Shown here in pieces: positions 1-64,000 of a stretch of 64,000 nucleotides of DNA; position 1 is the first letter of the stretch; every line of letters starts with the position of its first letter. The stretch is from Halorientalis sp. LT38. Its GTDB lineage: Archaea > Halobacteriota > Halobacteria > Halobacteriales > Haloarculaceae. Both the position numbers and the translations under genes were made by a program. The notes under the pieces were generated by a model. The model ran no database searches. It was not told where the DNA came from and saw only the letters and a list, made by a program, of their open reading frames with translations. The stretch is taken from the NCBI RefSeq assembly GCF_037031225.1, contig NZ_JAYEZN010000001.1, positions 868,001 through 932,000 on the forward strand, in the 5' to 3' direction.

Positions 1-542
1 GCGTGGCCCTCGCGACCGTAGACCGGCTCGACGTCTCGCTGTGCCTGGACGGTCTCCAGCATGGTCTTGGCCGTGCCGGAGGGGGCGTCGATCTTCCCGT
101 TGTGGTGGGTCTCCATCAGTTCGAGGTCGTAGTCGGGCACCGCTGGCAGAGCCTCCTCGATCGCGCGCAGGAGCGCGTGGATCCCGCGGGCGAAGTTGGT
201 GGCCTTCAGGAGGGGGACCGACTCGGCGGTCTCGTCCAGTGCGGCGAACCCGTCCTCGTCGAAGCCGGTGGTGCCGACGATCATCCCGACGCCAGCCTCG
301 GCGCAGGCGTCGGCGAGCGAGCGGGTGGCTTCCGGGACGGTGAAGTCGACGACCACCGCAGGCTCGTACTCGGCGAGCGCGTCGGCGGTCTCGGCCGCGT
401 CCACGACCGGCACGCCCTGGACTTCGTCGGGGCCGTCGACGTCGAACCCGACGACCACCTCGACGTCGTCGCGGTCCGCCGCGGTCTCGACGACGGTTCG
501 GCCCATGCGTCCCGCGGCGCCGTTGACCGCGACCCGCGTCAT
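1..542 (-). CDS. dapB: 4-hydroxy-tetrahydrodipicolinate reductase (partial)
   Basis: The product reduces the DapA product to tetrahydrodipicolinate with NAD(P)H in lysine/diaminopimelate synthesis, in the cytoplasm. The reverse strand reads MTRVAVNGAAGRMGRTVVE, the DapB dinucleotide-binding start (GxxGRMG). Further on come the family signatures IVGTTGF, ATNFARGIHAL and the substrate/catalytic stretch ELMETHHNGKIDAPSGTA, with the His-His pair and Lys. About 180 of the usual ~250 codons are present; the C-terminus lies beyond the left edge. The ATG overlaps the dapA stop as ATGA, so the two are translationally coupled with dapA first. Identification is firm. Confidence 0.95.
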   Translation of the reverse strand, partial: MTRVAVNGAAGRMGRTVVETAADRDDVEVVVGFDVDGPDEVQGVPVVDAAETADALAEYEPAVVVDFTVPEATRSLADACAEAGVGMIVGTTGFDEDGFAALDETAESVPLLKATNFARGIHALLRAIEEALPAVPDYDLELMETHHNGKIDAPSGTAKTMLETVQAQRDVEPVYGREGH

Positions 543-1459
543 CGCTGGGCCTCCGCCGGTTCGGGGGCCGACCCGTCGTCCAGGTCGTCGAGCGTCTCGC
601 GCAACGCCGCGAGCGTCTCGTCGGTCGCGCGAGAGAGGGGCGAGCGCATCCGGGGCGAGTCGTAGTGGCCCCGGATCGCCATGGCCTCCTTGACCGGGAT
701 CGGGTTGGTCTCGGTGAACAGGACCCTGAAGAGCTCGCCGAGTTCGTGGTGGTACTCCCTGGCGCGCTCGTAGTCGCCGGAGATGGCCGCGCCGACCATC
801 GCGCAGGTCCGGGCCGGCTCGATGTTCGCGGAGACGGAGATACAGCCGCTCCCGCCGGTGGCGATAATGGGCAGCGTCATCGCGTCGTCGCCCGAGAGGA
901 CCGCGTAGTTCTCCTCGCGTGTGCGCTCGATGACTTCGGTGATGCGGTTCATGTCGCCGGAGGCGGCCTTGTAGCCGACGACGTTCTCGTGTTCGGCCAG
1001 GTTGACCGCGGTCTCGACGGCGATGTTGCGGCCCGTTCGCGAGGGGACGTTGTAGATGATCTGGGGCAGGTCGACGGCGTCGGCGACCTGGCGGAAGTGG
1101 TGTTCCATCCCGGCGGGCTCGGGGGTGTTGTAGTACGGCGAGATGAGGAGGAGGCCGTCGGCGCCGGCGTCGGCGGCGCGTTCGGAAAGTTCCAGGGCCT
1201 CGCGGGTGTTGTTGCTGCCGGAGCCGGCGATGACCGGGACGTCGTCGAGGGCGTCGATGACGGCCTCGATGACCTCCACGTGTTCGTCGTGGGACATCGT
1301 CGAGCTCTCGCCGGTGGTGCCCATCGGGACGACGCCGTCGACGCCGCGGGCCTCGAGCCACTGGGCGTGCTCGCGGAGCCGTTCGAAGTCGATGCTCTCG
1401 TCCTCGTGGAACGGCGTGGTCATCGCGGGGAACACGCCGGTGAATGTGTCGTGTGTCAT
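539..1459 (-). CDS. dapA: 4-hydroxy-tetrahydrodipicolinate synthase
   Basis: This 306-aa class I aldolase condenses pyruvate with aspartate semialdehyde at the entry to lysine synthesis. Visible family motifs are GTTGESSTM near residue 48, SPYYNTPEPAG with the catalytic Tyr, YNVPSRTG, and the Schiff-base Lys in VVGYKAASGD. Length matches the (beta/alpha)8 DapA family. Closely related aldolases (KDG aldolase, NAL) share the fold, but the ATGA overlap with dapB settles the role. The chosen ATG lies just after two GGTGTGAT copies upstream that could be an operator. The gene opens the dapA-dapB operon, read leftwards. Confidence 0.95.
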   Translation of the reverse strand: MTHDTFTGVFPAMTTPFHEDESIDFERLREHAQWLEARGVDGVVPMGTTGESSTMSHDEHVEVIEAVIDALDDVPVIAGSGSNNTREALELSERAADAGADGLLLISPYYNTPEPAGMEHHFRQVADAVDLPQIIYNVPSRTGRNIAVETAVNLAEHENVVGYKAASGDMNRITEVIERTREENYAVLSGDDAMTLPIIATGGSGCISVSANIEPARTCAMVGAAISGDYERAREYHHELGELFRVLFTETNPIPVKEAMAIRGHYDSPRMRSPLSRATDETLAALRETLDDLDDGSAPEPAEAQR

Positions 1460-1475
1460 GGCTGTGGTGTGTCGT

Positions 1476-1497
1476 GGTGTGATCGCTGGGGTGTGAT
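1476..1497 (-). promoter_or_regulatory. Direct repeat upstream of dapA
   Basis: The octamer GGTGTGAT occurs at 1476-1483 and again at 1490-1497 (14-nt period), 17-38 bases before the dapA start. Two copies in this position could be an operator for a lysine or nitrogen regulator, but nothing else supports that and the surrounding DNA is generally GT-rich. Confidence 0.25.
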
Positions 1498-1750
1498 AGT
1501 TCGCGCGCGAGACAACGAGGACGGCCCGCGACGGGGCGCTACGCCCGCCGTGAGCCTACCGCGCGCGTTTGGGTTTCGCAATGCCCCGAGAACGGACCGC
1601 GCCACACCAGGAGCTGACGGAGACGCCAGCGCGACCCGGAGTGGCCCGTTGCATAGGCGTGACACCGATACGAGACGACTTAGAAGTTTCGAGACGGAGC
1701 AACGCGTCCGCGCGGTCTGGGCCGAGTCACTGTCAGCGGGACACGTACCA

Positions 1751-1760
1751 GTATTTATAC
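1751..1760 (+). promoter_or_regulatory. TATA box of NYN gene
   Basis: GTATTTATAC is an AT-rich island in GC-rich DNA, centred about 28 nt before the ATG at 1784. That spacing fits an archaeal TATA box driving a leaderless or nearly leaderless transcript, and supports the start chosen. Confidence 0.6.
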
Positions 1761-1783
1761 TACGCCGACCGCTACGTCCTCGC

Positions 1784-2281
1784 ATGACCGACGTGCATCC
1801 CGGGCAACGCGTGGCCATGCTGGCCGACGCGCAGAACCTCTACCACACGGCCCGGAGCCTCTACACCCGAAACATCGACTACGCCTCGCTCCTCGAGGAG
1901 GGAGTCGACGGTCGCGAACTCACCCGCGCCATCGCCTACGTGATCCGCGCCGAGGCCGAGGACGAGGAGACGTTCTTCGAGGCGCTGGTCGACATCGGCT
2001 TCGAGACGAAGATCAAGGACATCAAGACCTTCGGCGACGGCTCGAAGAAGGCCGACTGGGACGTGGGGATGAGCCTGGACGCCGTGACGCTGGCCGACCA
2101 CGTCGACACCGTCGTGCTCTGCACCGGCGACGGCGACTTCTCGCGACTCTGTCGGCACCTGAAACACGAGGGCTGCAAGGTCGAGATCATGGCCTTCCGC
2201 GAGTCGACCGCCGACGAGCTGATCGAGGCGGCCGACGCCTTCCGCGATCTCAGCGAAGAACAGGAGACGTTTCTGCTCTAG
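1784..2281 (+). CDS. NYN domain (LabA/PIN-like) protein
   Basis: This 165-aa protein belongs to the NYN/LabA branch of the PIN-like nuclease fold, probably acting on RNA. Visible are the N-terminal AMLADAQNLYH (first acidic residue and NYN Asn), KKADWDVGMSLDA in the middle and the VLCTGDGDFSRLCRHLK motif holding the conserved acidic residues, followed by GCKVEIM. A longer in-frame extension upstream lacks haloarchaeal composition, and the TATA box 28 nt before ATG 1784 supports this start. The stop TAG is shared on the opposite strand with the next gene (CTAG 2278-2281). Substrate is unknown. Confidence 0.88.
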   Translation: MTDVHPGQRVAMLADAQNLYHTARSLYTRNIDYASLLEEGVDGRELTRAIAYVIRAEAEDEETFFEALVDIGFETKIKDIKTFGDGSKKADWDVGMSLDAVTLADHVDTVVLCTGDGDFSRLCRHLKHEGCKVEIMAFRESTADELIEAADAFRDLSEEQETFLL

Positions 2282-2460
2282 ACCGGCCGCCCGCCTTCGG
2301 ACGTGCCGAGCAGCAATGTGCCGACTGCCATGACCATCGCGGCGACCCCGCCGACGGCGCCGGGCAGTTCGACCTGCTGGAGCCCGACCCCGAGGATCAG
2401 CGCCGACCCGACCAGGAGCAGGACCGCACCGACCGCGATCTGCGTCGTTCGTGAAAGCAT
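2278..2460 (-). CDS. Small two-helix membrane protein
   Basis: A 60-aa protein with two hydrophobic helices (about residues 8-28 and 34-52), separated by a short loop, and a polar tail ending GGRPV. The Gly/Val/Leu-rich composition and clean hydrophobic spans argue for a real inner-membrane peptide. It is convergent with the NYN gene and shares the CTAG stop. An AT-rich stretch upstream (near 2470-2495, in minus orientation) could be its promoter. No family is recognised with confidence and no function is proposed. Confidence 0.65.
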   Translation of the reverse strand: MLSRTTQIAVGAVLLLVGSALILGVGLQQVELPGAVGGVAAMVMAVGTLLLGTSEGGRPV

Positions 2461-2625
2461 GTACCGCGGGGTATGTAATTCTCGCCTATAAATCTACCCG
2501 AAACCGCCCGCTACCGGCACCACGCCACGTGAAAGGCACACACTAGAACGCCCACTGGTACCGTAACCCACAGCTTCGGCGGCGGGCGGAAGGTGTTTAA
2601 TCGCTGGCCCGGAAGGCCCGATCAG

Positions 2626-3123
2626 ATGGACGACGAGGACGGTCGGATGCTCCGCCGGATCGCGGACTACCAGTTCGGCGCGGGCGCCGGCGCGGCGCTG
2701 TTCCCCGCCGACGAGGACCTGGAGGTCTACCGGACGAGTTCCGGCCGACCACAGCAGGTACTGGCCGACGAGGGTCGACTGGTCACCTACGCCGTCGACG
2801 GCCGGTTCACGCTGAGCGCGGCCGGGGCCCGACGGCTGCTCGACGCACTGGACGAGCCGGCCCACCGGGTCGTGGTCGGCGAGGACAGCGACCCGTTCGT
2901 CCGGGAGGGACGCAACGCCTTCGCGAAGTTCGTCGAGCGCGCGGATCCGGGCGTCCGCCCGGGCGACGAAGTGGCGGTCGTGCGCGACGACGACACTCTC
3001 CTCGGGGTCGGTCGCGCCGAACTCGCCGGCGAGGACATGCTCGACTTCGGGACGGGGATGGCGGTGTTCGTCCGGCACGGCGTGGGTGCGGCCGAGGGCG
3101 ACGAATCGGTCGCCGAGAGCTGA
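2626..3123 (+). CDS. PUA domain protein (arcTGT-like)
   Basis: This 165-aa protein has an N-terminal alpha/beta part (RMLRRIADYQFGAGAGAALFP, then RLVTYAVDGRFTLSAAGARRL) and a C-terminal PUA domain (about residues 80-155: HRVVVGEDSDPFVREGRNAFAKFV, then PGDEVAVVRDDDTLLGVGRAELAGEDM). The layout matches archaeal PUA proteins related to the C-terminal half of archaeosine tRNA-guanine transglycosylase, so RNA binding is likely. The GTG at 2593 would add a short basic extension; ATG 2626 sits ~30 nt after GTGTTTAA, a plausible TATA, and is preferred. A strong terminator follows. Confidence 0.8.
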   Translation: MDDEDGRMLRRIADYQFGAGAGAALFPADEDLEVYRTSSGRPQQVLADEGRLVTYAVDGRFTLSAAGARRLLDALDEPAHRVVVGEDSDPFVREGRNAFAKFVERADPGVRPGDEVAVVRDDDTLLGVGRAELAGEDMLDFGTGMAVFVRHGVGAAEGDESVAES

Positions 3124-3178
3124 GCGGTGTGCCGTACTGTGCGGTGGCGGCGCGGAGGCGGTAGTTGCTACGTATTGT

Positions 3179-3214
3179 GCCGGACGCGAGCCGACGGCTC
3201 GCGTCCGGCTTTTT
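3179..3214 (+). terminator. Terminator after PUA gene
   Basis: A perfect 14-bp stem (3179-3192 with 3196-3209, GCCGGACGCGAGCC) closed by loop GAC is followed directly by five T. It ends 91 nt after the PUA gene. It is also the outer hairpin of a repeat seen elsewhere in the window. Confidence 0.7.
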
Positions 3215-3371
3215 CCCCACGTTTTTGCGATAGTGAGGGACCGAAGGTCCCTCATACCATGTGAACGGGCGTCGTCCGAGAGAGCGGAGCTCTCTCGTGA
3301 TCACGAAAGTCGCTTCGCGCCTTTCGAACGACTTCGCGCCCCTGAGCATACGAGGTGCGCAGCGCGCACCT
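3210..3371. repeat. Composite hairpin repeat, copy 1
   Basis: Read on the minus strand, CAAAAACGTGGGGAAAAA (about 3211-3228) lies between the hairpin at 3179-3209 and a second one: TGAGGGACC at 3234-3242, loop GAA, GGTCCCTCA at 3246-3254. Further hairpins are CGAGAGAGC/GCTCTCTCG (3277-3297, loop GGA) and AGGTGCGC/GCGCACCT (3353-3371, loop AGC). The core motif recurs near 35838 and 60755. Confidence 0.75.
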
Positions 3372-3429
3372 ACGAACGGACGAAGTGGGTGCCGAAGGGG
3401 TTTTCAGCCGGGGGCGCGAGCCTCCGGGT

Positions 3430-3816
3430 ATGTTCGGAGGAGGCGGCGGTTTCGATCCGCAGAAGATGCAACAGATGATGGACCAGTTCGGCATCGACAT
3501 CGAGGAGCTCGATGCGCAGGAGGTCATAATCCGGACGCCGGACGAGGAACTCGTCTTCACCGACGCGGAAGTCCAGCGGATGGACGCCCAGGGCCAGGAG
3601 ACCTACCAGGTCATCGGGACGCCCGAGAGTCGCGCGCCCGGTGAGGGCGGCGCGGCGGGCGAGGTGACGGCGGCCGACGACGGCGGCAGCGGTGGGATTC
3701 CGGACGCCGACATCGAGATCGTCGCCAACCGGGCGGGCGTGAGCGAAGACGACGCGCGTGAGGCCCTCGAAGCCGAGGACGGCGACCTCGCGGCGGCCGT
3801 CGAGCGCCTGGAGTAG
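3430..3816 (+). CDS. nac: Nascent polypeptide-associated complex protein
   Basis: The 128-aa product is the archaeal homodimeric NAC, which binds ribosomes and shields emerging chains. The start [43 protein letters not shown] is the conserved N-terminal and NAC beta-barrel region (about residues 10-65). A low-complexity Gly/Ala/Asp linker follows, and a UBA domain ends the protein (about residues 88-128: [34 protein letters not shown]). Archaeal NACs start exactly with this MF-GGG segment, which fixes the ATG. The next gene begins one base after the stop, so the two form an operon. Confidence 0.95.
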
Positions 3817-3817
3817 C

Positions 3818-4537
3818 GTGGCGCTGCTCCTGGTCCACGACGACCGCGAGTACCTCCTGGAACGGGGCGAGACCCTCGAGACGGATCTGGGGATCCTCGA
3901 AGTGCCCGACGACGCCGCGGCGGGAGAGGTCGTCTCGACGCACCTCGGCGAGCCCTTCACCGTGCGGGAACTCCGGGGCCCGGACTGCTTCAACCACTTC
4001 GAGCGCACGGGCGCGCCGATGATGCCCCGCGACATCGGGCTGATCATGGGCCACACGGGCGTCTCCGAAGGCGATCGGGTCCTCGACGCCGGGACGGGGA
4101 CCGGCGTGCTGGCGGCCTACCTCGGGCGGGCCGGTGCGGAGGTCGTGACCTACGAACAGGACGCCGAATTCGCCGAGGTGGCCCGCGAGAACATGGAACT
4201 GGCCGGCGTCGACGACCGGGTGGACGTGCGGACCGGGGACGTGACCGAGCACCTCGACGTGGGCCCGGTGGACGTGCTGACGCTCGACACCGAGGACGCG
4301 CCGGCGGTCGTCGAGCACGCCGTGGATCTCCTGACGCCGGGGGGCTATCTGGCGGTCTACTCGCCGTTCGTGGAGGGGACCCGGGACGTCGCGCGGACCG
4401 CGCGCGAGGCCGGACTGAGCGGGATCGAGACGCTGGAGACGATCCAGCGGGAGATGGACTTCGACGACCGGGGGTCGCGCCCATCCACTGCGGGCGTGGG
4501 CCACACCGGGTTCCTGACGTTCGCCCGACGGGAGTGA
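3818..4537 (+). CDS. trmI: tRNA (adenine-N1)-methyltransferase, TrmI type
   Basis: This 239-aa enzyme transfers a methyl group from S-adenosylmethionine to N1 of adenine 57/58 in the tRNA T-loop. The N-terminal small domain (VALLLVHDDREYLLERGETLETDLG) is followed by GPDCFNHFERTGAPMMPRDIG, then the SAM site VLDAGTGTGVLAAYLG (about residues 85-100) and the acidic YEQDAEF ribose-binding motif, as in archaeal TrmI. I chose the GTG directly after the nac stop: the upstream frame is Arg-rich and overlaps nac. Pairing of nac with trmI suggests a translation-linked operon. Confidence 0.9.
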   Translation: MALLLVHDDREYLLERGETLETDLGILEVPDDAAAGEVVSTHLGEPFTVRELRGPDCFNHFERTGAPMMPRDIGLIMGHTGVSEGDRVLDAGTGTGVLAAYLGRAGAEVVTYEQDAEFAEVARENMELAGVDDRVDVRTGDVTEHLDVGPVDVLTLDTEDAPAVVEHAVDLLTPGGYLAVYSPFVEGTRDVARTAREAGLSGIETLETIQREMDFDDRGSRPSTAGVGHTGFLTFARRE

Positions 4538-4539
4538 GG

Positions 4540-4929
4540 ATGACGGAGCCAGAGAGACGGGGACTCGCGGGTGTCGTCGACGGCGCGCTGACGCTCGCGA
4601 CGGCGCCGACGGTGGAAGTCGTCGCCAACCTGCTGGTCGACCTCGACGACGCGCGCCTGCACCTGCCGTCGGTGGCCGGGCCCGTCCACATCCGGATCGA
4701 CAGGCTGCGGGAGGCCGTCCGGATCGTTCGCACCGAGGAGGAGACCCTGAAGCGACTGGACGCGACGCTGACTGCGGGCGGCTACACCGCCGAGGTGTAC
4801 GTCGGCGAGACACAGGTCGCGCTGCTCGGGGCCGAAGCGGATCCCGGACGCGTCAGTCGGCGACTCGCCGACGGACGGACCGAACTGTTCGCGGGCGGGG
4901 TGCTCCGCGCGGCGGTCAGGGACCCCTAG
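4540..4929 (+). CDS. Conserved haloarchaeal protein, third in nac operon
   Basis: A soluble acidic 129-aa protein of unknown function. It starts MTEPERRGLAGVVDGALTLATAPTVEVVANLLVDLDDARLHLP and shows alternating beta/helix character with no catalytic motif I recognise. The ATG follows the trmI stop by two bases; a GTG two codons earlier overlaps that stop and is possible. Position makes it the last gene of nac-trmI, so a role near tRNA modification or translation is a guess from context. Its stop shares CTAG 4926-4929 with the convergent gene. Confidence 0.75.
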   Translation: MTEPERRGLAGVVDGALTLATAPTVEVVANLLVDLDDARLHLPSVAGPVHIRIDRLREAVRIVRTEEETLKRLDATLTAGGYTAEVYVGETQVALLGAEADPGRVSRRLADGRTELFAGGVLRAAVRDP

Positions 4930-5525
4930 CGGACGACTCTGACCAGGTTCAGCAGTTCCTCGCGGAAGGAGGCGGGATCGATGTCGATGCCCGGGATCGA
5001 GATGCCGAGCAGGTCGTCGAGCGACGCGGCGGGGTAGGCGCCGCCGGCCAGGCGGAACTCGCCCCCGGTCGACCAGACGGCGAGGTACCCCTCGACGGGG
5101 ACGTCGACGACGCTGGTCTCGATGGCGGCCTCGTAGGCCTGGAGGGAGGCGCGGTCGCCGGTCTCGACCCTGATGCGCTCGTGGCCGGCCTTCGAGACGT
5201 CGCCGAACCCGCGCTCGCGGAGGCGGTCCCGGAATACGGCGTCGGCCTGCGTGCGGACGGTGGTGAACACGGCTGCCGGGCCGATAGTCGGTGGGAGCGC
5301 CGGGGTGAACTCGAGGCGGGTCGCGAAGAAGAAGCGCCACATCCGGTCGACGGCGCCAGCGGTGAGTCCGTTGACGGTCGACCGGAGGTCCTCGTCGTCG
5401 TAGACGGCGGTGTGGCCGACGACGCGTGCGACGGGCAACTCGAACACCGTCTCGCTCGACCGATCGGTGACGGCCCACCCGTCGAGGTGGTCCGCTGGCA
5501 CCCGGGGAGTCCCGTCACCGCTCAT
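4926..5525 (-). CDS. Conserved haloarchaeal hypothetical protein
   Basis: A 199-aa acidic soluble protein without signal peptide or membrane span. It contains RSSETVFELPVARVVGHTAVYDDEDLRSTV, then RMWRFFFATRLEFTPALPPTIGPAAVFTTVRTQADAVF, and a C-terminal ISIPGIDIDPASFREELLNLVRVVR. The pattern of short beta strands resembles haloarchaea-only families, but I cannot name one. It lies three bases downstream of tfs on the same strand, so the two are probably cotranscribed. Its stop shares CTAG with the convergent gene. Confidence 0.7.
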   Translation of the reverse strand: MSGDGTPRVPADHLDGWAVTDRSSETVFELPVARVVGHTAVYDDEDLRSTVNGLTAGAVDRMWRFFFATRLEFTPALPPTIGPAAVFTTVRTQADAVFRDRLRERGFGDVSKAGHERIRVETGDRASLQAYEAAIETSVVDVPVEGYLAVWSTGGEFRLAGGAYPAASLDDLLGISIPGIDIDPASFREELLNLVRVVR

Positions 5526-5528
5526 CCG

Positions 5529-5852
5529 TCAGTGGTCGTCCTCACGCCACTTGTGGTCACACTCGGTGCACGTGAAGAATCGCGTCTCGCTCTCGTCGGC
5601 GGCGCGGATCTGCTTCATCTCCCAGAAGGCGCGGTCGTTGCCGCACTCCGGACAGCGGGCCCCGGTCGTCGGCCCCATGTCCTCGGCGTCGACCTCGGAG
5701 GTGTCGACGACCTCGCTTTCCTCCTGGGCCTGCGTGGACGTCATTGCGGCCTCGTTCGCGGCGTCTCGCGGCTTCTCGAAGTCACAGCTCCCGCAGATCC
5801 ACATCCCGTCGTCGGTTTTCATCATCGAACCGCACTCGTCACAGAACTCCAT
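5529..5852 (-). CDS. tfs: Transcription elongation factor TFS
   Basis: This 107-aa archaeal TFIIS-like factor stimulates RNA cleavage by backtracked RNA polymerase. The N-terminal zinc ribbon is CDECGSMM...CGSCD (residues 4-25); the C-terminal one is CPECGNDRAFWEMKQIRAADESETRFFTCTECDHKWRE (residues 68-103). The C-terminal loop holds the acidic DE pair (ADESET) that reaches the polymerase active site. Length and both C4 sites match TFS rather than polymerase subunit RpoM only in name; the two are near-identical families. Start ATG is unambiguous. Confidence 0.93.
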   Translation of the reverse strand: MEFCDECGSMMKTDDGMWICGSCDFEKPRDAANEAAMTSTQAQEESEVVDTSEVDAEDMGPTTGARCPECGNDRAFWEMKQIRAADESETRFFTCTECDHKWREDDH

Positions 5853-5953
5853 TGGTATGCTCCGGATACAGTATCGGCCCCTAAAACCCCCTCGGATCCC
5901 GCAGCCGGGAAACGGCTTTGGGGCTGCCGTCGCTCGTCACGCCCGTGAGCCAG

Positions 5954-6535
5954 ATGGCGCAACTCCCGGACCTGCTCGTCGGATCGCTCGAGTCGTTCGC
6001 CGCCGGCCTCGTCGCCGCGATCCCCCGGCTGCTCGGCGGCGCACTCTTCCTCGTCCTCGCGTACGTGGCTATCAAGATCGTCACGACCGTCCTCCGGTCG
6101 GTACTCTCCCGGACGACGCCCGCCGACCAGGGACTCGTGGTGGATCTCGCGGTCCTGATCGCGAGCATCTTCCTCTGGTTCGGGGCCGGCCTCGCACTGC
6201 TGAACGTCGTCGGCCTCGGTGAACTCGCGGCGAGTCTCGGCACCGCCGTCGGGTTCATCGCCCTGGGGGTCTCCTACGCCCTCTCGGAGATGATCGAGGA
6301 CACCGTCGCCGGCGTCTATCTGCTCAAGGATCCGGACTTCAATCCGGGCGACACCGTCACGATGGGCGCGGGGACGGGCGTCGTCGTCGACATCGGGCTC
6401 CGGAAGAGCCGCTTCGACCTGGAGAGCGGCGACCGTCTGATCGTGGCCAATCGAGACGTCGAGACGAAGTGGACGAAGAAATCAGACGAGAACGCGGCGG
6501 ACGGGGAAACGGCCGACGGGACGACGGCGGACTGA
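5954..6535 (+). CDS. MscS-like small membrane channel protein
   Basis: A 193-aa membrane protein with three hydrophobic spans (about residues 13-37, 54-75 and 78-104) followed by a short soluble beta domain, FNPGDTVTMGAGTGVVVDIGLRKSRFDLESGDRLIVANRDVETKW. That order (last helix, FxxGD, GxVxxIGLRxT, VxNxxV) is the mechanosensitive channel MscS core, here cut short after the beta domain. An acidic Thr/Asp tail ends it. ATG 5954 is preferred over GTG 5945 and TTG 5918. Its stop abuts the next gene as TGATCA. Confidence 0.75.
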   Translation: MAQLPDLLVGSLESFAAGLVAAIPRLLGGALFLVLAYVAIKIVTTVLRSVLSRTTPADQGLVVDLAVLIASIFLWFGAGLALLNVVGLGELAASLGTAVGFIALGVSYALSEMIEDTVAGVYLLKDPDFNPGDTVTMGAGTGVVVDIGLRKSRFDLESGDRLIVANRDVETKWTKKSDENAADGETADGTTAD

Positions 6536-7432
6536 TCAGTTGTTGGCCTGCCAGTCGTCGCAGGACTCCATGTCCGACATGACCTCGGTGTGGAGCGTAC
6601 AGGCCGGGCGAATCTCGCCGTCCACGCGGACGTACTGGAAGTGCTCGCAGTTCCCGCAGTAGGGGTCTGGCTGGCCGCGGGTCGAGGCGGCTTCGACGAC
6701 CTCGTCGGGGACCGGCTCCGCGTCGGCCATCCCGTCTGCGCTCTGGGTCGCTGCGCCCCCGTCACTGGCGGCCTGCTGGGCACCGACCGGCGTCTCGGGC
6801 TCCTCGCGGCTGTAGAGGACGTCGCCCTCGTCAGCGCGGTTGGTCTGTGTCTCGACCTCGCCGTCGGGTTCGTTACCGAACAGGCCGACGCCGCCGAGGC
6901 CGGGCACCGAGCCGGTGACTTCCAGGATCCGTGTCGTCCCTTCGTCGGTGACTTCCATTCGTACTGTGCCGCCGGGGTCGGTCCGGGTCTTGAACTTCGC
7001 GACGGCCAGGAACAGACACCAGAACAGGGTGCTGGTTCCCAGGAAGTAGACGACCACGACGGGGAGCGTCAGGTCCGTCCCACCGGTCGCGCCGACCCAG
7101 CGGTAGGGGTAGGCTTCGCGGAAGAGGACGACGCCGAACACCGAGAGGCTCGCGCCGATCACCGCCGCCGCCCGTGCGCGACGGGAGGCGGGGAGCAGGA
7201 CGAAACTACCGAGGAAGGCCGCCGGTAACCCGAGGCCAGCGAGCACGCCGGCGAGTTCCCGCGCACCGAAGGTCGTCAGCCCGAACAGGTCGGCGAGGCC
7301 GGTCGTCGCGACGAGGATCGCGGCGACGACCATCGCCGCCCCGACGCCGAACAGCGAGAGGCCGACGGCTCGCTGCCGTCGGCCCGCGACGCCGCCCACG
7401 CCGCCGTCGTAGACGTCCGCAATGTTGGTCAT
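6536..7432 (-). CDS. Haloarchaeal membrane protein with C-terminal zinc site
   Basis: The 298-aa protein starts MTNIADVYDGGVGG, has about five hydrophobic helices in residues 20-160 (LFGVGAAMVVAAILVA, AGVLAGLGLPAAFLGSFVLL, AAVIGASLSVFGVVL, LTLPVVVVYFLGTSTLFWCLFLAVA), then a soluble region and a C-terminal Cys motif CGNCEHFQYV...PACTLHTEVMSDMESCDDW with four Cys and one His that could bind a metal. It resembles a haloarchaea-only family (DUF7139, from memory). ATG 7432 is preferred to an upstream ATG that adds a basic extension. Function unknown. Confidence 0.75.
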   Translation of the reverse strand: MTNIADVYDGGVGGVAGRRQRAVGLSLFGVGAAMVVAAILVATTGLADLFGLTTFGARELAGVLAGLGLPAAFLGSFVLLPASRRARAAAVIGASLSVFGVVLFREAYPYRWVGATGGTDLTLPVVVVYFLGTSTLFWCLFLAVAKFKTRTDPGGTVRMEVTDEGTTRILEVTGSVPGLGGVGLFGNEPDGEVETQTNRADEGDVLYSREEPETPVGAQQAASDGGAATQSADGMADAEPVPDEVVEAASTRGQPDPYCGNCEHFQYVRVDGEIRPACTLHTEVMSDMESCDDWQANN

Positions 7433-7556
7433 ACGGGCGGGTACGTGACCGATCCACAAAACAACCCGTCAGACGCCCGGCAGACGAACGGGTGCGCCGC
7501 CGTCAGGCATCGCGACCGGGCAGTTGGGTACCGGGGAGAACGGCAGCGTAGCGGTC

Positions 7557-8492
7557 TCAGGCCCCCGCAACGGTCCGTCCGGGGCCCGTGATCCGGACGG
7601 TCGTGCTGGCGCGCTCGGCGTCTGCGGGGACGAAGATGTCGACGTCGACGGCTTTCGTGGCGCCTGGTCTGACGAGGCCGACGTCACAGGTCCGACTGAT
7701 GATGGGAGCGTCGTCGGCGTCCTGCAACGTGACAGTGGCTTCCACCTCGGCTGCTTCACCCTCGTTGGTTACGCCGAGTTCGACCTGTGCGAGTTGGCTC
7801 TGGAGTGCCGTCACGTCGGCCTCGTTGCCATCCCCGTCGTAGAACGTGACTCGCTCGAGCGTGAGATGGTCGCTCCTGGAGCTCATGTACCGGAAGAGTC
7901 GGTCTGAAATGTCCTCGTATATCCTGTCCCCTTCGGAGCCGTCCTCGAAGAGGGTGCCGATCGGATTGAGGTCGGCCCGCAGGTCGCTGGCGATGGTCCC
8001 ACGGTTCTGCGTGTTGGTCTTCAAACGGAGGTAGTCGCTGACGAACGCGTCGAACTCACTCGGGAGGGCCCCATCGTACATGTCGGCGTAGGCCCGGAGT
8101 TCCGCGTCGAAGTTTATCAACGGCGGCAGGGGTGCAGAACGTCCCTCCGCGGGAACCCACGGCCTGGCGGCCGGCAGACGGTCGACAGCCTCCGGCGGGG
8201 CGGACGCGGCGATCCGCTCGAAGTAGCCGAGGCCGTCGAGAATCGACCCGAAGACGGCACTGAGGACGGTGACGAAGATCACGCCGGCCGTGAGCAGGTG
8301 CGAGACCGGCGGCGGGAGCGTGAACTGGAACAGCGCGATGAACACGCAGGTCACCATCCCGACGACGAGGAGGAACGAGCCGAGATTGGGGTCTTTCCCG
8401 GTGAGAAACTCGATGCCGTCGAGGAACGCCGAGTCGGCCGCCGCGTCTGGCGGTGAATCGGGTCGGTCCCCGGATCGTTCTCGCTGGCTCAC
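7557..8492 (-). CDS. Membrane-anchored protein with C-terminal beta domain
   Basis: A 311-aa protein with two adjacent membrane helices (about residues 37-60 LGSFLLVVGMVTCVFIALFQF and 65-85 LLTAGVIFVTVLSAVFGSIL), a helical acidic middle and a C-terminal beta-rich part (ALQSQLAQVELGVTNEGEAAEVEATVTLQDADDAPI, then VDVDIFVPADAERASTTVRITGPG) like a CARDB/immunoglobulin-type domain. The chosen GTG overlaps the stop of the upstream small gene as GTGA, so the pair is translationally coupled. No family recognised. Confidence 0.65.
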   Translation of the reverse strand: MSQRERSGDRPDSPPDAAADSAFLDGIEFLTGKDPNLGSFLLVVGMVTCVFIALFQFTLPPPVSHLLTAGVIFVTVLSAVFGSILDGLGYFERIAASAPPEAVDRLPAARPWVPAEGRSAPLPPLINFDAELRAYADMYDGALPSEFDAFVSDYLRLKTNTQNRGTIASDLRADLNPIGTLFEDGSEGDRIYEDISDRLFRYMSSRSDHLTLERVTFYDGDGNEADVTALQSQLAQVELGVTNEGEAAEVEATVTLQDADDAPIISRTCDVGLVRPGATKAVDVDIFVPADAERASTTVRITGPGRTVAGA

Positions 8493-8737
8493 TGGCCAGA
8501 CACCCCCGTGACGTCGGCCTTTTTCGCCTCGGCGGCACGCCGGAGCACCTGGACGAGGTGTGAAACCCACAGACCAGCGGTGAACCCGAACAGCGTCCCG
8601 ACGGTCGTGATGCGTATGGTTTCTTCGAGCGGCGCGAACGCGACGCCGATACAGAGCGCCCCGAAGATGAACATGAGGGCGTATTGGACGCGCGTCTCCC
8701 GGTTCACGCGTCGTATCTCTTCGAGCATAACGGGCAT
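8489..8737 (-). CDS. Small two-helix membrane protein
   Basis: An 82-aa protein: a charged N-terminus (MLEEIRRVNRETRVQ), two membrane helices (about residues 18-38 and 44-65), and a basic C-terminal helix VLRRAAEAKKADV. It is the first gene of a two-gene unit and its stop overlaps the next GTG. An internal ATG three codons in is an alternative start. CTTATGT near 8775 on this strand could be its TATA box. Function unknown; it may be a partner of the downstream membrane protein. Confidence 0.65.
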   Translation of the reverse strand: MPVMLEEIRRVNRETRVQYALMFIFGALCIGVAFAPLEETIRITTVGTLFGFTAGLWVSHLVQVLRRAAEAKKADVTGVSGQ

Positions 8738-9024
8738 CTAGAAGCCTCGGAGCGCATTAACTCTGTTGTCTGACATAAGTTGCCGAGTGGATATCACAAA
8801 CTCCAGTCTGATAATTCTTATATCCAGGATAGAGGCACCGTAGTACCACAAAAGACGATATGGGGGGACCGAGGAGCGGACGTTCCACCGCGACTATATT
8901 TGTTCAGATATCGTACCCTTTGTGCTCTGCACACCGTGGGCCTGCTCGGGACGTCGTGACCGGCGACAGACCGAAGGGGCACGGTCGTGTATCGATACCA
9001 ACCCCTAACGGGATTCTCACGAAC
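8738..9024. promoter_or_regulatory. Divergent control region before phosphate permease
   Basis: The 287 bases between divergent genes contain TTCTTATATCC near 8815-8825 (a strong TATA candidate for the permease with a ~180-nt leader), and a perfect palindrome GTATCGATAC at 8989-8998, 26 nt before the permease ATG. The palindrome could be an operator, for example for phosphate control; this is inference from position only. Confidence 0.4.
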
Positions 9025-10272
9025 ATGGTCTCGACACTCGTCCTCGTCGGAATCGCGGTGGCCGCGTTCGTCGGCTACAACATCGGGGGCTCCTCGACCG
9101 GGGTCGCCTTCGGCCCGGCGGTCGGGAGCCGGATCGTGCGCAAGACGACCGCCGCGGGGCTGTTCACGATTTTCGCCTTCGCCGGCGCGTGGACGGTCGG
9201 TCGGAACGTCATCGACACGATGAGCGACGGGATCGTCCCCGCCGCGCAGTTCTCCCCGACCGCCAGCGTCGGCGTCCTCTTTTTCACGGGTCTGGCCCTG
9301 CTCGTCTCCAACATCTACGGCGTGCCGGCCTCGACGTCGATGACCGCCGTCGGGGCCATCGTGGGCCTCGGCCTGGCGACGGGGACGCTGAACGCCGAAC
9401 TCATGTTCACCATCGTCTCGGCGTGGATCGTCGCCCCCCTGATCGGCTTCGCCATCGGCGGCGTCATCGGCCGGTACCTCTATCCACACCTCGACGCCCG
9501 ACTCTCCTTCGGCCGGATGCGCGATCCGTTGCTTCGCGTCGACCGTTCGGGGACCATCCCCCGGCCCGGGCTCAACGAGAACGCAGCGCCGCGGGACCTC
9601 GTCGGGGCCGCACTGGTGCTGGTGATCGCCTGCTACATGGGCTTCAGTGCCGGGGCGTCCAACGCGGCCAACGCCGTCGCGCCGCTGGTCGGGAACGGGT
9701 CGATCACGATGGGACAGGGCATCCTGCTGGCGGTCGGCGCCATCGGCCTCGGTGGGTTCACCATCGCCCGGCGGACCCTCGCGACGGTCGGCGACGACAT
9801 CACCGACCTGCCGATCCTGGCGGCGCTGATCGTCTCGCTGGTCGGCGCGACCATCATCACCGTCCTCTCACAGCTGGGAATCCCGGCGAGCCTGGCCGTG
9901 AGCACGACCTGCTGTATCATCGGTCTGGGCTGGGGCCGGGCCAGCCGGACGGCGACCATCGTCGAATTGGCAAACCCGAAGCCCCGGGACGATAGCGGGA
10001 CGGATCTGACCACGGGGTCGCTGACCGCCTCGCCGGCGGCCGAGGAGTCACCGGGCCCGACCGTCGGCGACCTGGCCACGGGAGCGGCCGAGGCACCGAC
10101 CGAGGCTCCCGACGACGTGGCGGTCCCGGAGATCGGTGCCGAGGCGCCCGAGGAAGTGAGCGCCGAGAGCCTGTTCGACCCGGCCGCCACGGCCAGAATC
10201 GTCACGCTGTGGGTGCTCTCGCCGGTGCTGTCCGTCGTCGGCTCCTATCTCCTCTTTGCCTTCCTGCTGTGA
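9025..10272 (+). CDS. Inorganic phosphate transporter, PiT family
   Basis: This 415-aa cation-coupled phosphate symporter lies in the membrane. Both internally repeated PiT signatures are visible in altered form: GYNIGGSSTGVAFGPAVGSR near residue 12, and GFSAGASNAANAVAPLVGNGS near residue 207. About ten hydrophobic spans flank a central loop and a long acidic Pro/Ala/Glu linker (about residues 320-375) before the last helix. The ATG at 9025 begins the first helix; a longer frame to 8860 adds a non-membrane, basic segment. A UspA protein follows closely, a pairing I know from other haloarchaea. Confidence 0.88.
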   Translation: MVSTLVLVGIAVAAFVGYNIGGSSTGVAFGPAVGSRIVRKTTAAGLFTIFAFAGAWTVGRNVIDTMSDGIVPAAQFSPTASVGVLFFTGLALLVSNIYGVPASTSMTAVGAIVGLGLATGTLNAELMFTIVSAWIVAPLIGFAIGGVIGRYLYPHLDARLSFGRMRDPLLRVDRSGTIPRPGLNENAAPRDLVGAALVLVIACYMGFSAGASNAANAVAPLVGNGSITMGQGILLAVGAIGLGGFTIARRTLATVGDDITDLPILAALIVSLVGATIITVLSQLGIPASLAVSTTCCIIGLGWGRASRTATIVELANPKPRDDSGTDLTTGSLTASPAAEESPGPTVGDLATGAAEAPTEAPDDVAVPEIGAEAPEEVSAESLFDPAATARIVTLWVLSPVLSVVGSYLLFAFLL

Positions 10273-10309
10273 CCCAAGGGGTTTCCCCGTGCTGGTCGAA
10301 GGGGGAGAC

Positions 10310-10723
10310 ATGCGCGTTCTCGTTCCGATGGACGACTCGGAGATGGCCGAACGGGCGCTCGAATACGCACTCGACGTGCACGACGACGCCGAGATCACCG
10401 TGCTGACCGTCGTCGGCGAGCCCTCGTTCATGTGGGGAGAGGCGGTGGCGATAGCCCTGGCCGACGACATGCAAAAAGTGGCCGAAGAACACGGGCAAGC
10501 GGTGGCCGACAGGGCCGGCGAAATCGCGGCCGAACACGACATGGAGGTCGACGTGGACGTCCGGACCGGCCACCCGGCACGGGCGATCCTCGACGCCGCC
10601 GGGGACTACGATACGGTCGTCATCGGGAGTCACGGCGGTTCGGTGGCGGACCAGCTGGTGATCGGCAACGTCGCGGAGAAGATATTCCGGCGGTCGCCGG
10701 TGCCGGTGACGGTCGTCCGGTGA
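10310..10723 (+). CDS. Universal stress protein UspA family
   Basis: A 137-aa single-domain UspA with the Rossmann-like start MRVLVPMDDSEMAERALEYAL, and the C-terminal ATP-site motif IGSHGGSVADQLVIGNVAEKIFRRSPVPVTVVR. In the usual GxxGx9G(S/T) motif the last Ser/Thr is Asn here, so nucleotide binding may be altered. A GGGGGA ribosome-binding sequence precedes the ATG. It lies 37 bases after the phosphate permease, suggesting it senses or tunes that transporter; the family role is otherwise general. Confidence 0.88.
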   Translation: MRVLVPMDDSEMAERALEYALDVHDDAEITVLTVVGEPSFMWGEAVAIALADDMQKVAEEHGQAVADRAGEIAAEHDMEVDVDVRTGHPARAILDAAGDYDTVVIGSHGGSVADQLVIGNVAEKIFRRSPVPVTVVR

Positions 10724-10745
10724 GAACGAGGGGACGAGCCGCCGC

Positions 10746-12092
10746 TCAGGACAGCAGCGTCGACCCGTCGAAGGCCGTCCGGTCGTAGTCCAGATCGAGC
10801 AGGTCCATCAGCGTCGGCGCGATGTCCAGCAGGTCGGCGTCCTCGATGCGCGCGTCGGGGTCGTCGACGAACAGGCAGGCGTTGTCGAAGCTGTGCATCC
10901 CGTTACGCGGACCCTTCCCGAAGACGTCCTCGTCGCCCTTGAACCCGGACTTGAGGTCGAAGCCGTGGTTCGGGACGACGACCAGGTCGGGGGCGATGTC
11001 GGCGTGGTCGCCGCGGAAGGCGTCCTCCTTGGTCACGACGCGCTCGGCGACTTTGGTGCCGTCCGGTCCCTCTAGCGCTTCGAGTTCGGCCTGGAGTTCG
11101 TCGCGGACGGCCTCGTACTCGTCCTGGGGGACGCTGCCGCGGGGTTCGCGGTCCTCGAGGTTGATGTAGAAGCGGCCGGGGATCAGCGAGTAGGCCTTCG
11201 TCTCCTCGGCGATGTCGCCCAGTTCCTCGTGGTCGTCGTCCTCGTAGCTGAGCCAGCCGTTCCGGGCGAGCCACTCGTTGCAGTGGACCTCGTGGTGCAG
11301 CGTGGTGAACCCGTGGTCCGAGGCGACGACCATCGTCACGTCCTCGGGCAGCAGGTCGCGCATCTCGCCGAGGTAGCGGTCGACCTTCCGGTAGAACTCG
11401 AGGAACTCCTCCTTGTACTCGCCGTCGTGCTCGTAGTCCTCGAACAGGAAGTGGTTGACCCGGTCGGTCGTCATGTAGACGCCGAAGAACAGATCCCAGT
11501 CGTCTTCCTCGACGTAGTTCTTGAACGCCTCGTGGTTGCGGTCGATGGTCTCGTGGGCGTCCTCGATGAACTCCGACTTGTCCTCGTCGTGACCGAGTTT
11601 GGCGTTGACGTCGATCCGGTAATCGATCTCTTCGAGGTGGTCGCGGAGTTCGTCAGGGTAGGCCGCCTTGTCGATGCCGGGCGAGAGGAAGCCCGAGACC
11701 ATCCGCTGGACGTCGCGCTGGGGCGGGAAGGTCACGGGGACGTTCATCACGGTCGCCTGCCGGTCGGCGTCGTGGACGCGGTCCCAGATGCGCGTCGCCT
11801 GGACGTCCCGACCCATCGGGACGTAGGTCTCGTAGGAGCCGACTTCTCGATCCTGGAAGCCATAGACGCCGGTCTCCCCGGGGTTGACGCCGGTCGTCAG
11901 CGAGGGCCAGCAGGCGCTGGACTCGGGCGGCACGATGCTGTCGATCGCCCCGGCGCTGCCCTCCTCGGCCAGCGCCGCGAGGTTCTCGAACTCGTCGAAA
12001 TGCTCCGCGAGCATGCTGTACGGGACCCCGTCGATGCCGAAGAAGGCAACACGGGGACCGTCGTCGCCACGAAGCCGGTCGAACAGACCCAT
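10746..12092 (-). CDS. AlkP-superfamily phosphodiesterase / nucleotide pyrophosphatase
   Basis: This 448-aa enzyme belongs to the type I phosphodiesterase/nucleotide pyrophosphatase branch of the alkaline phosphatase superfamily. Metal ligands and nucleophile region are seen: FFGIDG near residue 18, PESSACWPSLTTGVNPGETGVYGF (nucleophile Ser/Thr) near 57, TTDRVNHF, ASDHGFTTLHHEVHCNEWL, and a final GMHSFDNACLF. No signal peptide follows MGLFDRLRGDDGPR, so it is probably cytoplasmic. Start ATG 12092 excludes a short upstream frame. Related haloarchaeal copies sit with glycan genes; the substrate here is unknown. Confidence 0.85.
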   Translation of the reverse strand: MGLFDRLRGDDGPRVAFFGIDGVPYSMLAEHFDEFENLAALAEEGSAGAIDSIVPPESSACWPSLTTGVNPGETGVYGFQDREVGSYETYVPMGRDVQATRIWDRVHDADRQATVMNVPVTFPPQRDVQRMVSGFLSPGIDKAAYPDELRDHLEEIDYRIDVNAKLGHDEDKSEFIEDAHETIDRNHEAFKNYVEEDDWDLFFGVYMTTDRVNHFLFEDYEHDGEYKEEFLEFYRKVDRYLGEMRDLLPEDVTMVVASDHGFTTLHHEVHCNEWLARNGWLSYEDDDHEELGDIAEETKAYSLIPGRFYINLEDREPRGSVPQDEYEAVRDELQAELEALEGPDGTKVAERVVTKEDAFRGDHADIAPDLVVVPNHGFDLKSGFKGDEDVFGKGPRNGMHSFDNACLFVDDPDARIEDADLLDIAPTLMDLLDLDYDRTAFDGSTLLS

Positions 12093-12178
12093 ACCGCTCG
12101 TTACCGGGACCGGGCACAAGAAGCTTCTTTTCGCGGTGGAATACAGACCCCCGTCCGCGACACCGGCAAAACCTGTCC

Positions 12179-12286
12179 TTACTCGCGGGCCTCGTCGTCC
12201 GCTGGGGCGGGCTCGCCCGCAGAGTCGAAGTTCTCGGGGATCACCGTCACGTGGGAGAGGCCGACTGGCCGTTGTTCGGTCGCCAT
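12179..12286 (-). CDS. 35-aa small acidic protein
   Basis: A short gene reading MATEQRPVGLSHVTVIPENF and ending DDEARE. Support: acidic haloarchaeal composition, a sensible codon pattern with G/C at most third positions, and an AT-rich promoter-like block (TAATTATTA, about 12313-12321) roughly 25-30 nt before the ATG on this strand. It is separate from the AlkP gene downstream (86-base gap). The pattern (RPVGLSHVTVIPENF) looks like a conserved peptide, but I cannot name a family. Confidence 0.6.
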   Translation of the reverse strand: MATEQRPVGLSHVTVIPENFDSAGEPAPADDEARE

Positions 12287-12684
12287 CACACCTAGAATGG
12301 GAGCCCCACGCCCTAATAATTACCCATAATCATAATACATGGCCGGTGGGGGCGGTGATAACCCTGGGGTATCGCCGGGGACGGCGATCGGTCGGGTGGC
12401 GCGGGCCGGGAACCGGCCTGCTGGATGCGGGTTGGTACGACACGGTCCCGGTTTCCCTTGCCGCGATCTCGGGTAGGTTGCTTCCCGCGTGCGGATACGC
12501 TGCGTGTTCGTCGGCGGTGCCCCGCACACCGCCGACCGCCAGCGCACGCCGGCGTTCGGGTCGCTGGTTCCTGTCAGGCGTAGAACGGTCGTAACGGGGT
12601 CGTGTCGGGCAGGCGAGCGAAGGGCGCCATCGTTGCACCGGACAACGAACGAATACTAATCCGGCCGTGCGTCCGCGAGTGGGT
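12287..12684. other. Structured non-coding gap, possible ncRNA
   Basis: No protein gene is supported in these 398 bases. At the left, 12313-12339 is AT-rich and could serve promoters in both directions. From about 12350 to 12560 the plus strand has strong local hairpins: ATCGCC/GGCGAT (12371-12388), GGCCGG/CCGGCC with loop GAA (12404-12418), and TCGGCGGTG/CACCGCCGA (12511-12535). A stable RNA is possible. At the right, AATACTAAT (12652-12660) is the TATA region of the ATP-grasp gene. No SRP or RNase P signature was found. Confidence 0.4.
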
Positions 12685-13968
12685 ATGGCCACTGGCAGCG
12701 TGCTCGTGTTGACCACGCAGCAACAGAGCGGACTCTCCATCGTGCGGTCGCTGGGCCGACAGGGCGTCCGGGTCGTGGCGGGTGGCCCCGAGGCGCCGAC
12801 GCTGGGGATGCTCTCGCGGCACAGCGACGGGCGGTACGTCTACCCCAGTCCGGCAGATGGGGCCCGGGAATTTCTCGATCACCTCCTCACGTACCTCGAG
12901 GACGCCGAGCACGAGTTCGTGTTCGGGCCGACCGACTGGATGACGTTCCTGCTCTCGAAACACGGCGAGGAGGTCGCGGCGACGGGAACCGTCCCGGCCG
13001 TCGAGGAGTGGGACACCTTCCGCACGGTCTTCGACAAGGCCAGTCTCTTCGAGCGCCTTCGCGGCGTCGACGTCCCGTGTCCGGAGACCCACGCCCCGTC
13101 CTCGATCGAGGAAGTCGAGGCGATCGCCGACGACCTGTCCTACCCGGTCGTAGTCAAACCCCGCAGCAAGACCTACTGGAACGACGAGGGAGAGTACTCG
13201 ACCCACCTCGTCGGCGACAGCAACTACGCGGACTCCCCGGCCGAGTTGACGGCGACCTATCGCTCGCTGCTCGCGCAGGAACCGGAACTGCGCGACTGGC
13301 CGCCCATCGTCCAGGAGTACGTCCCCGGCGAGACGACGACGACGGTGGTCCTCGCCGACGAGGGCGACGTCCGCGCGCACTTCCAGGAGCGTCGGCTCCG
13401 CACCGTTCCTCCATCGGGCGGGAGTTCCGCGCTGCTCGGGGTCGTCGACGACCCCCAGATGCGACGCTACGCCGAGCGCGTGATCGGCGCGTTCGACTGG
13501 ACTGGCCCCGCGCAGGTCGAGTTCATGCAGCGCCCCGACGGCGAGTACGTCCTCATCGAGGTCAACGGCCGCTACTGGGGGTCGCTCCCCTTCGCGATCA
13601 ACTGCGGCGTCGACTTCCCCTGGCTCCACTACCGACAGCTGTGCGGCGAGTGGGTCTCTCACGACGGCGACTACCGGACCGACGTCGTCCAGCGGCGGAC
13701 GACACAGGATGTCGAGTGGCTGGGCCACCAGCTCCGCGACCGGAACGTCCGCGCGCTCGCCCCGTTTCTCGCCGACGTAGTCCGGGCCGATCACACGTTC
13801 GTCTCGGCCTCGGACCCGGTTCCGACGGCCTGGCTGTTGAGTCAGCTCCCGAGAAAGCTCCTCGAGGGCGTCCGAGAGGTGATCCGATCGGGGAGCGACC
13901 GACTCGACGAGCAGGGCGACCGCTCATCGACGACCGAGGATCCCAAGAAAGCGGGGAAGCTGGGTTAG
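12685..13968 (+). CDS. ATP-grasp carboxylate-amine ligase family protein
   Basis: A 427-aa ATP-grasp enzyme. The N-terminal pre-ATP-grasp fold begins ATGSVLVLTTQQQSGLSIVRSLGRQGVRVVAG. The nucleotide-binding part has YPVVVKPRSKTYWNDEG (Lys of ATP site, about residue 155), IVQEYVPGE, and the metal-binding end AQVEFMQRPDGEYVLIEVNGRYWGSLP (Glu/Asn ligands, near residue 285). Such proteins resemble CarB-like ligases found in cell-surface polysaccharide pathways; the acceptor cannot be deduced. The TATA 25-33 nt before ATG 12685 supports a leaderless start. Its stop overlaps the convergent ppa stop as TTAG. Confidence 0.82.
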   Translation: MATGSVLVLTTQQQSGLSIVRSLGRQGVRVVAGGPEAPTLGMLSRHSDGRYVYPSPADGAREFLDHLLTYLEDAEHEFVFGPTDWMTFLLSKHGEEVAATGTVPAVEEWDTFRTVFDKASLFERLRGVDVPCPETHAPSSIEEVEAIADDLSYPVVVKPRSKTYWNDEGEYSTHLVGDSNYADSPAELTATYRSLLAQEPELRDWPPIVQEYVPGETTTTVVLADEGDVRAHFQERRLRTVPPSGGSSALLGVVDDPQMRRYAERVIGAFDWTGPAQVEFMQRPDGEYVLIEVNGRYWGSLPFAINCGVDFPWLHYRQLCGEWVSHDGDYRTDVVQRRTTQDVEWLGHQLRDRNVRALAPFLADVVRADHTFVSASDPVPTAWLLSQLPRKLLEGVREVIRSGSDRLDEQGDRSSTTEDPKKAGKLG

Positions 13969-14495
13969 ACTTCCGACTCGTAGAGGTCCATCGCGTGTTC
14001 GATGGCGTCCATCGCGGCCCCCTTGTCCTCCCAGCCCTGCGTCTCGACTTCCTTGCCTTCCTCGAGGTTCTTGTAGGTCGCGAAGAACTCGTCGATCTCG
14101 TCGAGGGTCTGCTGGGGGATATCGGAGAGGTTCTGGAGGTGGTCGAAGCGCGGGTCCTCGGTGGGGACGGCGATGACCTTGTCGTCCTGCTCGCCGTCGT
14201 CGTCCATCTTCATCAGGGCGATCGGCCGAGCCTCGATGACGCAGCCGGGGAACGTCTGGTCCTCGACGAGGACGAGCACGTCGAAGGGGTCCTCGTCGTC
14301 GTAGTACGACTGCGGGATGAAACCGTAGTCGGAGGGGTAATGGACGTTGCTGTGGAGCACCCGGTCCAGGACGACTCCCGGGACGTCCTTGTCGTACTCG
14401 TACTTGTTGCGTTCGCCTTTGAGACACTCGACGACCGCGTGGATCTCCTCGGGCGGATTCGGCCCGGTTTCGAGGTCTTCCCAGAGGTTCGTCAT
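13965..14495 (-). CDS. ppa: Inorganic pyrophosphatase (class I)
   Basis: The 176-aa family I pyrophosphatase hydrolyses PPi, pulling biosynthetic reactions forward. Seen are VVECLKGERNKYEYDKDVPGVVLDRVLHSNVHYPSDYGFIPQSYYDDEDPFDVLVLVE, containing the conserved Lys/Arg/Tyr substrate residues and the DxxPxD metal motif region (DDEDPFD), then GEQDDKVIAVPTEDPRF (Asp ligands). The start MTNLWEDLETGPNPP is the usual haloarchaeal one, 23 codons inside the longest frame. Its stop overlaps the stop of the ATP-grasp gene. Confidence 0.95.
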   Translation of the reverse strand: MTNLWEDLETGPNPPEEIHAVVECLKGERNKYEYDKDVPGVVLDRVLHSNVHYPSDYGFIPQSYYDDEDPFDVLVLVEDQTFPGCVIEARPIALMKMDDDGEQDDKVIAVPTEDPRFDHLQNLSDIPQQTLDEIDEFFATYKNLEEGKEVETQGWEDKGAAMDAIEHAMDLYESEV

Positions 14496-14740
14496 CACCT
14501 GCCCGTGCGACAGGCGGCCAAAAAGTACTTTCGTAATCCGTACCGAGTCGTAGGTATCGGTCACGACCGCTCCGGAAGCCCATCACTGGCTTGTACCGAA
14601 TACTAATAACAAATCAGACAAGAGGGCGATGGAATCACACGACCGACGCACGGACCTGTTCATTCCGGGACGGAATAGTCCGGAGGAATCACAGGACGCT
14701 GGGGGCGAAACGCCGACAATTCGATCTGAGTTGACAAGCG

Positions 14741-14748
14741 TTAAATAT
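14741..14748 (+). promoter_or_regulatory. TATA box of PadR gene
   Basis: TTAAATAT is centred about 25 nt before the PadR ATG at 14770, the expected place for a leaderless archaeal promoter. A second AT-rich element, AATACTAATAA at about 14600, could drive a longer transcript. Confidence 0.5.
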
Positions 14749-14769
14749 CGTGGTGACATTTAGCTAAGC

Positions 14770-15129
14770 ATGTCAGAGTCACAAACTGTAGACGCGGACC
14801 TGGAGGTCGCACGGGAACTCACGGCGTTTCAGCGAAACGTGCTGGTCATCCTGAGCGAGGAGCCCCGATACGGGCTGGCCATCAAGCGCGAACTCGAGTC
14901 CTACTACGACTCGGAGGTCAACCACGGGCGGCTCTACCCGAACCTCGACGACCTCGTCGAGATGGGCCTCGTCGAGAAGAGCGAACTCGACAAGCGGACC
15001 AACCAGTACGCCCTGACCGAGGAAGGTCACGACGTCCTGCTCGATCAGCTCTCGTGGGTGTTCGGTCGCTTCGTCACCGACGACGGCCGCGCCGACGAAC
15101 TCGAAGCGCTCATCGATCAGGCCCGCTGA
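14770..15129 (+). CDS. PadR-family winged-helix regulator
   Basis: A 119-aa DNA-binding protein: FQRNVLVILSEEPRYGLAIKRELESYYDSEVNHGRLYPNLDDLVEMGLVEKSELDKRTNQYALTEEGHDVL is the PadR/PhiH1-type winged helix (about residues 20-100). YG-xx-I-KRELE and the GRLYPNLDDL recognition helix are typical. A short C-terminal helix would dimerise. Many haloarchaea carry similar single-domain regulators with unknown targets; the gene stands alone here and may control itself. It overlaps the convergent rnhA-operon gene by 20 bases. Confidence 0.88.
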   Translation: MSESQTVDADLEVARELTAFQRNVLVILSEEPRYGLAIKRELESYYDSEVNHGRLYPNLDDLVEMGLVEKSELDKRTNQYALTEEGHDVLLDQLSWVFGRFVTDDGRADELEALIDQAR

Positions 15130-15781
15130 GGGAGTCAGCGGTCTCGCGCGCCAGTTCTACCGAGCGATCGACCAGGTCGCGTTGCTCGTCGCTCGGCCAC
15201 GCGTTCCGCCGGAAGTAGTCGGTGACGAACTCCGCCAGTTCTTCTTCGGTCGCCGCGTCGATCGGTTTCGCGTAATGGTTGCTCATGAAGTCGGCCAGCG
15301 CCGCGGCGTTCTCGCCGTGGACCGTGCCGTGTGCCTCGGCGACCGCGGCGGCGATCTCGCGGTTGCGGTCGTCGATCGCCTCCCAGTCCTCGCCGTCACC
15401 CGGTCCGCCCAGCGGTCGTTCGATCCCGCGGTCGGTGTCCTCGATCGCTTCGAGGCGGGCGACGCCGTCCTCGAGCCACTCCTCGGGGTGGAGCACCAGC
15501 GTGTCGTGGGCGTCGTCCTCTCGCACCCGGGCCCGGTACTCGTACTCGTCGAGCAGCGACGCGCGTCGCTCCCGGTACGCCTCGGCCTCGGCGTCGTCCA
15601 CTGCGTCGTCGGCGAGGCGGGTCAATCGCTCCACCTCGTCGACGATCTCGGGCGGGACGTCGGCCGCATCCCCGGCGTCGTCGGGGCCCTCTCCGGCGGT
15701 CGATTCCTCGACGTCCGTAGCGTCGTCGACGGCGACGTCGGTGACGTCGGACCGGTCCGGATCGCGGGTCTCGTCAGTCAT
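15110..15781 (-). CDS. rnhA-operon conserved protein
   Basis: A very acidic 223-aa protein that follows rnhA with an 8-base overlap, so it is translated with it. An Asp-rich disordered head (about residues 1-45) is followed by helical segments (EIVDEVERLTRLADDAVDDAEAEAYRERRASLLDEYEYRARVREDDAHDTLVLHPEEWLEDG, then AALADFMSNHYAKPIDAATEEELAEFVTDYFRRNAWPS). Homologues are annotated only as 'rnhA operon protein' (DUF7108, from memory). A role in RNase H-linked repair or RNA-primer removal is inference from linkage. Confidence 0.8.
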   Translation of the reverse strand: MTDETRDPDRSDVTDVAVDDATDVEESTAGEGPDDAGDAADVPPEIVDEVERLTRLADDAVDDAEAEAYRERRASLLDEYEYRARVREDDAHDTLVLHPEEWLEDGVARLEAIEDTDRGIERPLGGPGDGEDWEAIDDRNREIAAAVAEAHGTVHGENAAALADFMSNHYAKPIDAATEEELAEFVTDYFRRNAWPSDEQRDLVDRSVELARETADSLSGPDR

Positions 15782-16367
15782 CGTCGAGGGCCTCGTTCGC
15801 CAGGTCGTCGGCGCGGTCGTTTATCTCCCGCGGGACGTGCGACAGCGACCAGTCGTCGAAGCCGGCGAGCAGTTCCCGGACGGTCACCCGGTGCTCGCGC
15901 AGTTGCGGGTCGTTCGCGTCGTACTCCCCGCGGACCTGCTTGACGATGAGTTCCGAGTCGCCCCGTACTTCGACGGTGTCGAACCCGTGGTCGCGGGCGA
16001 CTTCCAGGGCCGTGATGAGCGCCTGGTACTCGGCCTGGTTGTTCGTCGCGCGGCCGATCCGTTCGCCGCCCTCGGCGGCGATGCCGTCGCCGGTGACGAT
16101 CACGTAGCCGACGGCGGCGGGCCCCGGATTCCCCCGGGCGGCCCCGTCGAAGTAGACGTGCGCGCGACCCCCGTCCTCGCGGAGCAGGCCCTGGATCACC
16201 GCGGGCGAGTCGCCCTGGATCACGACTTTGCCGTCGTAGGCGACGGCCGTCGCGCCCCCGTGGGACGCCCGCCAGCGTTCGTGCTCGGTGTTGCCCTCCT
16301 GGACGTCGACGCCGGCCTCGACCAGCCGTTCGCGGGCCGCGGCGACGTCGCACTCGATGACCGGCAT
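15774..16367 (-). CDS. rnhA: Ribonuclease HI
   Basis: The 197-aa enzyme cleaves RNA in RNA-DNA hybrids. An N-terminal ~65-residue domain (MPVIECDVAAARERLVEAGVDVQEGNTEHERWRASHGGATAVAYDGKVVIQG) precedes the RNase H fold. The four catalytic acids are visible: D in VYFDGAARGNPGPAAVG, E in NNQAEYQAL, D in VRGDSELIVKQ, and the final D in INDRADDLANEAL. The N-terminal domain, seen in haloarchaeal RnhA, probably aids hybrid binding. ATG 16367 excludes a basic upstream extension. Confidence 0.93.
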   Translation of the reverse strand: MPVIECDVAAARERLVEAGVDVQEGNTEHERWRASHGGATAVAYDGKVVIQGDSPAVIQGLLREDGGRAHVYFDGAARGNPGPAAVGYVIVTGDGIAAEGGERIGRATNNQAEYQALITALEVARDHGFDTVEVRGDSELIVKQVRGEYDANDPQLREHRVTVRELLAGFDDWSLSHVPREINDRADDLANEALDDD

Positions 16368-16560
16368 TGGCGATGACTCGCCGGTGATCGGGTTTACCTG
16401 TTGTGGTCGGCGTCGGCCGCGTCCGACGCCAGTGGAAACCGCCCGTGACCCCAGATTCGGCGGGCAGCGGCCCGGAACGAGCGTCAGACGCACGCGGGAC
16501 GAACCATAAAGTATTTGTCCAAGGATTTAAGCCGTCTCGTGGTACTACTATAAAAGTGCG

Positions 16561-17532
16561 ATGACACGGTCCACCCGTCAGCGGGAGCGCGAGCGCGATG
16601 CCTCGGCCGAGACCGAATCCCGGGACCAGGAGGGGGTCCGCGCGTGTCCGGAGTGCGAGTCGGACGACCTGGTCAAGGACGCCGACCGCGGCGAGTTGAT
16701 CTGTGACGACTGCGGCCTCGTGATCGAGGAAGAGAACATCGATCCGGGCCCGGAGTGGCGGGCGTTCAACCATCAGGAACGCCAGGAGAAATCGCGCGTC
16801 GGCGCCCCGACGACGAAGACGATGCACGACAAGGGGCTGACGACGACCATCGACTGGAAGGACAAGGACGCCTACGGGCGGTCGATCTCCTCGAAGAAGC
16901 GGAGCCAGATGCACCGGCTGCGAAAGTGGCAGGAGCGCATCCGGACCAAGGACGCCGGCGAACGCAACCTGCAGTTCGCCCTCTCCGAGATCGATCGGAT
17001 GGCGTCGGCGCTCGGGGTCCCGCGGTCGGTCCGCGAGGTCGCGTCGGTGATCTATCGGCGGGCGCTGAGCGAGGACCTCATCCGCGGCCGCTCCATCGAG
17101 GGCGTCGCCACGAGCGCCCTCTACGCGGCCTGTCGGAAGGAGGGGATCCCACGCAGTCTGGAGGAGATCTCGGAGGTCTCCCGGGTCGAGCGCAAGGAGA
17201 TCGGGCGGACCTACCGCTACATCTCCCAGGAACTGGGACTCGAGATGGAGCCGGTCGACCCCCAGAAGTACGTCCCCCGGTTCTGCTCGGAACTGAACCT
17301 CAGCGAAGAGGTCCAGTCGAAAGCCAACGAGATCATCGATACCACGGCCGAGAAGGGCCTGCTCTCGGGGAAATCCCCGACGGGCTACGCCGCCGCGGCC
17401 ATCTACGCCGCCTCCCTGCTCTGTAACGAGAAGAAGACCCAGCGCGAGGTCGCAGACGTCGCCCAGGTCACCGAAGTCACCATCCGGAATCGCTACCAGG
17501 AACAGATCGAAGCCATGGGAATCCACAGCTAA
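16561..17532 (+). CDS. tfb: Transcription initiation factor TFB (copy 1)
   Basis: A 323-aa TFIIB homologue that bridges TBP-DNA and RNA polymerase. The N-terminal zinc ribbon is [26 protein letters not shown] (about residues 31-56), then the B-reader/linker ([46 protein letters not shown]), and two cyclin folds (about 125-215 and 220-315) ending [17 protein letters not shown]. Haloarchaea carry several TFBs; the window has a second at 51797. TTTAAG at about 16527-16532 is a plausible TATA; ACTATAAAAG lies too close to the ATG for a leaderless start. Confidence 0.95.
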
Positions 17533-17555
17533 CGCCCACCCGCCGTTTTCGCCGG

Positions 17556-19244
17556 TCAGGTCCCGTCCGGATCGCCAGAGGTCGGGAGCCTGATCGCCAC
17601 GGTCGTCCCGTCCCCGTCGACCTCGAACGAGACGTCGCCGCCCAGCAGCGTCACGCCCCAGTGGATGAGCCAGAGGCCGACGCCGCTCCCGTGGTCGAGC
17701 GCCGTCTCGCCGCCGTCCTCGATCACGCGGCGCTCGTGGGCGGGGATGCCGGGGCCGTCGTCGCTGATCCGGACCCGGAGCGAATCGGCGCCGTCGTCCG
17801 TGACCGTGATCGTGACGCTCGGGTCGCCGTCGTTGTGTTCGATGGCGTTCTCCAGCACGCTCGTGAACACGAGCGTCAGCACCTCGGGATCGGTGTGGAG
17901 CGTCGCGTCCGCCGGCACGTCGAGTTCGACGCTCGCGTCCGGGTACGTCTCGCCGACGTCGGCGACGACGTCCTCGAGGAGGTCCCGGATCGTGACGGGG
18001 TGGGAACTGACCGCTTCGAGGGCCTGGGCCGCCCAGCGGGCCTTCTCGCCCAGGGAGACGAGGTCGCTCGAGACGTCCTCGATGGCCGCGGCGTGGCGGC
18101 GCGACTCGGGGTCCGACAGCGACAGTTCCAGTTCCTGGGCGTGCAACTGGACGACGTTGAGGTCGTTCCGGAGGTTGTGCCGGAGGATGCGGTTCAGGAC
18201 CTCGAGACGCTGTTTGCGCTGGATCTCGGCGGTCACGTCCTGGGCGATGACGGTGTAGCCGCCGTGGAGCCCGCTCCGCGTCTCGAACGGCGAGAAGACG
18301 AGCTTGAAGGTCTTGCGCTCGCCGTCGGCGCGCAGTTCGACCCGCTGTTCGCCCGCCGTCATCTCCACGTCCGGGCCCAGGAGGTCGCTCAGGGGTCGGG
18401 CCAGCGCGGCCGCCGTGTCGAGTCCGAACAGTCGCTCGACGGCGGAGTTCGTCTCGATGATCCGCCCGTCGGCCGCGACGATGAACACCGGGCTCCCGAG
18501 GTCGTCGAGCGCCGCGCGCTCGCCGGCCCGGCGCAACCCCGGCGGGAGGTCGAACATGTCCCGGCCGAAGAGGGCGTAGACGTCGAGCACGAGGTGGGGG
18601 AGAAAGGAGAGCGCGATGAGGTTCAGCTGGGGGTACGGCCCGATCTCGAGGAGCCAGACGAGGCTCGCGCCCACTGGAAAGAGCGGCGTCGTCGCGATGG
18701 CGATGGCCTGCCGACGGTAGGCGGGCCCGTAGCTGGCGACCGTCTCGACGAGCATGACGATGCCGATGCCGACGGTCAGGTAGGTGACGCCGGCGAGGAC
18801 GTAGAGTCCGGGTTCGGCGGCGTACGCCACCGCCGCGGCGCCGAAGACGGGATCGAGTCGGAAGTCGGTCCACAGCAGGTGGTGACTCGGGTTCGAGAGC
18901 AAGAGTGCGGTCCCGAGGCCCTGGACGACGACGAGGCCGCGCAGCCACCAGCTCCGGAGCAGATGGGCCCGGCCCGTGTACGCCAGCGCGAAACAGAGGA
19001 AGAGCAGCGCCGTCCAGACCAGACCCGCGAGCGAGACGGCCTCCATCACGACCCGGAGCGCCGGATCGAACACCAGGAGCGCGGCCCCGAAGGCGAACGT
19101 CGTCGCCGCCATCAGCGCGACGACGCCGGCCCAGAGCTGGGCGCCCGGCCGCTCCCTGAACGTCCAGACCGGCGCGAAGAGCCCGAGGATGGCGAGCCCC
19201 GTCGCGGCGTGGGCGAGCACGAGCCACGAGACACCCAGCACCAT
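17556..19244 (-). CDS. Membrane sensor histidine kinase (7TM-PAS-HATPase)
   Basis: This 562-aa kinase has an N-terminal seven-helix membrane sensor (about residues 1-225), a PAS domain (about 240-345), the phospho-acceptor His356 in NRILRHNLRNDLN, and a HATPase domain with N-box ENAIEHN (465-471), G1 DDGPGI (495-500) and G2 GSGVGLWLIHWG (519-530). The order is the common haloarchaeal histidine kinase with an N-terminal 7TM region. No response regulator is adjacent, so the partner is elsewhere. The signal is unknown. Start MVLGVSWLVLAHA begins the first helix. Confidence 0.92.
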   Translation of the reverse strand: MVLGVSWLVLAHAATGLAILGLFAPVWTFRERPGAQLWAGVVALMAATTFAFGAALLVFDPALRVVMEAVSLAGLVWTALLFLCFALAYTGRAHLLRSWWLRGLVVVQGLGTALLLSNPSHHLLWTDFRLDPVFGAAAVAYAAEPGLYVLAGVTYLTVGIGIVMLVETVASYGPAYRRQAIAIATTPLFPVGASLVWLLEIGPYPQLNLIALSFLPHLVLDVYALFGRDMFDLPPGLRRAGERAALDDLGSPVFIVAADGRIIETNSAVERLFGLDTAAALARPLSDLLGPDVEMTAGEQRVELRADGERKTFKLVFSPFETRSGLHGGYTVIAQDVTAEIQRKQRLEVLNRILRHNLRNDLNVVQLHAQELELSLSDPESRRHAAAIEDVSSDLVSLGEKARWAAQALEAVSSHPVTIRDLLEDVVADVGETYPDASVELDVPADATLHTDPEVLTLVFTSVLENAIEHNDGDPSVTITVTDDGADSLRVRISDDGPGIPAHERRVIEDGGETALDHGSGVGLWLIHWGVTLLGGDVSFEVDGDGTTVAIRLPTSGDPDGT

Positions 19245-19343
19245 GTCAGTGGATAGAGGGATGGCGGGTTCTTAGTTCTAGTCTCGGTTCGGGGCCCCCG
19301 AAACGGGACAGATTCATAGCCCGGAGCCCCCAAGCCCAACCAG

Positions 19344-20600
19344 ATGCGCCTCGACGAGTTCATCGAGGACTTCCAGCGCGACGAGTCGGCCGACCTGCGG
19401 CGGCTGGCCGAGGAGAAGTCCTACGCCATCACGGAGTACCTGGACGACGTCGAGCGCCAGATAGACGAGACGGTGCAGGGGGACGCCCTCTTCGGGTCGA
19501 CCGCGCCCGAGATCTTCGTCGGGCGCTCGAACTACCCCGACGTCTCGACCGGCCTGCTCTCCCCCGTCGCCGGCCCGGACACCGACCCGACCGACTACGT
19601 GACGAGCGGCGACTGGTACCAGCAGGGGTACGGCATCGACGAGGTGTTCCAGCGCCGGACCGGCCTGCTCAACTCCACCCGCTCATCGAACGTGAACGTC
19701 GAGGACGTCTGGGACGGCTTCGTCGGCGTCCAGCGCGAGGTGGCCATCGCCGACACGCCCGTCGACGTCGAGATCGGCCTCGACGGCCAGCCGGATCTGG
19801 ACGTTGACCTCGACGACATCGGCGCACCCCGCGGCCCGCGGGCCCGCGCTCGCGACGCCGAACTCGCGGAGAACCCCTCCGTTCCCCTGGAGGTCGAGAA
19901 GACGCTCGAAGACGACGACTGGCGGGCCGACGGCGCGATGACCTACCTCTACCGCCGGGGGTTCGACGTCTACGAGATCAACACCATCCTCTCGGCCGGC
20001 GCGCTGGGCCAGGGCGCCAATCGCCGGCTGGTCCCCACCCGCTGGTCCATCACGGCCGTCGACGACACGGTGGGCCAGTACCTCCGGGGGACCGTCCGGA
20101 ACAGCCCCTCCATCGACCAGACGGAGGTCCGGATCAACGAGTACATGGGCAACACCTACTGGGTGATCATGACCCCCGGAAACTGGGAATTCGAGCTCGT
20201 GGAGCTGAAAGCGCCGGGAAGCATCTGGAACCCCGACCCCGACGCCGGGATGTACATGGCCGCAGACAGCGAGGGCTACGAGGGCCGCACGTCCTACGTC
20301 GACGAGACCTCCGGTGCCTACTACGCCACCCGACTGGCGGTCCTCGAACACCTCAGCGACCGGGACCGCCAGGCGAAGGTGTTCGTCGTCCGCCACGCGA
20401 CGCCCGAGTACTGGGCCCCCGTCGGCGTCTGGCAGATCCGGGAGGGCATCCGCCACGCCTTCGATCAGGAACTCGGCGTCGCCGAGAGCTTCCGCGACGC
20501 GCTCACCGAACTCGCGCCGCACTTCCCGGTGTCGCTGGCCCAGCTCCGCCGGAAGTCCGAGATGGTCTCGGGCCTGCAGGCACAGATCACGGACTTCTGA
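19344..20600 (+). CDS. nreA: DNA repair protein NreA
   Basis: The 418-aa product matches archaeal NreA, a PCNA-interacting repair factor known from Haloferax volcanii (mitomycin C response). Seen are APEIFVGRSNYPDVSTGLLSPV near residue 50, LNSTRSSNV, a middle VPLEVEKTLEDDDWRADGAMTYLYRRGFDVYEI and LVPTRWSITAVDDTVGQYL, and a C-terminal AQITDF that resembles a PCNA-binding tail (QxxxxF-like). Length is typical. The annotated ATG is the family start; it stands alone between a kinase and a small membrane gene. Confidence 0.92.
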   Translation: MRLDEFIEDFQRDESADLRRLAEEKSYAITEYLDDVERQIDETVQGDALFGSTAPEIFVGRSNYPDVSTGLLSPVAGPDTDPTDYVTSGDWYQQGYGIDEVFQRRTGLLNSTRSSNVNVEDVWDGFVGVQREVAIADTPVDVEIGLDGQPDLDVDLDDIGAPRGPRARARDAELAENPSVPLEVEKTLEDDDWRADGAMTYLYRRGFDVYEINTILSAGALGQGANRRLVPTRWSITAVDDTVGQYLRGTVRNSPSIDQTEVRINEYMGNTYWVIMTPGNWEFELVELKAPGSIWNPDPDAGMYMAADSEGYEGRTSYVDETSGAYYATRLAVLEHLSDRDRQAKVFVVRHATPEYWAPVGVWQIREGIRHAFDQELGVAESFRDALTELAPHFPVSLAQLRRKSEMVSGLQAQITDF

Positions 20601-20686
20601 CGGATCGGTGGCCGTAGCGTGGACGGCGCCGACCAAACCGCCCTCCCGTCGACAGAGTGAAACGCCCGCCGGGAGTACCGCCGCGT

Positions 20687-20941
20687 ATGGTCCCGTCGTC
20701 GTTCGCCGCCCTGGTCTCGTCCCCGCTCGTCGTCCCCGGCGTGCCGGGCGCGCCGGAACTGCTGGTGATCTTGCTCGTCGGCATCGTCGTGTTCGGCCTG
20801 CCGCTGCTGATCGTCGCCGGCGCAGTAGTGTACTTCCGCCGCGACGAGACGATCGAAGAACTGGAAGAACGGATCGCGGATCTCGAGTCAGAACGGGCGG
20901 GCCGGGAGTCGGCCGAGACCGGCGACAGCGAGAATTCCTAG
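20687..20941 (+). CDS. Small membrane protein with TatA-like N-terminus
   Basis: An 84-aa protein: PGVPGAPELLVILLVGIVVFGLPLLIVAGAVVYF forms a long hydrophobic segment (about residues 17-50), then a coiled coil DETIEELEERIADLESERAGRE. The PELLVILLVGIVVFG start recalls TatA, but the amphipathic helix after the FG hinge is replaced by more hydrophobic sequence, so it is probably not a working TatA. ATG 20687 is preferred to a GTG ten codons earlier. It shares its CTAG stop with the convergent DUF302 gene. Function unknown. Confidence 0.7.
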   Translation: MVPSSFAALVSSPLVVPGVPGAPELLVILLVGIVVFGLPLLIVAGAVVYFRRDETIEELEERIADLESERAGRESAETGDSENS

Positions 20942-21375
20942 AGGTTCTCGAAGGCTTCGTCGACGAATTCGCCCGTCGTCGCGACGATGTCGGCCCATGC
21001 TTCGTCGTCGTCGGCCAGTCCGATCAGGCAAGCGACGCGCATGATCGAGAGGTGGTAGACCTCCTGTGTCCCGGGTTCGACCTCGCGCACGATCACGTTA
21101 CAGGGCATCAGCCCACCGAGTTCGATACACTCGTCGAGCGCGCGGTCGGCGACCTCCGGGTTGCAGGCCCCCAGCACGTAGTAGGGGTCGCGGTCGGCAC
21201 CGATCTTCTCGGCCAGCATGTCCGAGACGGAGAACTCGACGGCGACGCCGAACCCGGCGTCGGCGAACGTCTCGCGCGTGTGTTCGATCGCCGCCTCGTG
21301 GTCCATCTCCAGGGTCGCGCGTTTCTCGCCGATGTCACCGGACGCGATCAGACTGGGGTCTATCGGAAGCGTCAT
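20938..21375 (-). CDS. DUF302 domain protein
   Basis: A 145-aa soluble protein of the DUF302 fold: ATLEMDHEAAIEHTRETFADAGFGVAVEFSVSDMLAEKIGADRDPYYVLGACNPEVADRALDECIELGGLMPCNVIVREVEPGTQEVYHLSI contains the conserved GACNPxxAxxALxxxxxxGxxxPCNV motif with two Cys. The family's biochemical role is not established; a thiol- or metal-related role is only suggested by the conserved Cys. The downstream stop shares CTAG with the small membrane gene. The start fits the family. Confidence 0.88.
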   Translation of the reverse strand: MTLPIDPSLIASGDIGEKRATLEMDHEAAIEHTRETFADAGFGVAVEFSVSDMLAEKIGADRDPYYVLGACNPEVADRALDECIELGGLMPCNVIVREVEPGTQEVYHLSIMRVACLIGLADDDEAWADIVATTGEFVDEAFENL

Positions 21376-21430
21376 CGTAGATAATCAGTTGGCGGCGGGG
21401 AAAAAGGTGACTCGACCTGCGAACAGGGCG

Positions 21431-21724
21431 TCACTCCGCGGTCGGGACCGGCCCGGTGCCGATCACGTCGCGGACCGCGTCCTCGAACTCCTGGCGCTTC
21501 TCGAAGTAGGCGAGGTCGACCTCGTCGAGCACGTCGCCGAGGTCCCGGGGCCCGTCGGGCGTCCGGATGGTCGTGTCGCCCTCGCGCTTTCGGACGTAGC
21601 TCTTCTCGATACCCCACATGAGCCGCGCGGAGACCTGCGCGAGGGGGACGCCCTCGACGGACTCGCCGTCACCGAGTTCGACGGCGGGCGCCTCGTCCTC
21701 GTCGGATTCCTCGTCCTCAGCCAT
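21431..21724 (-). CDS. Conserved haloarchaeal small protein (DUF5789-like)
   Basis: A 97-aa acidic protein beginning MAEDEESDEDEAPAVELGDGESVEGVPLAQVSARLMWGIEKSYVRKREGDTTIRTPDGPRDLGDVLDEVDLAYFEKRQEFEDAVRDVIGTGPV. The central WGIEKSYVRKREGDTTIRTPDGPRxLxDVLD block resembles a haloarchaeal family I remember as DUF5789, of unknown function. The ATG at 21724 avoids a basic upstream extension that would overlap the promoter of the divergent cupin gene. Confidence 0.8.
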   Translation of the reverse strand: MAEDEESDEDEAPAVELGDGESVEGVPLAQVSARLMWGIEKSYVRKREGDTTIRTPDGPRDLGDVLDEVDLAYFEKRQEFEDAVRDVIGTGPVPTAE

Positions 21725-21840
21725 GCGTGGGGGTTCTCGGGGCCGCTGATTATGCTTTTCGATGCCGCGCGCCGGCGGGCCCATAAGCGACCCCATTGCA
21801 GAGGGACAACGAATCTGTTACTCGCCGGTGTCAACGGTGC

Positions 21841-22248
21841 ATGGAGTACGCAGTCGTCGACACCGAGGAGATACCGAAAGTGGACCTGGACGAGGCGCTG
21901 AACGGCATGTTCGACCCCGACGTGCGCCGCGTGCAGGCCGAACTCGGGACCGAGAACCTCGTCGCCAGCCTCTGGTACTTCGAGGAGGGCGAGGAGATGG
22001 TCCACCACGAACACGAGGACCAGGAGGAACTGTACTACGTCCTCGACGGCGAGTTCGAGGTGAAACTCGGCGACGCCGGGGAGACCGAGACGGTCGTCGC
22101 CGAGGAGGGGACCTTCTTCGCGGCCGGGCCGGGGGTCGGTCACGGGCACGTCTGCACCAGCGCGGACGGCGGGGTCGTCCTCGCCGTGGGCTCGCCGAAC
22201 GTGACCGACATCAACCCGGAGACGTACACGCCCGTCGACGAGGCCTGA
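21841..22248 (+). CDS. Cupin domain protein
   Basis: A 135-aa single-domain cupin. Motif 1 is MVHHEHEDQEELYYVLDGEFEVKLG (His/His/Glu metal set, about residues 52-76) and motif 2 is GTFFAAGPGVGHGHVCTSADGGVVLAVGSP (about residues 92-121). One metal ion is likely. Substrate and reaction cannot be told from the fold. The ATG 15 codons inside the longest frame is chosen because the upstream part is basic. Its stop abuts the cetZ stop. Confidence 0.85.
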   Translation: MEYAVVDTEEIPKVDLDEALNGMFDPDVRRVQAELGTENLVASLWYFEEGEEMVHHEHEDQEELYYVLDGEFEVKLGDAGETETVVAEEGTFFAAGPGVGHGHVCTSADGGVVLAVGSPNVTDINPETYTPVDEA

Positions 22249-23328
22249 CTACATCAGGTCGTCGAGCTGGTCGTTCTGGAAGGCGTCCTTCGCTGTGCCC
22301 GCCGATTCCTCTTGCCGCTTGCTGGCCTCGCGAGCGCGGTCCATGAACTCCTGGACGCGCTGGGAGCGCTCGACCCCGCCGAGGAGGACGAGGGCGGCGA
22401 TGCGGTCGCTCGAAAGGGGGAAGTCGCCGCCCCGGACTTCCAGGCTGCCGGTCTCCTCTTCGAGCCACTTGCGCGCGCGTTCGACGCCCTTCCGGGCGAT
22501 GCGGTCGGGGTGGCCCGCGATGACGAGGAGGGCCTTGTCGGCTTTGACCGCCTGCGGGAGGCTGGTCCCGGTGAGGAGGGCTTTCCGCGCGGTGGAGGTG
22601 ATGGCGTTGATGTTCTCGCCGGCGTCCTCGTCGGCCTTCGCGGAGGCGTAGCCCAGCGACGCGATGCCGCCGTTTTTGAGCGTGTTGATGATCTCCGAGG
22701 AGTCGACGACGGACTCGCCGACGCCCTCGACGACCTCGCCGGCGGCGAGCAGGAGGCCGACGCGCTCGGCGATGCGGTCGTTGATGGCCGAGAATCCCTC
22801 CTCGACGCTCTCGCCGGAGGACTTCCAGGCGTCGTTGTCGATGACGAGCACCGAGTCGGCCTCGCGGGTGAAGGTCTTGAGCGAGCGGCCGGCGTTGGCC
22901 TGGTAGATGGCCCCCTCGTCCCGTCCGGGGAGGACGCCGATGCCGTAGATCGGCATGGTGTAGACGCGGCTGAGTTCGCGCGTGAGCATCGGCGCGCCGC
23001 CGCTCCCGGTGCCGCCGCCGAGCCCCGCGACGACGAAGACGGCGTCGGCCTCGCTGGTGACCCGGCCGTCGAGTTCGTCCATGACCTCGGTGGCTTCGGC
23101 CTGCATGATCTCGGCGCCGAGTTCGTTGTCGCCGCCGACGCCGTGGCCTTTCACCCGGTCCTGGCCGACCAGCATCGTATCTATCTCGAGGTTCTGGAGA
23201 TCCGCGCGGGCCGTATTGACGGCGAAGGCCCCCTGTACCGCCCCAAACCCGCGGTCGTAGTCGAACTCGGCGAGGGCCTGGGCGATCTTGCCCCCCGCCT
23301 GTCCGACACCAATCAGGACGACTTTCAT
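22249..23328 (-). CDS. cetZ: CetZ-type tubulin/FtsZ family GTPase
   Basis: The 359-aa protein is a CetZ-family cytoskeletal GTPase; relatives control cell shape and motility in haloarchaea. It begins MKVVLIGVGQAGGKIAQAL, carries the GTP signature loop LGGGTGSGGAP (about residues 103-113), and a GTPase-region DNDAWKSSGESVEEGFSAINDRIAERVGLLLAAGE, with the CetZ-style NTLKNGGIASLGYA. It lacks the divisome-binding tail of FtsZ and ends QNDQLDDLM. ATG 23328 begins the nucleotide fold. It is transcribed away from the pilus operon. Confidence 0.92.
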   Translation of the reverse strand: MKVVLIGVGQAGGKIAQALAEFDYDRGFGAVQGAFAVNTARADLQNLEIDTMLVGQDRVKGHGVGGDNELGAEIMQAEATEVMDELDGRVTSEADAVFVVAGLGGGTGSGGAPMLTRELSRVYTMPIYGIGVLPGRDEGAIYQANAGRSLKTFTREADSVLVIDNDAWKSSGESVEEGFSAINDRIAERVGLLLAAGEVVEGVGESVVDSSEIINTLKNGGIASLGYASAKADEDAGENINAITSTARKALLTGTSLPQAVKADKALLVIAGHPDRIARKGVERARKWLEEETGSLEVRGGDFPLSSDRIAALVLLGGVERSQRVQEFMDRAREASKRQEESAGTAKDAFQNDQLDDLM

Positions 23329-23430
23329 ATCGCCACAGACGTGTGGGCGACTAATCAAAGGTTGGGTGAAAAAAGCGTCCACGGGTCGCACCTGACCGGC
23401 CCCAGATCGGAGCCCCTGGGGGACCCGAGC

Positions 23431-23454
23431 CTTCAAATACCGGGACGGGAGCAG
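23431..23454 (+). promoter_or_regulatory. Pilus operon promoter box 1
   Basis: TTCAAATA followed by CCGGGACGGGAGCAG ends nine bases before the ATG at 23463; the AT part is ~27 nt upstream of the start. The same arrangement recurs before the third and fifth genes of the operon, which suggests common regulation or a shared initiator. Confidence 0.55.
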
Positions 23455-23462
23455 CCGCACAC

Positions 23463-24083
23463 ATGGTCGATGAGGACATCGAGGCGCGGCTCGAAGCGGT
23501 CGAACGGGCGCTGGCCGACGGGGAGGCCGACCTCTCTGGGGTCGCGGGGGCGGCCGACCACGGCCGGGAACTGGATTCCCTGACGGACCGGGTCGAAGAA
23601 CTCGAATCCCGGCTGGACGACCTGGCGGCGAGCGTCCAGGCGGTCCGCGGATACGTCGGGAACGTGCGCACCGTCAACCGGGACGTCGAACGGCGAGCCG
23701 ACGCGGCGCTCGCGAAGGCCGAGGCCCTCGAAGAACGGGTCGACGGATCCGGCGACCGCCGACCGGACGGCAGCGCGGACCCGGCCAGAAATTCGACTCC
23801 CGGGCCCAGCGGACGGGAGACACCCCCGCGCGAGGAACACACGGTGGACGAGCGAACCGACGAGGGTCGTCGCGAGGAGACGCCCGGCGAGGTGGCACGA
23901 CGGATCACCGAAACCAGCGACCAGCGGGGCCGAGATGCTGCGCGCGGGCGACCCGGACCTGACCCAGCCCGAGAGCGACACCGCTCCGCACGCGGACGGC
24001 CGCGGGACTCACACGCCACCCCGTCCGAAACGGACGGCGACGACGGCGACGGGTTGCTCGCGGGACTGCGCGACGCGCTGTGA
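23463..24083 (+). CDS. Coiled-coil protein, first gene of pilus-like operon
   Basis: A 206-aa highly charged protein. Residues 1-95 form heptad-like coiled coil (IEARLEAVERALADGEADLSGV, LDSLTDRVEELESRLDDLAASVQAVRGYVGNVRTVNRDVERRADAALAKAEALEERV). The rest is disordered and Arg/Glu/Pro-rich, ending in a short helix GLLAGLRDAL. I recall this as the coiled-coil protein (DUF7310) that precedes haloarchaeal secretion ATPase genes. It may tether the ATPase or assembly platform. The stop overlaps the next ATG as TGATG. Confidence 0.75.
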   Translation: MVDEDIEARLEAVERALADGEADLSGVAGAADHGRELDSLTDRVEELESRLDDLAASVQAVRGYVGNVRTVNRDVERRADAALAKAEALEERVDGSGDRRPDGSADPARNSTPGPSGRETPPREEHTVDERTDEGRREETPGEVARRITETSDQRGRDAARGRPGPDPARERHRSARGRPRDSHATPSETDGDDGDGLLAGLRDAL

Positions 24084-24577
24084 TGCTCCGGCCCGTCCTG
24101 GCGGTGCTCCTCGCGACGGCGCTCCTGGCGGCCAGCGCACCCGGGGTCCAGAGCGCGGCCCGAGAGCGCACGGGGGGACAGCTCGCCGCCGAGGCCGACC
24201 GACTCGAGACGGCGGTCGCGGACCTGCGCGAGCGCGAGAGCGCCACGACCGGGTCGCCGGGTGCTCGACGGATCGTCACCGTCGACCTCCCCGCGAGGTC
24301 CCGGACGGCAGCCGGCGTCGACGTCCTCGCCATCGGGGGAATCCCTGACGGCTCGGCGTCGTCGAATCGGACCGGCGTGGACCTCGCGTGGCGAGTCGCA
24401 GAGGGAGCGACGGCGACCAGGCGTCTCCCCGAAATCCGGATCGCCTGGCTCCGGGACGGCGACCTCGTCGCGGAGCCGCTGGTACTCGAATCGCCGGGCG
24501 AGCACCGGCTGGCGCTGACGCTCCTCGAGCGCGACGACCGACCGGTCGTCGGTGTCCGCCGGCTCCCGGAGGTTTAA
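24083..24577 (+). CDS. Secreted protein of pilus-like operon
   Basis: A 164-aa protein with an N-terminal signal-like helix (MLRPVLAVLLATALLAASAPGVQSAA), then a helical segment and a beta-rich domain (RRIVTVDLPARSRTAAGVDVLAIGG... RRLPEIRIAWLRDGDLVAEPLVLESPGEHRLALTLLERDDRPVVGVRRL). It probably faces the outside of the membrane. It resembles the small secreted partner (DUF7311, from memory) next to Tad-type ATPases in haloarchaea. TGATG coupling to the coiled-coil gene; its own stop lies inside the second promoter box. Confidence 0.7.
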   Translation: MLRPVLAVLLATALLAASAPGVQSAARERTGGQLAAEADRLETAVADLRERESATTGSPGARRIVTVDLPARSRTAAGVDVLAIGGIPDGSASSNRTGVDLAWRVAEGATATRRLPEIRIAWLRDGDLVAEPLVLESPGEHRLALTLLERDDRPVVGVRRLPEV

Positions 24578-24596
24578 GTCCGGGAACGGGACGAGC
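24573..24596 (+). promoter_or_regulatory. Pilus operon promoter box 2
   Basis: TTTAAGT, then CCGGGAACGGGACGAG, before ATG 24604. The TATA part overlaps the stop codon of the preceding gene. It matches box 3 at most positions, supporting an internal promoter for the ATPase gene. Confidence 0.55.
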
Positions 24597-24603
24597 GACG
24601 GCC

Positions 24604-26514
24604 ATGGGAGTGCTCAGTCGCGTTCGCGGCACCGACGAGAACGACGCCTGTCGCTGTGACGCGTCGTTCGACGGCGACCGGCTCGCGGTGGACGCCGACG
24701 ACTGTCCGGGTGAGGGCCGACTCGGAACCGAACCGGCCTGTCGGGCAGCGGTCGTGGCAGCGCTCCGGGACCGAGACGCCGAGACGGTGCTGACGCGCGC
24801 CGCGGGCCTCGAACGGGCCTACGAGGACGACGCGGCGGCCGCACTGGTCGCCGCGGGACGCTTCGCGGACGCCGCCGCGTTCCACGACGAGTCGCTGGCC
24901 GATCGGGCGCTCCGTGACCCGCTTGAAGCGGCCCGGGCCGCAACCGGGCGAGCGGGGCCGGTCGCGACACTCGCGGCCGAGACCGGACTGTCGGAACTGG
25001 CCGCCCGGGCCGAGGGCTACGAGGACTTGCTCGCCCCCGCAGTGGGGCCGACGATCGGCCGGTCGCGGGTGCGACTCCAGCCGCCGCCGACGGCGCAGTT
25101 CGTCTCCCGACGAGAACTCGACACCGGCGCGGTCGTCCGGATCTACGAGGAGCCGTCGAGCGAGCGGCGAACCTACCACCTGGAACCGCTCGAACACGGG
25201 TTCGACGCAGCGTCGACCGAGCGATTGGCGGCGGCCTACGACCGGCTGGCCAGCGGCGCGGTGTCAGGCGGGGAGCGGGCACCGGGTCGGGCCGTGAGAC
25301 GCGTCGTGGGCCGGGACGCGACCGGACCCGAGACCGGTGCGACGGTTCGGCAGCTGGGAGCCGTCCTCGAGAAACACACCCGGGGGTACGGCGTCCTGGC
25401 GGACTTCTTCGCCGACGAGCGCGTCTCCGACGTGTTCGTGACCGCACCCGCGACGCACAACCGGATCCGCGCCCACGTCGACGGCGAGACGCTGACGACG
25501 AACGTCCGGCTCACCGACGCCGGCGTCGAGGCGCTGGCCTCGCGCTTCCGCCGGGAGAGCGGGCGGGCGTTCTCCCGGGCGACCCCGTCGCTGGACGCGA
25601 CGGCGACGGTCGGGGACCGACGGGTCCGGGTCGCGGGCGTCACCGAACCGGTCAGTGAGGGCGTGGCTTTCGCCTTCCGCGCCCACGAGCGCGAGGCGTG
25701 GACGCTGCCGGCGCTGGTGGCGAACGAGACCCTCTCGGCCGAGGCGGCCGCGCTCCTCTCGCTGGCCGTCGAGCGCGACGCCGCGACGCTGCTGGCCGGC
25801 ACCCGCGGTGCGGGCAAGACCACCCTGCTTGGCGCCCTGCTGTGGGAACTGCCGGCCGAAACCCGGACGGTCGTCATCGAGGACACGCCGGAGTTACCCG
25901 TCGAGCAGTTGCAGGAGACGGGCCGGGACGTGCAGCCCCTCCGCGTCGGGGACGGCGACGGGGCGGCGTTCACCCCGGCTGCCGCCCTGAGGACGGCCCT
26001 CCGGCTCGGGGAGGGGGCGCTGGTGCTCGGCGAAGTCCGCGGCGAGGAGGCCGGCGTCCTCTACGAAGCGATGCGAGTCGGCGCGAGCGGCAGCGCGGTA
26101 CTCGGAACCATCCACGGCGACGGCGGCCGGGCCGTCCGGGAGCGAGTCGTGACCGACCTCGGCGTCCCCGAGTCATCCTTCGGCGCGACCGACCTGCTCG
26201 TGACGCTCGAACCCTACGAATCTCCAGCCGGCCGCGCCCGCCGAGTCAAACGGATCGAAGAGGTCGTGACCCGGGAGGGTGACGGCGTCGTCTTCGAGCC
26301 CCTCTTCGAACTCGCCGACGGTGAGCTGGTCCCGACCGGTCGGATCGACCGCGGAAACAGTCGCCTGCTCGAGGGCCTGGCCCGCTCGACGGAGCGCTAC
26401 GCGGCCGTCCGGGATCGAATGGACGACCGGGCGCGCTGGCTGTCCGAGCTCGCGGACAGCGGCCGAACCGAGCCCGGAACGGTCTGTGCGGCCCACGCAC
26501 GGCGGCGAGAGTGA
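24604..26514 (+). CDS. Type II/IV secretion ATPase (TadA/PilB family)
   Basis: This 636-aa ATPase powers pilus or pseudopilus assembly. The C-terminal half has Walker A GTRGAGKTT (399-407), the Asp box VIEDTPELPV (424-433), Walker B ALVLGEVRGEE (472-482) and His box GTIHGDG (501-507). The N-terminal domain carries Cys16, Cys18, Cys34 and Cys46, a possible zinc site, and a long helical region. ATG 24604 is chosen: it follows a promoter box and the upstream frame is Arg-rich. Partner of the TadC-like gene that overlaps its stop. Confidence 0.92.
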   Translation: MGVLSRVRGTDENDACRCDASFDGDRLAVDADDCPGEGRLGTEPACRAAVVAALRDRDAETVLTRAAGLERAYEDDAAAALVAAGRFADAAAFHDESLADRALRDPLEAARAATGRAGPVATLAAETGLSELAARAEGYEDLLAPAVGPTIGRSRVRLQPPPTAQFVSRRELDTGAVVRIYEEPSSERRTYHLEPLEHGFDAASTERLAAAYDRLASGAVSGGERAPGRAVRRVVGRDATGPETGATVRQLGAVLEKHTRGYGVLADFFADERVSDVFVTAPATHNRIRAHVDGETLTTNVRLTDAGVEALASRFRRESGRAFSRATPSLDATATVGDRRVRVAGVTEPVSEGVAFAFRAHEREAWTLPALVANETLSAEAAALLSLAVERDAATLLAGTRGAGKTTLLGALLWELPAETRTVVIEDTPELPVEQLQETGRDVQPLRVGDGDGAAFTPAAALRTALRLGEGALVLGEVRGEEAGVLYEAMRVGASGSAVLGTIHGDGGRAVRERVVTDLGVPESSFGATDLLVTLEPYESPAGRARRVKRIEEVVTREGDGVVFEPLFELADGELVPTGRIDRGNSRLLEGLARSTERYAAVRDRMDDRARWLSELADSGRTEPGTVCAAHARRRE

Positions 26515-28226
26515 TGACGGGCGATCTCGAACGAGCCGTCCGACTGATCGCACGGCTCTACCCCTGGGACGCCGAAGGGAGCGCCAACCTCGACCGGGCG
26601 CTGGGATTCGTCGGGTCCGACCTGTCCCCCGAGACGGTGGTCAGGGCCGGGTACGGGGCGGCGCTGCTGTGCGTGCCACTCGTCGTCCTCGCCACCGTTC
26701 TCGCGCCGGCGGGAACGACGCCGCTGGTCCTGGCTGGCGGTGGGGCCCTCGCTCTCGGGGTCGTCCACGCCGTCCACGCCGGCCCGCAGGTGCTCGCGAC
26801 GGCCCGGCGGACACGCGCGCTCGGGGAAGCGCCGGCGCTCGTGAGCCGCGCGGTCCTCCGGATGCGGATCTCGCCCGCGACGGAGACAGCGGCGGCCTTC
26901 GCGGCCGAGACCGGTCAGGGACCGCTGGCGGACAGCCTGGGCGAACACGTCCGCCGCGCCGCCGGCCGCGCGGGGTCCGGGTTCCCCGCGTTCACCGCGG
27001 AGTGGGACGAGTGGTTCCCTGCGCTGCGGCGGAGCCTCCTGCTCGTCGAATCGGCGGGCACTGCCCCCGAGGGGGAGCGCGGCCGGGCACTCGACCGCGG
27101 GATGGCGGCGGTGCTCGACGGGACCCGCGACCGGATGGCCGAGTTCGCCGCCGGGCTACAGGGCCCCACCACGGGACTCTACGCATTCGGCGTCCTGCTC
27201 CCGCTCGCGCTGGTGGCGATGCTCCCGGCGGTCGGGATGACCGGTGGATCCGTCCCACTGGCCGCGATCGTCGCCCTCTACGACCTACTCCTGCCCGCCG
27301 TGCTCGTGGCCGCGAGCGGCTGGATACTGATCCGGCGACCGGTCACGTTTCCGCCCCCTGCGGTCGGTCGAGAGCACCCCGACGTGCCGAGTCGTCGCTG
27401 GCCCGCGCCAGCTACGGGAATCGTTGCCGGGGCCGGTGCGTGGGTCCTGGCACGCAGCCTCGTCGCCCCGTGGACGGGGCCGCTGGCAGCGGTCGGCTGC
27501 GGCTGTGGGGCCGCGCTCGTGATATACTACCGCCCAATCACGGCCGTTCGCGAGCGCGTCCGGGCGGTCGAGGACGGACTGGCCGACGCGCTCTACCAGA
27601 TCGGGCGCCGGGTCGAGGAGGGCGAGGCCGTCGAGCGCGCGGTCGCGACCGCGGCCGAGGAGGTCGGCGGTGCCACGGGAACGGTGCTAACCGACGCTGC
27701 CAGGCGACAGCGCCGGCTCAAGATCGGGGTCCGCGAGGCCTTCCTCGGCGAACGCGGGGCGCTCGCGACCGTCCCCAGCACGCGGGCCCGGAGCACGGCC
27801 ACGCTGCTCGCGCTGGCGGCGAGCGAGGGGCGACCGGCAGGTGGGGCCATCGTCGCCATGGCGGACAACGTCGAGGAACTGGCCGCGGTCGAACGAGAGG
27901 CGCGCCGCGAGATCGGGTCCGTGACCGGGACGCTGGCCAACACGGCCGCCTTCTTCGGGCCGCTCGTGGCCGGTGCGACCGTCGCGCTGGCTTCCGGGAT
28001 GGACGCTGGCGCGGCGTTCGGCACCGCGCCGGGGTACGGAACGGCCGGCCTCGGCCTCGCCGTGGGCGCGTACGCCCTCGTCCTGGCGGCGATCCTGACG
28101 ACGCTCTCGACCGGGCTGGCCCACGGCCTCGACCGCTCGCTGGTCGGCTACCGCGTCGGCTGGGCGCTGCTGGTCGCCACTGGCACCTATCTCGCCGCGA
28201 TCCACGCGGTCGGCCTCTTCGTCTGA
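26514..28226 (+). CDS. TadC/PilC-like assembly platform membrane protein
   Basis: A 570-aa integral membrane protein of the type II secretion F / TadC family, with two T2SSF-like modules. Hydrophobic segments lie at about residues 42-90, 222-275, 300-340 and 470-570; between them are cytosolic helices (LVSRAVLRMRISPATETAAAFAAETGQGPLADSLGEHVRRAAGR and ADALYQIGRRVEEGEAVERAVATAAEEVGG) typical of the domain. It should dock the ATPase to the membrane. TGATG coupling to the ATPase stop confirms joint expression. Confidence 0.88.
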   Translation: MTGDLERAVRLIARLYPWDAEGSANLDRALGFVGSDLSPETVVRAGYGAALLCVPLVVLATVLAPAGTTPLVLAGGGALALGVVHAVHAGPQVLATARRTRALGEAPALVSRAVLRMRISPATETAAAFAAETGQGPLADSLGEHVRRAAGRAGSGFPAFTAEWDEWFPALRRSLLLVESAGTAPEGERGRALDRGMAAVLDGTRDRMAEFAAGLQGPTTGLYAFGVLLPLALVAMLPAVGMTGGSVPLAAIVALYDLLLPAVLVAASGWILIRRPVTFPPPAVGREHPDVPSRRWPAPATGIVAGAGAWVLARSLVAPWTGPLAAVGCGCGAALVIYYRPITAVRERVRAVEDGLADALYQIGRRVEEGEAVERAVATAAEEVGGATGTVLTDAARRQRRLKIGVREAFLGERGALATVPSTRARSTATLLALAASEGRPAGGAIVAMADNVEELAAVEREARREIGSVTGTLANTAAFFGPLVAGATVALASGMDAGAAFGTAPGYGTAGLGLAVGAYALVLAAILTTLSTGLAHGLDRSLVGYRVGWALLVATGTYLAAIHAVGLFV

Positions 28227-28229
28227 ATG

Positions 28230-28253
28230 CTTAAGTACCGGAACGGGACCAGG
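28230..28253 (+). promoter_or_regulatory. Pilus operon promoter box 3
   Basis: CTTAAGTA followed by CCGGAACGGGACCAG, placed like boxes 1 and 2, about 24-30 nt before ATG 28261. It would drive the downstream genes for surface components separately from the ATPase and platform. Confidence 0.55.
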
Positions 28254-28260
28254 CCCGTCC

Positions 28261-28731
28261 ATGTTCGACGCACCGGTCGACACCTGGTATCTCTGGCTCG
28301 GGGTCGCGACCGCCAGCGCAGTCGCGTTCGGTGTCGCGATCTCGCTGCCGTCGACGGTCCCGCCGGACGCCGAACGCGCGGCGGCGACGGTCGACGCCGT
28401 GGCCACCAGTCCGCACAACGCGACAGGCGAGCACGCGCTCGATGCGACGGCCGTCAAACTCGGCAGTCGGCGGCTGGCGTTCCGGAACGAGGGCGGAACC
28501 ACGCACGCGTCGGTCGCCTACGGCCCCGTCACGCCGGTCCGGACCGGAACCGACCTGGCAGCCGTCCTCCGTGGCACACCGCCGGCGGTGGTCTTCGAGA
28601 ACGCCTCGGCGCTGGCGACGGCCGCCGAATCAGCACGGAATCGAACGCGTACGTGGCGCGAGACGGACGGGCGGCTCGTCGTCCGTCGGCTCTCCTGGGA
28701 GGGGATCGATGTCACGCTCGTCGGCGTGTAG
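28261..28731 (+). CDS. Membrane-anchored pilus-operon protein A
   Basis: A 156-aa protein with one N-terminal helix (YLWLGVATASAVAFGVAISL, about residues 9-30) and an outside beta/alpha domain (AERAAATVDAVATSPHNATGEHALDATAVKLGSRRLAFRNEGGTTHASVAYGPVTPV ... RLVVRRLSWEGIDVTLVGV). I recall it as DUF7283, always near this ATPase/TadC pair. It may be a minor pseudopilin-like subunit. The next gene starts 23 bases inside its end, so the two are tightly coupled. Confidence 0.7.
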   Translation: MFDAPVDTWYLWLGVATASAVAFGVAISLPSTVPPDAERAAATVDAVATSPHNATGEHALDATAVKLGSRRLAFRNEGGTTHASVAYGPVTPVRTGTDLAAVLRGTPPAVVFENASALATAAESARNRTRTWRETDGRLVVRRLSWEGIDVTLVGV

Positions 28732-29098
28732 GGGACAGGTGGAGCCGATCGCCGCCATCGTGGCCGTCTTCGCGGTCGGCGTGGGACTGACGATCTACAC
28801 CGGCGCAGTCCAGGACGCGCTCCCGGGCACCCAGCCGCGGAACGTCGCCCAGCCCACGCTGTCGGCCGTCGAGGACCATATCTCCGAAGCCGGCGTGATC
28901 GATCCAGAACGGCTGCGGGAGTCGACGGAGCACGCACCGGACGGCCGAACCCTGAACGCGACGCTGCGGGTCGGAGACCGACGCTGGGCAATCGGCCCGC
29001 GACCGCCAGAGTCGGCCAGACAGGCGAGCACGCGAGCGAGCGTCAGGCTCCGCCCCGGGACGATCCGGCCCGGCAGGCTCACGGTGAGGGTCTGGTGA
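28709..29098 (+). CDS. Minor pseudopilin-like protein B
   Basis: A 129-aa protein starting MSRSSACRGQVEPIAAIVAVFAVGVGLTIYTGAVQDALPG. The RGQVEP motif before a ~20-residue hydrophobic helix resembles TadE/TadG-like or class III prepilin starts. The outer part is short and acidic (LSAVEDHISEAGVIDPERLRESTEHAPDG, LRPGTIRPGRLTVRVW). The start ATG 28709 overlaps the previous gene by 23 bases. Comparable proteins are named DUF7285 (from memory). Processing by a prepilin peptidase is possible but none is encoded nearby. Confidence 0.7.
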   Translation: MSRSSACRGQVEPIAAIVAVFAVGVGLTIYTGAVQDALPGTQPRNVAQPTLSAVEDHISEAGVIDPERLRESTEHAPDGRTLNATLRVGDRRWAIGPRPPESARQASTRASVRLRPGTIRPGRLTVRVW

Positions 29099-29994
29099 TG
29101 CGCGCGACCAGCACCGTGCTCGACGCCGCGCTCTTCCTGCTTCTCGTCGGGGCCGCCGTCGGCACGCTCACGCTGGGGACGAGTCCGCCACCGACGGCGG
29201 CCGACGACGCGGCCGACGGCGTCGCCGACGCGCTCACCACGAGCACTGCGTCGGTCGAATACACGCTCGCGCCGGGTGCGCGACGGGCGTCCTCTCGCGT
29301 CGTCGACTTCCCGGTGACCGAGGGCGCGACGTTCCGCCGGACGTCTCACGGCACGCTCGCGAGCCACCTGGCCACCGCGACGCTGGGGAATCTCAGCGTT
29401 CGGGGGCAGCGCGTCGCGCACACGCGAGCGGATTACCAGCGGGTCGTCACGAACGCGACGCGGAACCTGACTCGCGAGCGCGACTACCTCGCACGGATCC
29501 GTGCTCGCTGGGAACCGTATCCGGACGCACCCGTTCGAGGTGTCTTCGCCGTCGGTCCCACGCCCCCGCCGGACACCGAGGTCCACGCCGAGACCGTGAC
29601 GGTCGCGAGCGGGTTCCCGTCCGCGCGGGAAGACGCCCGCCGACTGGCGGAAACCGACTCGAACACCACCTTCGAGCGCCTCGGATCGATCGTCGCCGAG
29701 CGGGTCGTCCGCGGACTCTTCCCGCCGGATCGGACCCGTAGCGCCCTGCTCGCGGACTACCCGGTCGAGGAACTCGTCACCTACCGGTACGAACGGCTGG
29801 GGCGGTTACTCGGGACGAACGCGACAGGGCGGGCGCTCGCGGACGACGCGACGGGCGCCAATGCCGAACTGGAGCGAGCGCTCGGCGAGACGCTGGCCGC
29901 GGACCTGCGAACGCGCTACCGGTCGCCCGACGCCGCCGCGGAGGCGGTGTCGGTGGGACGCGTCAGGATCACCGTCAGGACGTGGTCGCCATGA
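29098..29994 (+). CDS. Pilus-operon membrane-anchored protein C
   Basis: A 298-aa protein: an N-terminal helix STVLDAALFLLLVGAAVGTLTLG (about residues 6-28), then a long outside region rich in Thr/Arg/Asp with helices (RVAHTRADYQRVVTNATRNLTRERDYLARIRARWEPYP) and NxT/NxS sequons (NATRNLT, NTTF, NATG) that could be N-glycosylated in a haloarchaeon. Resembles DUF7284 (from memory). ATG overlaps the previous stop (TGATG) and its own stop overlaps the next start (ATGA). Confidence 0.7.
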   Translation: MRATSTVLDAALFLLLVGAAVGTLTLGTSPPPTAADDAADGVADALTTSTASVEYTLAPGARRASSRVVDFPVTEGATFRRTSHGTLASHLATATLGNLSVRGQRVAHTRADYQRVVTNATRNLTRERDYLARIRARWEPYPDAPVRGVFAVGPTPPPDTEVHAETVTVASGFPSAREDARRLAETDSNTTFERLGSIVAERVVRGLFPPDRTRSALLADYPVEELVTYRYERLGRLLGTNATGRALADDATGANAELERALGETLAADLRTRYRSPDAAAEAVSVGRVRITVRTWSP

Positions 29995-32900
29995 GTCCCG
30001 ACCGATCGTTCGCCGACGACGACCGGGGATGGCTCCCGTTCGCGCTCGTCGGCGTGGTCGTCCTGGTGGGGAGCGTCGGCCTGTTCGTCGGACTCCAGCC
30101 GGACAGACCGGCCGCCGAACCCGCGACCGACGTCGCCGTCGAACGGGTCGTCGGCGAGACACAGACCGAGCTCCGGGCGGCGGTCGTGGACGCCAGCGAC
30201 GACGCCGCGCGGGACCCCGTGCTCGCCCCCGCGAACACGTCCGCCGGGCGGGTCCTCGACGCCGACTCGTCGTTCCGCGATGCCCTGCGGCTCCGGATCT
30301 ATCTGCGGGCGAGGGAGCGCCTCGACGAGGTGACCGCCAGCCGCGAGGACGTGACAGCGACCGCGTCGCTCCCGGCGACGCCGAACGCGAGCGACCTCCG
30401 TGGCGCGATCGAGCGCGTCCGCGTCGAGTCGGTGACCGAGAATCGAACGAAGCTGCGCGTTCGCGTCGAGAACGTCACGGTGACCGCCAGCCGCGGGAAC
30501 GAGACCGTCGTGCGGCAGCGGATGAGCCCGACCGTCGTCGTCCGGACGCCAGTCCTGGCCGTCCACGAGCGCGTGGGTCGATTCGAGGAGCGTCTCGACG
30601 CCGGGCTGGCCCGGCCGGGGCTCACGCGACGGCTGACCGGCCGGCTCTACGGGGTCGTCTGGGCGCGCGGCTACGCCCAGTACGGGACGGGCGGAGCGGT
30701 CGTCGAGAACGTGCTCGCCAACCGCCACGTCGAGCTGATGACCAACGGAGCGATTCTCCGGGAACAGCGTCACCTGTTCGGACGGAGCGACGCGTCCGGT
30801 CGGCGTGCGATGCGCCGGGCGCTCCTCGGCGTCGGAACGACCGACCTCCTCCGCGGCGCCGGCGCCTCCGGGGCCGACGTGGACGCCATCTTCGGGGACG
30901 AGCGATCGGGCCCGAACGTCCCGGTCGAGATCCCGAGCCTCGATACCGCGACGGGCGGGCCGCGAGCTAGCGACGAGATGACTGTCGGCGTCGACGGCAC
31001 AGCCGACCGGGCGCTGGCTCACGCCACGTCTCGGGAGCGCCTTTCGGATGTGCTGGAGTCGGTGTACAGCGCCGAGGTCGAGACGATCCGGGACGTCGAC
31101 AGAACCGGCGGCTCGCTCCCGCCCTGTTACAGCATCGCGCCGGAGGGGTTCTGGCGGCTCGATTCGGAAGGGGTCGCGGGGGACGACCCCGAGGTCAGGG
31201 GGAACCGGAGCGCGGCGCTGTCGGCGCCCGTCGGCTGGCACGCGTTCGCCTCGTTCGGGCGGCGGGTGACCCAGGAACGGACGAAGATCTGTCGCTGGGT
31301 CCACGGCAACGAGACGACGGTCACGCGGGCCAGCGATACCTTCCGCTTCGACGTCGAGGTGGCGCTGGTGGGTCGCCACGCGCGGAGCGACTACGCACCC
31401 GACCGAGAGATCGAGACCGTCCACGAGTCCGGGAAAGGCCCCTTCGACGGGCCGAATCTGGCGAGCATCGAGGACCGGGCGCGCGCCCGACTGATCGACC
31501 GGCGCGGCGGCCGGGACCGACTCGCGGCGCTCGCCGTCCGAGAGGACCGGAACATCACGGGGAAACGAACGCTTCGGGGGCCGGTACCGGCGGGAATCCG
31601 CCAGAGGCTCCGCGCGGACCTCGTCCGCTTCAGCGACCGCGTCGCGAACGTCTCCGCGTCCGTCCGGCGCGGTCGCGTGGGCACCTTCGAGGCCAACCCC
31701 GCAGGTGAGCTGCACCGGACGCTCGGAGGACTGGTCGACCCGCCCGCGACGTACGACAGCGTCGCCGAGAAAGCCCGATTCGCCGCCCGCGGGATGTACA
31801 TCGAACGGACGCGAGCGCGGCTCGCGGCGCGGGAACGACGCCAGGAACGGCGGGGCCGGAATCTGGACGATGCGTTCGACGCTGTCGGCGTCGGCTCGAC
31901 CGACCTCCTGCGGGACGCGCTGGGGAACCGTAGCGGCGTCGAAAGAGAAAGGGACGAGACGCGTGTCGACGGCCTCGAAATCAGATCCGTCGAGGGCGCG
32001 CCGCCGTATCTGACGGTCGCCGAGGTCGGTCCCGAGGACGTCGACTCGCTCCCGAACGGGACCCGGATCAGGCCGCTGGGGGCACGGAACGTCAACCTGT
32101 TCGCGTCACCCCACGGGCACGTCGCGGACGCGGTGATCGGTGCCGGCGGTCCGAACGAGACGGTCGGTCTCCGAACCGCCGCGCGAACCCTCTGGGCAGC
32201 GCGCGCCGCCCGGGAGGTACCGACGGATAACGGCACCCTCGAAGCGGTCCTCCAGCGCGAGTCCGAGACTCTCGAAACGGAAGTCGAGGGGGAGCTCGAA
32301 TCGGCTCGCGAGCGGCTCAGGCGTTCACTCGCGAGCATGGGGGTCGGGGAGACGGCGTCCGACCGGCGACGGATCGTAGCCGACGCCCTCCAGCGGTGGG
32401 ACGGGCCCGGGGCGACGGCGCTCGCGGTGACGAACGGCTCCGCGGCCGAGGCCGTGGCCGAGCGGGCAGTGGTCGACGACGAGACGAATCGCACGCTGGT
32501 CCGGGCGCACCTCCGATCGCTCTTGCACCGCCGGGCGACCGACGGGAGCACGGAGATCGCCAGGCAGAAAGTCAACGACACGTCGGAACTGGTCCGCCGG
32601 AAGGTCAGTGACCGAGTATCCGACGCCGGTGAGAAGGGGACACGGAAGGCGGGAGAGCGGATCGCTGACAGGCTCGACGACCGACTGACGCGGTCCGTGA
32701 ACCGGGTCCCGGCGGGACTGCCGCTCGTCCCTGCTGGCCCGGCCTGGTGGACGACGACGAACGTCTGGATCGTCCAGGTCCGGGGTGGCTACGACCGCTT
32801 CGCGGTTCGAGCCGGAACCGGCGCCGCGGGGAGCCCAGGCGGGGCGCTCACGTACGTCAGGGACGGCGGCGCGGCCACCGTGGACTACGACGGCGACGGC

Positions 32901-33131
32901 GCGGCAGAGGTACTGGGACGCGCACCGCGGATCTCGTTCGAATCTCGGACGGCGGTCGCGATCGCGGTGCCACAGGGTCCACAGGGCGTCGGCGACAAGG
33001 ACGGGACTCCGGACGAGCGGTCGGAAAGCTGGTCGGACTGGGAGGCCGCCGGAGCGGACGGGGAGGGCGAGCCGTCGGTTCCGGAGTCCTGGCCAGACCG
33101 GCGGGCGGACGAACCGACCTCGTCTCCGTGA
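29991..33131 (+). CDS. Large surface protein of pilus-like operon
   Basis: A 1046-aa protein with one N-terminal membrane helix (LPFALVGVVVLVGSVGLFVGL, about residues 15-36) and a ~1000-residue outer part of long charged helices, many N-glycosylation sequons and a C-terminal segment VWIVQVRGGYDRFAVRAGTGAAGSPGGALTYVRDGG...GDGAAEVLGRAPRISFESRTAVAIAVPQG. Two Cys (CYSIAPEG near residue 380, KICRWVHG near 428) could pair. I recall such large partners as DUF7286. It is probably the main scaffold or adhesin-like component. Last gene of the operon. Confidence 0.75.
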   Translation: MSPDRSFADDDRGWLPFALVGVVVLVGSVGLFVGLQPDRPAAEPATDVAVERVVGETQTELRAAVVDASDDAARDPVLAPANTSAGRVLDADSSFRDALRLRIYLRARERLDEVTASREDVTATASLPATPNASDLRGAIERVRVESVTENRTKLRVRVENVTVTASRGNETVVRQRMSPTVVVRTPVLAVHERVGRFEERLDAGLARPGLTRRLTGRLYGVVWARGYAQYGTGGAVVENVLANRHVELMTNGAILREQRHLFGRSDASGRRAMRRALLGVGTTDLLRGAGASGADVDAIFGDERSGPNVPVEIPSLDTATGGPRASDEMTVGVDGTADRALAHATSRERLSDVLESVYSAEVETIRDVDRTGGSLPPCYSIAPEGFWRLDSEGVAGDDPEVRGNRSAALSAPVGWHAFASFGRRVTQERTKICRWVHGNETTVTRASDTFRFDVEVALVGRHARSDYAPDREIETVHESGKGPFDGPNLASIEDRARARLIDRRGGRDRLAALAVREDRNITGKRTLRGPVPAGIRQRLRADLVRFSDRVANVSASVRRGRVGTFEANPAGELHRTLGGLVDPPATYDSVAEKARFAARGMYIERTRARLAARERRQERRGRNLDDAFDAVGVGSTDLLRDALGNRSGVERERDETRVDGLEIRSVEGAPPYLTVAEVGPEDVDSLPNGTRIRPLGARNVNLFASPHGHVADAVIGAGGPNETVGLRTAARTLWAARAAREVPTDNGTLEAVLQRESETLETEVEGELESARERLRRSLASMGVGETASDRRRIVADALQRWDGPGATALAVTNGSAAEAVAERAVVDDETNRTLVRAHLRSLLHRRATDGSTEIARQKVNDTSELVRRKVSDRVSDAGEKGTRKAGERIADRLDDRLTRSVNRVPAGLPLVPAGPAWWTTTNVWIVQVRGGYDRFAVRAGTGAAGSPGGALTYVRDGGAATVDYDGDGAAEVLGRAPRISFESRTAVAIAVPQGPQGVGDKDGTPDERSESWSDWEAAGADGEGEPSVPESWPDRRADEPTSSP

Positions 33132-33189
33132 GCGAACCCTCGCGGGACGGACTGACAGCCATTTGTGTTGGGACGTCCTATCCGTCGGC

Positions 33190-33615
33190 ATGCTCAGAGA
33201 CGCGTTCGAGAATCCCGGGGAGCGCGACCCCGAGGAGTTGCTGGCGGCCTACGAGTCGGTACTGGCCGAGACCATCGAGGAGCAGGGCGTCGGGACCGTC
33301 GCCGAGGAGACCGGTGTCGACGAGGGGACGCTGCAGGCGCTGGTCGACGGCGACTCCCCCGAGGTGACCCTCGAGGAGGCGGCGGCGATCCTCGCTACCG
33401 ACCCGGACCGGCCCGACGCCGACTTCCTGGAGGCGGACGCCCGCGACGTGCTCCTGATGGGGATGAGCAGCGCGGTCCTCGACGTGGAGGCGATCCAGTC
33501 GGGGATCGACAGCCGGCTCGAAGCCAAGGAGATCCAGCAGAAAGTCGAGGGCCGCCACCCGATGACCATCGACGAGTACGCACTACTGCACGGCTTCATC
33601 GAGAGCCGGAAGTGA
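33190..33615 (+). CDS. Conserved haloarchaeal protein (DUF5791-like)
   Basis: An acidic 141-aa soluble protein: MLRDAFENPGERDPEELLAAYESVLAETIEEQGVGTVAEETGVDEGTLQALVDGDSPEVTLEEAAAILATDPDRPDADFLEADARDVLLMGMSSAVLDVEAIQSGIDSRLEAKEIQQKVEGRHPMTIDEYALLHGFIE. Residues 25-65 look like a lambda-repressor-like HTH (VAEETGVDEGTLQALVDG, then LEEAAAIL), so DNA binding is possible. Two bases separate its stop from the epimerase ATG. I remember the family as DUF5791. Confidence 0.75.
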   Translation: MLRDAFENPGERDPEELLAAYESVLAETIEEQGVGTVAEETGVDEGTLQALVDGDSPEVTLEEAAAILATDPDRPDADFLEADARDVLLMGMSSAVLDVEAIQSGIDSRLEAKEIQQKVEGRHPMTIDEYALLHGFIESRK

Positions 33616-33617
33616 CA

Positions 33618-34514
33618 ATGCGGGTGGCGATCCTGGGCTGTGGCTACGTCGGCCTCGAACTGGGCCGGCAGCTCGCAGCCGACCACGACGTGATCGGGGT
33701 CCGCCGCTCCGACGCGGGAATCGAGGCGATCGAGGCCGCGGGCTTCGAGAGCGTGCGAGCGGACGTGACCGACCCCGACGAACTGACGCGAGTTCCGGAT
33801 GCCGACGCCGTCGTGTTCGCGGCGAGTTCGGGCGGACGCGGGGCCGACGCGGCACGTGAGATCTACGTCGACGGGCTGCGAACGGCGATCGACGCCTTCG
33901 GGACCCGCGACCAGGCACCGGATCGACTGATCTACACCTCGAGCACGGGGGTCTACGGCGATCACGACGGCGACTGGGTGGACGAGGAGACACCGCTGGA
34001 CCCGACGACGCCGAAGACCGAGGTGCTCGTCGAGGCGGAACGGATCGCGATCGACGTGGCGGCAGAGTACGGCATCGACGGGACCGTCGCACGGTTCGCT
34101 GGCCTCTACGGGCCCGACCGCTATCGGCTGGGACGGTACGTCGATGGACCGGTGACGGAGGGGTACCTGAACATGGTCCACCGCGACGACGCGGCGGGGG
34201 TGGTGCGCTACCTGCTCGAGCGCGACGCCGCGCGCGGTGAGCCGGTGCTCGTGGTCGACGACGAGCCCGTCTCGAAGTGGGAGTTCGCCGACTGGCTCGC
34301 GGCGGAGTGCGGCGTACCGGACCCGCCGAAGCGGACGAAAGCCGAACGGCTGGCCGACGACTCGCTATCCGACGCAGCGCGACGCCGGATCGAGACGAGC
34401 AAGCGGTGTTCGAACGACAGGCTCCGGGAACTCGGATACGAGTTCGCGTACCCGACCTACCGGGAGGGATACCGGGCCGCGGTCGACGCGTATCGGCGCG
34501 GGGGGTCGGCGTAG
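33618..34514 (+). CDS. NAD(P)-dependent epimerase/SDR family protein
   Basis: The 298-aa product is an extended SDR of the YeeZ-like type. It starts with the Rossmann motif MRVAILGCGYVGLELGRQLAADHDVIGVRR (GxGxxG), has SSGGRGADAAREIYVDGL, LIYTSSTGVYGD with the active-site Ser/Tyr region, and RFAGLYGPDRYRLGRYVDGPVTEGYLNMVHRDDAA. The usual YxxxK Lys is not obvious after Tyr, so the reaction may differ from classic epimerases. It shares a transcript with the upstream gene. Substrate unknown. Confidence 0.85.
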   Translation: MRVAILGCGYVGLELGRQLAADHDVIGVRRSDAGIEAIEAAGFESVRADVTDPDELTRVPDADAVVFAASSGGRGADAAREIYVDGLRTAIDAFGTRDQAPDRLIYTSSTGVYGDHDGDWVDEETPLDPTTPKTEVLVEAERIAIDVAAEYGIDGTVARFAGLYGPDRYRLGRYVDGPVTEGYLNMVHRDDAAGVVRYLLERDAARGEPVLVVDDEPVSKWEFADWLAAECGVPDPPKRTKAERLADDSLSDAARRRIETSKRCSNDRLRELGYEFAYPTYREGYRAAVDAYRRGGSA

Positions 34515-34532
34515 AACGCGGGGGAGGGACAC

Positions 34533-34570
34533 GCACACGGCACCGTAGTGGCGTATTCCGTGCCGTGTGC
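34533..34570 (+). terminator. Inverted repeat between epimerase and DHH genes
   Basis: GCACACGGCAC (34533-34543) and GTGCCGTGTGC (34560-34570) form a perfect 11-bp stem with a 16-nt loop, 19 bases after the epimerase stop. No T-run follows, so it may be a terminator or a protein-binding site for the DHH gene promoter. Confidence 0.4.
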
Positions 34571-34614
34571 TGATGGGGAACATTCTTGGTAGTCGGGCGT
34601 GACACAACGCGAGT

Positions 34615-35787
34615 ATGCCGCTTGCAGCCGCGGGTGGCGTCGGGGTCCCCGAGGTCGTCGACTCCACCGCGGCGGTCGCCCTCGAAGATCCGCCGCTCGT
34701 CGTCCTCGCAGTCGCGGCGCTGGTCGTACTCGGCGTCGCCGGCTGGATCGTCGCCCGCCTCCGACGACCGAAGGGCGCGACGTTCAAACAGTTGCTGGCC
34801 GATCGCGACGAGATATCCGTGCTGATGCACCCGAATCCGGATCCCGACGCGATGGCCTGCGCGATGGCCGTCCGGACACTGGCCGAATCCGTCGACACCC
34901 AGGCGACGATGCAGTACTCCGGGCAGATCCGCCACCAGGAGAACCGCGCCTTCGAGACCGTCCTCGATCTGGACTTCGAGCGGGTCGACGACGCTAGCGA
35001 ACTGACGAGCAAGAACGTCGTCCTCGTCGACCACAACGCGGCCCGCGGGTTCTCCGGCGCCGACGGCGTCTCGCCCTTCGCGGTGATCGACCACCACCCC
35101 GGCGACGGCACCGGAACCGACTTCACCGACGTCCGCACCGACAACGGCGCCTGCGCGTCGATCCTCGCCGAGTACTTCGAGGACCTGAACTGGGAGCCGA
35201 GCGACCCCGACGACGAAGCCGGCACGATGCAGCTTCCGACCGACCTCGCGACCGGCCTCGTCTACGGTATCCAGGCCGACACAAAGAGCCTCACCAAGGG
35301 CTGTTCGGCCGCCGAGTTCGAGGCCGCGTCATACCTCTTCGAGGGCGTCGACGAGGACGTCCTCGACCGCATCGCCAACCCCGAGGTCGACGCCGAGGTG
35401 CTGGAGGTCAAGGCCCGCGCCATCACCAACCGCGAGGTGCGCAACGCCTTCGCCTTCGCAAACGTCGGCTCGGTGGACAACGCCGACGCCATCCCGCAGG
35501 CCGCGGACGAACTCCTCAGGCTGGAAGGGGTCACCGCCGTCGTCGTGGCGGGGGAGAAAGAGGGGACCGTCCACCTCTCCGGCCGCTCCCGGGACGACCG
35601 CGTCCACATGGGCAAGACCCTCCGATCGGCCGTCGAGGACATCCCCATGGCGGAGGCCGGCGGCCACGCCCGGATGGGCGGCGGACAGATCTCGCTCGAT
35701 CACATGGAGGGGCTGGGCCCATCCTCCGGCCTGACGATGCCGGAACTGACCGATCGCCTGTTCGACGCGATGTCAGGCGATATTTAA
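34615..35787 (+). CDS. Membrane-anchored DHH-family phosphoesterase
   Basis: A 390-aa DHH/DHHA1 phosphoesterase with an N-terminal helix (PPLVVLAVAALVVLGVAGWIVARL, about residues 25-48). The DHH core shows HPNPDPDAMACAMA (motif I), VLVDHNA (motif II), AVIDHHPGDG (DHH motif III), and the DHHA1 part has AGEKEGTVHLSGRSRDDRVHMGK ... GGHARMGGGQISL. Related enzymes hydrolyse short oligonucleotides or cyclic dinucleotides (NrnA/GdpP group). A soluble paralogue lies at 58646-59719. Substrate is not known. Confidence 0.88.
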   Translation: MPLAAAGGVGVPEVVDSTAAVALEDPPLVVLAVAALVVLGVAGWIVARLRRPKGATFKQLLADRDEISVLMHPNPDPDAMACAMAVRTLAESVDTQATMQYSGQIRHQENRAFETVLDLDFERVDDASELTSKNVVLVDHNAARGFSGADGVSPFAVIDHHPGDGTGTDFTDVRTDNGACASILAEYFEDLNWEPSDPDDEAGTMQLPTDLATGLVYGIQADTKSLTKGCSAAEFEAASYLFEGVDEDVLDRIANPEVDAEVLEVKARAITNREVRNAFAFANVGSVDNADAIPQAADELLRLEGVTAVVVAGEKEGTVHLSGRSRDDRVHMGKTLRSAVEDIPMAEAGGHARMGGGQISLDHMEGLGPSSGLTMPELTDRLFDAMSGDI

Positions 35788-35810
35788 CACACCCACTTTT
35801 TACTTCGTCG

Positions 35811-35910
35811 GGTCGCGCTACGCGCGACCACTCCTCGCAAAAACTTGGGGAAAAACTGCTCGGCGCTCGTTTCTCTCGCGCCGAGTGAACCGGCACGCTC
35901 CGCGTGCCGG
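35811..35910. repeat. Composite hairpin repeat, copy 2
   Basis: GGTCGCGC/GCGCGACC (35811-35829, loop TAC), then the core CAAAAACTTGGGGAAAAA (about 35838-35855), then CTCGGCGC/GCGCCGAG (35859-35885, 11-nt loop) and CCGGCACGC/GCGTGCCGG (35890-35910, loop TCC). Same hairpin-core-hairpin layout as copies near 3210 and 60720, and again directly after a stop codon. Confidence 0.75.
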
Positions 35911-35971
35911 ATGCCGATGGCGACCGCACAGTACCGCCTCGACTTTACCGCCGGCTACCCAATCGGAGCAC

Positions 35972-37060
35972 ATGGCTACCCGCGAGGCAACCTGGGACTA
36001 TCGCGACCGCCATCACGAGCGGTTCGCCCGCACCTACTTCCGCGCGTTCGGCGACTGCGTCGTCTCGTCGATCGGCGTCGGCACCTACCTCGGCGATCCG
36101 ACCGACGCGGCCGACGAGAACTACGAGGCGGCGCTCGTCGACGCCCTCGAATCGGGGATCAACGTCGTCGACACGGCGATCAACTACCGCTGCCAGCGCT
36201 CAGAACGGGTCGTCGGCGCGGCCATCGACGCGGCCGACGTCGATCGCGAGGCGGTACTGATCGCGACCAAGGGCGGGTTCGTCCCCTTCGACGGCGAGCG
36301 CCCCGACGACCCCGGACGGTTCATCCGCGAGGAGTACGTCGAGCCGGGGCTCGTCGACCGCGAGGACCTGGCGATGGGACAGCACTGCATCGCACCCGAC
36401 TACCTCGACGATCAACTGGATCGGTCGCTCGAGAATCTGGGAGTAGAGACGATCGATTGCTACTACGTCCACAACCCGGAGACGCAACTCGAGGTCCGGT
36501 CGCGCGAGGCGGTCTACGACCAGCTCGAGGCGGCGTTCGTCCGACTGGAGGAGCGGGCGGCGGCGGGCGACCTCAGACACTACGGCGTGGCGTCATGGGA
36601 GTCGTTCCGGGTCGGGCCGGACCACGACAGCTACCTCTCGCTGCCGGAAGTCGTCTCGCGGGCGCGGAGGGCCTCGGATCGGGCGGGGACGGAGGCGACC
36701 CACCTCCGGGCGATCCAGTTGCCGTTCAACGTCTTCATGGCCGACGCGTTCACCGTGGAATCACACGAGGGCGCGGCGGGGCCACAGAGCGCGCTCTGGT
36801 TCGCGAACGACGCGGGACTGGACGTGTTCACGAGCGCGTCCATCATGCAGGGCCGGCTGGCATCGGAGATGCCGGAACAGGTGGAAGCGAAACTCGACGG
36901 GGAGACGCGGGCGCAGCGGGCGATCAACTTCGCGCGGAGCGCGCCGGGCGTGACGAGCGCGCTGGTCGGGACGGGGTCGCCGGAGCACGTCGCGGAGAAC
37001 GTCGCGGCGGGGACCCACGAACCGCTCGGTGCCGACGCCTTCGACGACGTCTTCGAGTGA
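35972..37060 (+). CDS. Aldo/keto reductase family protein
   Basis: The 362-aa TIM-barrel oxidoreductase shows the AKR tetrad: Asp and Tyr in NVVDTAINYRCQRSERVVG, Lys in VLIATKGGFVP, His in CYYVHNPETQ. IGVGTYLGDPTDAADENYEAALVDALESG is the usual first strand and helix. It ends with the NADP-binding GVTSALVGTGSPEHVAENV. ATG 35972 is chosen over an in-frame start inside the hairpin repeat, whose codons are basic. Its stop abuts the convergent zinc-finger gene as TGATCA. Substrate unknown. Confidence 0.9.
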   Translation: MATREATWDYRDRHHERFARTYFRAFGDCVVSSIGVGTYLGDPTDAADENYEAALVDALESGINVVDTAINYRCQRSERVVGAAIDAADVDREAVLIATKGGFVPFDGERPDDPGRFIREEYVEPGLVDREDLAMGQHCIAPDYLDDQLDRSLENLGVETIDCYYVHNPETQLEVRSREAVYDQLEAAFVRLEERAAAGDLRHYGVASWESFRVGPDHDSYLSLPEVVSRARRASDRAGTEATHLRAIQLPFNVFMADAFTVESHEGAAGPQSALWFANDAGLDVFTSASIMQGRLASEMPEQVEAKLDGETRAQRAINFARSAPGVTSALVGTGSPEHVAENVAAGTHEPLGADAFDDVFE

Positions 37061-37231
37061 TCACCCGACTTTCTTCCACTCACGGTCACAGCTCGGACAG
37101 AACCTGACGGTGTTGAGTTCGTCGGGATCGTTCTTGGTCCCGAGTTGCTCCCCACACTCCGCACAGGTTAGTCGCTCGTAGGTGTCTTTCTCGATGTCGC
37201 CCGAGCGTAGCCCCTTGCGGACGGATTCCAT
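37061..37231 (-). CDS. HVO_0758-like small zinc-finger protein
   Basis: A 56-aa protein MESVRKGLRSGDIEKDTYERLTCAECGEQLGTKNDPDELNTVRFCPSCDREWKKVG. The pair CAEC...CPSC (residues 23-26 and 45-48) forms one C4 zinc site. It strongly resembles Haloferax HVO_0758, a micro zinc-finger protein known to affect biofilm and swarming behaviour (from memory). The ATG nine codons inside the longest frame is the conserved start. Its stop touches the stop of the aldo/keto reductase. Confidence 0.85.
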   Translation of the reverse strand: MESVRKGLRSGDIEKDTYERLTCAECGEQLGTKNDPDELNTVRFCPSCDREWKKVG

Positions 37232-37377
37232 AACCGGACCTTCTTGCGGCCCCACCAAAAACCCCGTGCCGACGTGTCAGACGCGCGTGTGACGAGTACG
37301 GGCGACCAGCACCGCAGACGCCCGGCGTGTGGCCGAGAGCGGCGGACTTTTTCGGCACCGGTCCGAACGATGGGCAA

Positions 37378-38475
37378 ATGGAGTACGTCCAGGAGCGGGT
37401 GGCGACGCTCCACGCGTTCGCGGATCGGGTTCCGGAGGCCCCCACCGAGAGCGCCGCCGTCGTCGTCCCACTGACCGAGCGGGAGCACGCCAGCCTCGCC
37501 GCCGAACGCGTGCTCACGACGCTCGACCGGGTCGACCCCGCACGCGTCGTCGTCGCGTTGCGGGCCAGCGAGGACCGCGTCGACACCGTCGCGCGCTGGC
37601 TCGACTCCTTCGAGCTGGGGCCGGAAGTGCTCTGGTGCAACGCGCCAGAAGTCCAGGAGGCACTCGGCGAGGCCGGGCTGAACGGCCCCGCCGGGAAGGG
37701 TCGTGACGTCTGGCTGGCGCTGGGACTCGCAGCCCAGGAGGAGTACGTCGCCGTCCACGACGCCGACGCGACGACCTACTCACGCGCCCACGTCCCCCGC
37801 CTGCTCTTCCCGCTCGCGAACGGCTACGACTTCTCGAAGGGCTACTACGCCCGCGTCGAGAACGAGCGGCTCTACGGCCGCCTCTTCCGGCTGTTCTACA
37901 CGCCGCTGGTGCGGGCGCTGGGCGACCAGGCCGACGCGCCGATCGTCGACTACCTCGCGAGTTTCCGGTACGCGCTGGCCGGAGAGTTCGCGGCCACGAG
38001 CGACCTCGTACGCCGGCTCCGGCCCCCACGAGGCTGGGGACTGGAGGTCGGGACGCTCGGCGACGCCTTCGACGCAGCGGGCTTTTCCGGTACCGCACAG
38101 GTCGACCTCGGGCGCCACGAGCACGACCATCGCGCCGTCGGCGGCCCGCAGGGGCTGGGGGACATGTGTCGCGAGGTCGCGACCGCCCTGTTCCACGCCG
38201 TCGAGGACGCCGGCGTCGACCCGGACTACGAGCGGCTGCGTGAGCGCTACCGGGAGACGGCGGACGACCTCGTGGACCACTACGGGACCGACGCGGCGTT
38301 CAACGGGTTCGAGTTCGATGCCGCGGGCGAGCGCGAGCAGGTCGCCACCTACGCCGAGGCCGTCTCGCCGCCCGGCGAGGACGACCGGTTGCCAGCGTGG
38401 GCCGAGACGTCGCTCGATCCGGAGACGGTGCGGCGGGCGGCCCGGCGGGGGCTGGACCGCGCAGCCGATCGGTAA
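37378..38475 (+). CDS. Glycosyltransferase, glucosyl-3-phosphoglycerate synthase-like
   Basis: A 365-aa GT-A-fold glycosyltransferase. Signs: PAGKGRDVWLALGLAAQEEYVAVHDADATTYSRAHVPRLLFPL (sugar-nucleotide Lys and the DAD metal motif), NGYDFSKGYYARVENERLYGRLFRLFYTPLVRAL, and WGLEVGTLGDAF, all typical of glucosyl/mannosyl-3-phosphoglycerate synthases that make compatible solutes. No matching phosphatase is adjacent, so the product is uncertain. ATG 37378 follows CGGACTTTTTCGG, a weak promoter candidate. Confidence 0.82.
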   Translation: MEYVQERVATLHAFADRVPEAPTESAAVVVPLTEREHASLAAERVLTTLDRVDPARVVVALRASEDRVDTVARWLDSFELGPEVLWCNAPEVQEALGEAGLNGPAGKGRDVWLALGLAAQEEYVAVHDADATTYSRAHVPRLLFPLANGYDFSKGYYARVENERLYGRLFRLFYTPLVRALGDQADAPIVDYLASFRYALAGEFAATSDLVRRLRPPRGWGLEVGTLGDAFDAAGFSGTAQVDLGRHEHDHRAVGGPQGLGDMCREVATALFHAVEDAGVDPDYERLRERYRETADDLVDHYGTDAAFNGFEFDAAGEREQVATYAEAVSPPGEDDRLPAWAETSLDPETVRRAARRGLDRAADR

Positions 38476-38529
38476 CCGGTCGCGGCGGGCGTGCGAAGGC
38501 TAAAGGGGGAGCCCCGCGCCGGTTCCGAC

Positions 38530-39000
38530 ATGGACGTGACGGGCGACGAGCTGGCCGGCGTCGTCGACCTGTTCGACGCGCTGACGAGTACGGAACTGCG
38601 GCGGGCGCTGGCGGAACTGGCCTATCGCTGCGGCGAGGAGGTCGAACCGGAGTACTTCGACGGTGACGTCGCGGCGGCGCTCGCGACCTACCACCTCGTC
38701 GCGGTCGAGCCGGCCGACGCCGAGGAGCCGTTGCTGGTCGCCGGGCCGGTCGCCTTCCCGGAACTCCCGGGCGACGCGACGGACCTGCCGCACATGCTGG
38801 ACGTGCCCGACCGAAGCGTCGACCGCGCGGACCTGGCGACGGCCGCCGAGAACCGGTTCCGGGCCGACGCCGAGAAGGCCATCGACGCCGGGGACGAGGA
38901 GCGCATCCGGGAACTGCTCGACGTGAGCTACGAACTCGAGGTGTGGGCGCCGGTCGACGTCGGGGAGACCCGGCAGCGACTGGACGACGCGTTAGCATGA
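38530..39000 (+). CDS. Conserved haloarchaeal protein (DUF7109-like)
   Basis: A 156-aa acidic, mostly helical protein: MDVTGDELAGVVDLFDALTSTELRRALAELAYRCGEEVEPEYFDGDVAAALATYHLVAVEP, then a C-terminal AENRFRADAEKAIDAGDEERIRELLDVSYELEVWAPVDVGETRQRLDDAL. The N-terminal half has a winged-helix flavour (LTSTELRRALAELAYRCG), but no clear DNA-contact motif. I recall DUF7109 for this type. A promoter-like AT-rich element is absent, so it may be cotranscribed with the glycosyltransferase 54 bases upstream. Confidence 0.72.
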   Translation: MDVTGDELAGVVDLFDALTSTELRRALAELAYRCGEEVEPEYFDGDVAAALATYHLVAVEPADAEEPLLVAGPVAFPELPGDATDLPHMLDVPDRSVDRADLATAAENRFRADAEKAIDAGDEERIRELLDVSYELEVWAPVDVGETRQRLDDALA

Positions 39001-39051
39001 CACACGACTGACCCCACGCAAATTAAGAGCGCGCGGGCCAAACTGGGGGGC

Positions 39052-39651
39052 ATGGACCTGGAGCGGGTCGGGAACTTCCGGGCGACCGGAGTGAGCGACG
39101 AGGAGCGCGAGGCCGCCGTGCTCGCGCCGGTCATCGTCCGTGACGGGAGTGAACACCTGCTTTTCACCAAGCGCGCGGACCACCTCGGCGAGCACCCGGG
39201 CCAGATGAGTTTCCCGGGTGGCGGCCGGGAGCCAAGCGACGCCGACCTCCAGGAGACCGCACTCCGGGAGGCCAACGAGGAGATCGGCCTCGACCCGTCG
39301 GAGGCGGACATCGTCGGCCGGATCGACGACATCCGCACGGTCACGCGCTACTCCGTCCGCCCGTTCGTCGGGACGATCCCGGACCGGACGTACACGCCCG
39401 ACGAGCGCGAAGTCGCCGAGATCGCGGTGCTGTCGGTCGCGGCGCTGACGGACATGGCGAACTACGAGTCCGAACGGCGCGACCACCCCCACTACGGCGA
39501 CATTCGCCTGCACTTCTTCCACGTCGACGGCTACACCGTCTGGGGCGCGACCGCCCGCATCCTCGTGCAGTTGCTGGAGTTGACCACCGACTGGGAGATG
39601 CCGGCGGAGGCCGACCGGGAGGTCGACCCGGACGCCGACCTCCCGATGTGA
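39052..39651 (+). CDS. Nudix hydrolase, coenzyme A pyrophosphatase type
   Basis: A 199-aa Nudix enzyme. HLLFTKRADHLGEHPGQMSFPGGGRE (residues 35-60) is the UPF0035 signature that marks CoA diphosphatases; it is followed by the Nudix box ending TALREANEEIGL (69-80) with REUXEEXGU intact. The first Glu of the general Nudix box is absent, as in other CoA-type members. The C-terminal part VTRYSVRPFVGTIPD is the usual third strand. Likely substrate is CoA or its oxidised derivatives. Confidence 0.88.
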   Translation: MDLERVGNFRATGVSDEEREAAVLAPVIVRDGSEHLLFTKRADHLGEHPGQMSFPGGGREPSDADLQETALREANEEIGLDPSEADIVGRIDDIRTVTRYSVRPFVGTIPDRTYTPDEREVAEIAVLSVAALTDMANYESERRDHPHYGDIRLHFFHVDGYTVWGATARILVQLLELTTDWEMPAEADREVDPDADLPM

Positions 39652-39692
39652 CCATTACGGAGCACTCGAACTCGCGGGGGTCTCGCGAGCAG

Positions 39693-39787
39693 AGAGGGAC
39701 CACAGGTCCCTCTGGCAGCCGGCGCAACGCGCCGGCGTTCACGAGAGCATAGCTCTCGTGAGCCAACCAGAACGCTCTGCGTTCTGG
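39693..39787. repeat. Four consecutive short-loop hairpins
   Basis: Perfect stems, each closed by three bases: AGAGGGACC/GGTCCCTCT (39693-39713, loop ACA), GCCGGCGC/GCGCCGGC (39718-39736, AAC), TCACGAGAGC/GCTCTCGTGA (39739-39761, ATA), ACCAGAACGC/GCGTTCTGGT (39766-39788, TCT). Spacers are 2-5 bases. The first and third stems resemble stems near 3234-3297. The CAAAAAC core is missing. The flanks (39652-39945) contain no gene. Confidence 0.8.
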
Positions 39788-39945
39788 TGACGACGGAGCG
39801 AGTGAGACCTCGCGAGGGAACGATCGACTGACCGAGCGAAGCGACGGAAGGAGTGAGTGGACTCGCGGGGAAGCGACAGCGTTTTGCGGCTCTCCGCCAC
39901 AGCTTTGCACAACCGAGCCGCGGGCGACCGCGGCCGACGAAGATC

Positions 39946-40722
39946 ATGCTACGAGAGGGCGCCCTGGCGACGACGGGGATCGACGCGGTCGCGATCAAAC
40001 CCGCGGAGACGGATCTCTCGCGAGCGGCCGCCCTCGACCACGACGTGATCGTGGACTACGAGGGGGTCGAGCACCTGCCCGACGCCGACGCGCTGGCCGA
40101 CCTCGCGTCGGATCGCAGCGTCAGAGTGACCGTCCCGGTGCGCGCCGACGGGTTCGACCTCTTCGGTGACGACGGCCGCTGGGACTGGGTTCCCGAGGGC
40201 GTCGGTCGGATCCTGGTGGCGGGCCACCCGGCCTACCTGACGGAGACGGAGCAGTCGCGGGCGGTGGCCCCCCGGTTCGGTGCCGCCCGCGAGCGCGACC
40301 CGGAGGCGTGGGTGGGAACCGAGAACATCGAGCGGATGGCCCTCGCTGCCGGCGGGACGCAGTTCGAGTTGCTGGGACGGTCGACCGAGCGCGACTTCCA
40401 CGGGCTCAGGGCGGCTGGCTTTTCGGGTTCGTTGGCCGTCTACGCCCCGACCGTCGTGACGGACGACGAGGACGCGATCCTCGACGCGGTCGGGGCCTAC
40501 GCGGCCCGCCGAAAGCCCGTCCGCGAGGCGCTTCCCGACGGCGCCCCGACCGACGCGACGGCCGAGGGGCGGGCACGGGAGGTGCTCGCGCGTGCCGTCG
40601 AGGACTACGCGCTGGTGGGCGACGCCGCGACGGTCGCTCGCCGAGTCGAGGCGCTGCGCGAGGCCGGCGCCGACACCGTAGTCGGCTACCCGGCGCGCGG
40701 AATCGACGCTCTCACACGATGA
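39946..40722 (+). CDS. Luciferase-like-fold conserved haloarchaeal protein
   Basis: A 258-aa acidic protein. MLREGALATTGIDAVAIKPAETDLSRAAALDHDVIVDYEGVEHLPDADALADL and a C-terminal AREVLARAVEDYALVGDAATVARRVEALREAGADTVVGYPARG look like TIM-barrel helices and strands of the luciferase-like monooxygenase type, where VGDPxxVAxxVExLxxAGAD is a family feature. No flavin or F420 site is certain. I recall DUF7388 for related proteins. Its stop overlaps the next ATG (ATGA). ATG 39946 excludes the hairpin array. Confidence 0.72.
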   Translation: MLREGALATTGIDAVAIKPAETDLSRAAALDHDVIVDYEGVEHLPDADALADLASDRSVRVTVPVRADGFDLFGDDGRWDWVPEGVGRILVAGHPAYLTETEQSRAVAPRFGAARERDPEAWVGTENIERMALAAGGTQFELLGRSTERDFHGLRAAGFSGSLAVYAPTVVTDDEDAILDAVGAYAARRKPVREALPDGAPTDATAEGRAREVLARAVEDYALVGDAATVARRVEALREAGADTVVGYPARGIDALTR

Positions 40723-41177
40723 GTCGGGGGGGCGGCCGCGCGAAGGTCGCGGGCGTCGTCGGCCTCGTCGGTGTGACGCTGACGCTTGTGGCCGGGTATC
40801 TCCAGCGGGTGCCCGAGCTGGCCGCCACCGTCGCGCGGCTCGTCGACCTGTTCGTCGGGGTCGCGTTCCGGATCGCCGTGATCGCCGTGTTCTGTCTCGG
40901 CTTCGTGGTCATCGTCTACTCCGTCTGGCACCAGCGCCGGGGGAACGTCGACGAGGCGCGGGCGCGCCGGATCGCGTTCGGCGTGGCCGCCGTGCTGGCG
41001 CTCTCGCTTTTCTTCCCCCTGGTCGTTCTCGACGAACTGCTCGTGGCCGTCGGCGGCGTCCTGGCACGGACGGGCGTCGACCTCCCCGAGACCGCCCTGT
41101 TCATCGGGAGTCTGGCGGTCTTTGGCTCCCTGACGGTCTTCGGGGCCGCGGACGCCGTCCGCCGACGCCGGGGCTAA
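40719..41177 (+). CDS. Four-helix membrane protein
   Basis: A 152-aa integral membrane protein with four hydrophobic spans (about residues 10-26, 46-68, 86-103 and 126-143) and short loops; the last helix is followed by a basic RRRRG tail, suggesting an inside C-terminus. ATGA overlap with the gene before and 24 bases to the oxidoreductase that follows suggest one transcription unit of three. No family or function is recognised. Confidence 0.7.
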   Translation: MSRGGGRAKVAGVVGLVGVTLTLVAGYLQRVPELAATVARLVDLFVGVAFRIAVIAVFCLGFVVIVYSVWHQRRGNVDEARARRIAFGVAAVLALSLFFPLVVLDELLVAVGGVLARTGVDLPETALFIGSLAVFGSLTVFGAADAVRRRRG

Positions 41178-41201
41178 GTGCGACCGGGTGCGAGTGCGAC
41201 C

Positions 41202-42386
41202 ATGACCGACTCGGTGGCCGTCGTCGGCGGCGGGGCGGTGGGCGTGACCGCCGCCCTGTCACTCGCCGACCGCGGCGCGGCCGTGACGCTGTTCGAGCGG
41301 GACGAGATCGCCGCCGAGAGCACGGGCCGCGCCGCGGGCATCTGTTACGACGCCTTCGCCGGCCGGACCGACGCAACCGTGGCCGGTCGAGCGATGACCC
41401 ACTTTCGCGACCTGGCCGCCGAAACCCGGTTCGCGTTCACCGACCACCCCTACGTCTGGCTGGCCCGGACCGGCGACGAGACGCGAGCCGACGCCATCCG
41501 CGAACAGGTCCCGCGAATGCGCGAGCGGGGCCGTGACGTGACGCTCCTCGACCCGTCTGCGCTGGCCGCCGAGTGTCCCGGCTTGGCGACCGACGACGTG
41601 GCGGTCGCGGCGATCGCTCGCGACGCGGCGCTCGCCGACCCCGCCGAGTACGCCGCCGTCGTCGCGGAGCGAGCGCGTGCGGCCGGGGCGACGATCCGAA
41701 CGGAGACCGAGGCGAGGGTGAAGACCGACCCGGCCGTCGAGACCGCCGCGGGCACGGAGCGGTTCGACGCGGTGCTGGTCGCGGCAGGGGCGCACACGCG
41801 TCACCTGCTGGCCGAGGCGGGCGTCGCCGTGCCGATCAAGGCCTACCGCGTACAGGCGACCGTGACCGACCCGTTCCCGGCGAGTGCCGAGCTTCCGACG
41901 CTGTACGACGCTACGCAGGAGTTCTACTGGCGTCCGCGCGAGGTGTGCGAGGGCGGGCACGACGGCCGTCCGACAGGCGGCCGTCGGCGTCCGCGCGAGG
42001 GCGGTTTGCTGGTCGGCGACGGCACGGAGAAGCGGGACTTCGACCCCGAGGACTGGGACCGGACGGCCGACGACGCGTTCGTCGCGTCGGCGATAGACCG
42101 GGTCGACGCGGCGCTCGCATCCGACGCCGACGGGCCGGCGGGGAGCGGGCGGGCCTGGGCCGGCCTCTGCACCGCGACGCCGGACCGGGACCCGCTGCAG
42201 GGGGAACTCGAATCGGACCTGTTCGTCGCCGCGGGCTGGCACGGCCACGGGTTCATGCGCGCTCCGGCGCTGGGGCGGACCGTCGCCGGGCAGATGCTCG
42301 GTGACGACGGGATCGACGCGTTCGACCCGCGTCGGTTCGACGGGGACGAAGCGTTCGCGGTCGTGGAAGGGATGACCGTCGACTAG
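41202..42386 (+). CDS. FAD-dependent oxidoreductase (DAO family)
   Basis: The 394-aa protein begins SVAVVGGGAVGVTAALSLADRGAAVTLFERD, the FAD-binding GxGxxG fold. It continues with AAGICYDAF, GLATDDVAVAAIARDAALADPAEYAAVVAERARAAGATI, FDAVLVAAGAHTRHLL and C-terminal GLCTATPDRDPLQGEL...VAAGWHGHGFMRAPALGRTVAGQML, the GxHGxG end of DAO enzymes such as glycine/sarcosine oxidases. Substrate is unknown, likely a small amine or amino acid. ATG 41202 is the family-like start. The end is TAG inside CTAG. Confidence 0.85.
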   Translation: MTDSVAVVGGGAVGVTAALSLADRGAAVTLFERDEIAAESTGRAAGICYDAFAGRTDATVAGRAMTHFRDLAAETRFAFTDHPYVWLARTGDETRADAIREQVPRMRERGRDVTLLDPSALAAECPGLATDDVAVAAIARDAALADPAEYAAVVAERARAAGATIRTETEARVKTDPAVETAAGTERFDAVLVAAGAHTRHLLAEAGVAVPIKAYRVQATVTDPFPASAELPTLYDATQEFYWRPREVCEGGHDGRPTGGRRRPREGGLLVGDGTEKRDFDPEDWDRTADDAFVASAIDRVDAALASDADGPAGSGRAWAGLCTATPDRDPLQGELESDLFVAAGWHGHGFMRAPALGRTVAGQMLGDDGIDAFDPRRFDGDEAFAVVEGMTVD

Positions 42387-42394
42387 CGGGGAGT

Positions 42395-42874
42395 CTACTC
42401 GTCTGCGTCTGCGTCCGTCGTCGGCACCGTCGCGTCTCCGGGGTCGGACGGCGACTCCTCGTCGACGGGCGTTTCCTCGCCGGCGGTCGACGGCGCGGCC
42501 CGGCCGTCCTTGGGGACGCGGACCTCGAGCGTCCCGTTCCGTCGCAGGGTGGCGTCGGCGTCGTCGGGGTCGACGACGGTGTCAGCGGGCAGCGAGACGC
42601 GGCCGTCGAGCGAGAGGCCGCGGCCGGGGACGAGCATCTCGAAGCCCTCGTAGAAGTCGCGGAAGCGGTCGATCCGGACCACGACGGCGTTGTCGTCGAA
42701 CCGGACCTGGACGTCGCTGCTGGTGGCACCGGGGGCGTCGAACACCGCCAGGTAGGCGTCGTCGGACTCGAGCAGGTCGACCGGGAGCGGCCGGCGCTCC
42801 TGGACGCGACTGGCCGCGCGGCCGACGGTCTCCATCACCGTGGTCCCGATGGAACGGCCGAGTTCCCGAATCAT
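42395..42874 (-). CDS. Hsp20/alpha-crystallin family protein
   Basis: A 159-aa small heat-shock-type protein. An N-terminal helix MIRELGRSIGTTVMETVGRAASRVQERRPLPVDLLES is followed by the alpha-crystallin fold (about residues 38-120: DAYLAVFDAPGATSSDVQVRFDDNAVVVRIDRFRDFYEGFEMLVPGRGLSLDGRVSLPADTVVDPDDADATLRRNGTLEVRVPK) and an acidic tail. The GTLEV segment is the Hsp20 final strand. The ATG overlaps the stop of the upstream zinc-finger gene as ATGA. Confidence 0.85.
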   Translation of the reverse strand: MIRELGRSIGTTVMETVGRAASRVQERRPLPVDLLESDDAYLAVFDAPGATSSDVQVRFDDNAVVVRIDRFRDFYEGFEMLVPGRGLSLDGRVSLPADTVVDPDDADATLRRNGTLEVRVPKDGRAAPSTAGEETPVDEESPSDPGDATVPTTDADADE

Positions 42875-43029
42875 AGTTCGATCTCCTCCAGGTCGTCCGT
42901 CTCGCCGCAGTAGGGGCAGGCGAAATCGGCGACCCCCACCTCGTCGGGCATGTCGTAGGTGTAGTGTAGCTGGAACATGTCGAGTTCGCAGTCCCCGCTC
43001 GTGCACCGGACTTCGAGCGTTTTGGGCAT
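42871..43029 (-). CDS. 52-aa zinc-ribbon protein
   Basis: A short protein MPKTLEVRCTSGDCELDMFQLHYTYDMPDEVGVADFACPYCGETDDLEEIEL. Cys9, Cys14, Cys38 and Cys41 can bind zinc. It precedes the Hsp20 gene with an ATGA overlap, forming a two-gene unit. Related haloarchaeal micro zinc-fingers (DUF7559, from memory) have no known role; linkage suggests a link to protein quality control. The start is set by the conserved MPKTLEV. Confidence 0.8.
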   Translation of the reverse strand: MPKTLEVRCTSGDCELDMFQLHYTYDMPDEVGVADFACPYCGETDDLEEIEL

Positions 43030-43098
43030 ACACGTTCCTAGGGTCGCCCGGCCTATCAATGCCCCGGCTTTTTGCGCCCGTCGCGCCCACGTTCCGGC

Positions 43099-43893
43099 AT
43101 GTCCATCCACGGCGTCGACTTCAGCGGCGCGGCCCAGGCCGGCCACGGCACCTGGATCGCCGAGGCCTCGGTATCGGACGGCGACCTCCGGATCGAGTCC
43201 TGCCGCTCCGCGGCGGACCGCTTCGGCGTCGCCGAGCGCGCGCCCTGTCTCGGCCAACTCGTCGAGTTCCTCCGGGAGACCGAGACGGTCGGCCTCGACT
43301 TCCCGTTCGGCGTCCCGGCGACGATCCACGACCGCGACTCCTGGGAGGGGGCCGTCGAGTGGGTCGCCACGGTCGCGACCGGCGCCGACGGGTTCCAGGA
43401 GACCTGTCGCTCCCGGGCGCGCGAGGCGACCGACGGCGAGCGAGCCGACCTGCGCCGCGAGACGGACGGCCCCGTCGGCGCGCTCTCGCCGTACGGCAGC
43501 CACGTCTGGAAGCAGACCTTCTACGGGATCCGGGACGTGCTCGCCCCGCTCGCGCGCACTGACGCGGTCGCCGTCCGGCCCATGCAGGAAGGCGGCGACG
43601 TGGCGCTCTGTGAGGTCTACCCCGCCGCGACGCTGGCGAGTTGCGACCTGCCCGCCGCCGAGTACAAGTCAGGGAACGAGCGCGCCCGCGAGCGCCGCCG
43701 CGCCATCGTCGAGGGACTGGAGGCGGAGACGCCGCTGGCGTTCGCCGGTCGCGTGCGCGCCGAGTTGATCGAGGACGCCGGCGGCGACGCGCTTGACGCG
43801 ACGGTCGCCGCGCTCGCGGCCTACCGCGCCCGCGAGGCCGACTTCGAGCCGGATCGGCCCTGGAACCCGGTCGAGGGCTACATCTACGTCTAG
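43099..43893 (+). CDS. DUF429 (RNase H-fold) protein
   Basis: A 264-aa soluble protein of the DUF429 family. It begins SIHGVDFSGAAQAGHGTWIAEA (Asp of the RNase H-like fold), continues with VGLDFPFGVP, GALSPYGSHVWKQTFYGIRDVL, ALCEVYPAATLASCDLP (Glu), YKSGNERARERRRAI and ends DALDATVAALAAYRAREADFEP, where the final Asp completes a putative metal site. Activity has not been shown for the family. Its stop shares CTAG with the convergent membrane gene. Confidence 0.87.
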   Translation: MSIHGVDFSGAAQAGHGTWIAEASVSDGDLRIESCRSAADRFGVAERAPCLGQLVEFLRETETVGLDFPFGVPATIHDRDSWEGAVEWVATVATGADGFQETCRSRAREATDGERADLRRETDGPVGALSPYGSHVWKQTFYGIRDVLAPLARTDAVAVRPMQEGGDVALCEVYPAATLASCDLPAAEYKSGNERARERRRAIVEGLEAETPLAFAGRVRAELIEDAGGDALDATVAALAAYRAREADFEPDRPWNPVEGYIYV

Positions 43894-44717
43894 CCCTCCC
43901 GCGCGACGAACAGGAAGAGCACGGCGAACAGCCCCGTGATAACCCCGGCCCACCAGCCGACCGGGCCGCCCAGTTGCGTCACAGCGGCGGCGCCAGTCCC
44001 GAACAGCAGAACGGACAGGGCCACGGCGACCGCCCGGACCGCAGGGTTCGGGTCTCGCCCCGGTTCGTCCTCGGCCGTCGCGACGGTCTCGTCGAGCGCG
44101 GCCGTCACCTCCGCCGCCGCGCTCGCCGGAACCAGGAGCCACGAGGGGACCGTCCCGAAGCTCCCGGGCCCGGACGCCGAGAGGGAGACGAGGACGAGCG
44201 GGCCGATCCGGCGCGTTCCGTAGTCGGTGACGCGCGAGAGGTCCCACTCGCGAGACCGGTTCTCGCCGGTCCCCGATTCGGGATCGATCTCGCCCCGCGT
44301 CGAGCAGACCACGCCCGCGACCCCCGCCGCGACTCCGGCGACGAACACACCGGCGGCGAGTAGGGGTTCGACCAGCAGGGCTCCACCGAGGACGAGCGCG
44401 CCGGTGACGGCACAGGCGACCTGTTCCCGGGGCGATATCACCCGCTCCTGGCCGGTGAACGTCGTCGGGCGCTGCGACCGGTCGCGGAGCATCGGCAGGA
44501 GGTAGAGCAGCGAGAAGGGACCGCCGACCAGCGCGAGGAGGACGACGAAGAGCCGGAGTTCGGTCCCGCCGGCGACGAGGAACGTGACGAACGCGACCGC
44601 GAGCGTGGCGAGCAACCCCACGTAGACCCCGAACAGGGCAGCCATTCCGGCCCGGACGAGCCAGCGGAGCCACGGCTCGGTACCGTAGTCGTACCGCCAG
44701 GAGACCGCAGCGGACAT
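43890..44717 (-). CDS. Multi-helix membrane protein
   Basis: A 275-aa membrane protein: paired helices at about residues 20-42 and 52-75, two around 98-140 (VACAVTGALVLGGALLVEPLLAAGVFVAGVAAGVAGVVC), a soluble loop with DLSRVTDYGTRRIGPLVLVSLSASGPGSFGTVPSWLLVPASAAAEV, and two at the C-terminus (AVAVALSVLLFGTGAAAVTQL, WWAGVITGLFAVLFLFVAREG). Conserved in composition but no family recognised. ATG 44717 is chosen; the longest frame runs into the divergent promoter. Stop shared via CTAG. Confidence 0.7.
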   Translation of the reverse strand: MSAAVSWRYDYGTEPWLRWLVRAGMAALFGVYVGLLATLAVAFVTFLVAGGTELRLFVVLLALVGGPFSLLYLLPMLRDRSQRPTTFTGQERVISPREQVACAVTGALVLGGALLVEPLLAAGVFVAGVAAGVAGVVCSTRGEIDPESGTGENRSREWDLSRVTDYGTRRIGPLVLVSLSASGPGSFGTVPSWLLVPASAAAEVTAALDETVATAEDEPGRDPNPAVRAVAVALSVLLFGTGAAAVTQLGGPVGWWAGVITGLFAVLFLFVAREG

Positions 44718-44796
44718 GCAAGGGGGGTTCGCGGGCCCGTTCCAAGAGTATGGCGAGTCAGTCATCGTTATACGCGTCGACCGGCAACGAACGCGT

Positions 44797-46518
44797 ATGA
44801 CCGATCCGGCCACCATCGACGTCACCATCGTCGACGGGTACGTCGACGAGCCGGCTCACTTCGGCGTTCCCCCCTACATCTCGACCTACCCCCGCTACAC
44901 CGCCGGGGCGCTGGTGGACGCCGGCGTTCCGGAAGAGCGGATCACCTACCACACCATCGACGCGCTGCGGGACGAGCAATCGCGCTGGCGGGACGTCGAG
45001 GACGCGGACCTGCTCGTCTACGTCGGCGGGATGACCGTCCCCGGAAAGTACGTCGGGGGGACGCCCGCCGAACCCGACGAGGTCCGCCGCATCGCCTGGA
45101 CCGCCGAGGGCGTCTCCGTGATGGGCGGCCCCGTCCGTTTCGGCGTCGGCGAGCAGAACGAAGGCGCCTCGGAGACGGCGCGCGACGACCTCGACTTCGA
45201 CTTCCTCGCGATGGCCGACGTGGAGACGGCGGCCTACGACCTCGTCCGCAACGGACTGGAGGGGTTCGAGGACCGCTACCGCGGCGTCCCCGAGGAGACC
45301 CGCTGGGCCAAACAGGGCGCGTTCGTCGTCGAGCAACACCCGAACCACCCCGACTACATCCTCGCGGAACTGGAGACCTCGCGGGGCTGTCCCTATCGGT
45401 GCTCGTTCTGCACGGAACCGATGTACGGCGACCCGGACTTCCGGCCGCCGGAGAGCGTCGTCGACGAGGTGGCCGCGCTGGCCGACCACGGCGTGAGCGA
45501 CTTCCGCCTCGGCCGTCAGGCCGACATCCTCGCCTACGGCGGGGACGGCGAGAAACCCAATCCGGACGCCCTCCGGTCGCTGTACGCCGGGATCCGGGAG
45601 GTCGCGCCCGATCTGGACACCCTGCACCTGGACAACATGAACCCCATCACGGTCGTGAAGTGGCAGGAGTTGGCCAGGGAGGGCATCCGGGTCATCGCAG
45701 AACACAACACGCCCGGCGACACGGCCGCGTTCGGCCTGGAGTCGGCGGATCCCCTGGTGCAAGAGGAGAACAACCTCAACGTCTCCGCCGACGAGTGTTT
45801 CGAGGCCGTGAAGATCGTCAACGAGGAGGCGGGCTTCCGGCCGGGGGGCGACCGGGAGACGGCTCCGAACTTCGGCGACGACGCGGCGCGGCGACTGCCC
45901 AAACTCCTGCCGGGGATCAACCTCGTCCACGGACTCAAGGGCGAACGGTCCGAGACCTTCGAGCACAACAGGCGGTTCCTGCAGCGGGTGTACGACGAGG
46001 GGCTGATGCTCCGGCGGGTCAACATCCGGCAGGTGATGGCCTTCGAGGGGACAGACATGGCCGACACCGGGGCCGAGATCGCCAACGACCACAAGAAACA
46101 GTTCAAGAAATACAAGCAGGAGGTCCGGGAGACGATCGACAACCCGATGCTCGAGCGGGTGGCGCCGCCGGGCACGGTGTTACCGGACGTCCACCTGGAG
46201 TACCACCAGGACGGGACGACCTTCGGCCGGCAACTGGGGACGTACCCGCTGCTCGTGGGGATTCCGGGCGAACGCGAACTCGGGCGGACGATCGACGTGG
46301 CGATCACCGGCCACGGCTACCGGTCGGTCTCGGGGGTTCCCTACCCTCTGGACCTCAACGCGGCGTCGCTGGACGAACTGACCGCGATCCCCGGCATCGG
46401 TCAGGGGACCGCCGGCGACATCGTGGTCGATCGACCCCACGACTCCGTCGGCGAAGTCGCCGCCGAGATCGACCTCGACCGGTTCGCGACGGTCGAGACG
46501 CCGGAAGGCGCCGACTAG
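44797..46518 (+). CDS. Radical SAM protein with C-terminal HhH domain
   Basis: A 573-aa radical SAM enzyme. Residues 1-170 resemble a cobalamin-binding-type Rossmann domain (VTIVDGYVDEPAHFGVPPYISTYPRYTAGAL). The [4Fe-4S] motif is CPYRCSFC, in LETSRGCPYRCSFCTEP at about residue 200; downstream come the radical SAM TIM-barrel and an OB/TRAM-like piece. The end LDLNAASLDELTAIPGIGQGTAGDIV is a helix-hairpin-helix, suggesting nucleic acid binding. Related archaeal proteins are uncharacterised. ATG 44797 follows a TATA-like GTTATACG. Confidence 0.87.
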   Translation: MTDPATIDVTIVDGYVDEPAHFGVPPYISTYPRYTAGALVDAGVPEERITYHTIDALRDEQSRWRDVEDADLLVYVGGMTVPGKYVGGTPAEPDEVRRIAWTAEGVSVMGGPVRFGVGEQNEGASETARDDLDFDFLAMADVETAAYDLVRNGLEGFEDRYRGVPEETRWAKQGAFVVEQHPNHPDYILAELETSRGCPYRCSFCTEPMYGDPDFRPPESVVDEVAALADHGVSDFRLGRQADILAYGGDGEKPNPDALRSLYAGIREVAPDLDTLHLDNMNPITVVKWQELAREGIRVIAEHNTPGDTAAFGLESADPLVQEENNLNVSADECFEAVKIVNEEAGFRPGGDRETAPNFGDDAARRLPKLLPGINLVHGLKGERSETFEHNRRFLQRVYDEGLMLRRVNIRQVMAFEGTDMADTGAEIANDHKKQFKKYKQEVRETIDNPMLERVAPPGTVLPDVHLEYHQDGTTFGRQLGTYPLLVGIPGERELGRTIDVAITGHGYRSVSGVPYPLDLNAASLDELTAIPGIGQGTAGDIVVDRPHDSVGEVAAEIDLDRFATVETPEGAD

Positions 46519-46536
46519 CGGCCCTCCCTGCGCTGT

Positions 46537-47367
46537 TCAGTCGGCCTCGTTTCCGTCACCGTCGTCATCCAGCCGTTCGACGAGTGCGCCGGCGAGCGTG
46601 CCGGTCCCGCCGAACAGCAGGGGGTAGCCGAGACACATCCGCACCAGCGTTCGCCGGAAGTCCGGCAACTGGACGGTCAGCGCGACCGAGTCGACGGCCG
46701 GGGTCAGCGAGAACAGTCTCACGACGAGATCCGCGACGAACAGGTTGAACAGCCACGTCGTCCCGAGGACGACGACGAGCGTCACGGTCCCGTAGCCGAC
46801 GACGAGCGCGAGGGACGTGCGCACCAGTGCCCGCAGATCCGAGACGTCGCCGCCGATCCTGAAGCCGTACCAGCACAGCAGTAGCGGCGGGAGAAGGAGG
46901 CCCAGCTCCGAGAACGGGACGGTGAGCGCCGCGGGCGTGATCGGGGCGATGCCCGTCTCGGTCACCGTGGGAGAGAGGGGCAAGACGCCGAAGAAGCCGA
47001 TCGACGGCGAGGCGGTGCTCGCCAGCACGAGCTCCACTTCGGCGGCGTGCAGGGTCACGAAGACGAAGACGGCGAAGAAGCCGACCAGGAAGACCCCCAC
47101 GAGCAGGAGGAGCGCGAGCGCGACGAGCAGCCCCCCGAGGCCGGCGGCGGCGCCGACCGGCGACACTCCGAAGAACGGGTCCCCGAGACCGAGGGCCGAT
47201 CCGGCCGCGGCGAGCAGTCGGACGACGAACCCGACGAACAGGACGAGATAGACTACAGCCAGCCCGACGAACGCGCTGGTGCCGATCGTCCTCGCGTGGC
47301 CGAGGTGTCGCCACAGACCGACGTCCGTACCGCCGTCCTCGGTCGTCCGGCCTGGGCGCAGCGCCAT
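46537..47367 (-). CDS. Multi-helix membrane protein
   Basis: A 276-aa membrane protein with about seven hydrophobic spans (for example FVGLAVVYLVLFVGFVVRLLAAAG, GLLVALALLLLVGVFLVGFFAVFVFVTL, LALVVGYGTVTLVVVLGTTWLFNLFVADLVVRLFSL) and an acidic C-terminus DDDGDGNEAD. MALRPGRTTEDGG is preferred as start; the eleven codons before it lack support. No transport signature is seen. It lies between the radical SAM gene and a zinc-finger gene, with no clear operon partner. Confidence 0.68.
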   Translation of the reverse strand: MALRPGRTTEDGGTDVGLWRHLGHARTIGTSAFVGLAVVYLVLFVGFVVRLLAAAGSALGLGDPFFGVSPVGAAAGLGGLLVALALLLLVGVFLVGFFAVFVFVTLHAAEVELVLASTASPSIGFFGVLPLSPTVTETGIAPITPAALTVPFSELGLLLPPLLLCWYGFRIGGDVSDLRALVRTSLALVVGYGTVTLVVVLGTTWLFNLFVADLVVRLFSLTPAVDSVALTVQLPDFRRTLVRMCLGYPLLFGGTGTLAGALVERLDDDGDGNEAD

Positions 47368-47440
47368 GTCGTACCTGCCAGCGAATCGAAACGGGCCCAC
47401 TTAACCGTACTGCCCACCGCAACGGCGCCGGTCCGAGGTT

Positions 47441-47626
47441 TCAGGCCGTCTCGAACTGTTCGAGGATCTCCAGGTCCCGCTCGGTCCGCATGAACTCCGC
47501 CGTCCGGCGCTGGTCGCCGCAGTCGGGACAGGAGAAGGCCGCGTCGGTCGCGGGCAGGTCGGTCGGTGCCGCTTCCCAGTCCTTCTCGCAGGCCGGACAG
47601 CGCAACTGGACGAACGCTTCGTTCAT
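47441..47626 (-). CDS. 61-aa zinc-finger protein
   Basis: MNEAFVQLRCPACEKDWEAAPTDLPATDAAFSCPDCGDQRRTAEFMRTERDLEILEQFETA has CPAC and CPDC (residues 10-13 and 33-36), a single C4 zinc site, followed by a basic-acidic helix. Similar one-finger proteins (DUF7836, from memory) are frequent in haloarchaea. It stands alone, with the divergent aglD-like gene 143 bases away. Function unknown; nucleic acid or protein contacts are both possible. Confidence 0.8.
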   Translation of the reverse strand: MNEAFVQLRCPACEKDWEAAPTDLPATDAAFSCPDCGDQRRTAEFMRTERDLEILEQFETA

Positions 47627-47769
47627 GGACGTGAGTGCGCCACGGAAACGGGAAAACCTGACGGCGGGTCGTCGGCGAGGCGGTGCCGCGCTCCGGGCGG
47701 GCGGACGCGGACCGGGCGGGCTCGCGGGCTAACAGAAGGTACTTTTGCGCGCTCGTGGAACGACCGGCA

Positions 47770-49620
47770 ATGAGTCAGGACCGGGAGGTGAGCGTCGTCC
47801 TCCCAGCCTACAACGAGGCGGCCACGATCGAGGAGACCGTGAGCGTCACGCTGGAGACGCTCGCCTCGTTCCTGCCGGCCGGCGCCTTCGAGGTGATCGT
47901 CGCAGAGGACGGCTGCGAGGATCGAACGCCCGAGATCGCCGACCGGCTGGCCGCCGAAGACGACCGCGTCCGCCACGTCCACAGCGAGGAGCGACTGGGC
48001 CGTGGGAAGGCGCTCGAACGCGCCTTCCGCGAGAGTTCGGGCGAGACGCTTGTCTACTTCGACACCGACCTCGCGACGGACATGCGCCACCTCGAGGAAC
48101 TCGTCGAGCGGGTGCGGTCCGGGGAGTACGACGTCGCGACCGGCTCGCGGTGGGTCGCCGGGGCCGATGCCGACCGACCGGCCAAACGGGGGATCCCCTC
48201 GCGCGGGTACAACGGGCTCGTCCGGCTGTTTCTCCGGTCGGACCTGCTGGATCACCAGTGCGGATTCAAGGCCTTCGACCGGGACGCCCTCCTCTCGCTC
48301 CTCGACGACGTGGAGGACGAGCACTGGTTCTGGGACACGGAAGTCCTGGTCCGCGCCCAGCGCGCGGGCTACCGCGTCGCGGAGTTCCCCGTCGAGTGGA
48401 CGCCCAAGGGCGACTCGAAGGTCGACCTCGTGCGGGACGTCTTCGGCATGGGGAGTCAGATCGTGCGGACCTGGTGGCAACTGACCGTGAGCCCTCGACT
48501 CACGCGCCGCGTGAGCATGACTGCCGGTTCGATCCTCGTCCTCCTCGCGCTGGGGCTCATGCTGCTGTACCTCGAACCCCGTGCGGTCCTCGAGGCCATC
48601 GCCGGGGCCGACCCGGCGCTGGTCGGGGCCTCGGCGGTGGTGTACCTCCTCTCCTGGCCGCTGCGGGGGCTGCGCTACCGCGACATCCTCAGACGCCTGG
48701 ACTACGAGGGCGAGACGTGGTTCCTGACCGGCGCGATATTCATCAGTCAGACCGGAAACCTGGTCTTCCCAGCGCGGGCGGGTGACGCGGTGCGGGCCTA
48801 CGTCGTGAAGGCGCGGCGGTCGATCCCCTACCCGACGGGATTCGCGTCGCTGGCCGTCGAGCGGGTGTTCGACCTGCTGGCGATCACGGTGTTGGGCGGG
48901 AGCGTCCTCGTCGGCCTGGTCGCGACGGGCGGGACCGAGGAGGTCGTCGCGGCCATCGCCGCCGACGTGGGGACGGTCACCATCGGCGGGGAGACGCTGA
49001 ACCCCGCCGCGGCGGCCGGGACGGCGATGCGCGTCGCCGCGGGCGTCGGGCTTGCCGCCATCCTGGCCGTCGCGGTCATCGTCGTGAACGCCCGCCGCGA
49101 TTCGAACCTCGTCAGGCAGGTGGTAGGCGCGCTCAGCAGCGACTCCTACGCCGAGTACGTCGCGGGCGTGATCGAGCGCTTCGTCGGCGACGTCGAGCGG
49201 GTCGTCAGCGACCGCGGGGCCTTCCTCCGGGTCGGGGTCGGCAGCCTGGTCATCTGGACGCTCGACGTGGTGACGGCGCTGATCGTGTTCGCGGCCTTCG
49301 GCATCGGCGTGACCCCGTATCTGGTCGCCGTCGCCTTCTTCGCCGTCAGCGTCGGCAACCTCGCGAAGGTGTTGCCCCTGTCGCCGGGCGGCATCGGCCT
49401 CTACGAGGGCGCGTTCACGATCATCGTCGTCGGGCTGACGGCCGACCCCGAGCTGACAGTGCTGACGGTGCTGGGGATCTCGATCGTCGATCACGCGGTG
49501 AAGAACCTGGTGACGGTCGCGGGCGGCCTCGTCTCGATGGCCTGGCTCAACGTCTCGCTCACGACGGCCGTCAGCGAGAGCAGCGACACCGAGGACGTCG
49601 AGGGCGCCACGGAGGGCTAG
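47770..49620 (+). CDS. aglD: AglD-like glycosyltransferase with flippase-like membrane domain
   Basis: A 616-aa two-domain protein. Residues 1-235 are a GT2 dolichyl-phosphate sugar synthase (SVVLPAYNEAATIEETV, VIVAEDGCEDRTPEIAD, YFDTDLATDM with the metal-binding Asp residues, CGFKAFDRDAL, WFWDTEVLVRAQ). The rest is an integral-membrane domain of the UPF0104/lysylphosphatidylglycerol-flippase type (LSWPLRGLRYRDILRRL, GNLVFPARAGDAVRAYVVK, VLPLSPGGIGLYEGAFT). This fusion matches Haloferax AglD, which handles the terminal sugar of the S-layer N-glycan. Its stop shares CTAG with the next gene. Confidence 0.82.
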   Translation: MSQDREVSVVLPAYNEAATIEETVSVTLETLASFLPAGAFEVIVAEDGCEDRTPEIADRLAAEDDRVRHVHSEERLGRGKALERAFRESSGETLVYFDTDLATDMRHLEELVERVRSGEYDVATGSRWVAGADADRPAKRGIPSRGYNGLVRLFLRSDLLDHQCGFKAFDRDALLSLLDDVEDEHWFWDTEVLVRAQRAGYRVAEFPVEWTPKGDSKVDLVRDVFGMGSQIVRTWWQLTVSPRLTRRVSMTAGSILVLLALGLMLLYLEPRAVLEAIAGADPALVGASAVVYLLSWPLRGLRYRDILRRLDYEGETWFLTGAIFISQTGNLVFPARAGDAVRAYVVKARRSIPYPTGFASLAVERVFDLLAITVLGGSVLVGLVATGGTEEVVAAIAADVGTVTIGGETLNPAAAAGTAMRVAAGVGLAAILAVAVIVVNARRDSNLVRQVVGALSSDSYAEYVAGVIERFVGDVERVVSDRGAFLRVGVGSLVIWTLDVVTALIVFAAFGIGVTPYLVAVAFFAVSVGNLAKVLPLSPGGIGLYEGAFTIIVVGLTADPELTVLTVLGISIVDHAVKNLVTVAGGLVSMAWLNVSLTTAVSESSDTEDVEGATEG

Positions 49621-50123
49621 TAGCGGTCGGTCAGGAAGGGACCAGCCGCCCCGGCGACGGCGTGGACCAGCGCCGACTCGCGGTCGATCGCGTGCCCGGT
49701 GAGAATCCCGGCCGCACCTTCCCGTTTCGCGACGCCCGTGGTGTCCAGCAGGTCGTCCATCACCGGCCCGAGCTCCTCGCCCGCGGCCACGCGCTCGGCC
49801 ACGTCGTCGGGGAGTCGGAGGCTCGGTCCCGCCCCGACGCCCCACCGATCGCCGTCGGTGACGGCCGCCCACATGATGAGGAAGTGTCCAGCGGCGGCGT
49901 CGACTGGGGCGACGCCGCCCTCGATACCGACGCCGAGGTCGGCGTCGGTCTGCGTCAGGGCCGCCCCGGCACGGTTCCGCGCGCCGGTGATCGTCTCTTC
50001 GCGTCCGCGGGGCTGCTCGGGGACGCCCGAGTCGACGCCGATCGGTTCGACCACCGTGTCGGGAAACGCTCGTCTCGTCGCCGTGACCTTCACCGGATTC
50101 TCGCTGCCGACTGCGACGCGCAT
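49617..50123 (-). CDS. Non-canonical purine NTP phosphatase (YjjX/ITPase type)
   Basis: The 168-aa enzyme resembles YjjX inosine/xanthosine triphosphatase, which removes damaged purine nucleotides. It begins RVAVGSENPVKVTATRRAFPDTVVEPIGVDSGVPEQPRGREETITGARNRAGAAL, the family start with the GSxNPVK substrate loop, and has GVGIEGGV, the phosphate/metal-binding acidic loop, then RESALVHAVAGAAGPFLTDRY. Fits family length (about 170). Convergent with the aglD-like gene. Confidence 0.9.
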   Translation of the reverse strand: MRVAVGSENPVKVTATRRAFPDTVVEPIGVDSGVPEQPRGREETITGARNRAGAALTQTDADLGVGIEGGVAPVDAAAGHFLIMWAAVTDGDRWGVGAGPSLRLPDDVAERVAAGEELGPVMDDLLDTTGVAKREGAAGILTGHAIDRESALVHAVAGAAGPFLTDRY

Positions 50124-50268
50124 AGTCGTCGGTTGGTGGCCCGGGGTTTGGGCGTTGCGTCCGCGGCCGATGGGCCGGCCGCCCTTCCTCTCCGCTCGAA
50201 AAATGTGAATTTATGTGGGGGAGCGTCCAAGACTGTCGTATGTGGGGAGCTCGATGGGGTGAACGACG

Positions 50269-51582
50269 GTGAGTACGACAGTTCCCTTCTCGATGATCGA
50301 GGAGGCGGTCCAGCACATCGAAACGGAGTTCCAGCCCTGGAACATCCAGGCCGAGATCGAGACGACGGCGACCATCGACCTCGATCGCCTGCGCGAGGCG
50401 GCGATCGTCGCCTGCTCGGTCCACCCGATCGCGGGGGCGCGCCAGCGGTCGACGGAGCTCACGGACTCGCGCTACGTCTGGGAGATCCCGGATGACACCT
50501 ACGAGGTCGACGTCGGGGCCATCGACGGCGAGGGCCGGGAACTCGAGGAGATCCAGAACAAGCTCTACTACCGGCGATTCGACCTGACAGAGGAACCGCC
50601 CTTCCGCCTGCTCGTGGTCCGGGGCGCCGGCATGGACGGCGGCGATCGGATGCTGTTGAGCATGAACCACGTCGCCGCCGACGGCGTCGGCACGCTGCGG
50701 ATCGCGCAGGCGCTCTGTGAGGCCTATCGCGGCGAGGAACCGATGCAGGACTCGGTGAGCTTCCGTGAGTCCAGGTCGATGCTGGAGGACCTCCGGCCGT
50801 CGTCGCTCGACGACGGGTTGAACCTGCTCGGGTCGGCGACCAGACAGCTCCAGAACGCGGTGGACTCGCCCACACGCATCGCGAAAGTCGGGGGCGACGA
50901 CGACCCCGGCTGGCGGTTCACCCGCCGGACGCTGGACGAGGAGCTGACGGCCAGATTGATCGGCGACCGGCCGGACGGCGTCTCGGTCAACGACGTGTTG
51001 CTGGCCGCGCTGCACATGGCCATCGCGGAGTGGAACGAGGAGCGCGGTGAGTCCGCGCGGAAGATCAGCGTCATGATGCCGATCAACCTCCGGCCCGACG
51101 ACTGGTTCTACCAGGTCGCCGCGATGTACTCCGTGTTCGAGAGCGTCGAAACCCGATCGCGACACCGGACCGACCACATGACGGCGGCGCGCGAGATCGC
51201 CGAGCAGACGGACGAACTGACGGAGCGCGACCGCGCCGCGGCCATGTACAAGATGCTCGAGATGCTGCCGCCGGGGCTGCCGGTGGAGCTGAAACGCCAG
51301 CTCCCGCGCCTGCTCCGTGGGCCCGGGCGGCGGCTGCTCGATACGGCCATGCTGTCGAACCTGGGCCGGATCCCGGCGATGCCGTCGCTGGAGGAAGACG
51401 CCGAGGAGCGCCCCTGGTTCTCGCCACCGGCCTGGCGCGGGACGCCGGTCGCCATCGGCGTCGCCACCTTCCAGGGCCGAGTCAACCTCTCCTTCCGGTA
51501 CCTGCGCAGCCAGTTCAGCCAGGAGGCGGGCGAGCAGTTCGCCGACCGCCTCGTCGACCACGTCGAGCGCGCCGTCGAGTGA
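50269..51582 (+). CDS. Condensation-domain-like acyltransferase
   Basis: A 437-aa protein of the condensation/WS-DGAT/PapA-type acyltransferase superfamily. The active-site motif is LSMNHVAADGVGTLRIAQALCEAY (about residue 127; HxxxDG with one His and the motif Asp), with the structural second half LLAALHMAIAEWNEERG, VMMPINLRPDDWFYQ and LSNLGRIPAMPS...TPVAIGVATFQGRVNLSFRY. It should transfer an acyl or similar group between carrier and alcohol/amine; the substrate is unknown. GTG 50269 is the start; an internal ATG eight codons later is possible. Confidence 0.8.
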   Translation: MSTTVPFSMIEEAVQHIETEFQPWNIQAEIETTATIDLDRLREAAIVACSVHPIAGARQRSTELTDSRYVWEIPDDTYEVDVGAIDGEGRELEEIQNKLYYRRFDLTEEPPFRLLVVRGAGMDGGDRMLLSMNHVAADGVGTLRIAQALCEAYRGEEPMQDSVSFRESRSMLEDLRPSSLDDGLNLLGSATRQLQNAVDSPTRIAKVGGDDDPGWRFTRRTLDEELTARLIGDRPDGVSVNDVLLAALHMAIAEWNEERGESARKISVMMPINLRPDDWFYQVAAMYSVFESVETRSRHRTDHMTAAREIAEQTDELTERDRAAAMYKMLEMLPPGLPVELKRQLPRLLRGPGRRLLDTAMLSNLGRIPAMPSLEEDAEERPWFSPPAWRGTPVAIGVATFQGRVNLSFRYLRSQFSQEAGEQFADRLVDHVERAVE

Positions 51583-51696
51583 CCGCCACCGCCCTCTCGC
51601 GGGCCGTGCCATCCTATGACAATATATTAATACTCCTTTTGCACAGACGAAATCAGATATCTGGACCCCGTTACCCGGGGATCAGAAACGGTTACC

Positions 51697-51711
51697 GAAA
51701 CGTTTAAATAA
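51697..51711 (+). promoter_or_regulatory. BRE and TATA box upstream of second TFB
   Basis: CGAAAC followed by GTTTAAATA forms a clear archaeal BRE/TATA element, ~90 nt before the ATG, in an AT-rich 214-nt region (51583-51796). A further AT-rich element, AATATATTAATA, lies at about 51621-51632. The leader would be roughly 60 nt. Confidence 0.65.
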
Positions 51712-51796
51712 TTTTCGCCGAAACCCATAATCTACCGACGACTGTCCGGGAATTTTCAGGTCGGACCCTGCCCGGATAGCATTTGCCTTCGTACCA

Positions 51797-52765
51797 ATGA
51801 GCGAGAACACGAGAGCGCGAACGCGCACGACCGAGGAGACGACAGAGACCGAGGACGAGGAGACGGAAGTGGACTGCCCGGAATGCAGTGGGCACCTCGT
51901 CATGGACAACGAGCACGGCGAGACCGTGTGCGAAGACTGCGGGCTGGTGGTGGAGGAAGACGAGATCGACCGCGGGCCGGAGTGGCGCGCGTTCGACGCC
52001 AGCGAGAAAGACGAGAAGTCGCGGGTGGGCGCCCCGACCACGAACATGATGCACGACAAGGGGCTCTCGACCAACATCGACTGGCGCGACAAGGACGCCT
52101 ACGGTAACTCCCTGGGCAGCCGACAGCGCCAGAAGATGCAGCGCCTGCGCAAGTGGAACGAGCGCTTCCGCACCCGCGACTCCAAGGAGCGCAACCTCAA
52201 GCAGGCCCTCGGCGAGATCGACCGCATGGCCTCCGCGCTGGGCCTGCCCGAGAACGTCCGCGAGACCGCGTCGGTCATCTACCGCCGCGCGCTCGACGAG
52301 GACCTCCTGCCGGGCCGCTCCATCGAGGGCGTCTCGACGGCCTCGGTCTACGCCGCCGCGCGCCAGGCCGGCGTGCCCCGCAGCCTCGACGAGATCACCG
52401 ACGTCTCACGCGTCGAGAAGAGCGAGATCGCCCGCACGTACCGCTACGTCGTGCGCGAGCTCGGCCTCGAAGTGAAGCCGGCCGACCCCGAGAGCTACGT
52501 CCCGCGCTTTGCCTCGTCGCTCGAACTCTCCGACGAGGCCGAACACCGCGCCCGCCAGCTCCTCCAGAACGCCAAGGAGCAGGGCGTCCACTCCGGGAAG
52601 TCGCCGGTCGGCCTCGCGGCGGCCGCGGTCTACGCCGCCGCCCTGCTGACCAACGAGAAGACGACTCAGGCCGCCGTGAGCGAGGTCGCCGACATCTCCG
52701 AGGTCACCATCCGCAACCGCTACCACGAGCTGCTGGAGGCCGAGCAGGACCTCCCGATGGCCTGA
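51797..52765 (+). CDS. tfb: Transcription initiation factor TFB (copy 2)
   Basis: A 322-aa TFIIB homologue. Zinc ribbon CPECSGHLVMDNEHGETVCEDCGLVV (about residues 27-52), linker [46 protein letters not shown], two cyclin repeats (about 125-215, 220-315) ending [21 protein letters not shown]. It differs from copy 1 at 16561 through the N-terminal acidic head and parts of both cyclin folds, so the two may recognise different promoters. Its strong BRE/TATA region suggests high expression. Confidence 0.95.
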   Translation: MSENTRARTRTTEETTETEDEETEVDCPECSGHLVMDNEHGETVCEDCGLVVEEDEIDRGPEWRAFDASEKDEKSRVGAPTTNMMHDKGLSTNIDWRDKDAYGNSLGSRQRQKMQRLRKWNERFRTRDSKERNLKQALGEIDRMASALGLPENVRETASVIYRRALDEDLLPGRSIEGVSTASVYAAARQAGVPRSLDEITDVSRVEKSEIARTYRYVVRELGLEVKPADPESYVPRFASSLELSDEAEHRARQLLQNAKEQGVHSGKSPVGLAAAAVYAAALLTNEKTTQAAVSEVADISEVTIRNRYHELLEAEQDLPMA

Positions 52766-52865
52766 GGAGGGCCGAGAATCGGCACGCAGGTCGTGGCCAA
52801 GCGCCCGCAAGTGGCTCTACCCTTTCTTTCCTCCGCGTGGCATACGGTAGCAGTGGTGAAACTGA

Positions 52866-53270
52866 ATGCACGAACCAGCGACTGAGATGCCGACCGTGAT
52901 GGACACGGACGCGGCGGTCGTCCAGCAGCAATCGGACTTCGGGGACGCGAGCGACTTCACGAAGTTCAGCGCGGAGCGGATGCAGTTCTCGGCCGGGACC
53001 GACATCGCCCCGCTACTGGAGGGCCTCGAGGACGACACCTGCCAGGTCCCCCACTGGGGATACGTGCTGTCGGGTGCGATGGACGTCACGTACGCCGACG
53101 GCACCGAGGAAGTGGACGCGGCGGGCGACCTGTTCTACTGGCCGCCGGGACACAGCGTGTCGGTCGACGAGGACTCGGAGATCGTCCTGTTCAGTCCCCA
53201 GGAGGAACACCGCGAGGTCTTCGACCACATGGCGGCGAAGATGGAGGACCCGGACGCCCCGTCTCCGTGA
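52866..53270 (+). CDS. Cupin-like domain protein
   Basis: A 134-aa cupin-type barrel: FTKFSAERMQFSAGTDIAPLLEGLEDDTCQVPHWGYVLSGAMDVTYADGTEEVDAAGDLFYWPPGHSVSVDEDSEIVLFSPQEEHREV. The PHWGYVLSG strand pair and GDLFYWPPGHSV keep the cupin core but the usual multi-His metal set is reduced. Metal binding is therefore uncertain. The first ATG is used; an internal ATG eight codons later is possible. The next gene follows 32 bases later. Confidence 0.75.
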   Translation: MHEPATEMPTVMDTDAAVVQQQSDFGDASDFTKFSAERMQFSAGTDIAPLLEGLEDDTCQVPHWGYVLSGAMDVTYADGTEEVDAAGDLFYWPPGHSVSVDEDSEIVLFSPQEEHREVFDHMAAKMEDPDAPSP

Positions 53271-53302
53271 GCTAGAAAAGGGGGCCGGGCGTCCCCACCC
53301 GC

Positions 53303-54349
53303 ATGGAGACCGAGCACAGGGTCGTCCTCGGCGACGCGCGGTCGATGGACGCCGTCGCGGACGACGCTGTCGACCTCGTGGTGACCTCGCCCCCCTACCC
53401 GCTGGTCGAGCAGTGGGACGACCTCTTCGCCGACCTCGACCCCGCTATCGAGAGTGCCCTGGCCGACGGCGACGGCGATCGCGCGTTCGGGCTGATGCAC
53501 GACGTCCTCGAGTCGGTCTGGAGCGAACTCGAACGCGTCCTCGCGCCCGGCGGGATCGCCTGCGTCAACGTCGGCGACGCGACTCGCACCGTGGACGGCG
53601 AGTTCGAGCTGTGGCCCAACCACGTCGAGATCGTGCGCCGGATGCGCGATCTGGGATTCTCCACGCTCCCCGAACTCCTCTGGCGCAAACCCACGAACAG
53701 CCCGAGCAAGTTCATGGGCTCCGGTACCTTGCCGCCCAACGCCTACCCGACGCTCGAACACGAGCACATCCTCGTCTTCCGCAACGGCGATCTCCGCTCG
53801 TTCCCGCCGGGCGACGACGACCGGTACGAGAGCGCGTACTTCTGGGAGGAGCGCAACGAGTGGTTCTCGGACCTGTGGGAGATCCGCGGCGAGGACCAGC
53901 GCCTCGCGGCCGACGACGGGGCACGCGAGCGATCGGCCGCCTACCCGCTCGAGATCCCGCTCCGGCTGATCCGGATGTTCTCGACGTATGGGGACCAGGT
54001 TCTCGATCCGTTCCTCGGCACCGGGACGACGACCGTCGCCGCGATGGTCGCCGGGCGCGAGTCGGTCGGCTACGAACTCGATCCCGCCTTCGCCGAGGCC
54101 ATCGGCGACGCCACTGCGCGGGTGCCGCCCCTCTCCGAGCGGCTGGCGGAAGAGCGACTCGACGCCCACCGGGAGTTCGTCGACCGCCGTCGCGCCGCCG
54201 GCGAGTCGCTGGGCTACGAGGCCGAGAACTACGACTTCCCCGTGACGACGAAACACGAGCGACGGCTGCAACTCTATGCGGTCAGCGACGTCGACCGCGA
54301 CGAGACCGCCGACGGTCACCGCTATCTGGCGACACACGACCCCTACTGA
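53303..54349 (+). CDS. zim: DNA methyltransferase, probable CTAG-specific (Zim type)
   Basis: A 348-aa beta-class site-specific DNA methyltransferase. Motif IV is TSPPYP (about residues 28-33), typical of N4-cytosine methylation, and the SAM motif is DPFLGTGTTTVAAM (about residue 235). HEHILVFRNGD and PSKFMGSGTLPPNAYPTLE lie between. Gene type and synteny with AglD, as in Haloferax, point to the conserved haloarchaeal CTAG methylase Zim. No restriction partner is next to it, so it is an orphan methylase. Specificity is inferred, not shown. Confidence 0.82.
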   Translation: METEHRVVLGDARSMDAVADDAVDLVVTSPPYPLVEQWDDLFADLDPAIESALADGDGDRAFGLMHDVLESVWSELERVLAPGGIACVNVGDATRTVDGEFELWPNHVEIVRRMRDLGFSTLPELLWRKPTNSPSKFMGSGTLPPNAYPTLEHEHILVFRNGDLRSFPPGDDDRYESAYFWEERNEWFSDLWEIRGEDQRLAADDGARERSAAYPLEIPLRLIRMFSTYGDQVLDPFLGTGTTTVAAMVAGRESVGYELDPAFAEAIGDATARVPPLSERLAEERLDAHREFVDRRRAAGESLGYEAENYDFPVTTKHERRLQLYAVSDVDRDETADGHRYLATHDPY

Positions 54350-54453
54350 GCGGCGGTTCGGTGTGGTGCCGGACCGCGGTTCCGGCGTGGATCGCCCGCA
54401 GCGCGGGCTGTCGAGTGGATAGCTTTTTGTCCGGACTCGGCCCTACCGGGCGT

Positions 54454-55143
54454 ATGGACTTCGAGTCGTTCGTGCTGGCGGCGGCGACGGCCGACCTGGG
54501 GGACGAGCCCGCCGCCCGCGAGCACGCCGACGCCGTCGAGTTCCGGCTGGATCTGGCTGACGAGCCGCTGGCCGCGCTCGATGCGTACGATGGGGAGTTG
54601 CCGCTGATCGCCACCAACCGCGCCGACTTCGAGGGGGGTGAGGCCGCGGACGATGCCGATCGGCTGGCAGCGCTCCGGACCGCCGTCGAGTACGACTTCG
54701 TCGAGGCGGTCGACGTGGAACTGCAGACGGCCGCCGACGGCGACGGCGACCTGGTGATCGAACACGCACGCGAGCACGACGCGGCGGTGATCGTCTCGAC
54801 GCACGACTTCGCGACGACGCCCGACCCGCCGAAGCTCCGGCAGTTGCTCGACCGGGCCTGCGACTACGGCGACGTGGGGAAACTCGCCGTGACGGCCCGC
54901 TCGCCCGACGACGTGCTCGAACTGCTGGCGGCGACCCGGGCCTCCGTCGCCGGCGGCGACCGCGTCGCGACGATGGCGATGGGCGAACCCGGTCGCCACT
55001 CCCGGGTCGTCGCGCCGCTCTACGGCTCGAAGATCGGCTACGCGCCCGTCGATCCGGCCGACGCGACCGCCCCCGGCCAGTACGACCTGGCGACGCTCCG
55101 GAGACTCGTGGACGACCTCAGTGCGCGGCCGACCGACGACTGA
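54454..55143 (+). CDS. aroD: 3-dehydroquinate dehydratase, type I
   Basis: The 229-aa Schiff-base enzyme converts 3-dehydroquinate to 3-dehydroshikimate. Type I motifs: ADAVEFRLDL (substrate Glu/Arg), VIVSTHDFATTPDP (catalytic His), GKLAVTARSPDDV (catalytic Lys), MAMGEPGRHSRVVAPLYGSKIGYAPV with the substrate-binding Arg/Ser. Shorter than bacterial AroD (about 250) but usual for archaea. It lies on the opposite strand 2.1 kb from dehydroquinate synthase II. ATG 54454 is selected from within a longer open frame. Confidence 0.92.
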   Translation: MDFESFVLAAATADLGDEPAAREHADAVEFRLDLADEPLAALDAYDGELPLIATNRADFEGGEAADDADRLAALRTAVEYDFVEAVDVELQTAADGDGDLVIEHAREHDAAVIVSTHDFATTPDPPKLRQLLDRACDYGDVGKLAVTARSPDDVLELLAATRASVAGGDRVATMAMGEPGRHSRVVAPLYGSKIGYAPVDPADATAPGQYDLATLRRLVDDLSARPTDD

Positions 55144-55239
55144 ACGGCCGGGAACGGGCTCGTGCGGGCCGCACGGGTCCGATCGCGGCGATCGCGAAGG
55201 CGGAACCTTTTCAATCGCGCGACACGGACGTTCGACCTA

Positions 55240-55653
55240 GTGGCTGAAAGCTCCCGGAAACGGCCGATACTCGCCGCCGTCCTGGGTCTGCTCTACCCCG
55301 GACTGGGTCACGTCTACCTGCGGGAGTGGGTGCGGGCGTTGCTCTGGTTCGGCCTCATCGTCCTGACCGGGTCGCTGTTGATCCCCGACTCGGTCTACCC
55401 GTCGACGTTGACCGTCGACTCGCTCATGGCGATGTCCGAGGCGATGCCCCTCGAGGCGCTGGTGGCGCTCTCGGCCGTTACGGGGATGAACATGGTCGAC
55501 GCCTACGTCCTGGCCTCGCGGAACAACCGGACCAGCCAGCGCGTCGCCGAGGGCGGCCAGTGTCCGAGTTGCGGCCGCGAGGTCGACCCCGACCTCGAGT
55601 TCTGTCACTGGTGTACGACCGAACTCCAGGGGAGCGTCGACGCGGAGAACTGA
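55240..55653 (+). CDS. Membrane protein with C-terminal zinc ribbon
   Basis: A 137-aa protein: RPILAAVLGLLYPGLGHVYLREWVRALLWFGLIVLTGSLLI gives two helices (about residues 8-28 and 33-50) of the LYPGLGHxYL type, then a third weak helix (LEALVALSAVTGMNMVDAYVLA) and a C-terminal zinc ribbon CPSCGREVDPDLEFCHWC. The family resembles DUF7575 (from memory). GTG start 55240 is chosen because the upstream frame is Arg-rich. It ends two bases before the convergent aldehyde dehydrogenase. Confidence 0.75.
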   Translation: MAESSRKRPILAAVLGLLYPGLGHVYLREWVRALLWFGLIVLTGSLLIPDSVYPSTLTVDSLMAMSEAMPLEALVALSAVTGMNMVDAYVLASRNNRTSQRVAEGGQCPSCGREVDPDLEFCHWCTTELQGSVDAEN

Positions 55654-55654
55654 C

Positions 55655-57169
55655 CTACATCGGGAACTGGCGCGGTTCGCGCTGGACCGAGATCCACTTC
55701 GTCTCCGTCAGCTCGCGCATGATCGCGTCCCCGTGGAACCGGCCGATCCCCGAGGCCTTCATCCCGCCGAAGGGCACGTTCGGCTCCTCGTTGATCGGCT
55801 GATCGTTGACGTGGACCATCCCCGCGTCGATGGCGTCCGCGACGTCCTCGGCGCGGTTGCGGTCGCCCGACCAGACCGACGCCGCCAGACCGTACTCCGT
55901 CGCGTTGGCCAGTTCGATCGCCTCCTCGTCGTCTTCGACCGGGATGATCGGTGCGACCGGCCCGAAGTGCTCGTTGCAGGCCGCGGTCATCTCCTGCTCG
56001 ACGTCCGAGAGGACCGTGGGCTCGACGACCAGCGAGTCCTCGACGCCGTCGACGTCGACCGTCCCGCCGCCGGTCTCCAGCGTCGCGCCCTGCTCGACCG
56101 TCTCCTCGACGTACGCGAGGATCTGGTCGCGCTGTGACTCGTTGATGATCGGCCCGACGATGTTGCCCTCGTGGGCACTCCCTTTCGGGAGCAACTCCGC
56201 TTTCTCGACCATGCCGGCGACGAACTCGTCGTAGATCGACTCGTGGACGAGGTGGCGGTTGATCGAGATGCAGACCTGTCCCTGGTGAGAGAAGGTCCCG
56301 AAGGCGCTCCCGGAGAGGGCGTTCTCCAGGTCGGCGTCTTCGAGGACGACGTTGGGGCCGTTGCCGCCCAGTTCCATCGCGGGGAAGGCCAGCGTGTCGA
56401 CGGCCTGCTTCGCCACCTGCCGGCCCACGTCGGTCGACCCGGTGAAGGCGACCACGTCCACGTCGGGATGGCCCGCGACGCGGTCGCCGATCTCCGAGCC
56501 CCTGCCGGGGACGACGTTGACGAGGCCCGGGGGCGCGCCGGCAAGCTCGAACAGTTTGGCGATCACGAGGCCGCTCGTGACCGGCGTGTCCGAGGCCGGC
56601 TTGATCACGACACCGTTGCCCAGCGCGACCGCGGGCGCGACCGCCCGGATCGAGAGGTGCAACGGGAAGTTCCACGGCGGGATCACCGCGACGACGCCCG
56701 CCGGCTCGCGCTTGACGAGGTTCTCCTTGCCCGCGATGGTCGACTCGCGCACGTCGCCGCCGGCCCGCGAGGGGTAGGTGGCGGCCTCGGCCACGTCCGC
56801 CGCCGCCGTCTGGAACTCGACGGTGCTCTTGAGCTGTGCGCTGCCCGACTCGGTGACGAGCAGTTCCTGCAGTTCGTCCTCGTACTCCTCGAGCAAGCCA
56901 GCGACGCGCTGGAGGAGTTGTGCCCGTTGATCGGGGGCCTTCTCGGCCCAGCGCTCCTGGGCGCGTTTCGCCGCCGCGAACGCGTCGTCGACGTCCGCCG
57001 TGGTCCCCGCCGGGACCCGCGTCCACTCCTCGCGCGTGGAGGGATCCGTGACCGAGAGCTCCTCACGGTCGCCCGGCCCGTGCCAGTCGCCGTCGACGTA
57101 GAGGCAGTTCCAGTCCGCGTCCGCGGACAGGTCCGGTTCCGCTCGCTCGGTCTGGGGCGTCTGTGCCAT
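55655..57169 (-). CDS. Aldehyde dehydrogenase (NAD(P)+)
   Basis: A 504-aa ALDH-superfamily enzyme. Seen are VVAVIPPWNFPLHLSIRAVAPAVALGNGVVIKPASDTPVTSG (cofactor and oxyanion Asn), FTGSTDVGRQVA, catalytic Glu in FPAMELGGNGP, catalytic Cys in GTFSHQGQVCISINRH, and EHFGPVAPII. Substrate is unknown; the pattern resembles salicylaldehyde/benzaldehyde-type ALDH. ATG 57169 fits the family start. It runs into the convergent zinc-ribbon membrane gene and may be cotranscribed with the upstream dehydroquinate synthase II gene. Confidence 0.9.
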   Translation of the reverse strand: MAQTPQTERAEPDLSADADWNCLYVDGDWHGPGDREELSVTDPSTREEWTRVPAGTTADVDDAFAAAKRAQERWAEKAPDQRAQLLQRVAGLLEEYEDELQELLVTESGSAQLKSTVEFQTAAADVAEAATYPSRAGGDVRESTIAGKENLVKREPAGVVAVIPPWNFPLHLSIRAVAPAVALGNGVVIKPASDTPVTSGLVIAKLFELAGAPPGLVNVVPGRGSEIGDRVAGHPDVDVVAFTGSTDVGRQVAKQAVDTLAFPAMELGGNGPNVVLEDADLENALSGSAFGTFSHQGQVCISINRHLVHESIYDEFVAGMVEKAELLPKGSAHEGNIVGPIINESQRDQILAYVEETVEQGATLETGGGTVDVDGVEDSLVVEPTVLSDVEQEMTAACNEHFGPVAPIIPVEDDEEAIELANATEYGLAASVWSGDRNRAEDVADAIDAGMVHVNDQPINEEPNVPFGGMKASGIGRFHGDAIMRELTETKWISVQREPRQFPM

Positions 57170-57280
57170 CAACGAGTATCCGTTACGAACAGCCAAAAAC
57201 ACCGAGGTAGCGGAAACACTGTCGGTTACGTGCGAGCTGGGAAAAACGGGTTCGGAACTGAAGCGGCGCGGGGAAACGCC

Positions 57281-58447
57281 CTATTTTTCGATGATGCTCT
57301 CGTCGACGGCCTCGCCGAAGTGCCGGGCGGTGTCCTCGTAGTAGACCTTCATCTCGTCGCCGACCTCCAGGTCGGTGACCGCTTTGCGGCCGTCGCGGGT
57401 GGGCACCTTGATCGTCTCGGCGTTCTGGAGCAGCGTCTCGATGCGGTCGCCCGACTCGGTCTCGGCCTGGACCCGGAACATCGGTCGTTTCTCGATCTTG
57501 ACGCGGCCGACGATGGCCTCACGGGTGTTGCCGTCGACGTCGACGACCTGCACCTCGTCGCCGCTCTGGAGCTCAGAGAGGTACTTCGTCTCGCCGCCGG
57601 GCGTGCGGACGTAGGCGTGGACCGCGCCGGCGTTGACCCGGAAGGGCCGCGAGGCGACGTAGGGCGATTCGGCGGTTTCTGCGTGGACGAAGAAGAGACC
57701 GCGGGACATCGAGCCGACGAGCATTCCCTCGTCGTGTTCCATGAGGTTGCCCGTGTCGACGCAGACCCGGTCGGCGGACCCGGTCTGCTCGATGGTCGTG
57801 ACCTCGGCCCACTGGAGGTCGACGGACTCGCGCTGGGTCTCGTCGCGGACGTCGACGGTCTTGCGGATCTCGTCCGGGTCGTCGGTGTCCAGCAGGACGC
57901 CGTCCGAGCCGAGTTCGAGCGTCTCGAAGGCGGTCCGGGCCTCGTCGGCGGTCTGGACGCCGGCGATCAGGTCGGTCTCCGACCCGATGCGAGCGATCAG
58001 GTTCTCGAGGGGGATGATCTGCCAGTCCTCGCCGACGACCAGCGTGTACTCGGCCTCGGTGGCGACGGCCTCGGCGAAGGCCTCGTAGTCCTCGTTCAGG
58101 ATGCGGACGTACCCGCCCTGGGGGCCTTCGCCGTTCGATCGCAGCGAGGAGAGGTCGGCCGACCCGGAGAAGTCGGTGGGGAGGTCGACGGTGCCGTCGC
58201 CCTCGCCGTCCTTGCCGACGACGACCGCGTCGGCGTCGGTTTCGTTCGCTTCGGCGTCCATGACGTGGACGTCGCCGTTCGAGAAGGCGGCGACGTTCAC
58301 CTCGCCGAGTTCGCGGACGCGCTCGACGTCGGCCTCGTCGACCAGCACCCAGTCGACGCCGGCCTCGAGGCCCGCCGTGACGCGGCGCTTGCGGGCCTCC
58401 CAGTCGCCGACCTCGTCGTCGGCTTTCAACCACACGGAACGTGTCAT
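57281..58447 (-). CDS. 3-dehydroquinate synthase II (archaeal)
   Basis: The 388-aa enzyme oxidatively deaminates and cyclises 2-amino-3,7-dideoxy-hept-6-ulosonate to 3-dehydroquinate, in the archaeal shikimate route. Family features: TRSVWLKADDEVGDWEARKRRVTAGLEAGVDWVLVDEAD, LENLIARIG, VLLDTDDPDEIRKTV, VCVDTGNLMEHDEGMLVGSMSRGLFFVHAETAESPYVASRPFRVNAGAVHAYV and VGRVKIEKRPMFRVQAE. AroD (54454) and the preceding enzyme (62726) are also in the window. A tandem hairpin repeat lies directly upstream. Confidence 0.92.
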   Translation of the reverse strand: MTRSVWLKADDEVGDWEARKRRVTAGLEAGVDWVLVDEADVERVRELGEVNVAAFSNGDVHVMDAEANETDADAVVVGKDGEGDGTVDLPTDFSGSADLSSLRSNGEGPQGGYVRILNEDYEAFAEAVATEAEYTLVVGEDWQIIPLENLIARIGSETDLIAGVQTADEARTAFETLELGSDGVLLDTDDPDEIRKTVDVRDETQRESVDLQWAEVTTIEQTGSADRVCVDTGNLMEHDEGMLVGSMSRGLFFVHAETAESPYVASRPFRVNAGAVHAYVRTPGGETKYLSELQSGDEVQVVDVDGNTREAIVGRVKIEKRPMFRVQAETESGDRIETLLQNAETIKVPTRDGRKAVTDLEVGDEMKVYYEDTARHFGEAVDESIIEK

Positions 58448-58487
58448 GTGTGCCCTCTCACAGGCGCCCCGCTTGAACATGACGGCT

Positions 58488-58650
58488 CCCGGCGACACTC
58501 GCCGCCGTCACTTTGCCCGGCGAAACACTCGCCGTCACTATCCCCGGCGAAACACTCGCCGTCACTATCCCCGGCGACACTCGCCGTCACTATCCCCGGC
58601 GACACACGCCGCCGTCACTTTGCCCGGCGACACACGTCGCCGTCACTACC
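58488..58650. repeat. Six tandem 25-28-bp hairpin units
   Basis: Units begin at 58488, 58516, 58543, 58570, 58595 and 58623. Each starts CCCGGCGA, then 2-8 variable bases, then (T)CGCCG and TCACT(A/T). CGGCGA pairs with TCGCCG in most units, giving one small hairpin per unit. Units 2 and 3 are identical. The last unit covers the stop codon of the DHH gene. There are no spacers, so this is not a CRISPR array. Confidence 0.85.
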
Positions 58651-59719
58651 CCTCGTCTTCGAGGTGCATCACGTCGAAAAAACGATCGCGGATCCGGCTG
58701 GAGACGAACCGCAGCAGGTCGGGATCGTCCTCGCCATGGTCGGCGAAGAGGCCGAGTGGGATCTGCCCGCCGGCCATGTCGCCGTGGCCGCCGACCTGCC
58801 CGACGTCTTCGAAGGCGATCTCGAGCGTGTCGGCGATGTCGACCCTGGAGTCCATCGAGCGGGCGCTGAGTCGGATCGTCTCCTCGACGAGGCCGAACAC
58901 CAGCACCGTCGTGATCCCTTCGAGGTTGAGGAGGTAGTCGGCGGCCTGCGGGATGGCGCCGCTCTCGCTGGTCTGGCCGACGCTCGCCACCATGCTCGAC
59001 CCGCGGACGGTGCGACTCCGGATCGCCTCGCCGATGGCGTCGAGCATGGCGGGGGTGAAGGCCGACCCGTACATCTCCTCGACCAGCGGCACGTCGGCCT
59101 GCCGGAACACGGTGAGCGCGGCCTGGTACTCGTCGGCGGTCGGGTAGCGCACGTAGTCCAGGCGCTCGCGGTGGATGGCGAAGAGGAGCGCTGACGCCAC
59201 CGGCTCGGAGATGGGGACGTCGCTCTGGGTGAGATAGCCCACGAGGATCGACGCGGTCGCGCCACAGCGGTCGCGCACGTCGACGAACTCGGCCTCGGGC
59301 GGCTCCGGGAAGTCGTGGTGGTCGATGACCACGTCGACGGTGATCGAGGCGGGGACGCTGTTGTTGACGCCGGGGATCGAGTGGTCGACGAAGGCGATAC
59401 AGTCGAACGCGTCCAGATCCGTATTGTCGAGGTGGACCAGGTCCAGATCGAGCAGGTTGACGAACGCGCGATTTTGCTGGTGGCTGATCGAACCGCCGTA
59501 GGCGATCTCGATCTCCGGGACGCCCCAGGCATCGGCGAGCAGTTCGAGCGCCAGCGCGCTCGCGATGGAGTCGGGATCGGGGTTGTCGTGGCAGACGATA
59601 CAGAGCGACTCCGCGTCCGTGACGACGGCCGCGAGGTCCTCGAGTCGCGACGTCACCGGTCGCGGCGCTGCCGACTCCGACTCGCTTTCCTCGGCCTGGT
59701 CTTCCTGCACGGGTCCCAT
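58646..59719 (-). CDS. Soluble DHH-family phosphoesterase
   Basis: A 357-aa DHH/DHHA1 protein. Motif I CIVCHDNPDPDSIASALALELLA, motif II AFVDHSIPG, DHH motif VDVVIDHHDFPEPP and the DHHA1 part TTVLVFGLVEETIRLSARSMDSRVDIADTLEIAFEDVGQVGGHGDMAGGQIPLG. It is a soluble paralogue of the membrane-anchored protein at 34615 (same HxNPDPD and GGH...GGQIxL patterns). Activity on oligonucleotides or cyclic nucleotides is likely but unproven. Its stop lies inside the last repeat unit; dehydroquinate synthase II follows on the same strand. Confidence 0.88.
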   Translation of the reverse strand: MGPVQEDQAEESESESAAPRPVTSRLEDLAAVVTDAESLCIVCHDNPDPDSIASALALELLADAWGVPEIEIAYGGSISHQQNRAFVNLLDLDLVHLDNTDLDAFDCIAFVDHSIPGVNNSVPASITVDVVIDHHDFPEPPEAEFVDVRDRCGATASILVGYLTQSDVPISEPVASALLFAIHRERLDYVRYPTADEYQAALTVFRQADVPLVEEMYGSAFTPAMLDAIGEAIRSRTVRGSSMVASVGQTSESGAIPQAADYLLNLEGITTVLVFGLVEETIRLSARSMDSRVDIADTLEIAFEDVGQVGGHGDMAGGQIPLGLFADHGEDDPDLLRFVSSRIRDRFFDVMHLEDEG

Positions 59720-59858
59720 AGTTTCTACCGGCGGCCTCAGACGCATAAGCGTCCTCGCAGGGTAGCTACCGGTCGATTGCGAGCGGCGGGCGCGAACCGA
59801 ACGCGCGGCGCCGCCCGCCAGAGGGATCGGAGAAACGTTTCATACGAGGGGAACGAGC

Positions 59859-59869
59859 CTTTATTATAC
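59859..59869 (+). promoter_or_regulatory. TATA box upstream of SCP2-like gene
   Basis: TTTATTATACG is the only AT-rich element before the SCP2-like gene (ATG 59948). The distance of about 80 nt implies a leader of roughly 55 nt. It also lies within the divergent region shared with the DHH gene. Confidence 0.45.
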
Positions 59870-59947
59870 GTCGTGTGGCGATTGAAACTGTGACGCCGGC
59901 GGGGCCGCGGTTGGTGCCACGCACGGCGATCGTGGGGAGGGTGACAC

Positions 59948-60703
59948 ATGAGTGCACAACAGACGGGGACGCCAGCCGACGAACTGACCTACTACGAACT
60001 GGACGAGTACTTTCCGACGACGGCGTGGCTCGAGACCTACGCCGAGGCGCTGACCAAGAGCGAGGCGCTCGACCACGAGATGAACGGCTGGGGGACCGAC
60101 TGGAACGGCGACTTCGTCTTCGAGATCCGCAACCTGCCCATCTTCGAGAACGCCGTCAACGACCTGCCCGAAGAGCTGTGGCGGAACCTCGGCGACGCCA
60201 TCCGGTCGCTGCCCGACAGCACGCTCGAAGCCGTCGTAGAGACCGCGCCCGAGGAGATCCAGGACAACATCGCGGCCCGGACCGGGACCCTCCAGGACCG
60301 CGCGGCGGCGGAACTGCTGGAGACGCCGATCGCCGAATCCCCGGAGAAGGTCTGGCCCGGCCTCCGCAACATCATGCCGGAAGTGCTCGACGCGCTCGTG
60401 GACGAACTCGACGAGCACGTCACGGACGAGGGCCACATCTACGCCTGGCTCAACATGGTCGACGGCGACTGCCGCGAGACGGCGACGATGCAGTCCGTCG
60501 ACGAACGGGCACACCGCGTCCGCCTCACCGGCGAGTACGAGGACTGGAAACGCCTGCTCTCCGGCGACCTGGGCCTCCTCGAAGCCGTCATGGGCGGGAC
60601 GCTGCAGGTGACCGCCGACATGAAGAACGTCCTGCAGTACATGGACGCACAGCTGGTTATGGTCGAGACGGCGGCCGAGACGGACAAGCGATTCCTCTTC
60701 TAA
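59948..60703 (+). CDS. SCP2-like sterol/lipid-binding protein
   Basis: A 251-aa acidic protein with a C-terminal SCP-2 fold (about residues 110-245): AHRVRLTGEYEDWKRLLSGDLGLLEAVMGGTLQVTADMKNVLQYMDAQLVM matches the SCP2 core (LxGDxDWxxLxxGxLxxxxAxMxGxLxxxGDM). The N-terminal helical half (YYELDEYFPTTAWLETYAEALTKSEALDHEMNGWGTDWNGDFVFEI) is specific to archaeal/bacterial members. It could bind membrane lipids; ligand unknown. Downstream comes a hairpin array. Confidence 0.85.
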   Translation: MSAQQTGTPADELTYYELDEYFPTTAWLETYAEALTKSEALDHEMNGWGTDWNGDFVFEIRNLPIFENAVNDLPEELWRNLGDAIRSLPDSTLEAVVETAPEEIQDNIAARTGTLQDRAAAELLETPIAESPEKVWPGLRNIMPEVLDALVDELDEHVTDEGHIYAWLNMVDGDCRETATMQSVDERAHRVRLTGEYEDWKRLLSGDLGLLEAVMGGTLQVTADMKNVLQYMDAQLVMVETAAETDKRFLF

Positions 60704-60719
60704 ACCACCTTTTTACTGC

Positions 60720-60752
60720 AAGGGGTGCGCTCCCTTCGGTCGCGCACCCCTT
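60720..60752 (+). terminator. Terminator-like hairpin after SCP2-like gene
   Basis: AAGGGGTGCGC (60720-60730) and GCGCACCCCTT (60742-60752) form an 11-bp perfect stem with an 11-nt loop, followed by TTGT. It begins 16 bases after the stop codon and is the first hairpin of the composite repeat. Confidence 0.6.
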
Positions 60753-60921
60753 TTGTAAAAACGTGGGCGAAAAACTCCTCCGAGCGAGCGTCTGCGCTCG
60801 CTCGGAGTGTTCCCGTGAGTGACCGCAGGGAACGAAGGGGAGCTCGGAAGTCGCAGTCCGCGCAGCACCGGAGGTGCGAGCAGAACCGTCTTCCGGTGAA
60901 CCGCGCGCCGGGGGCGCGCGG
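60752..60921. repeat. Composite hairpin repeat, copy 3
   Basis: After the terminator comes the core TAAAAACGTGGGCGAAAAA (about 60756-60774), then a perfect 13-bp stem CTCCGAGCGAGCG/CGCTCGCTCGGAG (60778-60807, loop TCTG), then GCACC/GGTGC (60865-60877, loop GGA) and CCGCGCGCC/GGCGCGCGG (60901-60921, loop GGG). The core differs slightly from copies 1 and 2. Confidence 0.75.
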
Positions 60922-61125
60922 ATGCTGGCCTGCAGTATGCATTCCACAGTGCTTGCAGTTGGGAGCCAGGGTAGCAGAGAACAGTTCGGAAGGTGGTTGG
61001 TTTCAGGACCGCCGAGGATGACTCGACTGCCCAGTGTGCGTGCAAAGGTATCGGACGGACTACGTCACGCTATGCCGGTGACGGGCCCATACGGACTTTT
61101 CAGTCGTCCCGTTCAAGGACACGGT

Positions 61126-61647
61126 ATGGACGACAACCCACTCGACGAGGTGGACCGAAGTATCCTGCACCAACTCCAACTCAACGCCCGCCAGACCGAT
61201 ACGGAGATCGCCGAGAAGGTGGATGTGACCTCCACGACGGTCCGGAATCGACTCGATAAACTCGAAGACGGGGGCGTGATTCGGGGCTATTACCCCGAAA
61301 TCAACTACGAGCAAGCGGGCTACCCCCTCCACGTGATGTTCGTCTGTACGGTCAATCCAAATGAGCTGGAATCGCTGGCGGACCAGATCCTCGAGGTTCG
61401 CGGTGTGGTGACCACCCGCGATTTGCTTGGGGGCGAACGGAACGTCCACGTCGAGGTCGTCGCCGACACGGTCAGGGAAATCGAAGAGATCCGCAACGAA
61501 CTGGCGGACCTGGGCCTGACGATCAACAGTTCTGAGATTATCTCCGAGACGCAGGTCCAGTCATGGGACCACTTCTATCCACGTCCGGAACCCGACGCGC
61601 GCCAGGACGACGACGCCGACGATGGCTCGGTCACCGATCAAGGATAA
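61126..61647 (+). CDS. Lrp/AsnC family transcriptional regulator
   Basis: A 173-aa protein: N-terminal HTH (MDDNPLDEVDRSILHQLQLNARQTDTEIAEKVDVTSTTVRNRLDKLEDGGVIRGYYPEINYEQAG) and C-terminal RAM/ligand domain (HVMFVCTVNPNELESLADQILEVRGVVTTRDLLGGERNVHVEVVADTVREIEEIRNELADLGLTIN). The acidic tail is haloarchaeal. Ligand and targets are unknown; amino-acid metabolism is the usual role. It is followed 162 bases later by a two-gene HTH unit. Confidence 0.9.
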   Translation: MDDNPLDEVDRSILHQLQLNARQTDTEIAEKVDVTSTTVRNRLDKLEDGGVIRGYYPEINYEQAGYPLHVMFVCTVNPNELESLADQILEVRGVVTTRDLLGGERNVHVEVVADTVREIEEIRNELADLGLTINSSEIISETQVQSWDHFYPRPEPDARQDDDADDGSVTDQG

Positions 61648-61809
61648 TCGGGATATCACTTGAAAAATCCAAATTTATTAGAGCCACCGCCGCTCTTCTC
61701 GCAAACCCATCTCAATATATCCACCAGAAGCCGATTTGAGTTGGATATTGCAAATTTATAATATATATGAAAAAAAAAGAGCTTAACGGTAGCATGCGCT
61801 TTCCACGAT
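61648..61809. promoter_or_regulatory. AT-rich promoter region before HTH pair
   Basis: The most AT-rich stretch in the window, including AATATATC, AATTTATAATATATATG and a run of nine A (about 61768-61776). The TATA candidate lies about 45-55 nt before ATG 61810. Such DNA often marks transferred or silenced genes in haloarchaea, but here it may simply be a strong promoter. Confidence 0.55.
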
Positions 61810-62172
61810 ATGGCCCAAACGACCGAGGCGGTAACCAAGACGTTCACTTCACTGTCAGATCCCCTTCGTCGGTACGTCTTGTACTACCTCGACGAGGAGG
61901 CTCCAGTCTCCATAGACCGTCTCGCCACTCGGGTCGCCGCCTGGCACACCGACAGCACCCCGGAGGCCGTCGACGAGGACACCGTCACGGAGATGCGCGC
62001 GGCCCTGTACCACATGCACCTGCCGAAACTCGAACAGTACGGCTACATCGAGCGGAAAAAGGACGCCCGAGAAGTCGCCAAAGGGCCACGGTTCGAGGAA
62101 ACTCGTCCGCTGCTCGAATGGGTTGACGACCACGCAGAAGTAGCCGACCAGAGCGACTATTCCTTCGCATGA
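61810..62172 (+). CDS. Winged-helix protein (DUF7344-like)
   Basis: A 120-aa protein with one winged helix: LSDPLRRYVLYYLDEEAPVSIDRLATRVAAWHTDSTPEAVDEDTVTEMRAALYHMHLPKLEQYGYIERKKDAREVAKGPRFEETRPLLEW. The pattern LxDPLRRxVLxxLxxxxxxSxxxLAxxVA and LHHxHLPKLxxxGxI is the haloarchaeal DUF7344 type, found in many regulators. The stop overlaps the next ATG as ATGA, so it pairs with the small HTH protein downstream. Confidence 0.85.
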   Translation: MAQTTEAVTKTFTSLSDPLRRYVLYYLDEEAPVSIDRLATRVAAWHTDSTPEAVDEDTVTEMRAALYHMHLPKLEQYGYIERKKDAREVAKGPRFEETRPLLEWVDDHAEVADQSDYSFA

Positions 62173-62381
62173 AATCGACCCAAACAGACACGGACCTCCT
62201 CACGACCGCCGTCGAGGAGGGGTATTTCAGGGTCCCTCGGCGAACGACGTTAGTAGCCCTCGCGGACGCACACGACATTTCGGACGTCGAAGCGTCCGAA
62301 CGACTTCGCGCCGGGATCGATTTGGCTCTGCGAGAACATCTCGACGGTGTTGATGCCACTGACGCTACCGATCACGAGTGA
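62169..62381 (+). CDS. Stand-alone HTH_10 (Bat-like) small protein
   Basis: A 70-aa protein that is almost only a helix-turn-helix of the bacterio-opsin-activator C-terminal type: AVEEGYFRVPRRTTLVALADAHDISDVEASERLRAGIDLALREHL. Usually this domain ends a larger PAS/GAF regulator; here it is alone. ATGA coupling to the winged-helix gene implies both act together, perhaps as a heteromeric repressor. The window ends its operon here; 344 bases of unassigned DNA follow. Confidence 0.82.
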   Translation: MKSTQTDTDLLTTAVEEGYFRVPRRTTLVALADAHDISDVEASERLRAGIDLALREHLDGVDATDATDHE

Positions 62382-62725
62382 TTATCTGCGGCGGTCGTCG
62401 TTTGCGTGGTTCTCGACTGCTAGTAATTCGTCGAACAGCACCTCGGAGAAACAACGTCACGGCGGATGGCTCCGGTCAAGCAACACACTGTACTGATCGA
62501 ATTGAGAGGAGCGAAGAACGGGTGTGTGAGCTGCTCTGTGCCACCATCGGTGGGTTACTCAGCATCCGCGACGCGAAGTCGGTCGAAAGGCGCTACGCGC
62601 TCGTTCGTGATGTCCCCAGACGTCTCCGATTTCTGGCTGCAGGCGGGAACGTTCCGATTTCCCGCAACGACGAGAGACGCCACTGGTCTCTCGAACCACC
62701 GCGACTCGACGAAAAAGGTACGTTC
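62382..62725. other. Unassigned gap after HTH pair
   Basis: 344 bases without a supported gene; GC is lower than in the neighbours. Hairpins include CGAGAGAC/GTCTCTCG (62671-62693, loop of seven) and a perfect GGAACGTTCC palindrome near 62645-62655, and GCGC/GCGC with loop TAC near 62590. The plus-strand frame here shows no recognised domain. A decayed gene is possible. Confidence 0.5.
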
Positions 62726-63529
62726 TCAGGCCTCGACGGCCAGTCCGGCCTCGCGGGCGGCCTCCTCGGCGCTCGCGTCGTCGTGGATGACGCCCGCCAC
62801 GCCACGCGTGATCGCCTCGGGGTCGTCGTGCTGGAAGATGGACCGGCCCATCGAGACGCCGGCCGCGCCCGCGTCCATCGCCCCGCGGACCATCTCGAGG
62901 GTCTCCTGGTCGGTCCCCTTCGCACCGCCCGCGATGACGACCGGCAGGCTGGTCGACTCGACGACGTGCTGGAAGCTGTCCGCGTCGCCCGTGTAGCCGG
63001 TCTTGACCACGTCCGCGCCGAGTTCCTCGCCCAGGCGGACGGCGTGGCCGACGGCCTGGTTGTAGTCCTCGGAATCGGGGTCGATGTCCGGGCCGCGGGC
63101 GTAGGTCATCGCCAGGACGGGCATCCCGTAGCGGTCGGCCTCGCTCGTGACCGCGGCGAGTTCCTCGATCTGTTCGCGCTCGTAGGTCGAGCCGACGTTG
63201 ATGTGGAAGGAGACGGCGTCGGCGCCCGCGCGGATGGCGTCCTCCACGGTCCCGGTCGTGCGCTTGTCGTTCTCGTCCGGTCCGATGACCGTCGAGCCGT
63301 TGAGGTGGCAGATGTAGCCAGCCTCGTTCTTGTTCTCGTGAACGCGTCCCGCGACGCCCTTCTGGGTGAGGACCGCGTCGGCCCCGCCCCGGGTGATCGC
63401 GTCGATGGTCGATTCGATGTCCTTGAGGCCCTTGACGGCTCCCAGTGTGAGGCCGTGGTCCATGGGGACGATGAGGTGACGTCCCCCTGTCCCGATGCGG
63501 GCCAGGCGCGCTGCGTTCCCCGTGCTCAT
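62726..63529 (-). CDS. 2-amino-3,7-dideoxy-D-threo-hept-6-ulosonate synthase
   Basis: The 267-aa class I aldolase (ADTH synthase, AroA') makes the first dedicated intermediate of archaeal aromatic amino-acid synthesis. It begins MSTGNAARLARIGTGGRHLIVPMDHGLTLGAVKGLKDIESTIDAITRGGADAVLTQKG (the MDHGxxxGxxxG family loop), has DAVSFHINVGSTYE, Schiff-base Lys in ADVVKTGYTGD, and VVIAGGAKGTD...MDAGAAGVSMGRSIFQHDDP. Archaeal FBP aldolase is a close relative, but the trp gene next to it supports this role. Confidence 0.88.
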   Translation of the reverse strand: MSTGNAARLARIGTGGRHLIVPMDHGLTLGAVKGLKDIESTIDAITRGGADAVLTQKGVAGRVHENKNEAGYICHLNGSTVIGPDENDKRTTGTVEDAIRAGADAVSFHINVGSTYEREQIEELAAVTSEADRYGMPVLAMTYARGPDIDPDSEDYNQAVGHAVRLGEELGADVVKTGYTGDADSFQHVVESTSLPVVIAGGAKGTDQETLEMVRGAMDAGAAGVSMGRSIFQHDDPEAITRGVAGVIHDDASAEEAAREAGLAVEA

Positions 63530-63669
63530 GATATGGGGAGGTGTGGCAAGTACAGACATAAGCGTTGCGAGACTGCGACAGGCCGTTCCTGTGAGCGCCG
63601 TCACTCGCGGCGGTTTGACACCGCAGGAATCACCCGCCGGGCCGTGTCAGGGCCGCGAAACGTCGCCGT

Positions 63670-64000
63670 TCAGTCGCCGTCGGCCTCGGCGCTCTCGGCC
63701 GCGCCCCGCACGGCCCCCGCTTTCAGTTCGCGAGCCTTGGCCTCTAGCCGGTCGGCCACTGTCTCGACCGAATCGCCGTTCTCGTGGCCCTCGGCCACGA
63801 TGTCGACCAGGGCGGAGCCGACGATGATCCCGTCCGCGCCGGCGCGCACGATGCGTGCGGCGTGGTCGCCTTCCTTGATCCCGAAGCCGACGGCCTTCGG
63901 AACCGCCCAGTCGTCGATGCGGGCCAGGCTCTCGTCGGTCTGGTCGCTCACGTCGTCGCGCGCGCCGGTCGTCCCGAGCCGGGCCTGGACGTAGACGTAG
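63670..64000 (-). CDS. trpA: Tryptophan synthase alpha subunit (partial)
   Basis: The C-terminal ~109 codons of TrpA, which releases indole from indole-3-glycerol phosphate. The reverse strand reads [28 protein letters not shown], then [45 protein letters not shown], the conserved PxxVGFGI phosphate-binding and GADGVIVGSAxV segments. The gene starts beyond the right edge. It is followed 140 bases later by ADTH synthase on the same strand; a trp-aro cluster is common in haloarchaea. Confidence 0.93.

Follow-up and report, generated by a model that had tools for sequence, protein, structure and literature searches.

The block studied here lies between a NUDIX gene (39052-39651) and a DUF7388 gene, both on the + strand, within a 64,000-nucleotide stretch of the Halorientalis sp. 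LT38 genome that we call the window. Among named orthologues, those closest to the NUDIX gene come from Halorientalis pallida, regularis and persicus (87-89% amino-acid identity), in a listing that may omit the window's own record. An earlier note on this DNA had described four perfect hairpins with short spacers at 39693-39788, and all four are present as described, separated by 4, 2 and 4 bases:

39693 to 39713, no strand assigned: hairpin 1, 9 bp stem, loop ACA
39718 to 39736, no strand assigned: hairpin 2, 8 bp stem, loop AAC
39739 to 39761, no strand assigned: hairpin 3, 10 bp stem, loop ATA
39766 to 39788, no strand assigned: hairpin 4, 10 bp stem, loop TCT

The region 39669-39825 folds with z = -9.2 as DNA and z = -10.0 as RNA, and none of 200 shuffles is equally stable. 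In the DNA centroid fold, all four hairpins lie within an outer stem (39671-39685 with 39803-39816), which is found again, in a slightly shifted register, in the RNA minimum-energy fold; it is absent from the DNA minimum-energy fold of the same region.

The earlier note had judged a chance origin very unlikely and named a shuffle of intergenic DNA as the check. Two controls bear on this. The first compared 864 kb of the source genome (the window and 40 stretches of 20 kb) with order-3 Markov sequence derived from the same stretches. Triloop stems of at least 9 bp number 49 against 15.8 expected, while single 8-bp triloop stems are in modest excess (55 against 37). Runs of hairpins, defined by loops of 3-4 bases, stems of at least 8 bp and gaps of up to 15, comprise nine pairs and one four, against one pair in three simulated sets. 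The second control was confined to intergenic DNA as delimited by our own gene calls (525 pieces, 101,632 bases). Here nine runs were observed (eight pairs and one four) and none appeared in 50 simulated sets, with 29 triloop stems of at least 9 bp against a simulated mean of 0.84. The judgement on chance stands.

A DNA search of the source genome with the block returned partial relatives in which neighbouring hairpins recur as pairs with a fixed linker. Related stems had been pointed out near 3234-3297 and are indeed found there, at 3234-3254 (TGAGGGACC) and 3277-3297 (CGAGAGAGC). They had been taken as a sign that hairpin 'words' are reused in different orders. Reuse in different orders is what we find, but the reused word is a hairpin pair joined by a conserved linker and not a single hairpin, and the orders differ because units occupy the loops of other units, linkers and edges. 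Each such twin-hairpin unit is about 47-60 nt long, with two near-perfect stems of 8-10 bp, mostly three-base loops, and a linker and ends that are specific to its family. The commonest forms, which are not strict consensus sequences, are CAG-hp1-nGGCA-hp2-GA for E1, TTnACGAG-hp1-(GAGCnA or TCGCACA)-CCAGAA-hp2-GACG for E2, TGGTy-hp1-TSATSA-hp2-ACGA for E3 and hp1-TACCATGCGA-hp2-GAGCAGA for E5. The E2 and E3 models weakly match each other's copies, so these two families are probably related.

In the focal block, each neighbouring hairpin pair corresponds to one unit. Relative to the source-genome copy L002 (564 kb), bases 39690-39793 are 104 extra bases after GCGAG. L002 reads GGTCTCGCGAG-CGAAGCGAGTGAGACC, with the same outer hairpin and without the 104-nt block; the comparison sets the outer boundaries at 39690 and 39793, and the insert starts directly after 39689. 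By analogy with the 49-nt insert of the L207/L333 pair, we read the 104 bases as an E1 unit (49 nt: 39690-39737 and 39793) plus an E2 unit (55 nt: 39738-39792). E1 would then lie in the loop of an older outer hairpin (GAG^CGAAG), and E2 3' of GGCG near the E1 end. The parts are as follows:

39671 to 39689, + strand: outer hairpin left arm (CTCGCG..GGTCTCGCGAG), same sequence without insert in L002, supported by the DNA centroid and RNA folds
39690 to 39737 with last base A at 39793, + strand: putative E1 twin-hairpin unit (CAG-hp1-GGCA-hp2-GCG), E1 model match at 39690-39741, 76 bits
39738 to 39792, + strand: putative E2 twin-hairpin unit (TTCACGAG-hp3-GCCA-hp4-GACG), E2 model match of 81.4 bits and flank rule
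39794 to 39816, + strand: outer hairpin right arm (CGGAGCGAGTGAGACCTCGCGAG), from the match to L002
39817 to 39870, + strand: remainder of the repeat common to L002, which matches at 97% over 77 bases (window 39794-39870)

As judged by eye, three Halorientalis species with conserved gene order lack the whole block at the orthologous intergenic position. The purine-rich repeat shared by 39794-39870 and L002 (GAGCGAAGCGAG type) is common to these two loci and absent from three relatives. In H. pallida (L049), the 3' end of the orthologous NUDIX gene (stop near 3597) carries three tandem copies of a unit of about 55-60 bases that, by eye, takes in the last codons of that gene. The region 39640-39900 of the window has no match in phage records, and a phage origin of the block was rejected on that ground; a known RNA family was rejected because Rfam returned no match above the gathering score in the window.

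Three further features of the window belong to the same set:

3234 to 3254, + strand: first hairpin of an E5-type unit (TGAGGGACC-GAA-GGTCCCTCA then TACCATGTGA), from the E5 linker pattern family
3271 to 3332, + strand: E3 twin-hairpin unit within the second E5 hairpin's loop (GGGCG...CGCCC), E3 model match of 90.3 bits
60771 to 60909, + strand: empty site, same sequence as source-genome 2420559 minus a 54-nt twin-hairpin insert, insertion point 60842/60843

The second window site (3234-3335) is an E5 unit holding E3, as compared by eye with the plain E5 copies L139 and L143. Composite copies occur elsewhere, a 138-bp element holding E3 standing at two differently flanked loci with 99.3% identity; composite elements can apparently move. 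At L081:2199-2320 (Haloarcula rara), an E3 linker holds an E5-type twin unit flanked on each side by TCATC, which may be a 5-nt duplication.

We compared sites with and without units by searching the flanks of model matches against all loci, which gave 138 rows, many of them redundant. From these, 26 pairs were chosen and aligned, covering 22 filled units, with one pair measured per unit. Clean comparisons, with one gap of 47-60 nt and no other gap within 15 columns, were obtained for 18 of the 22 units and represent at most 17 distinct events, since L234 and L222 share one site. The four others are L345 (one extra 1-nt gap), L135, L211 and L279. The clean alignments show whole units as present or absent at otherwise matching sites, which indicates whole-unit insertion. 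Repeated letters at the clean junctions number 0 in all five E3 cases, 0-5 in ten E2 cases (including ACGTT, CGTT and CAT) and 1-4 in three E1 cases. A target duplication of constant length is absent from the 18 junctions; the repeated letters mean that short duplications at E1 and E2 sites may have occurred.

The targets include other hairpins and other units. The right-end hairpin loop of IS605-type elements is empty in L233, L234, L237, L239 and L286 (the last with an imperfect stem) and filled with E1 in L222, L229, L329, L337 and L343, and in L324 it holds an E1 that itself carries a nested E3. The right-end hairpin of L345 also belongs to the IS605-type set with loops empty in some copies and filled in others. 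E3 lies in the loop of a hairpin after the tnpA gene in L347 and in the second hairpin of E1 in L324, L314 and L135, and an E2-type unit lies in an E3 linker in L349. Units also occur in the 3' part of frames downstream of tnpA (L344:439-1734, L345:970-2238 and L346:424-1479); TnpB similarity was tested with tblastn at two of these loci, L344 and L345 (under L238 and L239), and the tnpB name of L346 comes from its position. In L345 the unit inside the tnpB frame is of E2 type and 57 nt long, and the same place is empty in L343, L234 and L233.

The insertion points and ends have family-specific preferences. E3 lies at G^C in four of its five clean cases (L347, L350, L324 and L314), L329 being the exception. 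The 5' flank of E2, which lies outside the model, ends in CG in 52 of 72 copies (GGCG 17, GACG 16), and E2 itself ends in GACG in 46 of 72; the ends of E1 are non-uniform. An outer stem score of at least 6 was found around 44% of E1 copies against 18% in the control and around 50% of E3 copies against 22%, with no such excess around E2 (19% against 21%).

We then examined pairing in alignments that were fitted to the E1, E2 and E3 models and drawn from chosen loci (72, 100 and 99 sources, respectively). The E3 alignment took 99 matches, giving 91 distinct rows and 52 after flank de-duplication. Two-sided stem changes number 118 in E1, 256 in E2 and 291 in E3, each above all 500 shuffles, with the E3 pair counts inflated since that alignment holds both strands of many loci. 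G-T pairs make up 0.6%, 1.7% and 0.7% of standard pairs in E1, E2 and E3, whereas G-U pairs account for 7.3% (16/218) in 10 tRNAs of the source genome, the yardstick used here. Measured against this set of only 10 tRNAs, the stems lack the G-U-tolerant covariation of a structured non-coding RNA family. Non-standard pairs occupy 5, 80 and 90 cells, most of them at end pairs in E2 and E3. Together, the two-sided changes and the near absence of G-T pairs point to folding as DNA rather than RNA; given the small tRNA set and the model-fitted alignments, the G-T contrast is suggestive and falls short of proof. The pairing data fit selection for perfectly paired DNA, or correction towards it.

The families are widespread among haloarchaea. 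Covariance models built from four, three and two sequences matched at E<=1e-5 in 43 (E1), 49 (E2) and 46 (E3) of 58 genomes, the source genome included, with up to 51 E1 copies in one genome. The E5 linker pattern occurs in 18 of the 58, and the same pattern written backward, used as a control, gave a single match. BLAST with the two window sites also placed E2 and E3 on plasmids from several other genera of haloarchaea, among them Salinigranum, Halobellus, Natrinema, Halobacterium, Natronomonas, Haloferax, Natribaculum and Halorubrum. Most copies are diverged. Some units stand at contig ends (G039:C3:5-66, G039:C15:4-65, G052:C36:26-80 and G043:C36:7-62), as expected where near-identical repeats break assemblies.

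The genomic context of source-genome copies was assessed with 28 unit loci, listed by hand from matches at E<1e-3 and from the E5 pattern, and with gene calls from our own codon-score finder, independent of annotation. A strict set of 20 loci dropped eight rows judged weak by eye; these include L133 and L134, both at E = 7e-10, so that not every dropped row is in fact weak. Of the 28 loci, 24 are intergenic and four lie inside predicted reading frames, three of these at E 9e-6 to 9e-5. The fourth, L134:1501-1548 (source genome 2175690-2175737), is an E1 model match at E 7e-10 that may be a gene insertion or a chance look-alike. Convergent-gene gaps hold 11 of the 24 intergenic loci against 2.5 expected by intergenic bases (p 1.2e-5), co-directional gaps hold 11, and divergent gaps hold two against 10.3 expected (p 2e-4). 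Source-genome units are mostly found after genes and away from promoters. Two intergenic loci carry perfect stems of 18-19 bp with T and A runs around them (L009:7395-7433 and L044:8281-8323), which resemble two-way terminators; the L044 stem adjoins several hairpin units.

Taken as a whole, the comparisons make it highly probable that the block consists of two non-autonomous, self-nesting mobile palindromic elements, with E1 beside E2 in the loop of an older hairpin. The filled state would be the product of insertion, rather than the empty state a product of precise loss. Each unit would move in the form of folded single-stranded DNA, with cutting and joining in trans by an HUH enzyme of the Y1 type (IS200/IS605 TnpA-like). 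Units often lie in a hairpin loop or in another unit, so that Russian-doll structures accumulate, and perfect pairing would be kept at the DNA level by selection on the fold, by template-switch correction between arms, or by both. Any host role, such as terminator tuning or a part in mRNA 3' ends, would be secondary.

The alternatives differ in what they explain. Units might be RNA structures or terminator modules that the host maintains for a function at the 3' ends of genes, with their covariation arising from RNA folding. The convergent and divergent gap counts (11 and 2 of 24, against 2.5 and 10.3 expected) and the strong stem covariation speak for this, as does the adjacency of some units to T5C runs; in Haloferax such a run is a proven terminator and one hairpin terminates 59% of transcripts (PMC7237163). 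Yet any tolerated insertion would also be expected to avoid promoters, these stems have almost no G-T pairs, unlike those of tRNAs, and units inside tnpB frames and IS right ends, the three orthologous Halorientalis regions without the block and the lack of an Rfam match in the window all count against it, which leaves it unlikely. It is also quite unlikely that the hairpins arose and nested without transposition, by template switching and snap-back synthesis during replication. Identical linkers and ends recur across many genera and flanks, and the inserts are similar in length with clean junctions, which calls for copying of units and not for local growth. Enzyme-free growth would account for near-perfect palindromes with concerted two-sided changes, for the near symmetry of E3 and for loops of the second E1 hairpin in both orientations (GAA 11, TTC 6; GTA 9, TAC 4), although loops of the first E1 hairpin are hardly flipped (GAA 20, TTC 1; GGA 15, TCC 2). 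Template switching may nonetheless serve in the upkeep of stems.

That the units are broken-off ends of IS200/IS605 elements, either omega-RNA or right-end remnants in the manner of PATEs, seems very unlikely to us. E1 does sit in the right-end hairpin of several IS605-type elements, and tnpA or tnpB is close to some units. Related right ends without E1 exist, however, the ends of E2 and E3 differ from the IS end (GGATGTCAC), and TnpB was detected at only three of 29 E1 loci of relatives (L204-L232) by tblastn with two TnpB queries over about 3 kb per locus, a search that would miss distant or diverged tnpB. IS605 right-end remnants, a reading prompted by E1 copies near tnpB, were rejected as the whole story because empty right ends exist. 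Chance or the base composition of GC-rich intergenic DNA, which suits the modest enrichment of single 8-bp triloop stems, has next to no prospect of explaining the runs, longer stems, shared linkers and filled/empty pairs, and was rejected on the genome and intergenic simulations and the filled/empty comparisons.

Within the reading of the units as mobile elements, our leading guess for the mover, offered tentatively, is a past or imported Y1 enzyme acting in trans, with another single-strand enzyme ranked next. The likeness to Y1 transposition would lie in the short fixed 5' flank, the similar letters at the unit end, the lack of a constant duplication and the preference for foldable DNA. The source genome has no match to the Y1 transposase (PF01797, Y1_Tnp), and 24 of 27 genomes without a Y1 match carry units, so a Y1 enzyme would have to be past or imported and act in trans. 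Copy number correlates weakly with Y1 count (Spearman 0.28, 0.32 and 0.42), part of this correlation being trivial since IS605-type copies contain some of the units. Dependence on a resident IS200 transposase is unsupported, given the units in Y1-free genomes and the weak correlation. A bolder and rather doubtful proposal is that these are clade-wide archaeal elements that consist entirely of a foldable twin hairpin and by preference target the loops of other hairpins, building branched, self-nesting DNA folds. They would be moved as folded single-stranded DNA by a non-Y1 enzyme, with stems kept perfect by correction at the DNA level; an enzyme beyond the known Y1 transposases is proposed because many hosts have none.

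Among described elements, the SMR group of Haloquadratum walsbyi comes closest. SMR-A and SMR-B are too short to code, and their mobilisation was called enigmatic (PMC3119063, Dyall-Smith et al. 2011). By the authors' account, SMRs were described in one species, are 80-110 bp long with terminal inverted repeats and no target duplications, and target palindromes near the termini of IS605-type elements and PATEs (PMC3119063). The twin-hairpin units share with them haloarchaeal hosts, a non-coding size, IS605-type palindromes as a target and an enigmatic mover. Insertion of the SMR type in near-terminal IS605-type palindromes is seen for E1 in right-end loops and for E3 after tnpA (L347). Going by the published description, the units are set apart by two side-by-side hairpins, mutual nesting and occurrence in many genera, and by length, clean inserts being 47-60 nt against about 80-110 bp for SMRs (PMC3119063). 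E3 begins GTSGT in 38 of 52 copies and ends ACSAC in 40 of 52; by eye, no terminal repeat of this kind was seen in E1 or E2.

Nearest in form are the bacterial REP dimers (BIMEs, REPINs), which are paired short hairpins of the GTAG and CGTC families (PMC3733652, PMC3116915). They are described as lying mostly 3' of genes, with some within genes or inside other palindromes (PMC3733652). Paired hairpins, insertion inside genes, placement 3' of genes and dimers inside palindromes are thus common to both. The main text of that paper mentions archaea twice and 'halo' never. CGTC-class REPs lack a dedicated transposase and have loops of 4-5 bases and mostly CCA tails (PMC3733652). One end of E1 and E2 often bears GACG, which reads CGTC on the opposite strand. 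In columns covered by the model tails, GACG or GATG follows hp2 in 29 of 52 E1 copies, and GACG, GATG or GGCG ends 50 of 72 E2 copies. The units differ in that the CGTC REPs described are bacterial, with loops of 4-5 and a CCA tail, whereas most units here have 3-nt loops in a census restricted to loops of that size. The GTAG foot is absent among the commonest end and flank letters of the units, and a RAYT-type Y1_Tnp is absent from the source genome. Neither the SMR nor the REP definition fully covers the twin-hairpin units.

IS200/IS605 elements insert 3' of a short fixed sequence without target duplication (PMC7290912, PMC6006769). On this rule, E2 has its CG-ending flank in 52 of 72 copies but 0-5 repeated letters at its junctions, and E3 lies at G^C in four of five clean cases. 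Terminal hairpins are shared with these elements and PATEs, but the units lack tnpA and tnpB, have other ends and are hairpins throughout. Short paired hairpins whose mobility is inferred are also known as the double-hairpin elements of Allomyces mitochondrial DNA. Nested palindromes with inferred mobility are described in Volvox organelle DNA (PMC2670323). Both are likened to the units by form, as short paired or nested hairpins inserted into each other, and differ in belonging to organelle DNA. IS605 copies of Halanaerobium hydrogeniformans carry a 28-nt right-end insert and hairpin-bearing tnpB inserts (PMC7290912). These resemble the units, as described, in being short inserts in right-end structures and tnpB frames, and differ in that the host is a bacterium and the tnpB insert is one imperfect hairpin (PMC7290912). 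No published account of twin-hairpin units besides the SMR paper appeared among the titles and abstract openings listed, in which subscription journals are thinly covered.

If the mobile-element reading is true, archaea own a counterpart to the bacterial REP dimers with defined units, ends and targets. Some genomes carry dozens of copies, which would make the mover of transposase-free palindromes testable in a haloarchaeal host. That G-T intermediates are nearly absent would be a natural record of the maintenance of perfect palindromes in DNA. Units also enter intergenic regions and tnpB or right-end sequences. The filling of IS605-type right-end loops by E1 may alter the omega RNA, and with the 57-nt unit inside the L345 frame the protein would gain about 19 residues.
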